NCBI GenBank assembly: GCA_902777125.1
Contig: CACYSQ010000014.1
Location: forward strand, 1 to 50,455
Length of the DNA: 50,455 nt
DNA from: Ruminococcus flavefaciens
GTDB lineage: Bacteria > Bacillota > Clostridia > Oscillospirales > Ruminococcaceae
Reading direction: 5' to 3'
Below are positions 1 to 50,455 of this stretch, in pieces. The translations under genes were made by a program, and so were the position numbers. How positions within the stretch are numbered: the first letter of the stretch is position 1; every line of letters begins with the position of its first letter. The notes below the pieces were generated by a model, which was not told the origin of the DNA, did no database searches, and saw nothing but the letters and a program-made list of their open reading frames with translations.

Positions 1-40
1 GGGAGCTGGCTTCTTTCAATAACGTTTATACCACCTATCG

Positions 41-72
41 TCGTGTGAATTTCGTGTGAATTCGTGTGAATT
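41..72. repeat. Three direct copies of TCGTGTGAATT
   Basis: TCGTGTGAATT occurs three times in succession with a 10-11 bp period, followed at 95-114 by a perfect 8-bp palindrome (CAACTGCA, AAAA loop, TGCAGTTG). The block lies just beyond the 3' end of the tRNA-Ser gene. Direct repeats beside a tRNA 3' end can mark the edge of an integrated element, but no integrase is visible and the window starts here, so function is unknown. Confidence 0.5.
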
Positions 73-137
73 TTGCCTGTTTTTTCTTCACACGCAACTG
101 CAAAAATGCAGTTGAAACTGTTTTCTGTAGGTAACAG

Positions 138-180
138 AAAAGCCTGTATTTCGGTGTTTTCCTTGAAATACAGGCTTTTT
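138..180 (-). terminator. Terminator after the tRNA genes
   Basis: A 15-bp stem (AAAAGCCTGTATTTC at 138-152 with GAAATACAGGCTTTT at 165-179) and a 12-nt loop is flanked by A-runs on one side and T-runs on the other, so it can end transcripts from either strand. It sits directly after the minus-strand tRNA-Ser gene. Confidence 0.8.
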
Positions 181-185
181 AATTC

Positions 186-277
186 TGGCGGACAGAGAGG
201 GATTCGAACCCTCGGTACGCTATTAACGTACACACGAGTTCCAGTCGTGCGCCTTAGACCAGCTCAGCCATCTGTCC
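186..277 (-). tRNA. tRNA-Ser (GGA anticodon)
   Basis: Read on the minus strand, the acceptor GGACAGA pairs with TCTGTCC, followed by discriminator G and an encoded CCA. The anticodon stem CACGA/TCGTG encloses the loop CTGGAAC, giving anticodon GGA, which reads UCC/UCU serine codons. The long variable arm is the type II shape expected of tRNA-Ser. It lies 4 bp downstream of tRNA-Leu and probably shares its promoter and transcript. Confidence 0.95.
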
Positions 278-281
278 ACTA

Positions 282-366
282 TGGTGCGAGTAATGGGACT
301 TGAACCCATACGTCTGTCGACACACGCCCCTCAAACGTGCCTGTCTGCCAATTCCAGCACACTCGC
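282..366 (-). tRNA. tRNA-Leu (GAG anticodon)
   Basis: On the minus strand the acceptor GCGAGTG pairs with TACTCGC (last pair G-U), then discriminator A and encoded CCA. The anticodon stem-loop CACGT-TTGAGGG-GCGTG gives anticodon GAG, reading CUC/CUU leucine codons. T-arm sequence GGTTCAAGTCC is canonical, and a long variable arm is present. It is the first gene of a two-tRNA unit. Confidence 0.95.
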
Positions 367-377
367 ATTACTACAAT

Positions 378-406
378 ATTATACACTGTTAAACGGCACT
401 TGTCAA
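378..406 (-). promoter_or_regulatory. Promoter of the tRNA-Leu/tRNA-Ser unit
   Basis: On the minus strand: TTGACA (401-406), a 17-bp spacer ending in GTG, and TATAAT (378-383), 12 bp before the tRNA-Leu gene. Both hexamers match the sigma-A consensus perfectly. Confidence 0.9.
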
Positions 407-795
407 TAGGAAATAATAATTTTTATTTTATAACTAAATAAGTCAAAGGAGCAACTTGTGAGGAGAATAAACTTCGAGAGTGATAAGGCGAAAAATATAT
501 GTGCAAAATCAACAATTATCAACAATCGAAAGTGCGTGAAAAAAGGGCGTTTTTGAGGTAAAAATACATTCCAATGTAAATCAGGGAGGATGACCTTGTG
601 GAAAAGCTATAAATAAACTTGACAAGTTGATTTGCATGACCGGAAAAACTATTCAAAAATCAGACAAAGCTTGCTGATAATTCGCGAAAAGGCGCTGAAA
701 TAGCACTGTTGCAAGCACAGCAAATACATACCAAAATGTAGAATTTCCGGCAATTGTTAACAATGCTGATTTATCAGGAAATTTAGGATTTTCTA
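407..795. other. AT-rich intergenic stretch, no gene seen
   Basis: No convincing reading frame or RNA gene is seen here. The stretch is AT-rich and has scattered short motifs, for example TTGTGGAAAA and TTATCAACA, that resemble DnaA boxes with one mismatch. They are not arranged as an origin. Confidence 0.5.
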
Positions 796-824
796 TTGAC
801 ATTGTGGCGGAATAATGCTAGACT
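796..824 (+). promoter_or_regulatory. Promoter for the candidate structured RNA
   Basis: TTGACA (796-801), a 17-bp spacer, and TAGACT (819-824) preceded by TGC, an extended -10. It would start a transcript near 831, exactly where the sequence becomes GC-richer and dense in hairpins. Confidence 0.75.
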
Positions 825-830
825 ATATTT

Positions 831-1330
831 GTCAGCGGCGCAGGAGGATCATTGCTGAGCAATGCCTGCATAGTCCGACGCTTGCGGAACAGCGAACCGC
901 AGCGCTCATTGGCAAACTGCTGAACGGAACTGATTCCGGGAATTACTCATTCCGGGAGTTCTGATCGTGTACCACGGCAATTCATAACACATATATGAAA
1001 AGCGGTATGAAGCCGGACATAATTTCTGCCGGCGGAGTATCTGCCTGAGTTCACCAGATAAGGGGAGGGGTAACTATCGGGGAAAGGCTGTAAAGCGTGA
1101 TATAGACATAGTCGGATCATATCTCTGAACAAACTGGAATTGAAAAAACACCTCAACAGATCTGACTTCAAGCAGCTGGATAATTCTTGCATGAAAACCT
1201 TTTTTGTCAGCTTCCGGGTATCCAAAGCGGCTGAACGCTAATGGTGACCGATGTCCTTCGGACTGGCCTGATGTACGGAAAACTTCTGCAATAAACCGTT
1301 TTTTTACGGTGTACCGGGAGCTCCGTATTT
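831..1330 (+). ncRNA. Candidate large structured RNA or long leader
   Basis: No supported protein lies in this stretch, but it is visibly richer in G+C than the DNA to its left and full of stems. Examples: GCAGG/CCTGC enclosing CATTG/CAATG (840-869); CGCTTGCGG/CCGCAGCG (879-904); GAACT/AGTTC enclosing CCGG-AAT/ATT-CCGG (927-961); GCCGG/CCGGC (1012-1033); TATCTG/CAGATA (1038-1060); CTGAC/GTCAG enclosing TTCA-GCA/TGC-TGAA (1162-1210); GTCC/GGAC (1253-1263). TCCGAC (874-879) can pair at long range with GTCGGA (1111-1116). Four alternating TACGG/CCGT segments (1274, 1296, 1305, 1323), with T7 after the second, look like a terminator/antiterminator set. It may be a standalone RNA or a leader of the Spo0A-like gene. 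I do not recognise RNase P, tmRNA, SRP or 6S signatures in it. Confidence 0.55.
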
Positions 1331-1413
1331 ACAATTGAATAATGGATATTTTGCTCTGCTGAACTTGTATTTATGTGCTAATGAATTGTAATACAATTAT
1401 TAAGGAGAACAAA

Positions 1414-2163
1414 ATGTACAATACTTCGATCAAAGTCCTTGTTTCTGATGATACTTATGAATTTGGCATTAAAATCGCGGATTTTCTCAGCACAAGAGGT
1501 ATCTATGCTTACACCCGGAAGAAAGACGCAGAAATAATCATGGAGTCCGTGCTGCACGACAAGCCGGACGTGGTGATATGCGATCTTGATCTGCCGCAAT
1601 ATGACGCTTTGCTGCTCTACAAAAAGCTCGGATCAATGGGAATTGACCTTCCTAAGCTCATTGTGGTCTCACAGATAGCCAACAGTTTTGTAAAACGCTG
1701 GGCACTTGAAAACGGCGCTTCAGCTTTTCTGCCGGCGGGAAGTGAGGCTTATGAGATCTTACAGGCTGTTTTTTCGTGCTTTGAGACAGAGGAAGCAACG
1801 TCTGACGATGCGCTTGAAGCTATGACTACCGAAGCAATACGCAGGCTCGGTGTTCCGGCTCATATCAAGGGTTACAGCTATCTCAGGACTGCAATTATGA
1901 ATGCAGTAAGAGATTCTCACCTTATGGATAGTATTACAAAACTCCTTTATCCGACTGTTGCAGAGACATATAATACGACTTCAACGAGAGTTGAACGTGC
2001 TATCCGACACGCTATAAGCTGTGCATGGGACCGCGGAGGCAGCGAGAGCTTCTGTTCGTTTTTCGGCTATGACACGTCGGTTTATCCCGCAAGACCCACC
2101 AATTCGGAGTTTATCGCACTTGTTACCGATAAGCTCAGGCTTCGTCTGAAAACAGTATCATGA
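1414..2163 (+). CDS. Spo0A-like response regulator
   Basis: A 249-residue two-domain regulator. Residues 1-120 form a receiver domain with the acidic pair DD near the N-terminus and the probable phospho-acceptor Asp57 in ICDLDLP. The conserved Lys of the usual LKP motif is missing; the site reads FLPAG. The C-terminal half is the Spo0A DNA-binding domain: [14 protein letters not shown], then [12 protein letters not shown] and [14 protein letters not shown], very close to Spo0A of sporulating Firmicutes. Spo0A binds 0A boxes and controls entry to sporulation and stationary phase. The start was set by AAGGAG eight bases upstream. The gene lies behind a long structured leader and is followed by its own terminator. 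It could be true Spo0A or a paralogue; the altered receiver leaves this open. Confidence 0.85.
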
Positions 2164-2169
2164 TATCGC

Positions 2170-2192
2170 AGCTTCCTTATGGGAGCTTTTTT
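2170..2192 (+). terminator. Terminator of the Spo0A-like gene
   Basis: Stem AGCTTCC/GGGAGCT (7 bp, one G-T pair), loop TTAT, then a T-run, starting 7 bases after the stop codon. Confidence 0.85.
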
Positions 2193-2405
2193 ATGTGCTT
2201 TTTTCTGAAAATCAGATCACGGGAACTTTGATTTGCAGGTTTCAGGAGCACTTTTTTGACAGAAAAAAATGAAAGTGGCTTCGTACAGGAAAAAATGGCT
2301 GCACAGTTACACTCTGCGCAGCCCTTATGCGTTATAGAAAAAGTGGAATTTCCGGAAATAGCAATATGCACAAAACTGGCTGCCCGATCAAAGGCAGCCG
2401 TTAAA

Positions 2406-2813
2406 TTATTTATTTTTGGTGTTGAACCCTACGCACTGCACGACCGTGGTGATATTTCCTGCGTCGTCCCTGATCTCGACCTGATAGGTCGCGATGTGCT
2501 TCGAGAGCTTCACCATTTTTGCCTCGGCAATGAGCTTGCCGGACTTGGGAACGCCGATATAGGAGATGTCCATATTCAGTCCCACAACGCCGGGCTCCTG
2601 CCAGTTCGATGCGACTGCGAACGCAAAGTCGGCGAGCGTGAAGTAAACTCCGCCCATAACACCGCCCATAGCGTTCCTGTGCCTGTCGGTGATGACGAGG
2701 CTGCATTTTGCGTAATGATCGTCAATTTCGTCAATGACCGCACCGGTTTCCATTGCGTAGCGGTCGCCTTTGAAGAATTCGCGCACTCTTTCGAGCGTTT
2801 CGTTATCAGTCAT
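2406..2813 (-). CDS. PaaI-family hotdog thioesterase
   Basis: A 135-residue single hotdog-fold domain, the usual length for PaaI/YbgC-type acyl-CoA thioesterases, which hydrolyse acyl-CoA thioesters in the cytoplasm. Family features are the HRNAMGGVMGGVYFTLADFA helix region (residues about 46-64) and the later NMDISYIG strand. The substrate cannot be told from sequence. It is the last gene of the minus-strand run that begins with asd, starting 3 bases after the acetyltransferase stop, so the two are surely cotranscribed. It has no evident role in lysine synthesis. Confidence 0.8.
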   Translation of the reverse strand: MTDNETLERVREFFKGDRYAMETGAVIDEIDDHYAKCSLVITDRHRNAMGGVMGGVYFTLADFAFAVASNWQEPGVVGLNMDISYIGVPKSGKLIAEAKMVKLSKHIATYQVEIRDDAGNITTVVQCVGFNTKNK

Positions 2814-2816
2814 AGC

Positions 2817-3380
2817 TTACCTCTTTTTTTCGTATTCTTCGCGGAGTATCGAGAAATAGAGCCTTCCGACGTATTTGCCGTTCATGAAGAAATAATCGCG
2901 GAGAGTTCCCTCATAGGTGAAGCCGCATTTTTCGATGACTCTTTTTGAAGGAGCGTTGATGGTTTTCGTGCATATCTGTACCTTGTGGAGGTTCATTTTA
3001 TCGAAGCCGAAGGCTATCACAGCCTTTGCAGCCTCGGTGCAGTAGCCCTTGCACTGGTATTCCGCGCCGATGCAGTATTCTATCTCCGCAAAGTGGTTCT
3101 TGCTGTCAACGAGGAAATAGGCTATCTGACCGATGCACTCGCCGTTCTCCTTGTCAATCACCGCCCAGCGGTAGTAGTCCTCGCGGGCGTAATTGCCGAT
3201 GTACTTGTCGAGCAGTCCCTTGACCTCCTCAGTAGTGGAGTAGACCGGCTCGGAGTACATCATCTGGACGTGTTCATCGCTTGCCCAGTTTTTGAAAACA
3301 GCCTCGCAGTCGGAGTATTCAAAGCGTCTGAGTATGAGCCTTTCGGTCTCAATGGTCTGAGTTCCTGTGTGTGTCAGCAT
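2817..3380 (-). CDS. GNAT acetyltransferase, RimJ/RimL type
   Basis: A 187-residue GNAT domain. It opens with TIETERLILRRFEYSD, the typical start of RimJ/RimL-like N-acetyltransferases, and has the acetyl-CoA loop region around YQCKGYCTEAAKAVIAFGF and the C-terminal NAPSKRVIEKCGFTYEGTLR strand. These enzymes acetylate protein N-termini or small amines using acetyl-CoA. The natural substrate is unknown. It lies 20 bp downstream of dapB and just before the thioesterase, so it may be expressed with the lysine operon. Confidence 0.85.
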   Translation of the reverse strand: MLTHTGTQTIETERLILRRFEYSDCEAVFKNWASDEHVQMMYSEPVYSTTEEVKGLLDKYIGNYAREDYYRWAVIDKENGECIGQIAYFLVDSKNHFAEIEYCIGAEYQCKGYCTEAAKAVIAFGFDKMNLHKVQICTKTINAPSKRVIEKCGFTYEGTLRDYFFMNGKYVGRLYFSILREEYEKKR

Positions 3381-3400
3381 GGCTTACCTCCCGTGGGAAC

Positions 3401-4150
3401 TCATACGAGCATCGACATATCGTACATTCCTGCCGGCTGCTCCTTGAGGAATACAGCCGCATTCACCGCACCGTTTGCGAAAACAGCCTTGGAAGCGGCG
3501 GAGTGGGAGAGGGTTATGACCTCATCGTGACCTGCAAAGATAACGTCGTGCTCACCAACGATAGTGCCTCCGCGGATAGCGTGCATACCTATCTCGGACT
3601 TCTCGCGCTTCTGACGGCGGGAGTGGCGGTCGTAGACGTAGTGCTTGGAGTTGTCGAGCGTCTCGTTTATCGCATTTGCGAGCATTATAGCGGTTCCGCT
3701 GGGAGCGTCTATCTTCTGGTTGTGGTGCTTCTCGACTATCTCGATGTCGAACTGGTCTCCGAGAATGGAGGCGGCCTTCTTTGCGAGCTGAACGAGAAGA
3801 TTGATGCCGAGGGACATATTGAATGTGAAGAATATCGGTATCTGCTGCGATGCACTCTTTATTGCAGCGATCTGCTCGTCGGAATAGCCGGTGGAGGCTA
3901 TGACAAGGGGAGTGCCGGTGGAGAGGCAGTAGGAGAGGAGACCTTCGAGCGATGCGGGATTTGAGAAGTCGATGATAACATCGGGCTTGACGGGGAGCTT
4001 GTCGGGAGCTTCAACGATAGGGAAGTCCGCATACTGCTTAGTAAAGAGGTCGATGCCGGCAATTACCTTGCAGTCGTCTCTTTCCTCAGCGCAGGCGTAA
4101 ACGTTCTTGCCCATTTTGCCGTTAGCACCGCAAATAGCTATATTAGTCAT
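3401..4150 (-). CDS. dapB: 4-hydroxy-tetrahydrodipicolinate reductase
   Basis: DapB reduces 4-hydroxy-tetrahydrodipicolinate with NAD(P)H to tetrahydrodipicolinate, the step after DapA in diaminopimelate and lysine synthesis. The 249-residue protein has the N-terminal nucleotide-binding motif CGANGKMG and the DapB signature EKHHNQKIDAPSGTA (residues about 128-142) with the catalytic His pair and Lys. It is slightly shorter than the E. coli enzyme, as is common in Clostridia. It lies about 200 bp downstream of dapA, separated by repeat-rich DNA. Confidence 0.95.
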   Translation of the reverse strand: MTNIAICGANGKMGKNVYACAEERDDCKVIAGIDLFTKQYADFPIVEAPDKLPVKPDVIIDFSNPASLEGLLSYCLSTGTPLVIASTGYSDEQIAAIKSASQQIPIFFTFNMSLGINLLVQLAKKAASILGDQFDIEIVEKHHNQKIDAPSGTAIMLANAINETLDNSKHYVYDRHSRRQKREKSEIGMHAIRGGTIVGEHDVIFAGHDEVITLSHSAASKAVFANGAVNAAVFLKEQPAGMYDMSMLV

Positions 4151-4180
4151 GATTTACACTTCCTTTTCTATGCGTTTTTA

Positions 4181-4340
4181 GCTATTAGCCGTTAGCTATT
4201 AGCTTAATTGAGAATTTAGAATGGAGAATTGAGAATTATGGTATCGCTTACGCGATATTATTTAAAATAAGATGCCGCAGCTACACTTTAGGTCCGTCTG
4301 CGACAGCAGACACATTCATTCTCAATCCTCAATTTTAGCT
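4181..4340. repeat. Repeat-filled dapA-dapB spacer
   Basis: Contains two copies of GCTATTAGC (4181-4189 and 4195-4203), AATTGAGAATT-type short repeats, and small hairpins (ATCGC/GCGAT near 4243; GTCTGC/GCAGAC near 4293). GCTATTAGC recurs at 10981, next to a GTAGGGG hairpin. No gene is seen. Confidence 0.6.
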
Positions 4341-4358
4341 CACGGCTGCAATTCCTGA

Positions 4359-5249
4359 TTACTTTACGAGTCCGTGCTTTTTGAGTGAAGCGAGAAGCTT
4401 AGCCTTGTGCTCGTCGGACATCTCATAGAGCGGCAGACGGCAGGGACCTGCGTTCCAGCCCATCATGTTCATGGCTTCCTTTACGGGAATGGGGTTTACC
4501 TCGATAAAGAGGTCGTTGATGAGGTCGAGAAGCTCTATCTGGAGCTTTGTAGCCTCAGCGTAGTTGTTGTCGAGGCAGAACTGCACCATGTCGTGCGTCT
4601 GCTTGGGCATAACGTGGGAAAGTACCGAAATTACGCCCTTTGCACCAAGTGACATGAGCGGAACGATCATATCATCGTTGCCGGAGTAAACGTCCACATC
4701 ATTGCCGCACTCAGCGATGAGCTTTGCAGCATAGCTGATATTTCCGCTTGCTTCCTTTATCGCCGCAATGTTCCTGTGCTTTGCGAGCTCCTTCATTGTA
4801 GCGACCTCGATGCCCATACCGGTGCGTCCGGGGATATTGTAGAGGATTATCGGGATATTAACGGCATCTGCAACAGCGGTGAAATGTGCGATAAGACCGC
4901 GCTGAGTGGTCTTGTTGTAGTAGGGGGTGACGAGGAGCAGAGCGTCAGCGCCGGCTGCCTCAGCCTCCTTTGAGAGTTCAACGGCATAGCGTGTGTCGTT
5001 GCTGCCTGTTCCGGCGATTACCGGAACTCTGCCGGCAGCCTGCTTAACGGCAAACTTGATGCAGTCGAGGTGCTCGTCGTCGGTCATAGTGGAAGCCTCG
5101 CCGGTAGTTCCGCAGATAACGATAGCGTCTGTGGAATTAGCGATCTGGTCATCAATGAGACGTCCGAGCTCGTCGTAGTTTATTGAACCGTCGGCATTCA
5201 TAGGGGTAATGATAGCGATAGCCGCACCGGTGAAAATGGTATTCTTCAT
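4359..5249 (-). CDS. dapA: 4-hydroxy-tetrahydrodipicolinate synthase
   Basis: DapA condenses pyruvate with aspartate semialdehyde, the committed step to diaminopimelate and lysine. The 296-residue TIM-barrel protein shows the family marks: GTTGEAST near residue 48, the catalytic Tyr region PYYNKTT, YNIPGRTG, and the Schiff-base Lys in AIKEASGN. Length is standard. RBS AGGAGA sits 6-8 bases before the ATG. It lies between asd and dapB and should fall under the upstream lysine riboswitch. Confidence 0.96.
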   Translation of the reverse strand: MKNTIFTGAAIAIITPMNADGSINYDELGRLIDDQIANSTDAIVICGTTGEASTMTDDEHLDCIKFAVKQAAGRVPVIAGTGSNDTRYAVELSKEAEAAGADALLLVTPYYNKTTQRGLIAHFTAVADAVNIPIILYNIPGRTGMGIEVATMKELAKHRNIAAIKEASGNISYAAKLIAECGNDVDVYSGNDDMIVPLMSLGAKGVISVLSHVMPKQTHDMVQFCLDNNYAEATKLQIELLDLINDLFIEVNPIPVKEAMNMMGWNAGPCRLPLYEMSDEHKAKLLASLKKHGLVK

Positions 5250-5273
5250 AAATTTCTCCTTTCAGGAAAAAAT

Positions 5274-5421
5274 GTAGGGAACGCCGCCCTCGGCGTTCCA
5301 TGCTGAAACGTACATATATGCCGCACATAAAAATCTGATTGACACATATTATATTCATGCGATAAATATGGGTTCGGAAATTATTTTACTAACGAGGAAC
5401 GCCGAGGGCGGCGTTCCCTAC
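5274..5421. repeat. Facing pair of GTAGGGAACGCCG hairpin repeats
   Basis: Two copies of a 26-bp element (GTAGGGAACGCC..GGCGTTCC) at 5274-5299 and, inverted, at 5396-5421. Each copy is a hairpin on its own, and the two copies can also pair with each other across about 96 bp. They fill the asd-dapA spacer. Another near copy is at 16894-16918. Confidence 0.85.
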
Positions 5422-5447
5422 AAATACATTATTAATGCAAATACGAA

Positions 5448-6527
5448 TTAATCGAAGTAGCCCTTAGCTGCGAGGAGCTCGGCAAGGAGTACGCCGCCGC
5501 CTGCTGCACCTCTGAGAGTATTGTGCGAGAGGCAGACGAACTTGTAATCGTACTGTGTATCCTCTCTGAGTCTTCCTGTTGAAACAGCCATACCGCCTTC
5601 GAGGTTGCGGTCGAGCTTAGCCTGCGGACGGTTATCCTCCTCGAAGTAGTGAATGAACTGCTTGGGTGCGCTGGGAAGCTCGAGCTCCTGCGGAACGCCC
5701 TTGAAGTCCTTCCAGAGCTGGAGTATCTCCTCCTTGGAGGGCTTGTTCTCGAAGCTTACGAATACAGCGGCAGTGTGACCGTCCGAAACCGGAACGCGGA
5801 GGCACTGCGTTGTGATATTGGGAGCTGTAGCCTTGACGATCTCATTGCCCTTGATCTCGCCCCATACCTTGAGAGGCTCCTGCTCGGATTTCTCCTCCTC
5901 GCCGCCGATGTAGGGGATAAGGTTATCGACCATTTCAGGCCATGTCTCGAAGTTCTTGCCTGCGCCGGAGATAGCCTGGTATGTGCAGGCGAGGACGTTC
6001 TTGAGGCCGAACTTTCTGAGGGGGTGGAGTGCGGGAACGTAGCTCTGTATCGAGCAGTTGGACTTGACAGCGATGAAGCCTCTCTTAGTGCCGAGACGCT
6101 CGCGCTGAGCCTTGATGATCTCGATGTGCTCGGGGTTTATCTCCGGAACTACCATAGGTACATCAGGAGTAAATCTGTGAGCGGAGTTATTTGAAACGAT
6201 AGGACACTCAGCCTTGGCGTACTTTTCCTCCAGAGCCTTTATCTCGTCCTTTTTCATATCGACTGCACAGAAGCAGAAGTCCACCATTGAAGCTATCTTC
6301 TCGATGTCATTTGCAGCGTCAAGGAGCACCATATCCTTCATAGCAGCGGGCATGGGAACTGCCATCTTCCAGCGGCTTCCGGCAGCCTGCTCATAAGTCT
6401 GACCTGCGCTTCTGGGTGAAGCTGCGAGGACCTTGACATTGAACCACGGGTGGTTCTCGAGAAGCGTTGCAAAACGCTGACCTACCATACCCGTTGCGCC
6501 GATGATACCTACATTGTACTGTTTCAT
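5448..6527 (-). CDS. asd: Aspartate-semialdehyde dehydrogenase
   Basis: Asd reduces aspartyl phosphate to aspartate semialdehyde with NADPH, the branch point for lysine, threonine and methionine. The 359-residue protein has the N-terminal GIIGATGMVGQR nucleotide motif and the catalytic Cys in VKSNCSIQ. Its sequence, with FTPDVPMVVPEINP and NFETWPEMVDNLIPYIGGEE, is of the archaeal/fungal Asd subtype rather than the E. coli one. Two ATGs are possible; the second was taken because AAGGAG is 7 bases upstream of it but only 1 base from the first. It is the first gene after the lysine riboswitch. Confidence 0.95.
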   Translation of the reverse strand: MKQYNVGIIGATGMVGQRFATLLENHPWFNVKVLAASPRSAGQTYEQAAGSRWKMAVPMPAAMKDMVLLDAANDIEKIASMVDFCFCAVDMKKDEIKALEEKYAKAECPIVSNNSAHRFTPDVPMVVPEINPEHIEIIKAQRERLGTKRGFIAVKSNCSIQSYVPALHPLRKFGLKNVLACTYQAISGAGKNFETWPEMVDNLIPYIGGEEEKSEQEPLKVWGEIKGNEIVKATAPNITTQCLRVPVSDGHTAAVFVSFENKPSKEEILQLWKDFKGVPQELELPSAPKQFIHYFEEDNRPQAKLDRNLEGGMAVSTGRLREDTQYDYKFVCLSHNTLRGAAGGGVLLAELLAAKGYFD

Positions 6528-6552
6528 AAACATTCTCCTTAAAAAATTTTTT

Positions 6553-6586
6553 CACAAAAAACACAAAAACCGGTTGCAAACCGGTT
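6553..6586 (-). terminator. Attenuator terminator of the lysine riboswitch
   Basis: On the minus strand the palindrome AACCGGTT-TGC-AACCGGTT (6568-6586) is followed by a T-rich run. It lies between the lysine aptamer and asd, the position of the expression platform, and predicts early termination when lysine is bound. Confidence 0.85.
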
Positions 6587-6636
6587 CATCATGCGTTATA
6601 ATAGAAATGTTGGCAAAGCTTATATGAAACTGTGCC

Positions 6637-6798
6637 GATAGCTCTCCACCATACGCAATGATGACAGCCGCATACCTTTTTGATATACAGCCAGAACGGA
6701 ATTTACCGGAGACCGTCCTTCGGCGGCATCGCCTTTCACCGTACATCACCGGACTGGTCGTCCTCAGTACGCTTACTTTTCTTTGCCGCACCTCTACC
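6637..6798 (-). promoter_or_regulatory. Lysine riboswitch (L-box) aptamer
   Basis: The minus strand carries the L-box conserved blocks in order: GGTAGAGGTGCGG, AGTAAGCGT, GGTGAAAGGCGATGCCGCCG then AAGG, TTCTGGCTG, GCGGCTGTCATC and GGAGAGCTATC. P1 is closed by GGTAG with CTATC. The aptamer binds lysine; with the hairpin just downstream it should switch off asd, dapA and dapB when lysine is plentiful. Confidence 0.93.
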
Positions 6799-6806
6799 TT
6801 GTTTAC

Positions 6807-6835
6807 ATAATAGCACTTTACAGGCGAGTTGTCAA
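6807..6835 (-). promoter_or_regulatory. Promoter of the asd-dapA-dapB operon
   Basis: On the minus strand TTGACA (6830-6835), 17-bp spacer, TATTAT (6807-6812). The predicted transcript starts just before the lysine aptamer. Confidence 0.9.
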
Positions 6836-6892
6836 CAGTTTTTCTGAATTTTACGTTTTTTTACGAAAAAAGTTTCTGAAAGGCAGGAAGCT

Positions 6893-7585
6893 ATGAGTAT
6901 TTTCACTGATATCGAGACGGAACTCATGAACCTCCGCGATGAAAAATATGCTTCTTTTCAGCAAAATCTGACGCCGACCCACGGCAGGGAGCATTTTATA
7001 GGCGTCCGGACTCCTGAGCTGAAAAGGCTTGCAAAGGAACTGAAGAAGCGTCCGGACTGCGGAGAATTTCTTGCCGCACTGCCTCACATGCACTTCGAGG
7101 AGGATCAGCTCCACTCGTTCATAATCTCGGACGAGAAGGACTTCGGGCGCTGTATAGAGCTTGTTGAAGCCTTTCTCCCATACGTTGACAACTGGGCGAC
7201 CTGCGACCAGCTCAATCCAAAGGTATTTGCGAAGCACCGTGAGGAACTGCTGTCCTATGCTGACAAATGGCTCGGTTCTGAGCATACCTATACAGTGAGG
7301 TTCGGTATCGGTGCATTGATGAGGTACTTCCTCGGTGAATATTTCCGGACCGGATATGCCGACAGGGTGGCAGCCGTCAGCTCTGAGGAATATTACATAA
7401 ATATGATGCGCGCATGGTACTTCGCAACTGCACTCGCAAAGAATTATGACGAGGTACTGCCGTATATCGTAAACAAGCGTCTTGACAGATGGACGCATAA
7501 CAAGTCGATACAGAAAGCGGCGGAGAGCTTCCGCGTCACTGACGAGCACAAGCAGTACCTCCGCAGCCTTAAAATAAAGGAGTAA
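6893..7585 (+). CDS. DNA alkylation repair protein, AlkD-like
   Basis: A 230-residue all-helical (HEAT-like repeat) protein of the AlkD/AlkC DNA glycosylase group, which removes alkylated purines from DNA. Diagnostic stretches are GVRTPELKRLAKEL, LPYVDNWATCDQL (with the catalytic-region Asp and Trp), SEHTYTVRFGIGALMRYF and WYFATALAKNYDEVLPY. Length matches the family. The start follows GGCAGGAAGCT; it is divergent from the lysine operon. The stop is 4 bases before queA, so it probably heads the queA-tgt unit. Confidence 0.88.
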   Translation: MSIFTDIETELMNLRDEKYASFQQNLTPTHGREHFIGVRTPELKRLAKELKKRPDCGEFLAALPHMHFEEDQLHSFIISDEKDFGRCIELVEAFLPYVDNWATCDQLNPKVFAKHREELLSYADKWLGSEHTYTVRFGIGALMRYFLGEYFRTGYADRVAAVSSEEYYINMMRAWYFATALAKNYDEVLPYIVNKRLDRWTHNKSIQKAAESFRVTDEHKQYLRSLKIKE

Positions 7586-7589
7586 TTGA

Positions 7590-8621
7590 ATGGAATTACT
7601 GAAATCCGATTTTTACTATGAACTGCCGGAGGAGCTCATCGCTCAGACGCCGGTCGAACCGCGAAGCGCCTCGCGCATGATGTGCGTTGACCGTAAGTCC
7701 GGCGCGATAACTCACGACCACTTCTATAATCTATGCGCTCACCTTAAAGAGGGTGACTTGCTCGTTATGAACGATTCGAGAGTTATCCCTGCAAGGCTCT
7801 ACGGCGAAAAAATAAGCAATCAGACCTTCATCGAATTCCTTCTGCTTGAACAGAAGGGCGACAAGCTGTGGGAGATAATCTGCCGTCCGGGAAAAAAGGC
7901 TAAGGTCGGCACAAGATTCAGCTTCGGCGGCGGACGTCTTATCGCAGAGGTGGTCGAGGTCAAGGACGACGGCAACCGGATCGTCCGGTTCGAGTGCGAG
8001 GGCAACTTCTTCACGGCTCTTGAGGACGTCGGACAGATGCCGCTTCCGCCTTACATCACCGCAAAGCTCGAGGACAAGGAGCGTTACCAGACCGTGTATT
8101 CGCGCGAGCTCGGTTCAGCCGCAGCTCCGACTGCCGGACTGCACTTCACTCCGGAGCTTCTCGATGAACTGCATAAAAAAGGCATAAAGACCGCTTTTGT
8201 AACACTCCACGTCGGGCTCGGAACGTTCCGTCCGGTCAAGGAGGAGAACGTCCTCGACCACAAAATGCACAGCGAGCATTATTTCCTGCCGGAGGAGACC
8301 GCTGACCTCATCAGCGAGACAAAGAAAAACGGCGGAAGGGTCATTGCGGTCGGCACTACTACCTGCCGTACCCTCGAGAGCGTTGCAAGCTTCTGCGGCG
8401 GTATTAAGGCGAGCGAGGGCTATACGGACATCTTCATCTATCCCGGCTATGAGTTCAAATGTATAGACGGTCTCATAACGAATTTTCACCTGCCGGAGAG
8501 CACTCTAATCATGCTCGTTTCGGCGTTTATGGGCTATGATAACACAATGAATGCTTACAAGAAGGCTGTTGAGGAACGCTACCGTTTCTTCAGCTTCGGT
8601 GACAGTATGTTTATAATATGA
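7590..8621 (+). CDS. queA: tRNA preQ1(34) S-adenosylmethionine ribosyltransferase-isomerase
   Basis: QueA transfers the ribosyl part of S-adenosylmethionine to preQ1 in the wobble position of tRNA, giving epoxyqueuosine. The 343-residue protein is full length, with the family stretches [45 protein letters not shown] and [10 protein letters not shown], and ends with the [19 protein letters not shown] region. It follows the AlkD-like gene by 4 bp and precedes tgt, which supplies its tRNA substrate. Confidence 0.96.
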
Positions 8622-8646
8622 TCTGACTAAGGAGAAAAAAAGGAAA

Positions 8647-9021
8647 ATGGAATTGGAGCTTAATGATTTTTTCAGAGGAATTATTGACTATGAGGAAGGA
8701 CCTATCGTCATCTGCAACCTTGATTACCGGATAATCTACGAGAACCATATTGCCGGCAATTTTTATTCAAAGGAGGGACCTATCCGCGGAAAACTGCTCA
8801 GTTCCCTTCTTGACGAGGAGAAAATGAGCAGGGTGATAATGTGCGTTGAGTGGTTCAAGGAGGACAAAAGGAACAATAAGGTCTTTGCTCTGCACGACAA
8901 TAAAAACAATATGGATATGTATATACTTGCCATAAGGAACACAAACGGTGAGCTCATCGGCTTCTACGGACGCCGTGAGGACAGAAATCCCGATCCGGGA
9001 GAGCCGTTTGATTTTGATTGA
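8647..9021 (+). CDS. Small PAS-domain protein
   Basis: A 124-residue soluble protein that looks like a lone PAS domain: VICNLDYRIIYENHIAGNFY at the N-terminal strand-helix, and a C-terminal MYILAIRNTNGELIGFYGRRED, the usual PAS end. No output domain is attached. It lies between queA and tgt with its own AAGGAGAAAAAAAGG upstream. Ligand and partner are unknown; a link with queuosine synthesis is suggested only by position. Confidence 0.65.
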   Translation: MELELNDFFRGIIDYEEGPIVICNLDYRIIYENHIAGNFYSKEGPIRGKLLSSLLDEEKMSRVIMCVEWFKEDKRNNKVFALHDNKNNMDMYILAIRNTNGELIGFYGRREDRNPDPGEPFDFD

Positions 9022-9064
9022 TGAGGAATACGCATTACGAATTTTGAATTATAAAGGAGCGACT

Positions 9065-10201
9065 ATGTTTACTCTTTTCAAGACTGAAAACAAAGCACGC
9101 AGGGGACAGTTCGAGACTGTTCACGGCACCTTCCAGACGCCATGCTTCATGAATGTCGGAACTGCCGCAGCTATCAAGGGAGGAATATCCTCCGTTGACC
9201 TCAAGGGACTTAAAACTCAGGTCGAGCTGTGCAATACCTATCATCTGCATCTGCGTCCCGGCGACCACATCATCAAGCAGATGGGCGGTCTGCACAGGTT
9301 CATGAACTGGGACAAGCCCATTCTCACAGACAGCGGCGGCTTTCAGGTCTTTTCCCTCGCAAAGCTCCGCAAAATAAAGGAGGAGGGCGTTTACTTCGCC
9401 TCCCATATCGACGGAAAACGCATCTTCATGGGTCCCGAGGAGAGTATGCAGATACAGTCGAACCTCGGCTCGACCATAGCTATGGCTTTCGACGAATGCG
9501 TGGAAAATCCTGCCCCGAGGAAGTACGTTCAGGCTTCCGTCGAGCGCACGACACGCTGGCTGCTGAGGTGCAAGGAGGAAATGGCAAGGCTCAACAGCCT
9601 TCCGGACACGATAAACAAGCACCAGATGCTTTTCGGCATCGGTCAGGGCTCGACCTACGACGACCTCCGCATCGAGCACATGGAAACTATCGCGAAGCTT
9701 GACCTTGACGGCTACGCTATCGGCGGACTTGCGGTCGGTGAGCCGACCGAGGAGATGTACCGCATAATCGACGTTGTAGAGCCTTATATGCCGGTCAACA
9801 AGCCGCGTTACCTCATGGGTGTGGGAACTCCCTCCAACATCATCGAGGCTGTTGCAAGGGGAATTGATATGTTCGACTGCGTAATGCCGAGCCGCAATGC
9901 CCGTCACGCCACCGTTTTCACATGGAACGGCATCATGCACCTCGGAAACAAGCAGTACGAGACCGACCCGCGACCCGTTGACGAGCACTGCGACTGTCCC
10001 ACCTGCCGGAACTTCTCACGCGCTTACGTCCGCCACCTTTTCAAGGCGAACGAGCAGCTTGCGGGACGTCTTGCGGTACAGCACAACCTCTACTTCTACA
10101 ACACGCTCACCGAGAAGATAAGGGAAGCTCTCGACGAGGGACGCTTTGAACAGTTCAGGCGGCACTATTCGGAGCTGCTTGCCTCCCACGCAAAGGACTG
10201 A
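9065..10201 (+). CDS. tgt: tRNA-guanine(34) transglycosylase
   Basis: Tgt swaps guanine 34 of GUN-anticodon tRNAs for preQ1, the step before QueA. The 378-residue protein has the catalytic-site stretches LTDSGGFQVFSLAK and AFDEC, the GGLAVGEP substrate loop, MPSRNARHATVFT, and the zinc site CDCPTC followed by an RHLF histidine. The start was set by AAAGGAGC seven bases upstream of the ATG; the frame is open further upstream but overlaps the PAS gene and lacks similarity. Confidence 0.96.
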   Translation: MFTLFKTENKARRGQFETVHGTFQTPCFMNVGTAAAIKGGISSVDLKGLKTQVELCNTYHLHLRPGDHIIKQMGGLHRFMNWDKPILTDSGGFQVFSLAKLRKIKEEGVYFASHIDGKRIFMGPEESMQIQSNLGSTIAMAFDECVENPAPRKYVQASVERTTRWLLRCKEEMARLNSLPDTINKHQMLFGIGQGSTYDDLRIEHMETIAKLDLDGYAIGGLAVGEPTEEMYRIIDVVEPYMPVNKPRYLMGVGTPSNIIEAVARGIDMFDCVMPSRNARHATVFTWNGIMHLGNKQYETDPRPVDEHCDCPTCRNFSRAYVRHLFKANEQLAGRLAVQHNLYFYNTLTEKIREALDEGRFEQFRRHYSELLASHAKD

Positions 10202-10209
10202 GGTGACGT

Positions 10210-10977
10210 ATGAGCGGATACAGCGCATTTGCGCGTTATTACGACGAGCTCACCGCCAATATCGACTACAGAAAGCGCGGTATGTACTTCCACGATATCA
10301 TCAGGAGGTTCAGGGACGCGGAGGGCGGCATACTCCTTGACCTTGCCTGCGGAACAGGCAGTATCTCGGAGGTAATGGCAGGTCTCGGCTATGACGTCAT
10401 CGGCGTGGACAACTCGGAGGAAATGCTCGGCATCGCCCTCGACAAGAAGTTCGACAGCGGACTGAACATTCAGTACCTCTGTCAGGATATGCGGAGGCTC
10501 GATATGTTCGGCACGGTCGATATCGTCATCTGTGCCCTCGACAGCATAAACCACCTTTCCAGCCTTGAGGACGTCGGAAAGGTGTTCGGACATGCGGCGT
10601 TCTTCTCCGAGGTAGGCGGACTGTTCATCTTCGATGTGAACACCCTCTACAAACACCGGAATATCCTCGCAAACAACACCTTCACCTATGAGACGGACAA
10701 CGTCTACTGCGTGTGGGAGAATACCCTCGTTCCCGAGACGGACGAGGTGAAGATGAACCTCGAATTCTTCGAGCGTGAGGAGAACGGCTTGTGGTCGCGC
10801 AGCTCGGACGGCTTCTCCGAGAAGGCTTACTCCGAGGAGGACATCGAGCGTCTGCTTGCGGAGAACGGCTATGAGCTGCTTGCAAAGTACGGCGACGATA
10901 CCTTTGACGCACCCAAGCCCGATTCGCAGCGCATAGTCTATGCGGCAAGGTGCATACGGAACGGACAGACAGTTTAA
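10210..10977 (+). CDS. SAM-dependent class I methyltransferase
   Basis: A 255-residue Rossmann-fold methyltransferase. Motif I is LLDLACGTGSISEVMAG, followed by DVIGVDNSEEML and the acidic loop DIVICALDSINHL. The C-terminal part (VWENTLVPETDEVKMNLEFF) matches a common Firmicutes group that is usually annotated only as class I SAM-dependent methyltransferase. Substrate unknown. It starts 8 bp after tgt (RBS GAGGTGACGT overlaps the tgt end), so it is cotranscribed with the queuosine genes. Confidence 0.85.
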   Translation: MSGYSAFARYYDELTANIDYRKRGMYFHDIIRRFRDAEGGILLDLACGTGSISEVMAGLGYDVIGVDNSEEMLGIALDKKFDSGLNIQYLCQDMRRLDMFGTVDIVICALDSINHLSSLEDVGKVFGHAAFFSEVGGLFIFDVNTLYKHRNILANNTFTYETDNVYCVWENTLVPETDEVKMNLEFFEREENGLWSRSSDGFSEKAYSEEDIERLLAENGYELLAKYGDDTFDAPKPDSQRIVYAARCIRNGQTV

Positions 10978-10980
10978 TTA

Positions 10981-11134
10981 GCTATTAGCTGTAGGGGCGC
11001 ATTCCGTGAGCCCGTGCCGTCTGTTTAATTCGGAATTATTGAAATCGCTGACGAACCCTTGTAGGGGCTGATGCCTGCATCAGCCCGCGATAACAATAAT
11101 AAACCGGTGGGGCGATGTAGGCATCGCCCCCTAC
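10981..11134. repeat. Cluster of three GTAGGGG hairpin repeats
   Basis: Starts with a GCTATTAGC box, then GTAGGGG elements at 10991-11013 (decayed stem), 11061-11086 (stem GGGGCTGATGC/GCATCAGCCC) and, inverted, 11109-11134 (GGGGCGATG/CATCGCCCC then CTAC). The tags agree but the stems differ while remaining self-complementary. They fill the gap before hslO. Confidence 0.8.
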
Positions 11135-11195
11135 ACTCGAACCGTCCCCGTCAGGGGACACCGCAATTATGAATTATACAGATCGGAGGTCAATT

Positions 11196-12071
11196 ATGGG
11201 AAAGCTTTACAGGGCTATTTCCGCGGACGGCTCGGCATTTGCCGAGGTTCTGGACGCTAAGGATATAGTTTCCGAAATAGAACGCATACACAAGACATCA
11301 GCTGTCATTACGGCAGGGCTCGGCAGGCTCAGCATTGCCGCCTCCCTCATGGGCTATATGCTCAAAGGTGACGGCGATACGGTTACTCTCCGCGTTGACG
11401 GAGGAGGACCTGCCGGACAGCTCGTTGCGGTCGCCGACAACTGGGGAAACGTCAAGAGCTGCGTGAACAATCCGGTCGTTGAGATACCGCTCAACGCTCA
11501 GGGCAAGCTCGATGTCGGCGGTGCTGTCGGCAGGGACGGTACCCTCTCCGTGGTCAAGGACCTCGGACTGAAAGAGCCCTACGTCGGCGTTATACCGCTT
11601 GTTTCCGGCGAGATCGCGGAGGATATAGCCTCCTACTATGCCACAAGCGAACAGATACCGACCGTTTGCAGCCTCGGTGTGCTCGTCAATCCAGACCTGA
11701 CCGTCCGTGCAGCAGGCGGTTACCTTGTGCAGCTCCTTCCGTTCGCGGACGAGAAGTGCATCGACACTATCGAGAAGAACGTTGCCGCTATGAAGCCTGT
11801 TTCCGCGCTTCTGGACGAGGGGAAGTCCCCGGAGGAGATAGCGGATATGCTGCTTTCGGGACTTGAACCCAATGAGCTCGACACTGCCGAGCCGGTCTAC
11901 GGCTGTGACTGCTCGCGCGAGAGAACTGAGCGCATTCTCATCAGCATCGGCATGGACGAACTGCAAAAAATAGCCGACGAGGGCAAGGATACCGCGGTAT
12001 GCTGCCATTTCTGCGGCAAGGAGTACGTTTTTACGCCCGATGATATCAGGGGGCTTATGGAGAAAATATGA
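11196..12071 (+). CDS. hslO: Hsp33 redox-regulated chaperone
   Basis: Hsp33 is a cytoplasmic holdase switched on by oxidative unfolding. The 291-residue protein has the N-terminal Hsp33 core (for example RLSIAASLMGYMLKGDGDTVTLRVDG) and the C-terminal zinc/redox switch with four cysteines, CDC and CHFC, the motif that binds Zn when reduced. The start MGKLYRAIS was chosen because GGAGG lies 6-7 bases upstream. The stop overlaps the start of gph by 4 bases (ATGA). Confidence 0.95.
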   Translation: MGKLYRAISADGSAFAEVLDAKDIVSEIERIHKTSAVITAGLGRLSIAASLMGYMLKGDGDTVTLRVDGGGPAGQLVAVADNWGNVKSCVNNPVVEIPLNAQGKLDVGGAVGRDGTLSVVKDLGLKEPYVGVIPLVSGEIAEDIASYYATSEQIPTVCSLGVLVNPDLTVRAAGGYLVQLLPFADEKCIDTIEKNVAAMKPVSALLDEGKSPEEIADMLLSGLEPNELDTAEPVYGCDCSRERTERILISIGMDELQKIADEGKDTAVCCHFCGKEYVFTPDDIRGLMEKI

Positions 12072-12727
12072 AGTTAGCAGTATTTGACCTCGACGGTACT
12101 ATCGCGGACACCCTCTGCGACCTTGCGGACGCTGTGAACGCCGGACTGCGTGAAATGGGCAATCCGGAGCATAGCTATGAGGAGTACCGCTATATGGTCG
12201 GGAACGGTGCCGCGAAGCTCTGTTACAGGGCACTTCCCGATGATATGAAGGGCGAACAGGAGCATCTCAGGGAGCTTTTCAGCCGGTATTACGGCGAGCA
12301 TTTCCTTGACAAGACGAGGCTGTATGACGGCATGGCGGAGGTCATGCGGGAGCTTTCGGAAAGGGGAGTGCTGCTCGCTGTCGCGACTAACAAGCCGCAG
12401 GATTTCGCACAGCAGATGATAGCGGAGCTCCTTCCGGGAACTGACTTCGTGAAAGTGCTCGGAGGCTGTCCGCCGCGTCCGATAAAGCCCGATCCTGCGA
12501 TAATCAGGGAGATAACCGCGGCACTTCCGGAGGGCGAAGTGTCCGCTTACATGATAGGGGACAGCAACGTCGATATGGAGACCGCGTACAACGCCGGTAT
12601 GACCGGGATAGGCTGTGCGTGGGGATTTCGCGGACGGGAAGAGCTTGAACGTGCCGGTGCGGACTTTATAGCCGAAAAGCCGGAGGATATTCTTGCTTTT
12701 ATAACGGACACTACAATTATGAATTGA
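12068..12727 (+). CDS. HAD hydrolase, phosphoglycolate phosphatase type
   Basis: A 219-residue HAD phosphatase with all four motifs: FDLDGTIADT (nucleophile Asp and acid Asp), VATNKPQ, KPDPAI and MIGDSNVDMETAYNAG. The helical cap between motifs I and II is of the Gph/PGP subfamily, which hydrolyses phosphoglycolate; other small phosphate esters are possible. Translationally coupled to hslO by an ATGA overlap. Confidence 0.85.
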   Translation: MKLAVFDLDGTIADTLCDLADAVNAGLREMGNPEHSYEEYRYMVGNGAAKLCYRALPDDMKGEQEHLRELFSRYYGEHFLDKTRLYDGMAEVMRELSERGVLLAVATNKPQDFAQQMIAELLPGTDFVKVLGGCPPRPIKPDPAIIREITAALPEGEVSAYMIGDSNVDMETAYNAGMTGIGCAWGFRGREELERAGADFIAEKPEDILAFITDTTIMN

Positions 12728-12729
12728 GC

Positions 12730-12784
12730 GGGCGGATAATATCCGCCCCAACAATAAAAGGGACGCATATGGCGTCCCCTTTTA
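12730..12784 (+). terminator. Repeat hairpin plus terminator after gph
   Basis: First GGGCGGATA/TATCCGCCC (12730-12748), a relative of the GTAGGGG hairpins without the tag, then GGGACGC/GCGTCCC (12760-12778) flanked by AAAA and TTTT. The second is a bidirectional terminator serving both gph and the convergent EAL gene. Confidence 0.8.
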
Positions 12785-14737
12785 TTTTTCTATGAGCTTT
12801 ATGAATTCGTCCTTGGGGAGGGGCTTTGAGAAGAAGAAGCCTTGCAGGTAATTGCAGCCGAGCTCCCGGAGGATCTCTATCTGAGCCTCGGTCTCGACGC
12901 CCTCCATGAGAGCTTTTTTCCGCATTTCGTGTACCATTTCGATCGAGGTCCTGAGCAGCGTCATGCCGAGCTCGCTCTTTTCGGCGTTCCACAGGACGCT
13001 CTTGTCGATCTTGATGATATCCGCGCCGAGTGAGAACAGCGAGGTCATATTGGAATAGCCGGTCCCGTAGTCGTCGATCGAGAACTGGAAGCCCTCATTT
13101 TTGAGCTGTTCGATGACATTTGCGAGCTGATTGTAGTCCCTTGCCGCAACGGATTCGGTTATCTCGAAATTTATCATCTTCTTGCGGACGCCTGCCGATT
13201 CGACGATGCCGCTGACGTATTCCGCAAAGCCCTCCTTCATGCACTCTAGCACCGAGAGGTTGACGTTGATGCAGTCCATGCCGTTTTTCTGAGGAATACC
13301 CGTGAGAATGAACTTGCAGACCTCTCTCAGCACGAATTCGTCGAGCTCGTCTATCATGCCGAGCTGTTCAGCGATAGGAATGAACTCGTCCGGATAGATC
13401 ATGCCCAATTCCTTGTCGTGCATTCTCAGCAGAGCCTCAGCGCCGTGAAGAGTGCGGTTGATATTGTAGGTCGGCTGGTAGTAGACCTCGAAGCTGCCCT
13501 CCGCAAGACCGCGTGTCACAGCCTTTTCGACGGCGGCACGGCGTATCAGGCAGTCGAGTGAGCTGCCGCTGATTATTGGTTCCTGCATCTTTTCGGGGAT
13601 AGGACATTCCGCGAAGTAGACTATCTCCTCGACCGTTTTTGCACGTTCGGGTGAGCTTATAATGAGAATCCTCGATGTGAGGCGGAAGTCGCTGCCGTTG
13701 ATGTTCCAGGGCTGCTGGAAGCGGGCGGTAATGGTCTGAGCGATCGCCTCCGCATCGCTGTCCGAGTAGTTATACAGCGTGAGGGCAAATCTTCCGTGAC
13801 CTATGGAATAAATGTAGTATCTCTGAATGACCGTGCCGAGGTAATCCGATACCGCAAGGCTAATATCCTCGCGGTGGAGTCTTCCGGAAACGATTGTATT
13901 TGCCGATCTGTCGAAGTGTATGCCGCGCAGGATTATCGTCTTTACGTGTATGCGGTTCCTGAGAGTTGCGGTGAGGTCGAGGGAGAAAGCAGCGGAATTA
14001 TAGACGTTCATCTCAACGTTCTTGCGGTCGTCCTCGTTTTCGATAAAGAGGAGGGCACCGGTGAAGGAGAGAGCCTCCAGGAGGACCTCGATGCGGTAGT
14101 TTTGGGCGAAGAGCTGGACGGTAATGCCTGTACCGGCGAGCAGGAAGCATATCGCGATAGACCGCTTGCGTCCCTTTGAGAGGATATTCCACGACATCAT
14201 TACAAGAATAAATGCGGCTATCATCCATATTCCCGAGAGCGCATAGATGAATATGTATTCGCCCCATGCACGGTGGAAGTCCCTGTTGTCATCGTAGTAC
14301 CAGCACCATTCGGTAAGCGGGTTGAGGGCGATGAAAACTTCAGTGACAGCGACCACGATACTCGGCAGTATGCTCCATAAGAATTCACCTGTTGTGCTTC
14401 CGGGCTTTCGGTGGAAGCCGAGCCCTACGGAACGTCCTATCAGGAATGAAACGTAGCAGCACAGCATAGGCGCCAGCAGGCTGTGGCAGAGGAAGTAGAC
14501 ATAATTTGCCACTCGCTGTATCATGAATGCCGTATCGGAGGTCCCGCTTTCTGCGGAGTAGCCGATATCGAAGAGCTCACTGAGCGAATTTACAGAAAGC
14601 AGCAGGAGGAGCGTTATATATACACGGTTCTGAGGCTTGCCGGTGTGGCCGTCCATGATAGTATAAACGAGGTTAGTGATACAGATGAGCAATGCAGCAA
14701 GAATAAGCCCGAAGTCAGTGCTTGTATAGGTTATCAC
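12782..14737 (-). CDS. Membrane EAL-domain c-di-GMP phosphodiesterase
   Basis: A 651-residue protein with about seven hydrophobic N-terminal segments (residues 1-230), a middle region resembling a degenerate GGDEF domain (GHGRF where GGDEF is expected), and a C-terminal EAL domain. EAL motifs look catalytically complete: YQPTYN, EALLRMHD, NVNLSV, FEITES, IDDYGTGYSN, IKIDKS, EGVET and LQGFFFSKPL. It should hydrolyse cyclic di-GMP to pGpG. The start is GTG with GGGGGCGG upstream. An HD-GYP protein is encoded at 32877, so two phosphodiesterase families occur in this window. Confidence 0.9.
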   Translation of the reverse strand: MITYTSTDFGLILAALLICITNLVYTIMDGHTGKPQNRVYITLLLLLSVNSLSELFDIGYSAESGTSDTAFMIQRVANYVYFLCHSLLAPMLCCYVSFLIGRSVGLGFHRKPGSTTGEFLWSILPSIVVAVTEVFIALNPLTEWCWYYDDNRDFHRAWGEYIFIYALSGIWMIAAFILVMMSWNILSKGRKRSIAICFLLAGTGITVQLFAQNYRIEVLLEALSFTGALLFIENEDDRKNVEMNVYNSAAFSLDLTATLRNRIHVKTIILRGIHFDRSANTIVSGRLHREDISLAVSDYLGTVIQRYYIYSIGHGRFALTLYNYSDSDAEAIAQTITARFQQPWNINGSDFRLTSRILIISSPERAKTVEEIVYFAECPIPEKMQEPIISGSSLDCLIRRAAVEKAVTRGLAEGSFEVYYQPTYNINRTLHGAEALLRMHDKELGMIYPDEFIPIAEQLGMIDELDEFVLREVCKFILTGIPQKNGMDCINVNLSVLECMKEGFAEYVSGIVESAGVRKKMINFEITESVAARDYNQLANVIEQLKNEGFQFSIDDYGTGYSNMTSLFSLGADIIKIDKSVLWNAEKSELGMTLLRTSIEMVHEMRKKALMEGVETEAQIEILRELGCNYLQGFFFSKPLPKDEFIKLIEK

Positions 14738-14781
14738 GGCTGCCGCCCCCTTTCATATCGTTCAATAATAAACTTTCTACC

Positions 14782-14811
14782 ATTATATCATAAAAATATA
14801 ACTATTGTCAA
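14782..14811 (-). promoter_or_regulatory. Promoter of the EAL gene
   Basis: On the minus strand TTGACA (14806-14811), 18-bp spacer, TATAAT (14782-14787). It is back to back with the plus-strand promoter at 14841. Confidence 0.85.
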
Positions 14812-14840
14812 GACTTTTGTTGCTGTTTTATAAATTTCTG

Positions 14841-14869
14841 TTGACAATCCGGAAAGAATATGTTAAAAT
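14841..14869 (+). promoter_or_regulatory. Promoter of the dockerin gene
   Basis: TTGACA (14841-14846), 17-bp spacer, TAAAAT (14864-14869), about 60 bp before the AAAGGAGG ribosome binding site of the dockerin gene. Confidence 0.85.
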
Positions 14870-14929
14870 GATGGTAGCAATTCGGCGTGAAAGTACGCTG
14901 TTAAGTGACATTATAAAGGAGGTCTGTTT

Positions 14930-16858
14930 ATGAAGAAGATCAGAGCTGCCGCAGCCGCGGTTTCATTATGCCTTGCAGCCGGTGCTGTTACCGGCCCCTT
15001 CCCGTTATCCGCAGGAGATCAGCTCAATGCGGACGCTGCGGAGTATACCTGCATGGATATCGACCCTCTCGAATACACCTATGAGATATATCCGCTCCTT
15101 GAGCCCTTCAACGAATATTTCTTCGTAAAGACCGACAACCCCAACCCGGAATCTTTCAGGTTCTCGGACAAGGATTCCCCTTATTCCGAGACTTCCGTTA
15201 TCTATAACGTTGACTCGGTCTATGCAGATGTCGAATACGAGGACAAGGCTATGTACCGCGTCCCCGGCGGCTATATCTTCAAGAGCTTCACAACGAACGG
15301 CGGCGAGATAACTCTCTAGGTTCAGGAGAAGATCACAAGGGCTGAGTTCAACACCGAGGTCTACGGTGAGCCGAATCCGAAATCTACCGGTTATTCGCCG
15401 TATCACGGTATGCCTGTCGGGACCTATGAGGAGCATATCGAAAACAGTATGTCCTATTACGTCAGGGGCTATTATAAATGGGTGGATTCCGATGTTAAGC
15501 TCACCCTGCCGCCCCTCTGCGACGACTGCGACTACCTCATCAACACCTATGCGACCGGCGAGGGCTTCTTCTCCGACATGAGCGCCGTACAGAGCGGTTT
15601 CTCGTCGATATGCCTCTACAGCGGCTCTTTCATACGCGGAGAGCTCTACCGTACCGGCGAAAGGGGCTGGCGTCTCACGCCGGGCTTCCACGTTGACCAG
15701 AGCTTCTACATATACAGCCCGTATTCCCGCAAGGACAACAAGTCCCTCTTTGCGTCGGCACTGTACCCCTACAGGTACGATTCCCTCGGCTTCCCGGGAA
15801 TGATGGGCTCCGTATCGAAGCGTCTCAGCGATGAATCGACCTACGAATGGAGCAGTTCGAGCCATGCCCACATCATCGTCACCTACAACGGCGAATCCAA
15901 GACCTACGGCGGTCAGGGAAACGGCGAGGGTCAGGGCATTTCCGAGGATAAGCTCACGCATATCTTCAAATTCGGCGATACAAACGAGGCTACTACCCTA
16001 CAGGACGCCAAGGCAAGGCTCATCGAATACGCAAAGGTCGAGATGGATGACGATATCCCCCGTGAGGACGAGCTCACATGGGCAAAGATATACGACGTTG
16101 TCGGCGATGGCGCATGGGTCGATATGGGCAACAGCTTCACCTACCTCTATCAGAAGGACGACAGGGCATCGTTCTCGAATGACGAATGGGGCGTCGGAAA
16201 CAAGCTCTACTGGGGCGGAAGCCTCGGCTACTGCCGCGATACATGGGTGGACGGCAGATACATCGCCAAGACCTTTGTTAAGGGCGCGACCCTCGAAGAC
16301 TATCCCGAAGCCTCTGTCATGCTGACGGAGACCACTGTTCCGGTCATAACCGAATGCAAGAAAAGCTGGGACAGGGAAACGAGCAGCTATGTCTATTCGT
16401 CCGCCGAGGTGGAGGAGACCGTTCAGAAGAATGTGCTGTTCCGCTATGACAAGGAGGAGCAGGTCTGGAAGGCGAATGTTAACTGGGGAGGCTACGACAA
16501 CTCGTTCAGCGCTTTCAAGACTCTCACGGAGCAGGGCATCATAGACGAAAAGTATCTGGGTATGCTCACGCTCACACGCGAGGACGTCGAAAAGATAATC
16601 GCAAACGGCAATACGAACAGGAAACCGGAAAAGGGCTACATCTACGACGGCTATTCTCCGCAGGGAACGCCTTTTGTCAAGGGCGACTGCAACGACGACG
16701 GCGAGTTCACGGTAGCCGACCTCGTGCTGATGCAGAAGTGGCTTCTCGGCACGAATGAGACCGACGTTGAGAACTGGCGGAACGTTGACATGAACTACAA
16801 CAGGAAGCTCGACGTTTACGACCTCTGCCTGCTGAGGCGTATGCTTGTTGAAAGATGA
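14930..16858 (+). pseudogene. Secreted dockerin protein interrupted by an amber codon
   Basis: One reading frame of 643 codons runs from a signal peptide (MKKIRAAAAAVSLCLAAGAV) to a C-terminal type I dockerin, but a TAG at 15317-15319 splits it after residue 129. The frame is open on both sides of the TAG with the same codon style, so this is one substitution, not a frameshift. The dockerin (last 60 residues) has two Ca-binding segments, GDCNDDGEFTVADLVLMQKW and VDMNYNRKLDVYDLCLLRRM, and would attach the protein to a cellulosome scaffold. The 480-residue body is unrecognised. Promoter, AAAGGAGG and terminator are all intact. It may be a recent pseudogene, an assembly error, or a suppressed stop. 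Confidence 0.85.
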
Positions 16859-16862
16859 TACC

Positions 16863-16890
16863 AAAAGGGACGCACTGCGTCCCTTTTCAT
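16863..16890 (+). terminator. Terminator of the dockerin gene
   Basis: Perfect stem AAAAGGGACGC/GCGTCCCTTTT with loop ACT, 5 bases after the stop codon. Confidence 0.92.
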
Positions 16891-16893
16891 TTT

Positions 16894-17045
16894 GTAGGGA
16901 ACGCCGCCTCGGCGTTCCACAGAATAAATGAATAATTTCGGTGTCCGCTTGCGCGGACGGCTCTGAAATAACCGTAGGGGCGGATATTATCCGCCCGCGG
17001 GGCAAAAATCATTGCAGCAGCGATGCGTAGGGGACGGCTCTGATT
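16894..17045. repeat. GTAGGG hairpin repeats
   Basis: GTAGGGAACGCCG..CGGCGTTCC at 16894-16918 (close to the pair in the asd-dapA spacer), GTAGGGGCGGATA..TATCCGCCC at 16974-16996, and a tag-only copy GTAGGGGACGGCTCTG at 17027. GGACGGCTCTGA occurs twice (about 16955 and 17033). The stem at 16974 matches the untagged hairpin at 12730. Confidence 0.8.
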
Positions 17046-17082
17046 ACGAAACAGAAACAAATGGAAAAATTTAATGATATAC

Positions 17083-17111
17083 TTGAAAAGTCCGGCGGTA
17101 TGTGATAAAAT
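17083..17111 (+). promoter_or_regulatory. Promoter of the HExxH lipoprotein gene
   Basis: TTGAAA (17083-17088), 17-bp spacer ending TGTGA, TAAAAT (17106-17111). TGTGATAAAATA is also found before the GH16 gene. Confidence 0.8.
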
Positions 17112-17147
17112 ATAACAGTAAAGTATTACCGCCGCGAAAGGAGAATT

Positions 17148-19208
17148 ATGAAACGACTTATTTCTATAATGACTGTATGTGCGCTTGTTATGGGCACAGC
17201 AGCCTGCAGCAATAAAAAGGTCTCGGGAGGCTCGTCCGAGCCGGAGACGACCGGCGTTCAGACGAACCCTGAGGTCACAACAACAGAGGAAATAACATCT
17301 ACCACGACCACTACCACGACAACAGCTCCGCTGATGCCGCCCATGTCCCAGCCGGTCGAAGCCTTCAAGGGTTCGGCAGGCAAGGGCTCTCTCCTCTCTC
17401 TTACCGAAGGTGCGGACAATACCCTTGTTATAAAAACTGACAACTTTGGCGGAGATACCTGCATAGTCTTTGATCCGGTCTCTGACAAGGTGATAAGGGA
17501 GTTCAAGCTCAGTCAGAACGGTGACGATCTGGTTGGTATGTTCAGTGACGGTACCGTTGTTACAAGAAGGGGTTATGAAAAAAATGGCGTACTGGTGATG
17601 TACCCGAAGGACAGCGATACTCCGCGTGAGGTCGATCTCGGCATAAGCTATTACGCGGATATGTACCTTGACCGCAGGAACGACTGCATTTACTTTAAAG
17701 AGGACGTCAGCGGAAATATATTATGTGCCGATGCGAACGGTTTGAAGCACACGCAGGTATCTTCGGAGGAGCTGCTCTATACCTGCCAGATATTTCCTGA
17801 CAGCGGATTGTTCAGTGCGGAGGGTTTCTCGAATGATACAAAGGAAGGCGTTCAGTCGGGCGTATATTCGCTGAAAAATGGTGCTTTGATAAGGGAACAT
17901 TCACAGGACGTCAACATTTGCGGCTTCACGGCAGATGATCTTGTAGGAATGATGGCGGTCGCCAATGATGCCGGCATGACCGCATTTGAAGATATCCATG
18001 TTATGTCCCTTTCGGACGAGGACTATAAGGTATACAGAATGCCGTTCGAGGAATTTGCTTCACCTCATCTTGATGTGAGCCCGTACAGCGACAAGGCGCT
18101 TGTCGCATCGTTTTCCAACGGAATAGACGGCTGTTTGAAAAGTATACATATGCTCGATACCAAGACCGGTAAGCTTGCCGATACGAAGATAGAGATAGAC
18201 AATAACGTAACGTATTATTACGCCTGCTGCCACGAAGCCACGGGACGCTGGATGATCGCGCTCATAAAGAGCGGCTATGGCTGGAGTGAGGATTCGTATG
18301 AGCTCCTGATGGTAGACCCGGAGATGCTGACCTACGACAGACAGCTCGGCGAGGGCGAAAAGAAACTCCCTGAGAAATGGGAACAGGTAAAGGTCGGCGA
18401 AAAATACCAGAAGGTCCGTCAGAGAGCGGACGAGATCGAGAAGAAGTATAACGTAAAGGTATATGTGGGCAACGAGGTCAAAAACGTTGAGGAAAGCTCG
18501 CAGTACGTTCTCGTTTCCACCGAGGACAGCGATTATTACACCGCTGATCTCGCACTCGAATACCTTGACGGTCTTTATGACCTGCTCGGTATGTACCCGA
18601 AGGGCTTCTTCCTGCATTTCCAGTCTCCGGACGGCAAGGGCGGACTGAGGATATCCATTGTAGATGAGCTGAAAAATGACAGCTTCTCTGCATTTTCAGC
18701 GGGCGGTGTCGCATATATGACCGGCGGCTGGTATGATATCGCTATCATGATGTCCTCGATGGACAAGACAGCGTCATCGCTTCACCATGAGATATGGCAC
18801 TGCGTTGAGCATATGATAGGCAGAAGATACGGTCAGATATCCGATGACGAGTGGAACAAGATGAATCCTTCCGGTTTTGTTTATACTCAGGATTTCGACG
18901 GCTATATCACCGAGAGCAACGATGTCTACAAGACGCTGTCGAGCGTTATGTGGGACGAGGAAAAGGACTACGACGGAACATACTTCATTTCCAACTACAG
19001 CATAGTGACCCCCATGGAGGACAGGGCAACGCTCATTGAGCAGCTTTTCCAGTGCGACTACAGCTTTGACCCTGTTGACGGCGATTACCCGAGGTACGGA
19101 ACAAAGCTCATTGCGGACTATCCGCATCTCAAGGAGAAGCTCGACTATCTGAAAAAGTGGATCAGCGTCGAATTCACTTATACCTACTGGGAGGAAATGC
19201 TCAAATGA
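17148..19208 (+). CDS. Surface lipoprotein with an HExxH metallopeptidase-like domain
   Basis: A 686-residue lipoprotein: signal peptide ending in the lipobox GTAAC (Cys near residue 20), then a Thr/Glu-rich linker (residues 30-62), a 300-residue region with repeated short strands that could be a beta-propeller, and a C-terminal domain with HEIWH at residues 547-551. HExxH is the zinc-binding motif of zincin peptidases, here inside SLHHEIWHCVEHMIG, and an acidic third ligand could be any of several downstream Glu/Asp. It would act on the outer face of the membrane. No named family recognised, so peptidase activity is inferred from the motif. It has its own promoter and terminator. Confidence 0.75.
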   Translation: MKRLISIMTVCALVMGTAACSNKKVSGGSSEPETTGVQTNPEVTTTEEITSTTTTTTTTAPLMPPMSQPVEAFKGSAGKGSLLSLTEGADNTLVIKTDNFGGDTCIVFDPVSDKVIREFKLSQNGDDLVGMFSDGTVVTRRGYEKNGVLVMYPKDSDTPREVDLGISYYADMYLDRRNDCIYFKEDVSGNILCADANGLKHTQVSSEELLYTCQIFPDSGLFSAEGFSNDTKEGVQSGVYSLKNGALIREHSQDVNICGFTADDLVGMMAVANDAGMTAFEDIHVMSLSDEDYKVYRMPFEEFASPHLDVSPYSDKALVASFSNGIDGCLKSIHMLDTKTGKLADTKIEIDNNVTYYYACCHEATGRWMIALIKSGYGWSEDSYELLMVDPEMLTYDRQLGEGEKKLPEKWEQVKVGEKYQKVRQRADEIEKKYNVKVYVGNEVKNVEESSQYVLVSTEDSDYYTADLALEYLDGLYDLLGMYPKGFFLHFQSPDGKGGLRISIVDELKNDSFSAFSAGGVAYMTGGWYDIAIMMSSMDKTASSLHHEIWHCVEHMIGRRYGQISDDEWNKMNPSGFVYTQDFDGYITESNDVYKTLSSVMWDEEKDYDGTYFISNYSIVTPMEDRATLIEQLFQCDYSFDPVDGDYPRYGTKLIADYPHLKEKLDYLKKWISVEFTYTYWEEMLK

Positions 19209-19213
19209 TACCG

Positions 19214-19245
19214 AAGCGCCATTCTTGTGAATGGCGCTTTTTATT
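19214..19245 (+). terminator. Terminator of the HExxH lipoprotein gene
   Basis: Stem AAGCGCCATTC/GAATGGCGCTT with loop TTGT, then TTTATTTT. The rest of the gap up to 19550 holds AT-rich DNA and a possible promoter. Confidence 0.92.
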
Positions 19246-19378
19246 TTACTGGTGTTTTAATTTGCTCAATTATATCCTGATTGTATATTTATTAGTGCTA
19301 TTCCTACAGCAGCGCAGGTGTTTTTTTGTAAAAAATGATAAAATTCCTGAGAATAGCATATGCACCGGGATTTTCTTC

Positions 19379-19407
19379 TTGCTTTTTTTTATGGAAAAGG
19401 GTATAAT
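19379..19407 (+). promoter_or_regulatory. Probable promoter of the UDP-sugar pyrophosphorylase gene
   Basis: TTGCTT (19379-19384), 17-bp spacer, TATAAT (19402-19407). The -10 is perfect, the -35 weak. Confidence 0.55.
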
Positions 19408-19550
19408 GTTATTGTGCATGATTGCACATTCTGATATAATTATTTTTGTAAACTAATTAACAGAAAAAGAAAATATTTTCGTATCATTCCGGAGGGAGCT
19501 TTCTTTCGTCCGCTATGAATACATTTAAACTTTTTTATCAGAGGTCGCGT

Positions 19551-20765
19551 ATGAAACACAAAACTTCAGAAATGCTCACGATGCTTCACCAGGAGCATAT
19601 CGCAGCCCATATGAAAACCCTCAGCAGGCCTGAGCAGCTCTCAATGGTGGATCAGGTGGATCAGCTTGATCTTTCAGTGCTCAATGCTTCGGAAAGCGAA
19701 GAAAAGCGCGGCAGTTTCGCCCCGCTTTTCGCCACTACCCTCGCCGAGATAGAGAAGGACCGCGAGAGCTTCACTAAAACCGGCTTGCAGGCTATCCGTG
19801 ACGGCAAGGTCGGCGCTGTCCTTCTTGCAGGCGGTCAGGGAAGCCGTCTCGGCTTCGATCACCCCAAGGGTATGTTCAATATCGGGATCGACCGTGAACT
19901 TTACATCTTCGAGTGCCTCATGAACAACCTCCTCGAGGTGACAAAGGCTGCCGGTGCATATATACCGCTGTTTATCATGACCAGTGCCGAGAATAACAAG
20001 GAGACACGCGAGTTCTTCGAGGAGCACGACTACTTCGGCTACAGCGACGAGAATGTATGGTTCTTCGTGCAGGAACAGCTCCCGACGGTCGATGTCAACG
20101 GCAAGCTCATGCTCTCCGACAGGGGAAGGATATCCACAGCCCCAAACGGCAACGGCGGCTGGTACGCTTCTATGGCTAAGACCGGTATGCTCAGGATAGT
20201 GCAGAATGCAAAGATAGAATGGCTCAATGTTTTCGCGGTCGATAACGTTTTGCAGCGTATCGCTGACCCGTGCTTCATCGGAGCTGTTATAGAGTCCGGA
20301 CGAGTTTCCGGCGCAAAGGTGGTCGCAAAGGCTGCTCCCGAGGAAAAGGTCGGCGTGCTCTGTCTCGAGGACGGCAAGCCCTCTATCGTGGAATACTACG
20401 AGATGACGGACGAGATGCTCAACAGCCGCGAACCGGACGGTACTCTCTCCTACAATTACGGCGTTATCCTCAATTACCTTTTCCGCGTGGATAAGCTGAA
20501 CAGTACGCTCTCTGTGAAGCTCCCGCTCCACAGGGCTTTCAAAAAGATAAAGTATATGGACGGGAACGGCAATCAGGTAACGCCTGACGAGCCGAATGCC
20601 TATAAATTCGAGACGCTTGTACTCGATATGGTTAAATTACAGGACAACTGCCTCGCTTATGAGGTCGACAGAAAGAAGGAGTTCGCCCCTGTCAAGAACA
20701 AGACCGGTGTTGATTCCGTTGACACGGCGCAGGAGCTTCTCAGACTTAACGGTGTAGAGCTTTGA
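19551..20765 (+). CDS. UTP-dependent sugar-1-phosphate uridylyltransferase (UDPGP family)
   Basis: A protein of about 404 residues in the UDPGP family, which makes UDP-GlcNAc or UDP-glucose from UTP and a sugar 1-phosphate. The nucleotide-binding signature is VLLAGGQGSRLGFDHPKGMF (about residue 90), followed by the family stretches ECLMNNLLEV and GNGGWYASM. The eukaryote-like UDPGP fold is the one found in UAP1-type enzymes; sequence alone does not separate GlcNAc from glucose or galactose. An ATG 12 codons upstream is in frame, but AGAGG with good spacing favours this start. The next two genes follow closely. Confidence 0.85.
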   Translation: MKHKTSEMLTMLHQEHIAAHMKTLSRPEQLSMVDQVDQLDLSVLNASESEEKRGSFAPLFATTLAEIEKDRESFTKTGLQAIRDGKVGAVLLAGGQGSRLGFDHPKGMFNIGIDRELYIFECLMNNLLEVTKAAGAYIPLFIMTSAENNKETREFFEEHDYFGYSDENVWFFVQEQLPTVDVNGKLMLSDRGRISTAPNGNGGWYASMAKTGMLRIVQNAKIEWLNVFAVDNVLQRIADPCFIGAVIESGRVSGAKVVAKAAPEEKVGVLCLEDGKPSIVEYYEMTDEMLNSREPDGTLSYNYGVILNYLFRVDKLNSTLSVKLPLHRAFKKIKYMDGNGNQVTPDEPNAYKFETLVLDMVKLQDNCLAYEVDRKKEFAPVKNKTGVDSVDTAQELLRLNGVEL

Positions 20766-20790
20766 TTAAAAGGAATGGAGTTGGATCATT

Positions 20791-21996
20791 ATGGCAGAAA
20801 CAGCAAGACAGCCCTTTATTGACGAATTTCCGGAGATAGTGGCTTTCGACAAGCGCTATGAGGAATGGAACAGCAGGGTTTCGTATTTCAAGAAGAATGA
20901 CGGTATCCCCGGCGGAAGGATATCCATTGAGGGCGAGGAGAAGATCAATTTCTCGACCTACAATTACCTCGGTCTCAACGGTGACAAGCGTATAAACGAC
21001 TTCGTCAAGAACGCTATCGACCGCTACGGCACTTCCGTTTCGAGCAGCAGACTTCTTACAGGTGAGATAGAGCTGCATGAGATGCTTGAAAAGAAGATAG
21101 CCTCCATGCTCGGTACGGACGATGCGATCGTCTTTGTCGGCGGTCACAGCACCAATGTGAATATAATCGGCAATCTTGTGGGGCCGGAGGATCTTATCGT
21201 CCACGATGCGCTTGCCCATAACAGCAGCATTCAGGGCTGTATCCTCTCCCGTGCCAAGAGAATGCACTTCAAGCATAACAACATGGAGCACCTCGAGGGC
21301 ATACTCCAGAGGGTACAGGGCAAGTACAGGAGAGTCCTCATCATTGCCGAGGGCGTTTACTCTATGGACGGCGATATCTGCGATCTTCCCGGACTTATCC
21401 GCCTGAAGAAGCAGTACGGCGCTCTGCTCATGGTGGACGAGGCTCATTCCTTCGGTACTCTCGGAAAGTGCGGCAGAGGTGTTACGAGCTATTTCGGTGT
21501 TGACCCGAAGGACGTCGATATCCTCATGGGCACTCTCAGCAAGTCCGCGGCAAGCTGCGGCGGATATATTGCCGGAAGCACCAGCTTCATACGCTTCCTG
21601 CGCTATAATTCGCCCGGATTTGTGTTCAGCTGCGGCATCACGCCTCCCAATGCGGCTGCTGCCTACAAGGCCATCGAGCTTTTCGAGGAGGACCCTGAAC
21701 GCATCGAGAGACTGCATGAGAATTCGGAATACTTCCTCAAGGGTGTAAAGGCTCTCGGCTACGATACGGGTCTGAGTGCCGACAGTCCGGTAGTTCCCAT
21801 AATCATCGGCGATTCCGTTAAGACGCTTGAAATGTCACAGGAGCTTTTCAAAAGGGGAGTCAACGCTCTCCCGATAATCCACCCCGCTGTCAAGGAGGAC
21901 GAGGCAAGAGTCAGGTTCTTCATCTCTGCGGCACATACCCGCGAAGACCTTGACGAGACACTGGAGATACTCACTTCACTCAGGGATAAGATATAA
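20791..21996 (+). CDS. PLP-dependent alpha-oxoamine synthase family enzyme
   Basis: A 401-residue fold-type I PLP enzyme of the AONS family (BioF, Kbl, serine palmitoyltransferase, ALA synthase), which condense an amino acid with an acyl thioester. Marks: GGHSTNVNIIG, HDALAHNSSIQG, EGVYSMDGDICDLPGL, VDEAHSFGTLGKCGRGV and the Schiff-base Lys251 in GTLSKSAASCGGY. Length equals the family norm. Its substrates cannot be told; no other biotin or threonine-degradation genes are nearby. It starts 26 bp after the UDP-sugar pyrophosphorylase, so the two may serve one pathway, for example a sphingoid-like or modified-sugar product, which is speculation. Confidence 0.8.
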   Translation: MAETARQPFIDEFPEIVAFDKRYEEWNSRVSYFKKNDGIPGGRISIEGEEKINFSTYNYLGLNGDKRINDFVKNAIDRYGTSVSSSRLLTGEIELHEMLEKKIASMLGTDDAIVFVGGHSTNVNIIGNLVGPEDLIVHDALAHNSSIQGCILSRAKRMHFKHNNMEHLEGILQRVQGKYRRVLIIAEGVYSMDGDICDLPGLIRLKKQYGALLMVDEAHSFGTLGKCGRGVTSYFGVDPKDVDILMGTLSKSAASCGGYIAGSTSFIRFLRYNSPGFVFSCGITPPNAAAAYKAIELFEEDPERIERLHENSEYFLKGVKALGYDTGLSADSPVVPIIIGDSVKTLEMSQELFKRGVNALPIIHPAVKEDEARVRFFISAAHTREDLDETLEILTSLRDKI

Positions 21997-22010
21997 TGAA
22001 GGCGATAAAT

Positions 22011-22607
22011 ATGAAAAGGAAGATAGCTGCGGCGGCGGCTGTAGTTCTTGCGGTCACACCCATGACCGGCTGCAAGAAGGAAATGATAGACTCAAAGCCT
22101 ACTGCAAGCAGCATCAGTGCGGAGGACAGAACTGAGGAGAACGCTCAGGAGGCCCTCACGAATATGTACAAGGCTCAGTATGCCTTCAACGGCGGCGAGA
22201 CCTGCTTCGGATATATGTATCCGAGGATAGTTCTGAACGAGCTGAAAAGAAACGGCAGATACGATGAGCTGATCGGGGATTTTGACAATTCCCAGCGCCA
22301 GTACGTTCAGAACATCTCCCATATCCCGGAGATAACGGAGTTCACCGGACAGAAGGAGCTTGACGATGCTCAGCTTAAGGCTGCGGCGCAATATCTGGTC
22401 TCGATGTCAGCAAACGACCCGATATATATAGGTCTTGACACGGCAGGAATAAACATTACCGAGGGCGTTGAGCTGCGCTGCGATATAATTGATCAGAACG
22501 GCAATGCTGATACAGATGTGGAGTGCCTTGTGTATATCGAATCCGACGGCTGGAAGGTCATACCGGTCTCTGCCGAAAAGCTCGGAAAGGCATATCCCGC
22601 TGAATGA
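22011..22607 (+). CDS. Small lipoprotein of unknown function
   Basis: About 198 residues: signal peptide MKRKIAAAAAVVLAVTPMTG then lipobox Cys, followed by KKE. The mature part (NAQEALTNMYKAQYAFNGGE, later EGVELRCDIIDQNGNADTDV and a C-terminal WKVIPVSAEKLG) looks like a small alpha/beta domain of the sort found in DUF4878/NTF2-like lipoproteins, but I do not recognise a family firmly. The start with AAGGCG upstream was preferred over an ATG 15 bases earlier that overlaps the previous stop (TAATG). Probably cotranscribed with the PLP enzyme. Confidence 0.7.
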   Translation: MKRKIAAAAAVVLAVTPMTGCKKEMIDSKPTASSISAEDRTEENAQEALTNMYKAQYAFNGGETCFGYMYPRIVLNELKRNGRYDELIGDFDNSQRQYVQNISHIPEITEFTGQKELDDAQLKAAAQYLVSMSANDPIYIGLDTAGINITEGVELRCDIIDQNGNADTDVECLVYIESDGWKVIPVSAEKLGKAYPAE

Positions 22608-22680
22608 CGGGGAACACGCGACGGTTTAGTCATATAATTACCAAAAATGTCTTAATTATGGTATGAATATTCGGGAAAAT

Positions 22681-22690
22681 GTGATAAAAT
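22681..22690 (+). promoter_or_regulatory. Extended -10 promoter element of the GH16 gene
   Basis: GTGA-TAAAAT at 22681-22690, the same sequence as in the promoter at 17083, but the -35 region (TATGAA at 22662) matches poorly. Start of the GH16 message is likely just downstream. Confidence 0.5.
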
Positions 22691-22728
22691 AACACTAACA
22701 TAATATTATTTCTAAGGAGGAATGCTAT

Positions 22729-24225
22729 ATGAACAAGTACAGATCACTTGCGGTTATTTCCGCACTCGCACTGCTCACCACGGGCTGCGGCTCAAATCCT
22801 TCATCGTCCTCGGACGTCAAGACTACAACCGCTGCAAGCACAGCCGCTGCTCAGACTGCAACCACAGCAACAAAATCGACAACTAATGCTGCAACTCAGC
22901 CAACGACAGAAGATGATTATATTCCCTCCACTGCCGTAAATTATAAGAAGGACCCCGATACTCCCGAGCTCGAGGGCTATAACCTCCTTTGGAGCGATGA
23001 ATTCAACGGCACTACTCTCGATGAGGAGATATGGAGCCGTGAGGTACGCTTCCCCGGCTGGACAAACAACGAGCTCCAGGAGTATACAAATTCCGCTGAC
23101 AACAGCTTCCTTCGCGACGGTATGCTCGTTCTCAAGGGCATAAAGACTCAGAAGGACGGCGAGGATTACTACACCTCCGGCAAGATCAACAGCATGAGCA
23201 AGGCTCAGTTCACTTACGGCAAGGTCGTTGCCCGCGCAAAGGTACCCGAGGGTCAGGGACTCTGGCCTGCTATATGGATGATGCCGCAGGACGAGGGCTT
23301 CTACGGACAGTGGCCTAAGTGCGGCGAGATCGACATTATGGAGGTTATCGGAAGCTCACCTCAGAAGGCCTACGGCACCGTTCACTACGGCGCTCCTCAT
23401 TCGGAGCAGCAGGGCTTTGTTGAACTGACGGACGGCACATTCGCCTCCGATTTCCACGAGTATTCGGTTGAATGGGAACCCGGCGAGATGCGCTGGTACA
23501 TCGACGACAAGCTCTACCTCACTGTAAACGACTGGTTCTCGGCTCCCGAGGGAGAGGACGAATGGGCATTCCCGGCACCCTTCAATCAGCCGTTCTTCGT
23601 ACAGCTCAACCTCGCTATCGGCGGTCTGTGGCCCGGAAACCCTGATGAGACAACGGATTTCTCAAAGGCTGAATTTGAGGTGGACTATGTGAGAGTTTAC
23701 CAGAAGCCCGAGTACGATACAAATGTTATAAAGCCCACAAAGATCTTCCGCGAGCCGCTTTCGGACGGAAATTACATCTATAACGGCAATTTCTCCACGA
23801 ATGAGGACCTCACCGATGACAAGGACTGGAAGTTCATGCTCTTCAACGGCGGCGAGGGCTCCGCTGAGATCAAGGACAACGCTATCGTTATCTCCACTAA
23901 GGAGGAGGGTACTGAGGACTATTCAGTTCAGCTCGTACAGCCTGATATGCCTATGATGAAGGGCAAGAGGTACCGTCTTACCTTCGATGCGAAGGCCGAT
24001 GCAGAGCGCAATATCATCACCTGCGTTTCCGCACCTACAGTGAACTGGATACGCTATCTACAGGATACAACGGTCAAGCTTGGTACAGAGTATAAGACCT
24101 ACACCTATGAGTTCGATATGACCGAAAAGGACGACAACAAGGGAAGACTTGAGTTCAATCTCGGACACAAGGCTTCTACCGCAACGGTATATATCACCAA
24201 CGTTCGCTTGGAAATACTCGATTGA
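22729..24225 (+). CDS. GH16 beta-glucanase lipoprotein with CBM4_9-like domain
   Basis: A 498-residue lipoprotein: signal with lipobox TTGC near residue 20, a Thr/Ala/Gln-rich linker to about residue 65, a GH16 catalytic domain (about 78-330) and a C-terminal carbohydrate-binding module of CBM4_9 type (about 345-498). The catalytic motif is GEIDIMEVIG with Glu200, Asp202 and Glu205, the ExDxxE arrangement of laminarinase/lichenase subfamilies. It should cleave beta-1,3 or mixed-linked glucans at the cell surface, releasing sugars outside the cell. The lipid anchor, rather than a dockerin, keeps it on the cell. Monocistronic, with a terminator behind. Confidence 0.93.
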   Translation: MNKYRSLAVISALALLTTGCGSNPSSSSDVKTTTAASTAAAQTATTATKSTTNAATQPTTEDDYIPSTAVNYKKDPDTPELEGYNLLWSDEFNGTTLDEEIWSREVRFPGWTNNELQEYTNSADNSFLRDGMLVLKGIKTQKDGEDYYTSGKINSMSKAQFTYGKVVARAKVPEGQGLWPAIWMMPQDEGFYGQWPKCGEIDIMEVIGSSPQKAYGTVHYGAPHSEQQGFVELTDGTFASDFHEYSVEWEPGEMRWYIDDKLYLTVNDWFSAPEGEDEWAFPAPFNQPFFVQLNLAIGGLWPGNPDETTDFSKAEFEVDYVRVYQKPEYDTNVIKPTKIFREPLSDGNYIYNGNFSTNEDLTDDKDWKFMLFNGGEGSAEIKDNAIVISTKEEGTEDYSVQLVQPDMPMMKGKRYRLTFDAKADAERNIITCVSAPTVNWIRYLQDTTVKLGTEYKTYTYEFDMTEKDDNKGRLEFNLGHKASTATVYITNVRLEILD

Positions 24226-24232
24226 CCTATAC

Positions 24233-24263
24233 AAAGGGCGTGGCGCTTGTCACGCCCTTTTTC
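24233..24263 (+). terminator. Terminator of the GH16 gene
   Basis: Stem AAAGGGCGTG/CACGCCCTTT with an 8-nt loop and T-run. Confidence 0.92.
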
Positions 24264-24338
24264 TGCGTCCGCGGACGAGGGTGCGGTAGAATGGCGTTGT
24301 GCAAATTGCACAAATATGTAAAATCCGGCTAACACCCC

Positions 24339-24367
24339 TTGAAAAATCAGAAGTATAGTGGTATAAT
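24339..24367 (+). promoter_or_regulatory. Promoter of gdhA
   Basis: TTGAAA (24339-24344), 17-bp spacer ending AGTGG, TATAAT (24362-24367), 33 bp before the AAGGAGG site. Confidence 0.9.
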
Positions 24368-24400
24368 AATCCTTGAACTGCGAAAGCAGAATATTTTTAA

Positions 24401-25783
<1,383 letters not shown>

Positions 25784-25819
25784 TCTGAAAAAATAAGCGA
25801 CTTATAAGAGCAGTAAATT

Positions 25820-25859
25820 CCCCTTCGCTGTGCTAACCGGCGAAGGGGAGTCTTTTTTT
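25820..25859 (+). terminator. Terminator of gdhA
   Basis: Stem CCCCTTCGC/GCGAAGGGG, 11-nt loop, then AGTCTTTTTTT. Confidence 0.9.
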
Positions 25860-25881
25860 AGTGAAAAATTTATGAAAAGTC

Positions 25882-25910
25882 TTTACAAACAGGTTACAAT
25901 GTGGTATAAT
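25882..25910 (+). promoter_or_regulatory. Promoter of the VanY-like gene
   Basis: TTTACA (25882-25887), 17-bp spacer ending TGTGG, TATAAT (25905-25910). Confidence 0.88.
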
Positions 25911-26008
25911 ATAGAAGCGCGAGTATACACACAGTCATATTGAATGATAATCCTCCCGCTGCACATCGCTTTTGCAGCCGGAGGTCCTATAAGGAGAGAT
26001 TTTTTTAT

Positions 26009-27061
26009 ATGAGTAACGGCAGCAGATACAACAGAAATCAAAGACCGTTAAAGAAAAAGTACAAGCTCAGATACGACAGGGCAGTCGCAGCGCTTCTCGT
26101 CCTTGTTGTTCTCATAGTTCTGATGACCTCATGCGCCAAGAGCTGTTCCAAAAAGGGCGGAAGCTCCTCCGATACCGAGACCACTACCTCCTCCACCGAG
26201 GCGACCGCACAATCCTCGATAGTCGATAACCTCGACAAGACCAAGCCCAGCGATGCACTTATAACTTCGCAGATAGATACCCTCCGTCCCGATGCTTCAA
26301 GCTTCGTGAACGAGACCCACGCAAGCACCGACGTTTACCGCGGAAACCTCGTCCTCATCAATACCGCGCATGAGTACAAGTTCCCGGAGGACGATACAGA
26401 GCCGCTTACCGTATGGAACGGCAGAACGAACGAATTCTACAACGTCAGCGACTACGTTATCAAGCTCGACAAGGAAACTCTTGCGGCTCTCGATTCGTGG
26501 ATGGCTGATTTCTACGCCGAGAAAAAGAGCACGGAGATAACCGTTATCGGCGGATTCCGCACAAAGGCTGAGCAGGAGGAGAAGTACAACAGCGGCTATA
26601 CCCGTTTCAAGGGCGGCTGCTCGGATTACCACTCCGCAAGAACCTTCGATATCGGCATCTTCCCCAAGGACGGTTCAAGCTCCGGCTTCTATTCGCCCAA
26701 GGGCATATACGCTTGGCTCGACGAGAACGCCGCAGAGTACGGCTTCATCGTGAGATTCCCGGACGGAAAGGACTCCCTCACGGGCGAGCCGGCAAGGACC
26801 TATACATACCGCTATGTCGGAAAGCCTCACGCTGCATACATGAAGCAGAATGAGCTCTGTCTCGAGGAGTATATCGAGAAGGTGAAGTCATATAATAATA
26901 CTGCGCCTCTCGAGATAAATGTCGGTCAGAAGCTCTATCAGGTGTACTATGTTGCAGCCGTTCCGAACGGAAACACCGATGTTCCTGTTCCTCAGAACAA
27001 GACATATAAGGTTTCGGGCAACAACTGTGACGGCTTTATCGTCACCGTTGAACTCAACTGA
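26009..27061 (+). CDS. VanY-family D-alanyl-D-alanine carboxypeptidase
   Basis: A 350-residue membrane-anchored peptidase. A basic N-terminus (residues 1-28) precedes one transmembrane segment (AALLVLVVLIVLMTSCA), then a Ser/Thr-rich linker and a VanY/DacB domain. Zinc-site motifs are SDYHSARTFDIG (His and Asp) and the later His in YVGKPHAAYM, with GGFRTKAEQEEKYN at the domain start. It should trim D-Ala-D-Ala ends of peptidoglycan stem peptides outside the membrane. No van regulators or ligase are nearby, so wall remodelling rather than vancomycin resistance is likely. Start from AAGGAG. Confidence 0.88.
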   Translation: MSNGSRYNRNQRPLKKKYKLRYDRAVAALLVLVVLIVLMTSCAKSCSKKGGSSSDTETTTSSTEATAQSSIVDNLDKTKPSDALITSQIDTLRPDASSFVNETHASTDVYRGNLVLINTAHEYKFPEDDTEPLTVWNGRTNEFYNVSDYVIKLDKETLAALDSWMADFYAEKKSTEITVIGGFRTKAEQEEKYNSGYTRFKGGCSDYHSARTFDIGIFPKDGSSSGFYSPKGIYAWLDENAAEYGFIVRFPDGKDSLTGEPARTYTYRYVGKPHAAYMKQNELCLEEYIEKVKSYNNTAPLEINVGQKLYQVYYVAAVPNGNTDVPVPQNKTYKVSGNNCDGFIVTVELN

Positions 27062-27147
27062 ATGTGAATTTCAGATATGCCTTTATAGATCGGGCACCAT
27101 TATTGTCCGGACTTAGTCCGGAGGCTTTGATATGTTAAAGGCAGAAT

Positions 27148-27209
27148 AGGGGAGGCTCTCTCTTGCAGAGCCTCCCCTCTTGAAAAAACAGTCCACCGGA
27201 CTGTTTTTT
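27148..27209 (+). terminator. Double terminator after the VanY-like gene
   Basis: Two hairpins in a row: AGGGGAGGCTCT/AGAGCCTCCCCT (27148-27178) and AAAAAACAGTCC/GGACTGTTTTTT with loop ACC (about 27183-27209). A further stem TCCGGAC/GTCCGGA lies just upstream (27106-27122). The second ends in a T-run. Confidence 0.82.
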
Positions 27210-27243
27210 CAATTCAGCCCCTCTCAGAGCGCCTTGTGGAATG

Positions 27244-27312
27244 CGGGGCTTTGCCCCACGCCCTACCAGAGGCGCCGCCTCTGGGCTCCGCTAAAGGGAC
27301 GAAGTCCCTTTA
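27244..27312. repeat. Row of three triplet-loop hairpins
   Basis: GGGGC-TTT-GCCCC (27245-27257), CCAGAGGC-GCC-GCCTCTGG (27266-27284) and TAAAGGGAC-GAA-GTCCCTTTA (27292-27312) stand in succession, all with three-base loops. The block fills the gap before the solute-binding protein gene. Similar arrays are scattered in Clostridia genomes, as I recall; function unknown. Confidence 0.8.
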
Positions 27313-27365
27313 GAATCCCATTCATGTGCGCCCATAAAATTCTCTTTATACAGAAGGAGACAGCA

Positions 27366-29000
27366 TTGAAAAAGATATCCATTGCGCTTTGTGCTGCACT
27401 TTGCTCGCTGACAGCCGTTTCCTGCGGCAGTTCCGACCGCGGTGACGGTCTTGGCCATATGTACGATGCCGCTCTCTGCGGCAATCCGGCGAGCCTCGAC
27501 CCGCAGTACGCCAGCGATCAGGCTTCGGCTACAGTTATAAAGAATATGTACAGCGGTCTGCTCAGGACTGATGACAGCGGAAATATCTCCTGCTGCAACG
27601 CCGAGAGCTATACCGTTTCTCCCGACGGACTGACCTATACCTTCCGTCTCAGAAAGGACAATTACTGGTTCCGGGACGCCGACCACGACGATATCATCGC
27701 GGAGGGAGAGTATTTCCCGGTCAAAGCCGATGATTACGTCTTCGCCTTTCAGAGACTTCTTGACCCTAAGATGCAGTCGCCCTATGCGCCGTACTATTCG
27801 TGCATAAGGAACGGCGAGAAGATCATCTCCGGAAGTCTCCCTGCGGAATCGGCAGGCGTTCGTGCTGCCGATGACTATACCCTCGAGATAACCCTCGACT
27901 ATCCCTCGGCGAACTTCCTCACTATGCTTGCGGCAGCTCCGGCATCGCCCTGCAACAAGGAATTTTTCGAGTCAACAAAGGGTACCTACGGCCTGAGCGA
28001 TGCGTCCGTCATGTCGAACGGCGCCTTCTATATGCGCCAGTGGTTCTACGACCCCTACGGCTCGCACAATATCCTGTACATGAGGCGATGCGATATCAAC
28101 GTGAACGAAAATACACAGGTCAGTCCGACTTTTCTCAGCTTCTCTGTTGAAAAGGAGGAGGACGACGTCTGGCAGTGCCTTAAAGACGGCGACGCTGAGT
28201 GCATGACCACTCTCAGCAGCTCCCGTGCTTCACGGAAATACTCCGTGACCGCGAAGTCCTCCGTTACCCTCGGTCTTATCTTCGAGCAGAAGAACAGCTG
28301 CTTCAAAAGTGCCGCTCTCCGCAAGGCGCTTGCCCTCAGCATCGACAGGGAAAAGCTCGCGGACAGGCTAAGCGACGATATAACTGCGGCTTACGGTCTT
28401 ATACCGCCGGCAGCCCTGCTTTCGGGCAGAAGCTACAGAGAGCTCTATTCCGACAGGAGCTTTTCCGGATATGCCCCTGACAGTGCCGAGAAGCTTTTTG
28501 CAGAGGCGAAGAATGAGCTGAAGACCGGCAGGTTCGACAGTATCAAGATAATGGTCTGCGCGAATACGGTCGATTCCTCCGTGCTGCACGTTCTCTCGCA
28601 GCAGTGGCAGGACACCCTCGGCATCTACATCGGCATCGAGGACGTAAGTGCGGACGAATTTGAGCAGAGGCTCGCAAACGGCGATTTCACGGTCGCACTG
28701 TATCCTCTTGACGGCGATGTGAACACTCCGCTCAGTACGATAGCACAGTTTGAGACTAAGAAGGAGCTTGCGGCTGCTTCCGGAGGGAAGAAGCATTTCG
28801 GCGAGCTCATGAGGTGCAGCAGCGTTCCGGAAACGGTGGAGAAGCTTTCCGCCGCAGAACGCGATATACTGGGGAATTACGGCTTTATACCGGTATTCTA
28901 CAAGAACTCTTACCTCGTCATGGACAAGGACAACGAAGACATTTTCTACGACCCGTTCTCAGGGGCGGTGGACTACAGACTTGCGAAGAATTACAGCTAA
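27366..29000 (+). CDS. Family 5 extracellular solute-binding lipoprotein
   Basis: A 544-residue OppA/DppA-type binding protein for an oligopeptide-like ligand. It starts at TTG with AAGGAGA seven bases upstream; the frame extends upstream only through repeat DNA. Signal peptide ISIALCAALCSLTAVSC gives a lipidated Cys. Family stretches: DAALCGNPASLDPQYA, NMYSGLLRTDDSGNI, AESYTVSPDGLTYTFRLRKD and KADDYVFAFQRLLDP. No permease or ATPase gene accompanies it, so it must share a transporter encoded elsewhere. The stop is 13 bp before glgB. Confidence 0.9.
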   Translation: MKKISIALCAALCSLTAVSCGSSDRGDGLGHMYDAALCGNPASLDPQYASDQASATVIKNMYSGLLRTDDSGNISCCNAESYTVSPDGLTYTFRLRKDNYWFRDADHDDIIAEGEYFPVKADDYVFAFQRLLDPKMQSPYAPYYSCIRNGEKIISGSLPAESAGVRAADDYTLEITLDYPSANFLTMLAAAPASPCNKEFFESTKGTYGLSDASVMSNGAFYMRQWFYDPYGSHNILYMRRCDINVNENTQVSPTFLSFSVEKEEDDVWQCLKDGDAECMTTLSSSRASRKYSVTAKSSVTLGLIFEQKNSCFKSAALRKALALSIDREKLADRLSDDITAAYGLIPPAALLSGRSYRELYSDRSFSGYAPDSAEKLFAEAKNELKTGRFDSIKIMVCANTVDSSVLHVLSQQWQDTLGIYIGIEDVSADEFEQRLANGDFTVALYPLDGDVNTPLSTIAQFETKKELAAASGGKKHFGELMRCSSVPETVEKLSAAERDILGNYGFIPVFYKNSYLVMDKDNEDIFYDPFSGAVDYRLAKNYS

Positions 29001-29013
29001 AGGAGGCGACAGC

Positions 29014-30813
29014 TTGGACATCAACAAATTCTACAGGGGCGAGGTCTTCGATGCCTACCGCTATTTCGGCGCTCACCTCACGGACGGCGGTACGCTTTTC
29101 CGCACCTATGCGCCGAACGCCCTGAAAGTATCTGTTATAGGCGATTTCAGCGATTGGGACGATATCCCTATGGAGAGGGTCGAGGATGGCAGGTTCTATG
29201 AGCTGACCGTTCCGGAGGCAGCCGAGGGTATGCGCTACAAGTACCGTATCTACGGCAAAAACGGCTCGTTCATCGACCACTGCGACCCCTACGGCTTCGG
29301 CATGGAGCTGCGTCCCGGTACCTGTTCCGTTATCCGCAGTCTCGAGGACTACTCCTTCACCGACGATGAATGGCTCGCGGACCGCACGGACTGCCGCGAC
29401 AAGCCCATGAACATCTATGAGGTACACCTCGGCTCATGGCGCAGAAAGAACGACATCGACGAGACCGGCTGGTACAGCTATTCCGAGATCGCCGATGAGC
29501 TCATCGACTACGTCTGCAAGTACGGCTACAATTTCATCGAGCTCATGCCGCTGAACGAACACCCCTGCGATGAATCATGGGGCTATCAGAGTACGGGATT
29601 CTTTGCTCCCACCGCAAGATACGGCACTCCGGCAGAGCTGATGGAGCTTGTGGACAAGTGCCACCGCCGCGGCATCGGTCTGCTGATCGACTTTGTACCG
29701 GTACACTTCGCGGTCGATCACTATGCGCTGACGGAATACGACGGCACAAAGCTCTATGAGCACCCCACCGATGATATCGGCTATAACGAGTGGGGAAGCA
29801 GGAACTTTATCCACTCAAAGGGCGAGGTGCAGTCCTTCATACAGTCTGCGGCTGATTACTGGCTCTCCGTTTACCATTTTGACGGTCTCCGCATGGACGC
29901 GATACGCAATATGATCTACTGGAACGGCGAGGATTCCCGCGGCGAGAACGAGAGAGCTATCGGCTTCCTCAAGTCCATGAACAGCGGACTCAAAGCCCGT
30001 CACTCTACTGCGATACTTGCCGCGGAGGACTCGTCCTCCTACCCGAAGGTCGCCGCACCGGTCTTTGACGGAGGTCTCGGCTTCGATTACAAGTGGGACC
30101 TCGGCTGGATGCACGATACTCTCGAATACTTCCAGAGCGCACCGATGTACCGCACTCGCGATTACCACAAGCTGACCTTTTCGATGCTCTATTTCTACAA
30201 CGAGAGGTTCATACTTCCGCTCTCACACGACGAGGTCGTCCACGGAAAAGCGACTATTGTGCAGAAGATGAACGGTCAGTATCCCGATAAATTCCCGCAG
30301 GCAAGGGCACTGTTCATGTACATGACCGTCCACCCGGGAAAGAAGCTCACCTTTATGGGCAGCGAGTTCGGACAGCTCCGCGAATGGGACGAAAAACGCC
30401 AGCAGGACTGGGATATGCTGAAATACCCCATTCATGATTCCTTCCGGGAGTACATCAGGGCGCTGAACACGATATATCTGCAATATCCAGCCCTCCACTA
30501 CGACTACGACCCGACCAATTTCATGTGGGAGGACTGCTCGTCAACGATACGCTGTGTGTATGCGATGCGCCGCAAGAGTGCGGAGGGCGATATCGTGGCT
30601 GTGCTGAACTTCTCGGACTGGTATCAGGCGGACTATTCCGTTACGGTCGGCGAGGGTTATGAGGCCGAGCTGCTGCTTGATTCGGACGACCAGCTCTACA
30701 GCGGAAATACTCCGCACGGCGGAACGGACTACACCTACACGGACGGCAGGCTCGATATGAACATACCGCCGTTCAGCGGAAGGATATTCCTGCTGAAAAA
30801 AAACAAAAGCTGA
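29014..30813 (+). CDS. glgB: 1,4-alpha-glucan branching enzyme
   Basis: GlgB makes alpha-1,6 branches in glycogen. The 599-residue protein has an N-terminal CBM48 domain (FSDWDDIPMERVEDGRFYEL), the GH13 barrel with MNIYEVHLGSWRRK, the nucleophile Asp295 in GLRMDAIRN, the acid Glu338 in AAEDSSSYP, and SHDEVVHGK. Start is TTG with AAAGGAGGCG upstream. It is somewhat shorter than the E. coli enzyme. No other glycogen genes are nearby; it is cotranscribed with the solute-binding protein gene. Confidence 0.95.
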   Translation: MDINKFYRGEVFDAYRYFGAHLTDGGTLFRTYAPNALKVSVIGDFSDWDDIPMERVEDGRFYELTVPEAAEGMRYKYRIYGKNGSFIDHCDPYGFGMELRPGTCSVIRSLEDYSFTDDEWLADRTDCRDKPMNIYEVHLGSWRRKNDIDETGWYSYSEIADELIDYVCKYGYNFIELMPLNEHPCDESWGYQSTGFFAPTARYGTPAELMELVDKCHRRGIGLLIDFVPVHFAVDHYALTEYDGTKLYEHPTDDIGYNEWGSRNFIHSKGEVQSFIQSAADYWLSVYHFDGLRMDAIRNMIYWNGEDSRGENERAIGFLKSMNSGLKARHSTAILAAEDSSSYPKVAAPVFDGGLGFDYKWDLGWMHDTLEYFQSAPMYRTRDYHKLTFSMLYFYNERFILPLSHDEVVHGKATIVQKMNGQYPDKFPQARALFMYMTVHPGKKLTFMGSEFGQLREWDEKRQQDWDMLKYPIHDSFREYIRALNTIYLQYPALHYDYDPTNFMWEDCSSTIRCVYAMRRKSAEGDIVAVLNFSDWYQADYSVTVGEGYEAELLLDSDDQLYSGNTPHGGTDYTYTDGRLDMNIPPFSGRIFLLKKNKS

Positions 30814-30818
30814 CATGG

Positions 30819-30840
30819 GGACGCCTTCGGGCGTCCTTTT
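30819..30840 (+). terminator. Terminator of glgB
   Basis: Stem GGACGCC/GGCGTCC closed by a TTCG tetraloop (C-UUCG-G in RNA), followed by TTTT. Confidence 0.9.
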
Positions 30841-30879
30841 ATTCTGTTGAAAAATCCGGCTTTGACCCGAATGGCAGCA

Positions 30880-31022
30880 GGGGCGCTCGGAAAGCGCCCC
30901 TACAAATTACCTGTATACCGTGTTTTTTCTGTAGGGGCGAGTTCCGCTCGCCCGCTAATACACAAATCGAAAACAGGTGCTTTGACAAGCTCAGGGGGAC
31001 GCCTTCGGGCGCCCTTTTTTTA
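30880..31022. repeat. Two GTAGGGG hairpins and a second terminator-like stem
   Basis: An inverted copy at 30880-30903 (GGGGCGCT/AGCGCCCC then CTAC) and a forward copy at 30931-30954 (GTAGGGGCGAG/CTCGCCC). At 30994-31022 GGGGGACGCCTTCGGGCGCCC with a T-run repeats the glgB terminator core. The 300-bp gap before the sigma factor holds nothing else that I can identify. Confidence 0.75.
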
Positions 31023-31121
31023 TCCTGCATCGAAAAATTTGCAAAACCGCGCGTAGTTTCAGCCTTTTCATTCGTGTAATAAGTCAAAGCCGATGAAAGG
31101 CTTTCGGAAAGGAGAGTGTCA

Positions 31122-31679
31122 ATGGACAACGGTGCAAGTAGCTACCGCCGTTTCCGCGACAATGGTGACGAAAGCGGTCTCGTTGAGATAATAAGGGACT
31201 ACAAGGACGGTCTGATACTCTACCTTGCGAGCATAGTCGGCAATATCAGGACGGCGGAGGAGCTTGCGGAGGACACCTTCGTTCTCCTCGGCACGAAAAA
31301 GCCGAGAGATAAGGGCAAGGGCTCGTTCAGAACGTGGCTTTACACCATAGGACGAAATGTTGCGATAGATCATATCCGGAAATACAGGAAGCACAGCGAG
31401 GTCTCCATTGACGACATCGAGCTTGTCAGCGAGGAGGAGAGCGTTGAGGCTGCCTATATCAGACAGGAACAGAAGATAACCGTCCACAGGGCGATGCGGA
31501 GGCTCAGTCCGGAATACAGACAGGTGTTGTGGCTCGTCTATTTCGAGGAGCTGAGCAGCAAGGAAGCCGCAGGGATAATGAAGAAAACCGTCCGCAGCGT
31601 GGAATCCCTTTTGTACCGCGCAAAGAAGTCACTGAGATCACAGCTTGAAAAGGAGGGCTTTGATTATGAAAAACTATGA
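31122..31679 (+). CDS. ECF-type RNA polymerase sigma factor
   Basis: A 185-residue sigma-70 family protein with region 2 (AEELAEDTFVLLG, FRTWLYTIGRNVAIDHIRK) and region 4 (MRRLSPEYRQVLWLVYFEEL, SSKEAAGIMKKTVRSVESLL), no region 3, as in extracytoplasmic-function sigma factors. It directs RNA polymerase to a stress or envelope regulon. ATG chosen because AAGGAG is 7 bases upstream; a GTG two codons earlier is possible. It overlaps the next gene by 14 bases, the usual sigma/anti-sigma arrangement. Confidence 0.93.
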   Translation: MDNGASSYRRFRDNGDESGLVEIIRDYKDGLILYLASIVGNIRTAEELAEDTFVLLGTKKPRDKGKGSFRTWLYTIGRNVAIDHIRKYRKHSEVSIDDIELVSEEESVEAAYIRQEQKITVHRAMRRLSPEYRQVLWLVYFEELSSKEAAGIMKKTVRSVESLLYRAKKSLRSQLEKEGFDYEKL

Positions 31680-32622
31680 GGAAATGGCAAAGGACGTACT
31701 TCACCGCATAGGTGAGTACGAGGAGGAAAAAAAGAACAGGCGGTCGCACAGAGCGGTCGCTGCCGGAGCTGCCGTATCGCTTTGCACGGTAGCTGTTATA
31801 GGGGCAGGTCTTTGGAGAAGCGGCGCATTTGCCCCGGAGAACACCAAGCTTGCCGCGGAACCGGGAGCTGAGATAGTCGGGACGGACGTTACCCTGCCGG
31901 CTGAGGGCGATGAGCTGAAAGCTGCCGTTACCACGGTGACTGTAGCTGCCGCGAGCACGGAGGCTGTCGTTCTTACCGATATCCAGCAGGAAGCAACTGA
32001 CGATAACGGTTCTGAGGTCGAGGGCGTATGCGGCAACAACTATGAGGAGGGGAAAGCTCCTTCCGACGGCACAGTGACCATGCAGCCCGCGGGTTCTGAT
32101 GAGCCGGTCAAGGGACGCATCATCTACGCATATCCGACCTATACGGAGGCGAGCTATAGATCTCCCGAAAACGGAACGTTCTTCCTTTACAGGGAGGTTC
32201 AGGGAGCGCTCGATGAGTACGGCAGTGACGAAAATATCATCTACTATGTGATAATTGATATTTTCAGCGACGGTCACCAGATCCTTGACGACCCGCTGGC
32301 TGTTTACAAGGCGGAGTCTGACAGGCTTTTCGCGCTGGGCTATACTTCGATAATTGAGACATACACCGATCAGAACGGAATATCAACGACTGTCCTTGCA
32401 CTTCACGCAACGGCAGACCAGCTCAGGAATTACGTGCCGGCTGAGAATTACGGCTACGCTATCCGTATGCACGATGAGTGGAAGCCGGGCATGGATCAGG
32501 ACGTTGTAAGCTTCAACGGTACAGGAAAAGCTGTGCTCGACGAGGCGAAGGAGTTTTCCCAATTCATAGACAAAGATCAGCGTTTGGAACAAAGGGCAAG
32601 TGATATAGATACAGCTGAATAA
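31666..32622 (+). CDS. Membrane partner of the ECF sigma factor (putative anti-sigma)
   Basis: A 318-residue single-pass membrane protein: short cytoplasmic N-terminus (residues 1-33, NYEEMAKDVLHRIGEYEEEK), a transmembrane segment (AVAAGAAVSLCTVAVIGAGLW), an Ala/Thr/Glu-rich linker and an outer domain with EYGSDENIIYYVIIDIFSDG and ETYTDQNGISTTVLALHATA. The overlap with the sigma gene and topology suggest an anti-sigma factor and sensor, but the HxxxCxxC zinc anti-sigma motif is absent. The short cytoplasmic segment may still bind the sigma factor. GGAGGG precedes the ATG. Confidence 0.7.
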   Translation: MKNYEEMAKDVLHRIGEYEEEKKNRRSHRAVAAGAAVSLCTVAVIGAGLWRSGAFAPENTKLAAEPGAEIVGTDVTLPAEGDELKAAVTTVTVAAASTEAVVLTDIQQEATDDNGSEVEGVCGNNYEEGKAPSDGTVTMQPAGSDEPVKGRIIYAYPTYTEASYRSPENGTFFLYREVQGALDEYGSDENIIYYVIIDIFSDGHQILDDPLAVYKAESDRLFALGYTSIIETYTDQNGISTTVLALHATADQLRNYVPAENYGYAIRMHDEWKPGMDQDVVSFNGTGKAVLDEAKEFSQFIDKDQRLEQRASDIDTAE

Positions 32623-32630
32623 AATCAGGA

Positions 32631-32662
32631 GGGACGCGGTTACAGCACCGCGTCCCTTGTTT
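32631..32662 (+). terminator. Terminator of the sigma/anti-sigma operon
   Basis: Perfect stem GGGACGCGGT/ACCGCGTCCC with a 6-nt loop, then TTGTTTTG. Confidence 0.9.
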
Positions 32663-32719
32663 TGTCGGAATGAGGTAAATGATTATACAAAGAGCAGAAA
32701 AAAGTTCTTTTTTTACATA

Positions 32720-32748
32720 TTGACAAATATTTGACGAGGTGATATAAT
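32720..32748 (+). promoter_or_regulatory. Promoter of the HD-GYP gene
   Basis: TTGACA (32720-32725), 17-bp spacer ending GGTGA, TATAAT (32743-32748): both boxes perfect. The leader to the start codon is about 120 nt. Confidence 0.92.
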
Positions 32749-32876
32749 ATCATCAGGGAATTATGATCGAGTGTTTACTGTATATGGGCCTTTTGATTGA
32801 TGTGCGGGCTGAATTCGCAGTCCGGCAAGGGGATATTTTCAAAGTGCCATATAAGTGCATTCGGGAGGAATAAAAT

Positions 32877-34952
32877 TTGAAACTGAATAAAAAAACGGGC
32901 TTTGCTGCACTGAAAAGGGAGCTTGTCAAAAAAACTCTCAATCCATTTTCCATGAGCGGCGAGCCGCCGCCTTATACTATAATAATACCTATTCTGCTGT
33001 ACATCGCGGCATCGGTCATCGTTGCGGCAGCTGCCAATTCCAAAAATGTGATCATGATACGGAATATAGAGCTGCCGGTCTCGGCATTTGCCGGAGTGCT
33101 TTCTACGCTCGCAAATCTCTGTGTCATCAGCATGGTGGTGCTGTACAAGAAACGCGGCTATATCACTTCGCTTATACTGCTCATGGGGCAGATGCCTACT
33201 TATATAATGTCGCTGATAGCGAGGAATAACCTTGCAAGCGTTCCGGGACTGTTCATGACAGCCCTTACAATCATCGCTATCACCATAATATACGTCAATA
33301 ATGTCAGAATTGAGGGGAAGCAGGAGAGCCTTGAAAGGCTTTTCAGGCAGACCGCGACATCGCTCGTCAGTGCTATAGATGCGAAGGATACCTATACCCA
33401 CGGCCATTCATCGAGAGTTGCGGAGTATTCGCGCAAAATCGCTGAGCTCGTCGGAAAGAGCGAGAGCGAATGCAGCGAGATATACTACGCCGCACTTCTC
33501 CACGACGTCGGAAAAATAGGCGTTCCGGAGAGCATCATCAACAAGCAGGGCAAGCTTACCTCCGAGGAATTCGAGATAATCAAGCAGCACCCTGCAATGG
33601 GCGCACAGATACTCCAGAGTATCAGGGAATACCCTTTCCTCAGCATCGGCGCTCACTACCACCACGAACGCTATGACGGCAAGGGCTATCCGGATGGTCT
33701 CAAGGGTACGGATATCCCCGAAATAGCGAGGATAGTCTCGATAGCGGACGCTTATGACGCTATGACCTCCAAGAGAAGCTACCGTGAGCCTCTCCCGCAG
33801 CAGAAGGTGCGCGAGGAGTTCGTCAAGGGCATAGGTACGCAGTTTGACCCCGACCTCGCAAGGCTCATGGTCCACCTCATCGACCTCGATACTGAGTATG
33901 AGATGAAGGAGAGTGAGGAGGTCAGGGAGCTTTCCGGCAGAAATGAGATGAATGTCGAGGGATACCGCAGCAATGTCTCAAACGGTATCCTTATCACTCC
34001 GAATATGACCACTATCCGCATGAAGGTGAGCTCCGAGAAAGCCTCTGTGCCTTCGCTGATACTCTTTGATTCACTGGACGGCAGAGTCCATTCCGATGAA
34101 AAGGACATAAAGGATATGTTCTATTTCGAGTACGGCGAGATATGGTTCGACGGAAAGACCGAGTGCCGCGGTGCAAGGAAAATGGAGACAAGAGCCTCCG
34201 GGAAAGCCACTGCTCCGAAAAAGGGCGTAAGGGAATATACCATTGACGCCGTAAGATTCAGGGATCACGTTCTTGTCAGGCTCGAAAGCGGCGGAAATAC
34301 TGCCGAGATCATAACGGCGCTTCCGGATTTCACCAGATATTGCTACATCGGCATTACCGGTGAGCACTGCCGCCTTAGCCGTGTCAGCATAGACAAAGCG
34401 GATTTTCCGGTCGCTGAGGACTATATCCCGCGCATTGCCGAGGAGGTCAGCTTTATTGACGGTCCGGTGGGCGATATCCCGAACGTTCAGGTCGATACAC
34501 ACCGTTCTGCTTCCTCCGAGGGCATTGAGATAAGGGACGGTCTGAAGCTGACCTGTCATGTGAAGAGCCTGCCTACTGCGAGACTGGTTTGGCATTGTCC
34601 GTATATCGACATTTTCACCGCGGACGACGGCAAGGTGAACGGAAAAGGCTACCACGACCGTGCTTTTGCCCGGTTTGACGGCGAGTGCTGGGCTTGCGAC
34701 GAGACCTGCGATACCAGACTTTCTGTGAATATGGACGACAGCTTTGAAGGCTGGGAGGAGTGGAAACGTGCCCTCAGAAAAGGCTATGATACGTCCATAA
34801 GCTTCAGTGTCAATGACGGCATCATAGTTATTACGACCGAGAATGGCGGTATCTCAATAAAGAATACCGTCCGGATAAAAGATGAAAACGCTAAGGTCTA
34901 TGCAGCCCTGACCGGCGACCAGTGTGCTATCACGAATATCAGGATACAATAA
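32877..34952 (+). CDS. Membrane HD-GYP phosphodiesterase with duplicated C-terminal domain
   Basis: A 691-residue protein. Four hydrophobic segments lie in residues 35-145, so both ends should be in the cytoplasm. The HD-GYP domain (about 155-340) has HGHSSRVAEYS, LLHDVGKIG (His209-Asp210), HHERYDGKGYPDGLKG and SIADAYDAMTS, which is complete for cyclic di-GMP hydrolysis. Residues about 360-691 form two similar units; each ends in a matching strand, YIGITGEHCRLSRVSI and YAALTGDQCAITNIRI, suggesting tandem beta-sandwich domains of LamG or sugar-binding type. Start is TTG with GGGAGG nine bases before. The C-terminal fusion is unusual for HD-GYP proteins; its ligand is unknown. Confidence 0.88.
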   Translation: MKLNKKTGFAALKRELVKKTLNPFSMSGEPPPYTIIIPILLYIAASVIVAAAANSKNVIMIRNIELPVSAFAGVLSTLANLCVISMVVLYKKRGYITSLILLMGQMPTYIMSLIARNNLASVPGLFMTALTIIAITIIYVNNVRIEGKQESLERLFRQTATSLVSAIDAKDTYTHGHSSRVAEYSRKIAELVGKSESECSEIYYAALLHDVGKIGVPESIINKQGKLTSEEFEIIKQHPAMGAQILQSIREYPFLSIGAHYHHERYDGKGYPDGLKGTDIPEIARIVSIADAYDAMTSKRSYREPLPQQKVREEFVKGIGTQFDPDLARLMVHLIDLDTEYEMKESEEVRELSGRNEMNVEGYRSNVSNGILITPNMTTIRMKVSSEKASVPSLILFDSLDGRVHSDEKDIKDMFYFEYGEIWFDGKTECRGARKMETRASGKATAPKKGVREYTIDAVRFRDHVLVRLESGGNTAEIITALPDFTRYCYIGITGEHCRLSRVSIDKADFPVAEDYIPRIAEEVSFIDGPVGDIPNVQVDTHRSASSEGIEIRDGLKLTCHVKSLPTARLVWHCPYIDIFTADDGKVNGKGYHDRAFARFDGECWACDETCDTRLSVNMDDSFEGWEEWKRALRKGYDTSISFSVNDGIIVITTENGGISIKNTVRIKDENAKVYAALTGDQCAITNIRIQ

Positions 34953-35060
34953 AAAGCTTACGCTGACTGTGGTGTTCATATAGCAGTATTTATCAGAACT
35001 ATTGAGACAAGCCCTTTTGATGAAAGTGCTCTCAAACTCTATTCTGAGCCTTATCTTTAG

Positions 35061-35211
35061 TTTTTTCCACAATGGTATAAAAATAACCGGAAGCTTCACA
35101 GCTTCCGGTTTTGTTTTTCTAAAAAGAAGATTATACCATTGTGGAAAAAACCATAATAAAGTCTTTGGAAAGGGGGGTGGGGGAGAACCTTTCCTCAGAA
35201 AGGTTTCCCCC
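35061..35211. repeat. Nested palindrome with terminator core, plus long hairpin
   Basis: Perfect 20-bp inverted arms (TTTTTTCCACAATGGTATAA at 35061-35080 and its complement at 35131-35150) enclose a terminator (AACCGGAAGCT-TCAC-AGCTTCCGGTT, 35085-35110, then T-run). At 35179-35211 follows GGGGGAGAACCTTTC-CTCA-GAAAGGTTTCCCCC. This could terminate both the HD-GYP and the convergent ABC transporter transcripts. The arm layout resembles a small MITE. Confidence 0.82.
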
Positions 35212-35267
35212 AATAAATTCTCGTAAAAACTGCCCTATGAGTACCGCGGTTAGCGGAAGCTTTTCTT

Positions 35268-36026
35268 TTACTGGAGATTGAGGTGGTTCTTGACGATATT
35301 GTGTACTATGAGGAATTCCACAGCGGCAATTATCATGTAGTAGAAGCCGATAGCGAACATTATTCCTAAAGCAGATGTATCATCGAGTGCAGTCACGATA
35401 GCTGAGAATACGAAAATATTTGCGATAATAAGACCGAGGCCGATGAAGAAGCTCTTTACCTTTGAACCGCCTATCATCGAGGAAAGGGCGCCGAGCATAT
35501 AGCAGAAGAGGAGGAATGCGAGATAGGTGAAGAATGAGCAGAAGAAGAATGCGAAAACATAATCAAAATGCTCTGTAAACAGCTCACCGATGCCCTCGCT
35601 GATCGCTTTCATAGCCTTTCCTGAGCCATCAATACCAATAATGAGAATATTGCATGACAGCGCGACTGCAAAATAGCTGACAACATAGTTTGTTGCGCCT
35701 GCGATGATCTTTGCAATGATGTTGGTGCTGGTCGAAACGGGGAGGGTATTGGTGAGGTAGCCCTCGGGACCGAACATACTCTTTTTGAAGCGGCGGGAGT
35801 TATTGGTTATCGTCATAAGACCTATGACGAAGAGGAATACATACCATGATATAGCGAATATCCAGAAGAGAGTTGCCGTGAAGGTGCTTGAAAACTCGCC
35901 GTCCTTGGCAATAAACATATGGAGCATGATCTTGAAAACGATAGTAATTCCGAAAAACAGTGCATATACAACAGAGAAGCTCTTGATGATGTACTTGTAT
36001 TCGTGTTTGAGCAATGTCAGAAGCAT
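35268..36026 (-). CDS. ABC transporter permease
   Basis: A 252-residue protein with six hydrophobic segments, starting MLLTLLKHEYKYIIKSF and containing KMLHMFIAKDGEF, FLFVIGLMTITNNSRRF and PEGYLTNTLPVSTSTNIIAKI. This is the ABC-2-like permease pattern found in Firmicutes, with a large outer loop after TM1 and the short PEGYLTNTLP motif after TM2. It overlaps the ATPase gene by 10 bases and forms an exporter with it. Cargo unknown. Confidence 0.82.
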   Translation of the reverse strand: MLLTLLKHEYKYIIKSFSVVYALFFGITIVFKIMLHMFIAKDGEFSSTFTATLFWIFAISWYVFLFVIGLMTITNNSRRFKKSMFGPEGYLTNTLPVSTSTNIIAKIIAGATNYVVSYFAVALSCNILIIGIDGSGKAMKAISEGIGELFTEHFDYVFAFFFCSFFTYLAFLLFCYMLGALSSMIGGSKVKSFFIGLGLIIANIFVFSAIVTALDDTSALGIMFAIGFYYMIIAAVEFLIVHNIVKNHLNLQ

Positions 36027-36748
36027 CCCTTGAACACCTCCTTGAAAATGTCAACGATATTCATGTTCCAAGCCTTTCTGAGACCGTCAGTATCGCCGCA
36101 GAGAGCGATATTTCCGTATTTTATCATGATGACGCTGTCGAGAGCCTGTTCTATGTCAGTGATGAGGTGGGTCGAGATGATAACGGAGGATTCCGGGTTA
36201 TGGGCTCTGATGATGGTATCGAGGATAAAATCACGGGCAACGGGGTCAACGCCTGCGATAGGCTCATCGAGGAGGTAGAGTGCAGCGTAGCGGCTCATAA
36301 CGAGAATGAGCTGTACCTTTTCCTTTGTACCTTTCGAGAGAGTCTTCATGGGAGCGTTGGGGTCTATCCTGAGGTTGGCGAGCATCATCTCGGCGAGCGG
36401 ACGGCGGAAGTCCTTATAGAAATCGCAGAAGTAATCGAGCATTTCCCTTACCTTCATCCACTCCGGGAAGTAGGTGCGGTCCGGGAGGTAAGCAACGACT
36501 GCTTTTGACATAGGACCTACGGGATAGCCGCAGATAGAGATATTGCCCTGTGTGGGGGTGAGAAGTCCGCAGAGAAGCTTGATAAGGGTAGTCTTACCGC
36601 TTCCGTTCGGACCGAGAAGACCTATGACCTTGCCGCTCGGTATCGTGAGATTGACACCGTTGAGAGCGACTTTACTGCCATAGAGCTTCGAGACATTGTT
36701 TAAATATACAAGATCTGGCATGGTTGTTCTGAGCCTGAATGACTCCAT
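36017..36748 (-). CDS. ABC transporter ATP-binding protein
   Basis: A 243-residue ATPase with Walker A GLLGPNGSGKTTLIKLL, Q-loop, a slightly altered signature TLSKGTKEKVQLILVMS (LSKGTKEKV in place of LSGGQ), Walker B LYLLDEPIAGVDP and the H-loop IISTHLI. The EcfA/CcmA/YtrB-like short form pairs with the permease downstream. The first ATG directly abuts AAAGG, so translation may begin at the ATG nine codons later (MPDLVYLNN), which fits family starts better. Confidence 0.93.
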   Translation of the reverse strand: MESFRLRTTMPDLVYLNNVSKLYGSKVALNGVNLTIPSGKVIGLLGPNGSGKTTLIKLLCGLLTPTQGNISICGYPVGPMSKAVVAYLPDRTYFPEWMKVREMLDYFCDFYKDFRRPLAEMMLANLRIDPNAPMKTLSKGTKEKVQLILVMSRYAALYLLDEPIAGVDPVARDFILDTIIRAHNPESSVIISTHLITDIEQALDSVIMIKYGNIALCGDTDGLRKAWNMNIVDIFKEVFKGCF

Positions 36749-36796
36749 CCTTTCAAAGATTTACGCTCTTTAGCTGCGCACGCTTTTACGCTACAA

Positions 36797-36825
36797 ATTA
36801 TACCACATCTGCTGTTTTTTGTCAA
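36797..36825 (-). promoter_or_regulatory. Promoter of the ABC transporter operon
   Basis: On the minus strand TTGACA (36820-36825), 17-bp spacer ending TGTGG, TATAAT (36797-36802). Confidence 0.92.
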
Positions 36826-36938
36826 TCGGAAATCGTAAATAACCGACAAAAAAAGTCGTGAAATATGTGTCTTATGAACAATCTACAGGTTCAAGAGACC
36901 TTGTTTTGTGTTCAAATGATGAAATTTTTCAAAAACCC

Positions 36939-36967
36939 TTGAAATTTATCGGAATATGTGGTAGAAT
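36939..36967 (+). promoter_or_regulatory. Promoter of the NfeD-SPFH pair
   Basis: TTGAAA (36939-36944), 17-bp spacer ending TGTGG, TAGAAT (36962-36967). Confidence 0.85.
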
Positions 36968-37013
36968 AAGAGCGTAGGGATTACTACAATACTACAGAAA
37001 GGGGGTCAAGTCC

Positions 37014-37457
37014 ATGGAAGCCGAGCTTTTCATCTGGGCAGTTGTCTTTGCACTCTTTGTTATCGCTGAGGTCGCCTCGGTCCAGCTCGTCTCGATCTGG
37101 TTCGCCGTCGGTGCTCTCTGTGCCCTGCTTTCCGCGTTCTTCTTCGACGTCGGATTTCTCGCGCAGTTTGCGATCTTCACGCTGTCCTCCGGCATTTTCC
37201 TCGCGCTGACTTTTCCGTTCCTGCGAAAATGGCGTCAGAACAGAGTTCCTGTTTCGACCAACGCGGACCTTGACGTCGGTGAATCCGCCGTTGTCATCGA
37301 GGAGATCAACGAGAATACCGGTTCCGGACGTGTCACTTTAAAAGGGGTCGATTGGAGTGCGGTTCCGGCTGTCAGCGGAAGCGTTATCCCTAAAGGCAGC
37401 ATCGTTACCGTTAAAAAGGTACAGGGTGCCAGGCTGACAGTTGTACTTAAACAGTGA
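37014..37457 (+). CDS. NfeD family membrane protein
   Basis: A 147-residue short NfeD: two or three N-terminal membrane segments (residues 4-70, LFIWAVVFALFVIAEV then VSIWFAVGALCALLSAFFF) and a C-terminal OB-fold (DVGESAVVIEEINENTGSGR, GVDWSAVPA, GSIVTVKKVQGARLTV). Such proteins form membrane complexes with SPFH partners; the gene for one follows 44 bp downstream. The protease domain of long NfeD proteins is absent. RBS AAAGGGGG. Confidence 0.88.
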   Translation: MEAELFIWAVVFALFVIAEVASVQLVSIWFAVGALCALLSAFFFDVGFLAQFAIFTLSSGIFLALTFPFLRKWRQNRVPVSTNADLDVGESAVVIEEINENTGSGRVTLKGVDWSAVPAVSGSVIPKGSIVTVKKVQGARLTVVLKQ

Positions 37458-37501
37458 TATCCCTTATACCATGAAAAACATTATTATCGGAGGTAATCAT
37501 T

Positions 37502-38479
37502 ATGAACAGTATTCTTGTATTTATAGTTTTAGCAGTTGTTGTATTCCTGCTCTTCGTTATCATCAGGAGCTTCAGAGTAGTTCCGCAGGCTCATGTATTC
37601 GTTGTTGAGCGTCTCGGCTCGTTCCACGCTGAGTGGGAGACCGGCGTTCATGTGCTCGTACCCTTCGTTGACCGTATCGCAGGCAAGGTCTCCCTCAAGG
37701 AAAAGGTCGTTGACTTCAAGCCCCAGCCCGTTATCACTAAGGATAACGTTACAATGCAGATAGATACAGTCGTATTTTTCCAGGTTACTGACGCAAAGCA
37801 GTACATCTACGGCGTTGAGAGACCCCTCGTTGCTATCGAGAACCTCTCCGCTACAACTCTCCGTAACATCATCGGTGAAATGGAGCTCGATACCACACTC
37901 ACTTCGCGTGACGTAATCAATACCAAGATAACCTCTATCCTCGACCAGGCTACTGACCGCTGGGGTATCAAGGTAAACCGCGTAGAGCTCAAGAATATCC
38001 TGCCTCCTCGCGAGATACAGGACGCTATGGAGAAGCAGATGAAGGCTGAGCGTGAGCGCCGTGAGAAGATCCTCCAGGCAGAGGGTGACAAGAAGTCACA
38101 GATCCTCGTTGCAGAGGGTGAAAAGGAATCGCAGATCCTCCGCGCACAGGCTAAGAAGGAGTCGCAGATCCTCGAAGCAGAGGCTCAGAAGCAGGCTCTT
38201 ATCCTCCGTGCGGACGCCGTTAAGGAGCAGAAGATACTCGAGGCTACCGGTGAGGCAAAGGCTATCGAAATGGTACAGCAGGCTCTTGCAGACAGTATCA
38301 TCAAGCTCAATGCTTCCAATCCTAACGACAGAGTTATCCAGCTCAAGTCACTCGAGGCGTTCTCGAAGGCTGCCGACGGCAAGGCTACCAAGATCATCAT
38401 TCCCAGCGAGATACAGGGACTTGCAGGTCTTGCAGCAGGACTTAAATCCGTTGTTGAAAAGGAAACCACAGAGGCTTAA
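37502..38479 (+). CDS. SPFH/Band 7 stomatin-like protein
   Basis: A 325-residue protein with one N-terminal membrane hairpin (ILVFIVLAVVVFLLFVIIRS), an SPFH domain (RVVPQAHVFVVERLGSFHAEW, NVTMQIDTVVFFQVTD, WGIKVNRVELKNILPP) and a long charged coiled coil (about 180-260) with repeats of the form EGDKKSQILVAEGEKESQIL. It is the QmcA/YbbK subgroup, which forms large oligomeric membrane microdomain scaffolds. Its partner NfeD is just upstream. RBS GGAGG. Confidence 0.94.
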   Translation: MNSILVFIVLAVVVFLLFVIIRSFRVVPQAHVFVVERLGSFHAEWETGVHVLVPFVDRIAGKVSLKEKVVDFKPQPVITKDNVTMQIDTVVFFQVTDAKQYIYGVERPLVAIENLSATTLRNIIGEMELDTTLTSRDVINTKITSILDQATDRWGIKVNRVELKNILPPREIQDAMEKQMKAERERREKILQAEGDKKSQILVAEGEKESQILRAQAKKESQILEAEAQKQALILRADAVKEQKILEATGEAKAIEMVQQALADSIIKLNASNPNDRVIQLKSLEAFSKAADGKATKIIIPSEIQGLAGLAAGLKSVVEKETTEA

Positions 38480-38788
38480 TGAAAAACGCCGCACTTTATG
38501 TGCGGCGTTCAGTATATCGAAAAGTCAAGACTTATCCAAACAGCAACACGGGCGCCGTCCCGGCGCCCGCAAATTATACTTTAAAAACAGATTTATCGCC
38601 AAGCTCAAGCACCACAGTTATGTGCGGCGATTTTTAATGCCGATATCAACATTTTCCACGTTGAATAAACGTTGAAAGCAATGTTAAAAAGAAAACTATT
38701 ATTAACGTCAAAAAGAAGCCGGAATATTTCCGGCTTTTTGTCTGTTGGTACGATTTTTGCAAAATCGGGAAAACCTTGTTGTTTGCTC
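38480..38788. other. Gene-free gap with terminators after the SPFH gene
   Basis: Holds the stem AACGCCGCAC/GTGCGGCGTT (38485-38509), a GC stem near 38552-38571, and a good terminator AAGCCGGAA/TTCCGGCTT with T-run at 38716-38739. No reading frame looks real here. Confidence 0.65.
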
Positions 38789-38817
38789 TTGCATTCTGTC
38801 ATTATTTGGTGTATAAT
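38789..38817 (+). promoter_or_regulatory. Probable promoter of the MBOAT cluster
   Basis: TATAAT at 38812-38817 preceded by TTTGGTG, with a weak -35 TTGCAT (38789-38794), 17-bp spacer. The leader to the MBOAT start is about 195 nt and AT-rich. Confidence 0.5.
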
Positions 38818-39019
38818 AACATATGCAATGTTATATAGATTTTACTATTAAACATTCAAACACAGTCTGTTTTAATATTAAAAATATACATTGCTGTATA
38901 AGTGCAGCTATAAAGATATAAAAATTGTGCATTTTTACAAGTGTGTGTGAACTTTGCCGTAAGCCTTTGCGCGGCTGAAACATAGAAAAACAAAAGATAT
39001 TCAAGGCGGTAACAACAAA

Positions 39020-40420
39020 ATGGTTTTCTCAAGGTTATTCTTCATATACATCTTTCTGCCCGTATGCCTTCTTGTGTATGCGGCGGCGAGAGGAATTAAA
39101 CAAAAAAATACGGTGTTGATCATTTTCTCACTGATATTCTACGCATGGGGCGAGCCGGCTTTCGTCCTGCTCATGCTGCTCAGCGCTTTCGTCAATTACT
39201 CTGCGGGTCTGCTCATCGAAAAGCACCGCGGTAAAAAAGGCGATACCGCTGCAACGGCTTTTGCCGTCGTGTTCGACGTCCTCATGCTCGGAGTATTCAA
39301 GTACAGCGGCTTTATCGTGGAAAATGTCAACGCCCTTTTTTCGTTGTCGATACCGGTCCCGCACATAAGACTGCCCATCGGCATCAGCTTCTACACCTTC
39401 CAGACCATTTCCTACATTATCGACTGCCACTGGGAAAAGGTCGATACTCAGAAGAGCTTCAAGAATTATCTGCTCTATCTCGCGCTTTTCCCGCAGCTCG
39501 TTGCCGGACCTATCGTCCGCTACAGCACCATTGAGAAGGAGATAACCGACCGTAAGGTCGCCGTTTCCGATATCGCATACGGTCTCAACCGTATAGCGCT
39601 CGGTCTCGGAAAGAAGGTGCTCCTCGCGAATCAGCTCAGCATCATCGTCGGCAATACCCTTGGCAGCATATCAACTGCCTCCGTGCTCGGCGCATGGTAC
39701 GGTGCGGCAGTCTACGGATTGCAGATATACTTCGATTTCTCGGGCTATTCCGATATCGCTATCGGCCTCGGAAGGCTCTTCGGCTTCCACTTTGACGAGA
39801 ACTTCCGCCACCCGTTCGTCTGCAAGGACATCACGGAGTTCTGGCAGCGCTGGCACATCTCCCTCAGCACCTTCTTCCGCGATTACGTCCTCTATGTGCC
39901 GATATTCGGCAAGCGCAGAAAGTACGGCGGACTTTTCCTCGTATGGCTCTGCACGGGCATATGGCACGGTGCAAGCTGGAATTTCGTTCTGTGGGGACTT
40001 TACTACGGCGTGTTCGTCTGCCTCGAAATGATCATCGGCAAGAAGCGCATGAAGAAGATACCGGTCGTGATACGGCATATCTACAGCAAGGCTGTCATCA
40101 TCGTGGGCTTCGGAATATTCTACTTCGAGAAGCTCGGCGAGCTCGGAACTTTCTTCAAGCGGATCGTCGGCGTTGGTACATCTGAGCTCATCGGTTTGCA
40201 GGACAAGATAACCCTCACGAACAATATGTACCTGCTTATCGCGGCGGTAATATGCACGTTCCCGATAATCGACGGCATAAAGAAGCTCTCGGACAGGAGC
40301 TTTGCAGCCAAAAGCGCCGTCAGCTCCCTCACGGCACTCTGCTCGGCAGCACTTCTGCTGCTTTCGAGCATAATGCTCGTTGATGCGACTACCAATCCAT
40401 TCCTATATTTCAGATTTTAA
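39020..40420 (+). CDS. MBOAT O-acyltransferase (DltB/AlgI-like)
   Basis: A 466-residue multi-pass membrane enzyme of the MBOAT family. Key stretches: LPIGISFYTFQTISYIIDCH, FPQLVAGPIVRYS, FSGYSDIAIGLGRLFGFHF, DITEFWQRWHISLSTFFRDY and TGIWHGASWNF with the active-site His316. Such proteins move an acyl group from an intracellular donor through the membrane to an outer acceptor polymer. The closest role models are AlgI (alginate acetylation) and DltB (D-alanylation). It heads a tight operon with a DHHW protein, FkbH enzyme, carrier protein and phosphoesterase, which suggests a carrier-protein donor as in DltB. Confidence 0.93.
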   Translation: MVFSRLFFIYIFLPVCLLVYAAARGIKQKNTVLIIFSLIFYAWGEPAFVLLMLLSAFVNYSAGLLIEKHRGKKGDTAATAFAVVFDVLMLGVFKYSGFIVENVNALFSLSIPVPHIRLPIGISFYTFQTISYIIDCHWEKVDTQKSFKNYLLYLALFPQLVAGPIVRYSTIEKEITDRKVAVSDIAYGLNRIALGLGKKVLLANQLSIIVGNTLGSISTASVLGAWYGAAVYGLQIYFDFSGYSDIAIGLGRLFGFHFDENFRHPFVCKDITEFWQRWHISLSTFFRDYVLYVPIFGKRRKYGGLFLVWLCTGIWHGASWNFVLWGLYYGVFVCLEMIIGKKRMKKIPVVIRHIYSKAVIIVGFGIFYFEKLGELGTFFKRIVGVGTSELIGLQDKITLTNNMYLLIAAVICTFPIIDGIKKLSDRSFAAKSAVSSLTALCSAALLLLSSIMLVDATTNPFLYFRF

Positions 40421-40432
40421 AGAGGTCAGCAA

Positions 40433-42136
40433 ATGAGTTACAATACTGCTGCCGCAAAAAATACCGGCAGATCAAAGAATAAAAAGAGCAGCAACAAAAA
40501 AACAGATGAACGTCCGGCAATTTCCATAGAGGCTGAAAACCGGCAGGATACGAATATAGACGTTCCGGTAGAGCCTGCCGGTCAGGAGGATACCGGGAAG
40601 AAAAGAGCCGCGGTCTCCAACGTCATTTCCGCGTTCAATGCGATAATTGTCGGCGGAGTTCTCGCCTGCGGAGCGGTGTACATGACCTGCTTCAAGCACG
40701 AGACAAGGGCTGACGATGAGAACCGCTACCTTGCGAAATTCCCGGAATTTTCATTCAGCAGCTATCTGAAGGGGGACTACACATCCGCGATAGCCGAGTA
40801 TTTCGACGATACCGTTCACGGACGCTCTGAGATAAAGAGGTTCATTTCGGATAAGCTCCTTCCGCTCAAGGGCAGACCCTACGGCGGCGACGAGGAGGTC
40901 GAGCTCTACGGAACAGCCTTCGAGCATATCCCGCAGCAGACTGAGCCTCCGGTGATAACTACCGTTCCCGTGACCACTTCGCCCATTACAACATCTCTTC
41001 CTGCCGTGGTGACACCTGAGACCTCCGAAACGCCGGAGACCTCGGAGACACCGGAGACTTCTGAAACGCCCGAGACCTCCGAGACACCTGAGACCTCCGA
41101 AACTCCTCAGACCTCCGAAACTCCTCAGACCTCCGAGGCACCGAAAACATCAGAGGCGGAGAGAACTACGACTGCCGTTCAGACAACGGCTCCTCCCAAA
41201 ACGACTTCCGCTGTTGTGACAACAAAGGCTCCCGTAAAGGACGAATCGGAAGATGCGAACGGCGAGGTCACGAACAATATCCTCATCGTCAACAAGCGCG
41301 GTATCACGCTGTACGGCGGCGGCTGGGGCGGCGAGGTGACATACGCCTCCTACGTCAACGAGTACAAGGCGGCTCTCCCGAACGTCAATGTATGGTCGAT
41401 GCCTCTGCCAACGCCCTGCTCGTTCTATCTGCCGAACAAGTACAAGAACCTTGCCGCGAGCGAGAAGGCGGATTTCGACAATATGGCTGCACATTACAAC
41501 GGCGTGATCGGCGTTGACGCATGGACGGCTCTCAGCCAGCATACCGATGAGCCGATATACTCGCGCACAGACCACCACTGGCAGCCTCTCGGCGCTTACT
41601 ATGCCGCACAGGAATTCGCAAAGTCCGCAGGCGTTCCGTTTGACGATATATCGACCTATGACAAGGTCGTACTCCCGGGTTATGTGGGAACTCTCTACGG
41701 CTTCACAAAGAGCGCTACTCTCTGGAACAACCCGGAGGACTTCGTCTACTACAAGACAAGGAACAATGTCACTGTTACGCAGTACAGCACATCGTTCACC
41801 AATCCGTTCAGGACCTCGCTCTACCTCGACCCCACCAACTGGGACAGGTCGGCTTACTACCTCGTTTTCGGCATGGACGATAATATCCGCCATGTCAAGA
41901 CCGAGTGCAAGAACGGCAGAACGCTCATAATCTTCAAGGACAGCTACGGAAATGCACTCCTGCCCTTCCTCACTGGCTCGTTTGAGAACATCTACCTCTG
42001 CGATATACGCTACTTCAACATCAATCCGATACAGTTTGCGAAGAATGTCGGCGCAACGGACATACTTTTCTCGATGTGCTCATATTCCGCAGTAGGCGGC
42101 AACAAGTCGCATATCCACAACAATCTCTTAAAGTAA
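40433..42136 (+). CDS. DHHW/AlgX-like SGNH-fold acyltransfer protein
   Basis: A 567-residue type II membrane protein: charged cytoplasmic tail (1-65), transmembrane segment (AFNAIIVGGVLACGAVYM), the DHHW-family opening ENRYLAKFPEF and YFDDTVHGRSEIKRF, a Pro/Thr/Glu linker with about eight TPETSE hexapeptide repeats (41017-41150), and an SGNH-like catalytic part. This has RTDHHWQPLGAYYAA (Asp380, His381, His382) and FKDSYGNALLPF with the likely nucleophile Ser504. AlgX/AlgJ and DltD relatives do the last acyl transfer to the polymer outside the cell. It starts 12 bp after the MBOAT gene. Confidence 0.88.
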   Translation: MSYNTAAAKNTGRSKNKKSSNKKTDERPAISIEAENRQDTNIDVPVEPAGQEDTGKKRAAVSNVISAFNAIIVGGVLACGAVYMTCFKHETRADDENRYLAKFPEFSFSSYLKGDYTSAIAEYFDDTVHGRSEIKRFISDKLLPLKGRPYGGDEEVELYGTAFEHIPQQTEPPVITTVPVTTSPITTSLPAVVTPETSETPETSETPETSETPETSETPETSETPQTSETPQTSEAPKTSEAERTTTAVQTTAPPKTTSAVVTTKAPVKDESEDANGEVTNNILIVNKRGITLYGGGWGGEVTYASYVNEYKAALPNVNVWSMPLPTPCSFYLPNKYKNLAASEKADFDNMAAHYNGVIGVDAWTALSQHTDEPIYSRTDHHWQPLGAYYAAQEFAKSAGVPFDDISTYDKVVLPGYVGTLYGFTKSATLWNNPEDFVYYKTRNNVTVTQYSTSFTNPFRTSLYLDPTNWDRSAYYLVFGMDDNIRHVKTECKNGRTLIIFKDSYGNALLPFLTGSFENIYLCDIRYFNINPIQFAKNVGATDILFSMCSYSAVGGNKSHIHNNLLK

Positions 42137-42148
42137 GGAGGCGGCAAT

Positions 42149-43942
42149 TTGAAGGAACTCGTTTTTCCCTTTGACAGCAGGGCTATCCTCAGAAACAAGC
42201 GTGAGCTCAAAAAGGCTCTGCTCAATGACGGAACGGCTCGCATCAAGAAGAATATCGCCGTTCTCGGCGGCTCTACGGCAGACCATGTCGTTTCCATGCT
42301 GAGACTTTTCCTCCTCAACAACGGCATCGAGCCGCACTTCTACAAGTCGGAGTACAACAAGTTCTATGAGGACGCGGTCTTCGGCTCACCGGAGCTCGAG
42401 GCCTTCAAGCCGGACATAGTGTTCATACACACGACCTCCCGAAACCTCAGCCTTATGCCTGAGCGTGTCAATACCACCGCCGAGGAGGCTGAGCGGCTCC
42501 TTGACGAGCAGTTCGCAGTTTTCAGTCAGGTCTGGGAGGGCATAGATCAGCGCTTTGGCTGTCCGATAGTTCAGAACAATTTCGAGCTGCCGCTTTTCAG
42601 GAGGACCGGAAATTTCGACTGCTACAGTCCCTCCGGACAGGCAGCCTTCATAAACCGCATGAACGTGCGGCTCGCGGACTATGCCCGCACTCACAGTAAT
42701 TTCTACATCAACGATATCAACTACCTCTCGGCTGCGATAGGGCTTGAGAAATGGCATGATGCCGAGGCCTGGTACCTCTACAAGTACGCCATGAGCACCT
42801 CTGTCATTCCCGACCTCGCCTACAGTGCCGCCTGCATAATCAAGTCTATCTACGGCAGGAACCACAAGGTCATCGACCTTGACCTCGATAATACCCTTTG
42901 GGGAGGAGTTGTCGGCGATGACGGAGTTGACGGCATTGAGATAGGTCAGGAAACTCCCGTGGGACAGTCCTACAGCGAATTCCAGAGCTTCATCAGGGGC
43001 TACAAGGACTACGGCGTACTGCTCGCGGTATGCTCGAAGAATGACGAGGAGAATGCTCTTGCGGGACTCAGGCACCCTTGCAGCGTGCTCGGTCCGGACG
43101 ATTTTGTCTCGATAAAGGCTAACTGGGAGAGCAAGGACTCGAATATTCAGGCTTCCGCCGACGAGCTCGGACTTCTTGCGGACAGCTTTGTTTTCATTGA
43201 CGACAATCCGGCGGAATGCGCTATCATCGAGGCGCAGCTCCCGCAGGTACAGACGGTCTGCCTCACATCAGTAGGCGATGCGATGTACGCACTCAGCCGC
43301 GGCGGCTTCTTCGAGGTGACTTCGGTCTCCGAAGACGATCTGAAGCGCAGCCGTATGTATGCCGAGAATGCTCAGCGTGCAGCACAGCAGAAGAAGTTCA
43401 GCAGCTACAGCGATTACCTCGAAAGCCTCCAGATGTACGCGAAGATAACCGACTTTGAGCCGGTATACCGTCAGCGCATAACCCAGCTCACCAACAAGAG
43501 CAACCAGTTCAACCTCACCACGAAGCGCTTCACTGAAAGCGAGATCGAGGAGGTAAGCGGAAGTCCCGACCATATCAGGCTTTGCGGAAGGCTCACCGAT
43601 AAATTCGGCGACAACGGCATAGTTTCGATAGTCATTGCCCGCTGCGAGGGCGGCGACGCGCACATCGAGCTTTGGCTGATGAGCTGCCGCGTACTGAAAA
43701 GGGACATGGAGCTCGCAATGCTCGACGAGCTTGTGGCAAAGTGCCGTGAGCGCGGTATATCGCGGATATTCGGCTACTACTACAAGACACCCAAGAACTC
43801 TATGGTTGCAGGACTCTACGAGAGCTTCGGCTTTGAGCCCGTTGAAAAGAGCGAAAACGGCGACTCGGTATGGGTACTCCCGACTGAGGGCTACACAAAC
43901 AAAAACAAGGTAATACAAAAAGATAAAAGGAGCTATTCATAA
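42149..43942 (+). CDS. FkbH-like HAD phosphatase/acyltransferase
   Basis: A 597-residue protein of the HAD-IIIC/FkbH family. N-terminal SGNH-like region (1-230), the HAD nucleophile motif DLDNTLWGGVVGDDG (Asp245, Asp247, Thr249), FIDDNPAECAIIE, then a GNAT-like end with QLTNKSNQFNLTTKRF, LMSCRVLKRDME (Cys513) and YYKTPKNSMVAGLYESFGF. Known FkbH proteins take 1,3-bisphosphoglycerate, remove phosphate and load a glyceryl thioester on an acyl carrier protein, in methoxymalonate and tetronate pathways. The next gene is a carrier protein, overlapping by one base. No dehydrogenases of the methoxymalonyl route are present, so glyceryl itself may be the unit. Start is TTG with AAGGAGG. Confidence 0.9.
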   Translation: MKELVFPFDSRAILRNKRELKKALLNDGTARIKKNIAVLGGSTADHVVSMLRLFLLNNGIEPHFYKSEYNKFYEDAVFGSPELEAFKPDIVFIHTTSRNLSLMPERVNTTAEEAERLLDEQFAVFSQVWEGIDQRFGCPIVQNNFELPLFRRTGNFDCYSPSGQAAFINRMNVRLADYARTHSNFYINDINYLSAAIGLEKWHDAEAWYLYKYAMSTSVIPDLAYSAACIIKSIYGRNHKVIDLDLDNTLWGGVVGDDGVDGIEIGQETPVGQSYSEFQSFIRGYKDYGVLLAVCSKNDEENALAGLRHPCSVLGPDDFVSIKANWESKDSNIQASADELGLLADSFVFIDDNPAECAIIEAQLPQVQTVCLTSVGDAMYALSRGGFFEVTSVSEDDLKRSRMYAENAQRAAQQKKFSSYSDYLESLQMYAKITDFEPVYRQRITQLTNKSNQFNLTTKRFTESEIEEVSGSPDHIRLCGRLTDKFGDNGIVSIVIARCEGGDAHIELWLMSCRVLKRDMELAMLDELVAKCRERGISRIFGYYYKTPKNSMVAGLYESFGFEPVEKSENGDSVWVLPTEGYTNKNKVIQKDKRSYS

Positions 43943-44184
43943 TGAACAGGGAAGAAGTTATCAGAAGGCTCAACGAGGTCTTCCGTGACGTATTCGGCGA
44001 TGACAGCATAAGTGTCAGCGAGGAGACCACCTCCGCTGATATCGAGGACTGGGACAGCATTGAGCACATCAACCTCATCGGCTCTGTTGAGAGCGAATTC
44101 GGCATGAAATTCAAGATGCGCGAGGTCTCCGGCATGAAGAACGTCGGGGAAATGATAAGGATAATCTGTGAGCGCGGCTGCTGA
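43942..44184 (+). CDS. Acyl carrier protein
   Basis: An 80-residue carrier protein. The phosphopantetheine site is EDWDSIEHINLI with Ser39 in the DS motif; helix II and III follow (GSVESEFGMKFKMREVSGMKNVGEMI). It differs from fatty-acid ACP and looks like a dedicated DltC/FkbJ-like carrier. Its start overlaps the FkbH stop (TAATG), giving translational coupling; RBS AAAAGGAG lies within the FkbH end. Expected to carry the three-carbon unit to the MBOAT protein. Confidence 0.94.
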   Translation: MNREEVIRRLNEVFRDVFGDDSISVSEETTSADIEDWDSIEHINLIGSVESEFGMKFKMREVSGMKNVGEMIRIICERGC

Positions 44185-45019
44185 AAAGGACAAAAAACGC
44201 CGCAGATTTGTGGCATTCTGCCTTGTCCTCATGGTGACGGTAACGCTTTTTATAGCCGGTTATGAGCCGGAAACGGTGCATTACGGCGTTCACTCGGACA
44301 AGATAAACGGCAGCATAAAAATAGTTTTCGTTTCCGACCTGCACAACTGCATCTATGGCGGCAGGGACCAGTCGGCGCTGTTGGCGGACATCGACAGGGA
44401 AGAACCGGATATCGTCATTTTCGGCGGCGACGTTGTTGACGAATGGGGCTGCACAACAAATGCCCTTACAGTGATGCGTAAGGCGGCGGAAAAGTACCCG
44501 TGCTGCTACACTCCCGGAAATCATGAATATGAACGCAGTGACACCGAGGAATTCTTCCGCGACGCTGAAAAGACCGGCGTGAAGCTCCTCATGGGGGACT
44601 ATGCAGAGCTCGATATCAGGGGCAATTCCGTGAGGATATACGGCGCGGTCGATGCGTTCTACAAGGGACAGATGAAGGAATGCTTTGCGACCCTTGACGG
44701 CGGTTATTACAATATCCTCGTTGCCCACAAGCCCGAGCAGATAGACGATTACCTCCGCAGCGGCAGCACACGATTTGACCTCATACTCTCAGGCCACGCC
44801 CACGCGGGACAGTGGCGCATACCCGGACTGCTCGATCAGGGACTCTATGCCCCGGGACAGGGCGTTTTCCCCAAGCGCACCTGCGGTATGTACACCTACT
44901 GGGACACGGTGCATATCATCAGCCGCGGACTTGCAAAGCCGCTCAGAATGATATTCATACCGCGTATATTCAACCGGCCGGAGCTGTCGGTGATAGAGCT
45001 TTTGCCTGAAAATACATGA
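44168..45019 (+). CDS. Membrane-anchored metallophosphoesterase
   Basis: A 283-residue calcineurin-like phosphoesterase (YaeI/YkuE group). One N-terminal membrane segment (FCLVLMVTVTLFIAGYEP) precedes the metal-binding motifs VSDLHN, FGGDVVDEW, TPGNHEYE, and SGHAHAGQWRIP. GTG start, overlapping the carrier gene by 17 bases, so it belongs to the same operon. Related proteins act on lipids or peptidoglycan-linked substrates; here a role in polymer or lipid-carrier maturation is possible, not shown. Confidence 0.88.
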   Translation: MSAAAEKDKKRRRFVAFCLVLMVTVTLFIAGYEPETVHYGVHSDKINGSIKIVFVSDLHNCIYGGRDQSALLADIDREEPDIVIFGGDVVDEWGCTTNALTVMRKAAEKYPCCYTPGNHEYERSDTEEFFRDAEKTGVKLLMGDYAELDIRGNSVRIYGAVDAFYKGQMKECFATLDGGYYNILVAHKPEQIDDYLRSGSTRFDLILSGHAHAGQWRIPGLLDQGLYAPGQGVFPKRTCGMYTYWDTVHIISRGLAKPLRMIFIPRIFNRPELSVIELLPENT

Positions 45020-45036
45020 TAACCAGAAAAAAACAC

Positions 45037-45065
45037 TTGTAATTCGGGCAAAGCAGTGATATAAT
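45037..45065 (+). promoter_or_regulatory. Promoter of the rlmB operon
   Basis: TTGTAA (45037-45042), 17-bp spacer ending AGTGA, TATAAT (45060-45065). Confidence 0.82.
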
Positions 45066-45115
45066 GTAGAATAAAAGATAAAAAAGGAGCAGAGGACTTT
45101 CCCTCTGATAAAGAT

Positions 45116-45892
45116 ATGGATAAGGATAATAAGTTCAGGGAGGCTCCCGCGGACATTATCTGCGGAAGAAATCCCGTTATGGAGGCGCTTAAATCAGGCG
45201 CTTCACTCGATACTATTTACATAGACGGCAGCAGCGGTACTCTCGGAGTAATCCGCCGCCTTGCAAGGGAAAAGGGCATCGTTGTCAAGGACGCCGATGA
45301 CAAAAAGCTCTCCCGTCTCTCGGGAGGCGCCTCTCATCAGGGAGTCGTTGCGGAGGGCTCGTGCGGAGAGTATGTCTCCGTTGAGGATATCCTCGATATT
45401 TCCCGGAAAAAAGGGGAGAAGCCCTTCATAATCATCTGCGACGAGATAGAGGACCCTCATAATCTCGGTGCGATAATACGTACCGCTGAGACCTCCGGTG
45501 CTGACGGCGTCATTATCCCGAAACGCAGGAGTGCCTCACTGAATGCGACGGTCTACAAGACCTCGGCAGGTGCAGCAAGCTACGTCCCGGTAGCAAGAGT
45601 ATCGAACCTTGCCTCCGCGATAGACAAGCTCAAGGACAACGGCGTGTGGATATACGGTACGGACGCTTCCGGCTCGGACTACACCGAGACCGACTTCACA
45701 GGCGGCTGTGCCCTTGTCATCGGCTCTGAGGGCTTCGGCATCAGCAGCCTCATACAGAAAAAGTGCGACTTCATGATAAAGCTTCCGATGCGCGGAAAGA
45801 TCAATTCGCTGAACGCCTCTGTTGCGGCAGGAATATTCATGTACGAGGTCCTGCGGCAGCGCTCTGATAAAGGAGGCAGCCATGCCGGATAA
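45116..45892 (+). CDS. rlmB: 23S rRNA 2'-O-methyltransferase, TrmH/RlmB type
   Basis: A 258-residue SpoU-family enzyme with an N-terminal substrate-binding domain (IICGRNPVMEALKSG) and the trefoil-knot SAM domain: NLGAIIRTAETSGADGVI, LVIGSEGFGISSL and LPMRGKINSLNASVAAGIFMYE, which are motifs 1-3. It methylates the ribose of a guanosine in 23S rRNA (G2251 in E. coli). Length and start region match RlmB/TrmH group 3. Overlaps the next gene by 11 bases. Confidence 0.92.
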   Translation: MDKDNKFREAPADIICGRNPVMEALKSGASLDTIYIDGSSGTLGVIRRLAREKGIVVKDADDKKLSRLSGGASHQGVVAEGSCGEYVSVEDILDISRKKGEKPFIIICDEIEDPHNLGAIIRTAETSGADGVIIPKRRSASLNATVYKTSAGAASYVPVARVSNLASAIDKLKDNGVWIYGTDASGSDYTETDFTGGCALVIGSEGFGISSLIQKKCDFMIKLPMRGKINSLNASVAAGIFMYEVLRQRSDKGGSHAG

Positions 45893-48422
45893 CAAGATGT
45901 CGCTGGAGAATATCCTCGATGAGTATTCTCCCGAAAGCTCTGAACCGAAAACAAGCGTCGGCAGAGTTGACGCACAGAAGATAATCAATTCCACGGTCGA
46001 AGCTCCCGAGCTCGGTCCGCGTGAAAGACAGAAAATAACGCTCTCTGACGAGAAATCCTCCCTGTTCCACGGCGCACTCCGTCAGGCTGAACCCGCAAAT
46101 GAGTATAAGCCGGCTGACCTCTCAAGGCAGAAGATATCCGTCATCGGAAAGGGAGCCGCTGCGGAGGTGCGTTCAACCACGGTGAGAAAGCCGGAGGGTC
46201 AGTACGCTGAGCCTTCCGCTAACATAAACCTCGACGAGACCCCGAAGATACGCCGCATGAGCCATTCCACAAGGGCAAAGGAGGTCAGCGACCGCAAGCG
46301 CGGAAAGCGCCGCAAGCCTGACCGCCGCCGTCAGACCGGCTCGACCTACGACAGGGAGAGACCTGACGGCGAGTATATGTACACTCCGCCCTCGTTCAGG
46401 AAGAAGAAAAAGACCCGTGCCGCGATGATAGCGGAGAATGAAAGTCCCGAGGGAAGAAAGCATATCACGGATATCGTTCCCTCACCGGCTGCCGTTGAGG
46501 CTGCAAAGCCCGTAGAACCGGCACCGAGAGCTGAGATGACGAGCCTCGACCTGAGCCAGCGCGGAGAGGTCGATGCAAGCTCGCTCGATGTGCATATCAC
46601 TCAGCAGCAGGAGGAATATCTCTCCGTCAAGGCTAAGAAAAAGCGTACCAAGCGCATTGTTGACTTCAATTACTACGGCGATGTCGAGGACGTCGGAAGG
46701 GACATCTTCGAGCTGAAAAGCACGATATCCTCGCGCGTGTTCATACTCTTCATGACCGCTTTCCTGAGCCTTTACCTCACGCTCGGCAACCAGTTCGGCA
46801 TACCGATGATAAATATGTTTGACAAGTCCGAGCATATCAAGATATTCGTGGGAACGCAGCTCGTTCTCGGCACACTTGCGATAGTTTCGTCGCTTGCGGT
46901 CATATCTAAGGGACTGAAAAATCTCATCTCATTCAAGCCGGACAGCGACTCCATGACCGCGATAACTGCGCTGAGCTGCGTTTTTGCAGCGCTGACAGCG
47001 TTCTACAGCACCGACCTTGCGAGTGAGGGGAAGATACACGTTTATATGCCCGTGGGAATACTCGCACTCCTGATAAATGCCGTCGGAAAGCTTCTGATAA
47101 TCCGGCGGGCGGCAAGGAATTTCCGCTTTGTCTCAAAGAGCTGCGACCGCTGCGGAGTGGTCTACGTCACGGACGAGGACAGGGCTGAAAGGCTCACCAG
47201 AGGCACTCTCGGCGATTTCCCGATACTCGCCTCCACACGCCGCACGGACTTCCTCACGGACTTCCTGAGATACACCTACTCCTCGGACATGACCGACAGA
47301 TATTGCCGCAGGGCAGCTCCGATGTGCCTGCTTTTCTCGGCAGCGGTAGCGCTTTTCCTCGCCTACTGCCGCAGGGACTCCTACTCGGCAATGGGTGCGG
47401 CAGCCTTCGGAATGTCCATATTCAGCATGATGATAAGTGCATCGTCGTGCGCGGCCATGCCGTTGGTAGTCAATATCCCCCTCGAAAAGACCGCGGAAAA
47501 GGCTTTCGACAACAAGGGCATAATCCTCGGCTACCAGAGCGTTGACGATTTCTTTGACGCAAATTCGGTCCTCGTTGACGCGGGCGACCTCTTCCCGACA
47601 GGAACGGCTAAGCTCGAGAGCATCAAGCTCTTCTCAAATACCAAGGTCGATGAGGCGCTTCTTGAAGCGGCAAGCCTGACCTACCACGGCGGCAGCGTGA
47701 TGTACCAGATATTCAGCGATGTCACCGACGGAAATACCGATATGCTCTACCGCATCGACAACTATTCCTTCGAGGAATCACTCGGTATGTGCGGCTGGAT
47801 AAACAACAAGCGCGTACTTTTCGGCAACAGGGAGCTGATGTCGAGCCACAATATCGAGGGCGTTCCCACCAAGGCGAAGGAGGCTGAGTACCTCACCGAG
47901 AAGCAGGAGGCGCTTTACCTCTCGATATCCGGAAACCTCGCGGCAATGTTCATCGTCAGCCTGAGAGGTGAGAGGAACGTCAAGAAGTGGGCGAACAGGC
48001 TTTGCAAGAACAAGGTCTGCCTCATAGTCAAGAGCGTTGATCCCTGCATAACCGTAAGGAAGCTCCACAATACACTCGGAGTTCCGGAGGACATGGTGAG
48101 GATAATCCCCAAGCGCCTGCACGAGGACTTCGATGCCGAGACCGGCAAGGCTGTAAGGCTGAGTGCTTCTATGGCGACGACCGGAAAATTCACATCGCTC
48201 GCACAGCTTCTCATAAGCGCAAAGGTGATACATTCATCGGCGATAATCGGTCTTATCATACAGACAGCCTCGATACTTCTCGGACTGGGACTGAGCATGG
48301 CGATGATAATATCGAAGGCATTCCTGAAGAACTTTGTCTATATGTCGGCATCTGCCCTGATAATCTACAATCTGGCGGCAATGCTGCTGACATACATAGC
48401 CGTAAGGCTTAAAAAGGTCTGA
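45882..48422 (+). CDS. Degenerate P-type ATPase-like membrane protein
   Basis: An 846-residue protein. The first 280 residues are hydrophilic, basic and repeat-poor (RKRGKRRKPDRRRQTGS), then four transmembrane segments, a soluble part, two more segments, a large loop and two final segments, the layout of a P1B ATPase. The loop keeps the fold marks GIILGYQSVDDFFDANSVLV and VLFGNRELMSSHNI, but DKTGT is replaced by DAGDL (Asp566), the TGDN motif by VKSVD, GDGxND is missing, and the CPC site reads SSCAAMP. So it cannot pump by the normal mechanism; a scaffold or sensor role is inferred. Starts from AAAGGAGG; followed by an LCP gene. Confidence 0.75.
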   Translation: MPDNKMSLENILDEYSPESSEPKTSVGRVDAQKIINSTVEAPELGPRERQKITLSDEKSSLFHGALRQAEPANEYKPADLSRQKISVIGKGAAAEVRSTTVRKPEGQYAEPSANINLDETPKIRRMSHSTRAKEVSDRKRGKRRKPDRRRQTGSTYDRERPDGEYMYTPPSFRKKKKTRAAMIAENESPEGRKHITDIVPSPAAVEAAKPVEPAPRAEMTSLDLSQRGEVDASSLDVHITQQQEEYLSVKAKKKRTKRIVDFNYYGDVEDVGRDIFELKSTISSRVFILFMTAFLSLYLTLGNQFGIPMINMFDKSEHIKIFVGTQLVLGTLAIVSSLAVISKGLKNLISFKPDSDSMTAITALSCVFAALTAFYSTDLASEGKIHVYMPVGILALLINAVGKLLIIRRAARNFRFVSKSCDRCGVVYVTDEDRAERLTRGTLGDFPILASTRRTDFLTDFLRYTYSSDMTDRYCRRAAPMCLLFSAAVALFLAYCRRDSYSAMGAAAFGMSIFSMMISASSCAAMPLVVNIPLEKTAEKAFDNKGIILGYQSVDDFFDANSVLVDAGDLFPTGTAKLESIKLFSNTKVDEALLEAASLTYHGGSVMYQIFSDVTDGNTDMLYRIDNYSFEESLGMCGWINNKRVLFGNRELMSSHNIEGVPTKAKEAEYLTEKQEALYLSISGNLAAMFIVSLRGERNVKKWANRLCKNKVCLIVKSVDPCITVRKLHNTLGVPEDMVRIIPKRLHEDFDAETGKAVRLSASMATTGKFTSLAQLLISAKVIHSSAIIGLIIQTASILLGLGLSMAMIISKAFLKNFVYMSASALIIYNLAAMLLTYIAVRLKKV

Positions 48423-48478
48423 ACCGAACCTGTATCCGGAATGTCGGGTACAGGTTCTTCCCATAGAAAGGAGAAATC

Positions 48479-50182
48479 ATGCAGGACAGGGAACATTTCC
48501 ACAGAAAGCCGGATAATACCGACGATCAGGACACGATATGCTTCGAGCTGCCCGAAAGCGAGAGAAATACACAGCAGAACGGCTACTATCAGGGACAGTC
48601 CCAGTCCCCACAGCAGAGCGGCTACTATCAGGAACAGTCCCAGTCCCCGCAGCAGGGCGGCTACTATCAGCAGAGACAGTCCGCGTCCCCGCAGCAGGGC
48701 GGCTACTATCAGGGACAGTCCCAGTCCCCACAGCAGAGCGGCTATTATCAGAAGGGACATCCCCAGTCCCCACAGCAGAGCGGCTACTATCAGGGACAGT
48801 CCCAGTCCCCGCAGCAGGGCGGCTACTATCAGCAGAGACAGTCCTCGTCCCCGCAGCAGGGCGGCTATTATCAGCAGAGCCAGCCCTCGTCCCCGCAGCA
48901 GGGCGGCTATTATCAGGGACAGTCCCAGTCCCCACAGCAGGGCGGCTACTATCAGCAGAGACAGTCCTCGTCCCCGCAGCAGGGCGGCTACTATCAGGGA
49001 CAGTCCCAGTCCCCGCAGCAGGGCGGTTACTATCAGCAGGGACAGTCCGCACCTCCACCGCCTCCACCACCGCCGTCAGGAGGCTATTATCCGCCGCCTT
49101 ATCAGAGCCCGCGTCCGCCTAAAAAGAAGCTGAAAAAGAAAAAGCAGCCCGCAAGACAGGCGCACGTTCCGCAGCCGCCTGTCCATGAGACGGTCGTCAA
49201 GGTCAAGAAAAAGCACAGGAAGCCCCTTGTCTGGAAGATAATCCGCCGCGTCCTGCTCAGCCTCCTGAGCATCTTCCTCATACTTTTCGGCATCTATTCC
49301 TGCACCTCGCTGACGCTCATAAACAAGATGAACCTTGTCTCGACCGGTGAGCGTACCCGTACCGAGGACGCCCTCAGCCGGAAATACGTCAAAAGCGTCC
49401 TTATCATCGGCACTGACGGAAGATCCGATGTCGAAAGGGGACGTTCGGATTCGATGATACTTGTCTCCCTCAACAGCAAGACCAACAAGCTCACCATGAC
49501 ATCGTTCATGCGCGACTGCAATGTCGAGATACCGGGACATGGCTATAATAAGCTGAATGCGGCTTACTCATTCGGCGGTCCGGAGCTTCTCATGGACACC
49601 ATCGAGAAGAATTTCCGCGTTAAGATCGACAACTACATACAGATTAATTTCAGCACCTTCGCAAGCGTTATCGACGCGGCAGGCGGTGTTGACATCGAGA
49701 TGTCCGATGCGGAGGCTGAGGCGCTGAACGTCATACTCATTTCCGAGGTCAACGAACTTATGGGCGATGAGCGCGAGTCCGACCTCCTTGAGCACGGCGG
49801 AAAGCTCCACCTCAACGGCAAGCAGGCGCTTTCGTATTCGCGTATCAGGAACGTCGGAAACTACGATTTCGAGCGCACTAACCGGCAGCGAAAGGTCATA
49901 ACGGCACTGATAAAAAAGGCACGAAAGGGCGGTTTCTCATTCCTGAGAAAGATCACCAAGGGCGCATTGCCGTCAATGACGAGCAATATGTCGAAGTGGG
50001 AACTCTACAAGCTCTCGCTGAGGCTGCCGTTTGTTATCCGCTACAAGACACAGCAGATACAGATACCGGCGGACGGAACGTTCACGGACGACCCGAACAA
50101 TCCGAACGGCTGGGTAATAGAGATAACCGATTACGATGCGAACTATGAGCTGATAAAGAAAGAGGTATTCAGCAAGAAGTAA
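48479..50182 (+). CDS. LytR-CpsA-Psr (LCP) family wall-polymer ligase with Q/Y-rich tail
   Basis: A 567-residue type II membrane protein. The cytoplasmic N-terminal half has twelve GYYQ repeats of 13-14 residues (GYYQGQSQSPQQ type, residues about 36-190), a polyproline patch and a very basic stretch (PKKKLKKKKQ). A transmembrane segment (LLSLLSIFLILFGIYS) leads to an LCP domain: SVLIIGTDGRSDVERGRSDS, MTSFMRDCNVEIPGHGYNKL, AAGGVDIEM and ALSYSRIRN, with the Arg and Asp residues that bind the polyprenyl pyrophosphate head. LCP proteins attach secondary wall polymers to peptidoglycan. RBS AAGGAG. It may act on the polymer modified by the MBOAT cluster upstream, an inference from position. Confidence 0.93.
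   Translation: MQDREHFHRKPDNTDDQDTICFELPESERNTQQNGYYQGQSQSPQQSGYYQEQSQSPQQGGYYQQRQSASPQQGGYYQGQSQSPQQSGYYQKGHPQSPQQSGYYQGQSQSPQQGGYYQQRQSSSPQQGGYYQQSQPSSPQQGGYYQGQSQSPQQGGYYQQRQSSSPQQGGYYQGQSQSPQQGGYYQQGQSAPPPPPPPPSGGYYPPPYQSPRPPKKKLKKKKQPARQAHVPQPPVHETVVKVKKKHRKPLVWKIIRRVLLSLLSIFLILFGIYSCTSLTLINKMNLVSTGERTRTEDALSRKYVKSVLIIGTDGRSDVERGRSDSMILVSLNSKTNKLTMTSFMRDCNVEIPGHGYNKLNAAYSFGGPELLMDTIEKNFRVKIDNYIQINFSTFASVIDAAGGVDIEMSDAEAEALNVILISEVNELMGDERESDLLEHGGKLHLNGKQALSYSRIRNVGNYDFERTNRQRKVITALIKKARKGGFSFLRKITKGALPSMTSNMSKWELYKLSLRLPFVIRYKTQQIQIPADGTFTDDPNNPNGWVIEITDYDANYELIKKEVFSKK
48576..49070 (+). repeat. Tandem repeat DNA inside the LCP gene
   Basis: About twelve units of 39-42 bp built on CAGCAGGGCGGCTACTATCAG with GGACAGTCCCAGTCCCC or CAGAGACAGTCCTCGTCCCC. 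Units are nearly identical at DNA level, so copy number should vary by slippage; each unit is a multiple of 3, keeping the frame. Other frames are open across the array, which is a by-product of repetition. Confidence 0.9.
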
Positions 50183-50187
50183 GATCA

Positions 50188-50222
50188 GACCGTTCTCACA
50201 GAGCTGTGGGAACGGTCTTTTT
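50188..50222 (+). terminator. Terminator of the rlmB-LCP operon
   Basis: Stem GACCGTTC plus CACA paired with TGTG plus GAACGGTC, loop GAGC, then TTTTTG. Confidence 0.9.
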
Positions 50223-50264
50223 GTACGGTATAACGTGAATGCAGCTTTCAGTCTGAGCCGCTGA

Positions 50265-50296
50265 TAAAAAAAGCCCCGCAGGTATCTGCGGGGCTT
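50265..50296 (-). terminator. Terminator of the minus-strand surface-protein gene
   Basis: Stem AAGCCCCGCAG/CTGCGGGGCTT, loop GTAT; on the minus strand it is followed by TTTTTTTAT. Confidence 0.88.
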
Positions 50297-50317
50297 CTGC
50301 CGTTAAAAAAGGGTGGT

Positions 50318-50455
50318 TTATTTAACGGTCAGTGTAGCAGTTGAAGATGTAACTGTTGTGCCGTTGGAGGACTTAACGATGCAGCGGTACTTCTGACCGT
50401 TGCGGGCTGCTGTAACAGGAACTGTGAGTGTAGATGTCTTAGCGCCTGTCATGCC
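50318..50455 (-). CDS. C-terminal end of an Ig-like-domain surface protein (partial)
   Basis: The window cuts this gene; only the last 45 residues are present, ending at TAA (50318-50320). They read TLTVPVTAARNGQKYRC, then IVKSSNGTTVTSSTATLTVK, the C-terminal strands of an immunoglobulin-like module with the Y-R-C signature. Such modules occur in long tandem arrays in secreted Ruminococcus and Clostridia proteins. Function of the whole protein is unknown. Codon use (ACA, GTT, GCT) is biased like gdhA, suggesting strong expression. A terminator follows. Confidence 0.8.
   Translation of the reverse strand, partial: GMTGAKTSTLTVPVTAARNGQKYRCIVKSSNGTTVTSSTATLTVK

Follow-up and report, generated by a model that had tools for sequence, protein, structure and literature searches.

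The operon described here, from Ruminococcus flavefaciens, likely encodes a carrier-protein-dependent surface acylation pathway built around a membrane O-acyltransferase (MBOAT) and an SGNH-type partner, in which an FkbH-like protein replaces DltA and which runs through the steps set out below. A glyceryl group derived from sugar breakdown is probably passed to a carrier protein, moved through the membrane and attached to an outer polymer. There is good support for a carrier-dependent MBOAT-SGNH pathway in which loading falls to FkbH rather than DltA, because one clade of MBOATs occurs together with FkbH, even where the genes lie apart. The acyl group itself is predicted to be glyceryl by analogy with the biochemistry of the FkbH family.

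All coordinates are positions in the window, i.e. the whole 50,455-nt stretch of contig CACYSQ010000014.1 (assembly GCA_902777125.1), read on the forward strand. Five packed genes occupy positions 39020-45019, all on the plus strand, as are the features within them. They encode the MBOAT (39020..40420), a DHHW/AlgX-like protein of the SGNH type (40433..42136), the FkbH-like protein (42149..43942), a stand-alone acyl carrier protein (ACP) of 80 aa (43942..44184) and a calcineurin-type metallophosphoesterase (MPE; 44168..45019, PF00149 3.3e-14) that is predicted to be membrane-anchored. The MBOAT and DHHW genes are separated by 12 nt, as are the DHHW and FkbH genes, while FkbH and ACP overlap by 1 nt and ACP and MPE by 17 nt. 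The initial annotation was therefore correct in describing the last three genes as overlapping, and each of the five genes that it placed here was located, with a domain match. A scan of the region for promoters and terminators gave nothing firm.

The MBOAT matches PF03062 (3.2e-27) and its closest PDB matches are the DltB chains 8jem and 6bug (E about 3e-26). The nearest curated model is also DltB, but the score against this equivalog (TIGR04091) is 157 bits, below the cut-off of 375. In correction of the initial Dlt-based reading, the enzyme is not a DltB by the curated model, and its shuttle peptide is fused to its own C-terminus. We typed MBOATs of 430-619 aa (112 sequences) and thinned them at 85% identity to 94 for the tree. 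The conserved histidine motifs WHG and RWHIxL were present in 39/39 type A MBOATs, all of which end in FxYxxF; the window's version of this hexapeptide is FLYFRF (40400..40417). The motif and its acyl-shuttle mechanism, as in PatA and DltX, are described in the available part of PMC12148441. In the predicted scheme the MBOAT accepts the acyl group from the ACP and carries it across the membrane. One locus (L047) was typed B despite having the MBOAT-DHHW-FkbH-ACP order, and falls in the type A clade in the trees. L213-L216, whose FkbH is encoded on a separate contig that is cut, received the label X and L212 the label T before the MBOAT tree was built; in the motif counts these five are still among the 24 rows without a linked FkbH. 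The outgroup of one further MBOAT tree comprised only some type B and N rows.

The DHHW protein (PF14286 3e-38; PF16822 4.3e-07) has a predicted N-terminal membrane anchor, a Ser/Thr/Pro-rich linker and an SGNH/AlgX-type transferase domain. Its structure model has a mean pLDDT of 70.6, with values below 50 at residues 1-53 and 142-269, and matches 4nzk, PatB1 (5v8d/5v8e), AlgJ and AlgX; PatB1 is the nearest characterised SGNH structure that we found. The 1.49 Å structure 4nzk, titled as a DHHW family protein, is itself encoded beside FkbH-ACP, its chain being identical at 342/342 compared residues to the product of a DHHW gene that adjoins this pair. Asp380 and His382 (41570..41578) are invariant in 17/17 aligned DHHW rows and align with the DHHW motif of PatB1 in a profile search, while Ser504 (41942..41944), in KDSYGNA, is kept in at least 90% of the same 17 rows and aligns with KDSFANA of PatB1. 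The modelled protein thus has the PatB1/AlgJ/AlgX fold together with the triad residues, and catalysis, with Ser504 as nucleophile, is predicted.

The FkbH-like protein, the only one in the genome, consists of an FkbH_N domain, a HAD-IIIC phosphatase domain and a C-terminal GNAT-like domain (PF21211 4e-13; TIGR01681). It scored 262.7 bits against TIGR01686, above the cut-off of 146.65, and its structure model (mean pLDDT 85.3) matches 3slr (BF1531) and GNAT folds, consistent with its predicted role as the glyceryl loader. The protein has 35 positions in common with four FkbHs that adjoin acyl-CoA and 3-hydroxyacyl-CoA dehydrogenases. Asp245, Asp247 and Thr249 of HAD motif I (DLDNT, 42881..42895) are identical in all four and in 100% (rounded) of 122 other FkbHs. 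Cys513 of MSCRV (43685..43687), in the GNAT-like domain, is shared with the dehydrogenase-linked FkbHs and invariant in FkbH alignments of 10 and 24 rows, and is our candidate for an acyl tether or catalytic cysteine. The cysteine of CSKN was rejected for this role because the position varies (ASKN, NSKN, VSKN), unlike that in MSCRV. The ACP lies just above the PF00550 cut-off (21.3 against 20.8 bits). Its predicted phosphopantetheine site, Ser39 (44056..44058), lies in WDSIEH; among 122 collected ACPs, WDS was found in 120 and WDSxx[HN] in 112, and WDSxxH/N is the signature of GmACP3-like ACPs. The best PDB match is GmACP3 itself (2lml, E 2.8e-15), a Geobacter protein for which the title of Ramelot 2011 proposes a role in LPS synthesis.

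Twenty-five loci fetched from other genomes of the same genus also carry MBOAT-DHHW-FkbH-ACP in this order on a single contig (in L047, L050 and L071 the contig end truncates the MBOAT, and the FkbH of L039 is a C-terminal piece of 198 aa), which argues that the gene order is not due to chance. The check that the initial annotation proposed, a search for the order in other genomes, thus came out in its favour. The MPE gene follows the ACP gene in 22 of these 25 loci. Since it is missing from the other three (L046, L048 and L070), and was also undetected in two loci from other families (L033 and L034), the five-gene unit of the initial annotation has to be cut to four: the first four genes are a conserved module, and the MPE is an optional neighbour seen in the genus. 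It still adjoins MBOAT-DHHW in L212, a locus without FkbH and ACP, and it scored 62.5 bits against the YaeI model, for which 188 are required.

The strongest new evidence is the co-occurrence of the MBOAT clade with FkbH, the clade being exclusive to FkbH genomes in two samples, for which the p values of the 2x2 tables ignore shared ancestry. Among 99 relatives, MBOATs of the window's clade (at least 54% identity) were present in 33 genomes, and all 33 had FkbH. In an order-wide draw of 295 genomes, the 30 nearest MBOATs (at least 51% identity, a threshold set after the list had been seen) were all within the 57 FkbH genomes, and FkbH was lacking in 27 of the 28 genomes that have the next-nearest MBOATs. 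These 30 MBOATs, from five families, form one clade with an SH-aLRT of 100 in a tree that includes one 309-aa fragment (L240) and whose 29 outside rows include five paralogues from FkbH genomes (L162, L163, L291, L293 and L294). The association does not depend on linkage: nine genomes lack an MBOAT in the 5 kb around their FkbH locus and yet encode the clade's MBOAT elsewhere, in G559 at a distance of 1.7 Mb and in the others on a separate contig. In G518 it is also on a separate contig from the FkbH locus, but that locus is cut by a contig end, which may hide a linkage. Among cultured carriers, Eubacterium siraeum has an unlinked MBOAT, while Eisenbergiella tayi is of type B.

FkbH also adjoins MBOATs of other lineages, in favour of the pathway. 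Several observations speak against it. In G006 the type A locus L039 has only the 198-aa FkbH piece, and the full-length FkbH (49% identical) adjoins another MBOAT. In G001, which is 79% complete, MBOAT-DHHW-MPE is on one contig and ACP-FkbH on another, and the FkbH is only 53% identical. Of 65 FkbH loci in the order sample, 28 had no same-strand MBOAT within 5 kb and 19 had no ACP, with both absent from L235 and L252, although at 46 of the 65 at least one gene for an MBOAT or a DHHW protein lay within this distance. An MBOAT was present at only 2/14 FkbH loci in a draw from the phylum. The FkbH-MBOAT system is frequent in the window's order but not in the phylum as a whole.

The module resembles Dlt, which uses DltA, DltB, DltC, DltD and DltX to D-alanylate teichoic acids, in having a carrier-protein thioester as donor, an MBOAT and, as far as the available part of PMC12148441 describes them, an SGNH transferase on the outside and an FxYxxF acyl-shuttle peptide. 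It also resembles methoxymalonate operons in pairing FkbH with an ACP. That it is nonetheless an ordinary D-alanylation system or a methoxymalonyl-ACP operon is very improbable. The curated cut-offs for Dlt are unmatched: the best DltA (TIGR01734) match in the genome reached 99.2 bits against a cut-off of 559.85, the MBOAT is below that for DltB, and neither DltC nor DltD was among the NCBIfam matches of the ACP and the DHHW protein at E 0.001. Whereas Dlt has the ATP-dependent DltA as loader and a separate microprotein, DltX, as shuttle peptide, here the loader is FkbH, with HAD and GNAT-like domains, the peptide is fused to the MBOAT, the SGNH partner is PatB1/AlgJ-like and the ACP is nearest to 2lml. 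The best DltA-like match, an AMP-ligase with a small carrier-like ORF (contig C15, L165), was set aside as an alternative loader, as a ketosynthase gene lies nearby and the fetched stretch yielded no MBOAT. The absence of a DltA above the cut-off, together with the tracking of one MBOAT clade by FkbH-ACP even when unlinked, supports the earlier proposal that FkbH stands in the place of DltA.

The FkbH-like glyceryl loaders of methoxymalonate and tetronate clusters, such as OzmB and RkD, have the HAD and GNAT motifs in common with the window's protein and likewise adjoin a stand-alone ACP. FkbH, Mad7 and Mad14 are further loaders of this kind (PMC7489565, available part). However, acyl-CoA dehydrogenase, 3-hydroxyacyl-CoA dehydrogenase, FabH and polyketide synthase are all missing from the operon, and we reject such a pathway on these grounds; here the partner of FkbH is instead a membrane acyltransferase. 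Between the five genes there is no gene for a dehydrogenase or methyltransferase, and neither methoxymalonate dehydrogenase had a match within 5 kb of the window's FkbH, in agreement with the initial remark that these enzymes are absent. The dehydrogenase pair adjoined only 2/65 FkbH loci of the order sample (L044 and L263).

A rather unlikely alternative is that the route through ACP, MBOAT and DHHW protein is right and the group carried is not plain glyceryl, either because the FkbH product is reduced, dehydrated, methylated or lengthened or because FkbHs of this subfamily use another acyl phosphate. In 28 of 80 related loci, additional enzymes (MaoC-like, SDR, aldo/keto reductase, glyoxalase-fold or transketolase halves) are encoded on the same strand no more than 5 kb away, which suggests that the group on the carrier can undergo further conversion there, so that FkbH-ACP need not end in glyceryl. 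However, no such gene was found at the type A loci, of which there are 15 among the 80 and 18 in the order sample, and the FkbH motifs match those of the dehydrogenase-linked FkbHs. It is improbable that FkbH and ACP serve a cytosolic pathway with no relation to the surface (natural product, lipid or sugar N-acylation), with MBOAT-DHHW performing O-acetylation from acetyl-CoA and the neighbourhood arising by chance. FkbH does serve polyketides elsewhere, and MBOAT-DHHW pairs do exist without an FkbH loader, since two of the three further MBOATs in the same genome are paired with a DHHW protein, and the genes listed there include neither FkbH nor ACP. Against this stand the co-occurrence of one MBOAT clade with FkbH, even unlinked, and the adjacency of FkbH-ACP to different MBOAT lineages. 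The O-acetylation systems PatA-PatB, PatA1-PatB1 and AlgI-AlgJ-AlgX also combine an MBOAT with a fused hexapeptide and an SGNH partner of the same fold, but the available part of PMC12148441 describes them without a carrier protein and with an acyl-CoA donor, whereas here the module includes ACP and FkbH. AlmEFG of V. cholerae shares the Dlt-like logic with a carrier protein (PMC3783018, available part), although it places glycine on LPS via an LPLAT-type enzyme, with no MBOAT and no FkbH.

In the FkbH-loaded pathway that we favour, FkbH would take 1,3-bisphosphoglycerate and its HAD domain would remove the 3-phosphate, and the D-glyceryl group would then be handed to the phosphopantetheine thiol of the ACP, perhaps via Cys513, as family members suggest for both steps. 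The energy source would be the acyl phosphate made in glycolysis, so that an ATP-dependent ligase would be unnecessary. Inside the cell the MBOAT would move glyceryl from the ACP to Tyr463 of its own C-terminal FLYFRF, and Ser504 of the DHHW protein would receive it for transfer to a hydroxyl of the outer polymer.

We found no paper that links FkbH with an MBOAT pathway at the surface, judging by titles and the openings of abstracts, and in the available part of PMC12148441 the MBOAT-SGNH machines other than Dlt are described as acyl-CoA users. We lean towards the view that in the window's order FkbH is mainly a cell-envelope enzyme, delivering glyceryl from 1,3-bisphosphoglycerate without ATP to form a glycerate ester on a wall polymer via the ACP, this MBOAT clade and the DHHW protein. 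If so, this donor would join acyl-CoA and aminoacyl carriers as a third class for MBOAT-SGNH machines, and the decoration of the surface would be linked to flux through glycolysis. The operon would also give a testable loader for glyceroyl groups, and the same kind of loader could supply the missing donor elsewhere, e.g. for the pseudaminic acid of Tannerella forsythia, where the candidate gene for glyceroyl groups is said to remain elusive (PMC6120980, available part). Many bacteria modify their envelope polymers with MBOAT-SGNH machines. With a second branch that depends on a carrier and draws its energy from a glycolytic acyl phosphate, glycerate esters, which are uncharged and hydrophilic, would be a new surface modification among Clostridia of the gut and rumen.

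The operon comprises five genes on the + strand, with families assigned by Pfam and NCBIfam: a membrane O-acyltransferase (MBOAT, 39020-40420), a DHHW protein of the SGNH/AlgX type (40433-42136), an FkbH-like protein (42149-43942), an acyl carrier protein (ACP, 43942-44184) and a metallophosphoesterase (MPE, 44168-45019). The spacings of 12 nt, 12 nt, -1 nt and -17 nt confirm the initial annotation of five packed genes, the last three overlapping. An NfeD/SPFH pair lies 540 nt upstream, and RlmB, an 866-aa ORF with no Pfam match and a LytR-CpsA-Psr protein lie downstream. The window's genome contains one FkbH match, four MBOATs above the cut-off and no DltA above the cut-off. Elsewhere in the window there is a lysine riboswitch (6631-6804, - strand, 109 bits).

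The closest curated model for the MBOAT is DltB (157 bits vs a cut-off of 375), and DltB chains were its only PDB sequence matches at E 0.01. Its C-terminal end is FLYFRF, which fits the FxYxxF acyl-shuttle peptide described for MBOAT-SGNH systems (PMC12148441). A terminal FxYxxF was present in 39/39 MBOATs of type A loci (MBOAT-DHHW-FkbH-ACP, as in the window), 39/49 of type B loci (mostly FkbH-ACP-MBOAT) and 21 of 24 MBOATs without a linked FkbH, where five of the 24 belong to the type A clade but are truncated or unlinked; as it is also frequent in the latter two classes, it marks the mechanism and not the donor. The DHHW protein has a transferase-like domain joined by a low-complexity linker to a predicted anchor helix; its model (mean pLDDT 70.6) is well ordered from about residue 280 and resembles PDB entry 4nzk (TM 0.91 by target length), PatB1 (0.75-0.78), AlgJ (0.52) and AlgX (0.33-0.36), the same names that a profile search returned. 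In an alignment of 17 rows Asp380 and His382 were invariant and Ser504 nearly so, and in the profile search each aligned with a PatB1 residue of like kind. The linker is encoded by TSETPE-type repeats (41022-41180) and varies in length and sequence among relatives.

The loading half consists of FkbH and the ACP. FkbH combines an FkbH_N domain with a HAD-IIIC domain, and its C-terminal domain is of GNAT-like fold; BF1531 (3slr) was its sole PDB sequence match at E 0.01. FkbH, Mad7 and Mad14 are treated as glyceryl loaders in PMC7489565, and the underlying enzyme work was reportedly done on the FkbH-type proteins OzmB and RkD. Thirty-five positions of the window's FkbH, among them Asp245, Asp247, Thr249, Ser296, Lys329, Asp351, Asp352 and Cys513, are identical in at least 97% of 122 long FkbHs and in four short FkbHs that adjoin acyl-CoA and 3-hydroxyacyl-CoA dehydrogenases (confirmed via Pfam at loci L172 and L178, and via models built from these two at L044 and L263). 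The closest match of the ACP is GmACP3 (2lml), and WDSxx[HN] occurs in 112/122 collected ACPs; we take WDSxxH/N to be the GmACP3 motif. The phosphopantetheine arm of GmACP3 is described as rigid in PMC4847154.

In the relatives' draw, 40 of the 99 genomes gave an FkbH match. The proposed recurrence of the window's gene order within the genus held for the four core genes, which share a contig in all 25 fetched same-genus loci (in three of these the contig breaks off inside the MBOAT), but only partly for the MPE, which followed them in 22. One of the 25 (L039, genome G006) has only a C-terminal 198-aa FkbH piece beside an intact-looking MBOAT and ACP. Genome G001 (79% complete) has MBOAT-DHHW-MPE in the equivalent position ahead of RlmB but lacks FkbH and ACP there; an ACP-FkbH pair (FkbH 53% identical) is on a separate contig. 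G006 also has a second, full-length FkbH (49%) at L037, with a different MBOAT.

We used the window's MBOAT as the query in a co-occurrence test. Matches of at least 54% identity (at least 555 bits) were found in 33 of the 99 relatives, the best elsewhere being 48% (443 bits), and all 33 genomes fall within the 40 with FkbH (Fisher p 9e-20, ignoring shared ancestry). Among the seven other FkbH genomes, a contig end truncates the locus in three (G027, G051, G054), G098 has a divergent linked MBOAT, and G012, G067 and G094 have distant FkbHs (29-34% identity). In the order-wide draw FkbH was above the cut-off in 57/295 genomes, and the 30 nearest MBOATs (at least 51% identity) all fell within these (Fisher p 1e-25, with the threshold set after viewing the match list and shared ancestry ignored); the 30 matches listed after these come from 28 genomes, of which one only (G556) has FkbH. 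In a tree of 59 MBOATs a single branch (SH-aLRT 100) separated the 30 nearest, from five families, from the rest, and none of the genomes behind the eight adjoining rows gave an FkbH match.

Ten genomes (eight of genus g298, plus G493 and G640) have FkbH loci with no MBOAT within 5 kb, although in one, G518, the locus runs into a contig end and an MBOAT could lie beyond. All ten have an MBOAT of 51-58% identity elsewhere, 1.7 Mb from the FkbH locus in G559, which is a single contig, and on a different contig in the others; a tree places every one inside the type A clade (40 rows, 100/99), and the tie between FkbH and this clade therefore exceeds mere neighbourhood. A DHHW gene lies directly behind the unlinked MBOAT in 7/10, the exceptions being L281-L283. 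At the FkbH locus of G559 (DHHW-DHHW-FkbH-ACP), one DHHW protein (L253:10680-11834) is identical at 342/342 compared residues to 4nzk (EUBSIR_00411), an entry whose title names a Eubacterium siraeum DHHW family protein.

Related loci were collected as the best 80 of 586 FkbH relatives from one contig scan, with record titles mainly of MAGs labelled Lachnospiraceae, Oscillospiraceae, Ruminococcus or Clostridia, many bearing rumen or gut isolate names. Within 5 kb, an ACP was found at 73/80 (44/47 where both flanks reach at least 5 kb) and a same-strand MBOAT at 60/80 (34/47). Two arrangements occur among these 80, type A (15/80) and type B, and their MBOATs form distinct lineages in a tree, which suggests that FkbH-ACP was joined to MBOATs on more than one occasion. 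In type B a GGS, GSS or GDS motif was often seen by eye in the gene that follows the MBOAT; since three such proteins had no Pfam match, an SGNH role there is a guess. In one type B subgroup (L115, L149, L153, L154, L157) the MBOAT ends in FIYARI instead of FxYxxF, and in L136 in FIYASI; behind these MBOATs is a 200-aa HAD-family gene, with no SGNH-like gene there. Loci of the same FkbH subfamily in MAGs labelled Alphaproteobacteria (L112), Treponema (L155) and Synergistaceae (L111) may reflect either horizontal spread or mis-binned contigs.

In the order sample 37/65 FkbH loci had a same-strand MBOAT within 5 kb (18 of them type A), nine more had DHHW only, 46/65 had an ACP and 2/65 had the methoxymalonate dehydrogenase pair. 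Short FkbHs (341-413 aa, 26-28% identical) stand behind an MBOAT at L264, L267, L268 and L271, with an intervening polysaccharide deacetylase-domain gene (Pfam) at L264 and L267. In the phylum draw FkbH was above the cut-off in 14/398 genomes, and an MBOAT was among the printed genes at two (L175, L177) of the 14 loci fetched besides the window, which argues against FkbH-MBOAT pairing as a general rule; the others, most of which have an ACP, resemble polyketide, sugar or flagellar neighbourhoods (roles read by eye, save L168, L172 and L178, by Pfam). At L168 (G101), FkbH and ACP lie near FliS and CheW genes (Pfam) and transketolase halves, possibly a glyceroyl-type flagellin glycan cluster.

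In our best reading of these data, FkbH would load glyceryl onto the ACP, from which it would pass to the Tyr of FLYFRF on the MBOAT, then to Ser504 of the DHHW protein and finally to an outer polymer. Additional enzymes lie within 5 kb at 28 of the best 80 of 586 loci and at 0/15 type A loci: MaoC-like (18), SDR (11), the two transketolase halves (10 and 10), glyoxalase-fold (7) and aldo/keto reductase (4), by blastp grouping with one member per family checked in Pfam. This gene content suggests that other members modify the carried group. Where type B FkbH-ACP-MBOAT clusters have transketolase halves, aldo/keto reductase, MaoC-like dehydratase or SDR as neighbours (L091:2039-5069, L090:10797-12979, L134, L098), it is probably rebuilt; a guess would be that its chain is lengthened or that glyceryl becomes pyruvyl or lactyl. 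As to the acceptor, the window's genome has five sulfatase-family matches (LtaS family), three of them on contig C15 with one TagB/TagF-type match, and the LytR-CpsA-Psr gene is 3.5 kb downstream of the operon; these are suggestive at most. The LytR-CpsA-Psr protein (48479-50182) has a long N-terminal part of QSPQQGGYYQ repeats, and C15 also encodes an AMP-binding enzyme, a small carrier-like ORF and a ketosynthase (L165, 4862-9539).

FkbH chemistry is expected to give D-glycerate, so gellan, which is alike in being a glyceryl-bearing polysaccharide but contains L-glycerate, is no direct parallel. That glyceryl on the gellan exopolysaccharide is L-glycerate is stated in PMC4432689 (citing Kuo 1986). 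In Tannerella, N-glyceroyl pseudaminic acid is known, and PMC6120980 says that the candidate gene 'remains elusive'. Our literature search, with most subscription journals outside its range, found no description of an FkbH + MBOAT-SGNH pathway, and we therefore consider the proposed FkbH-loaded pathway a new variation on known machinery.
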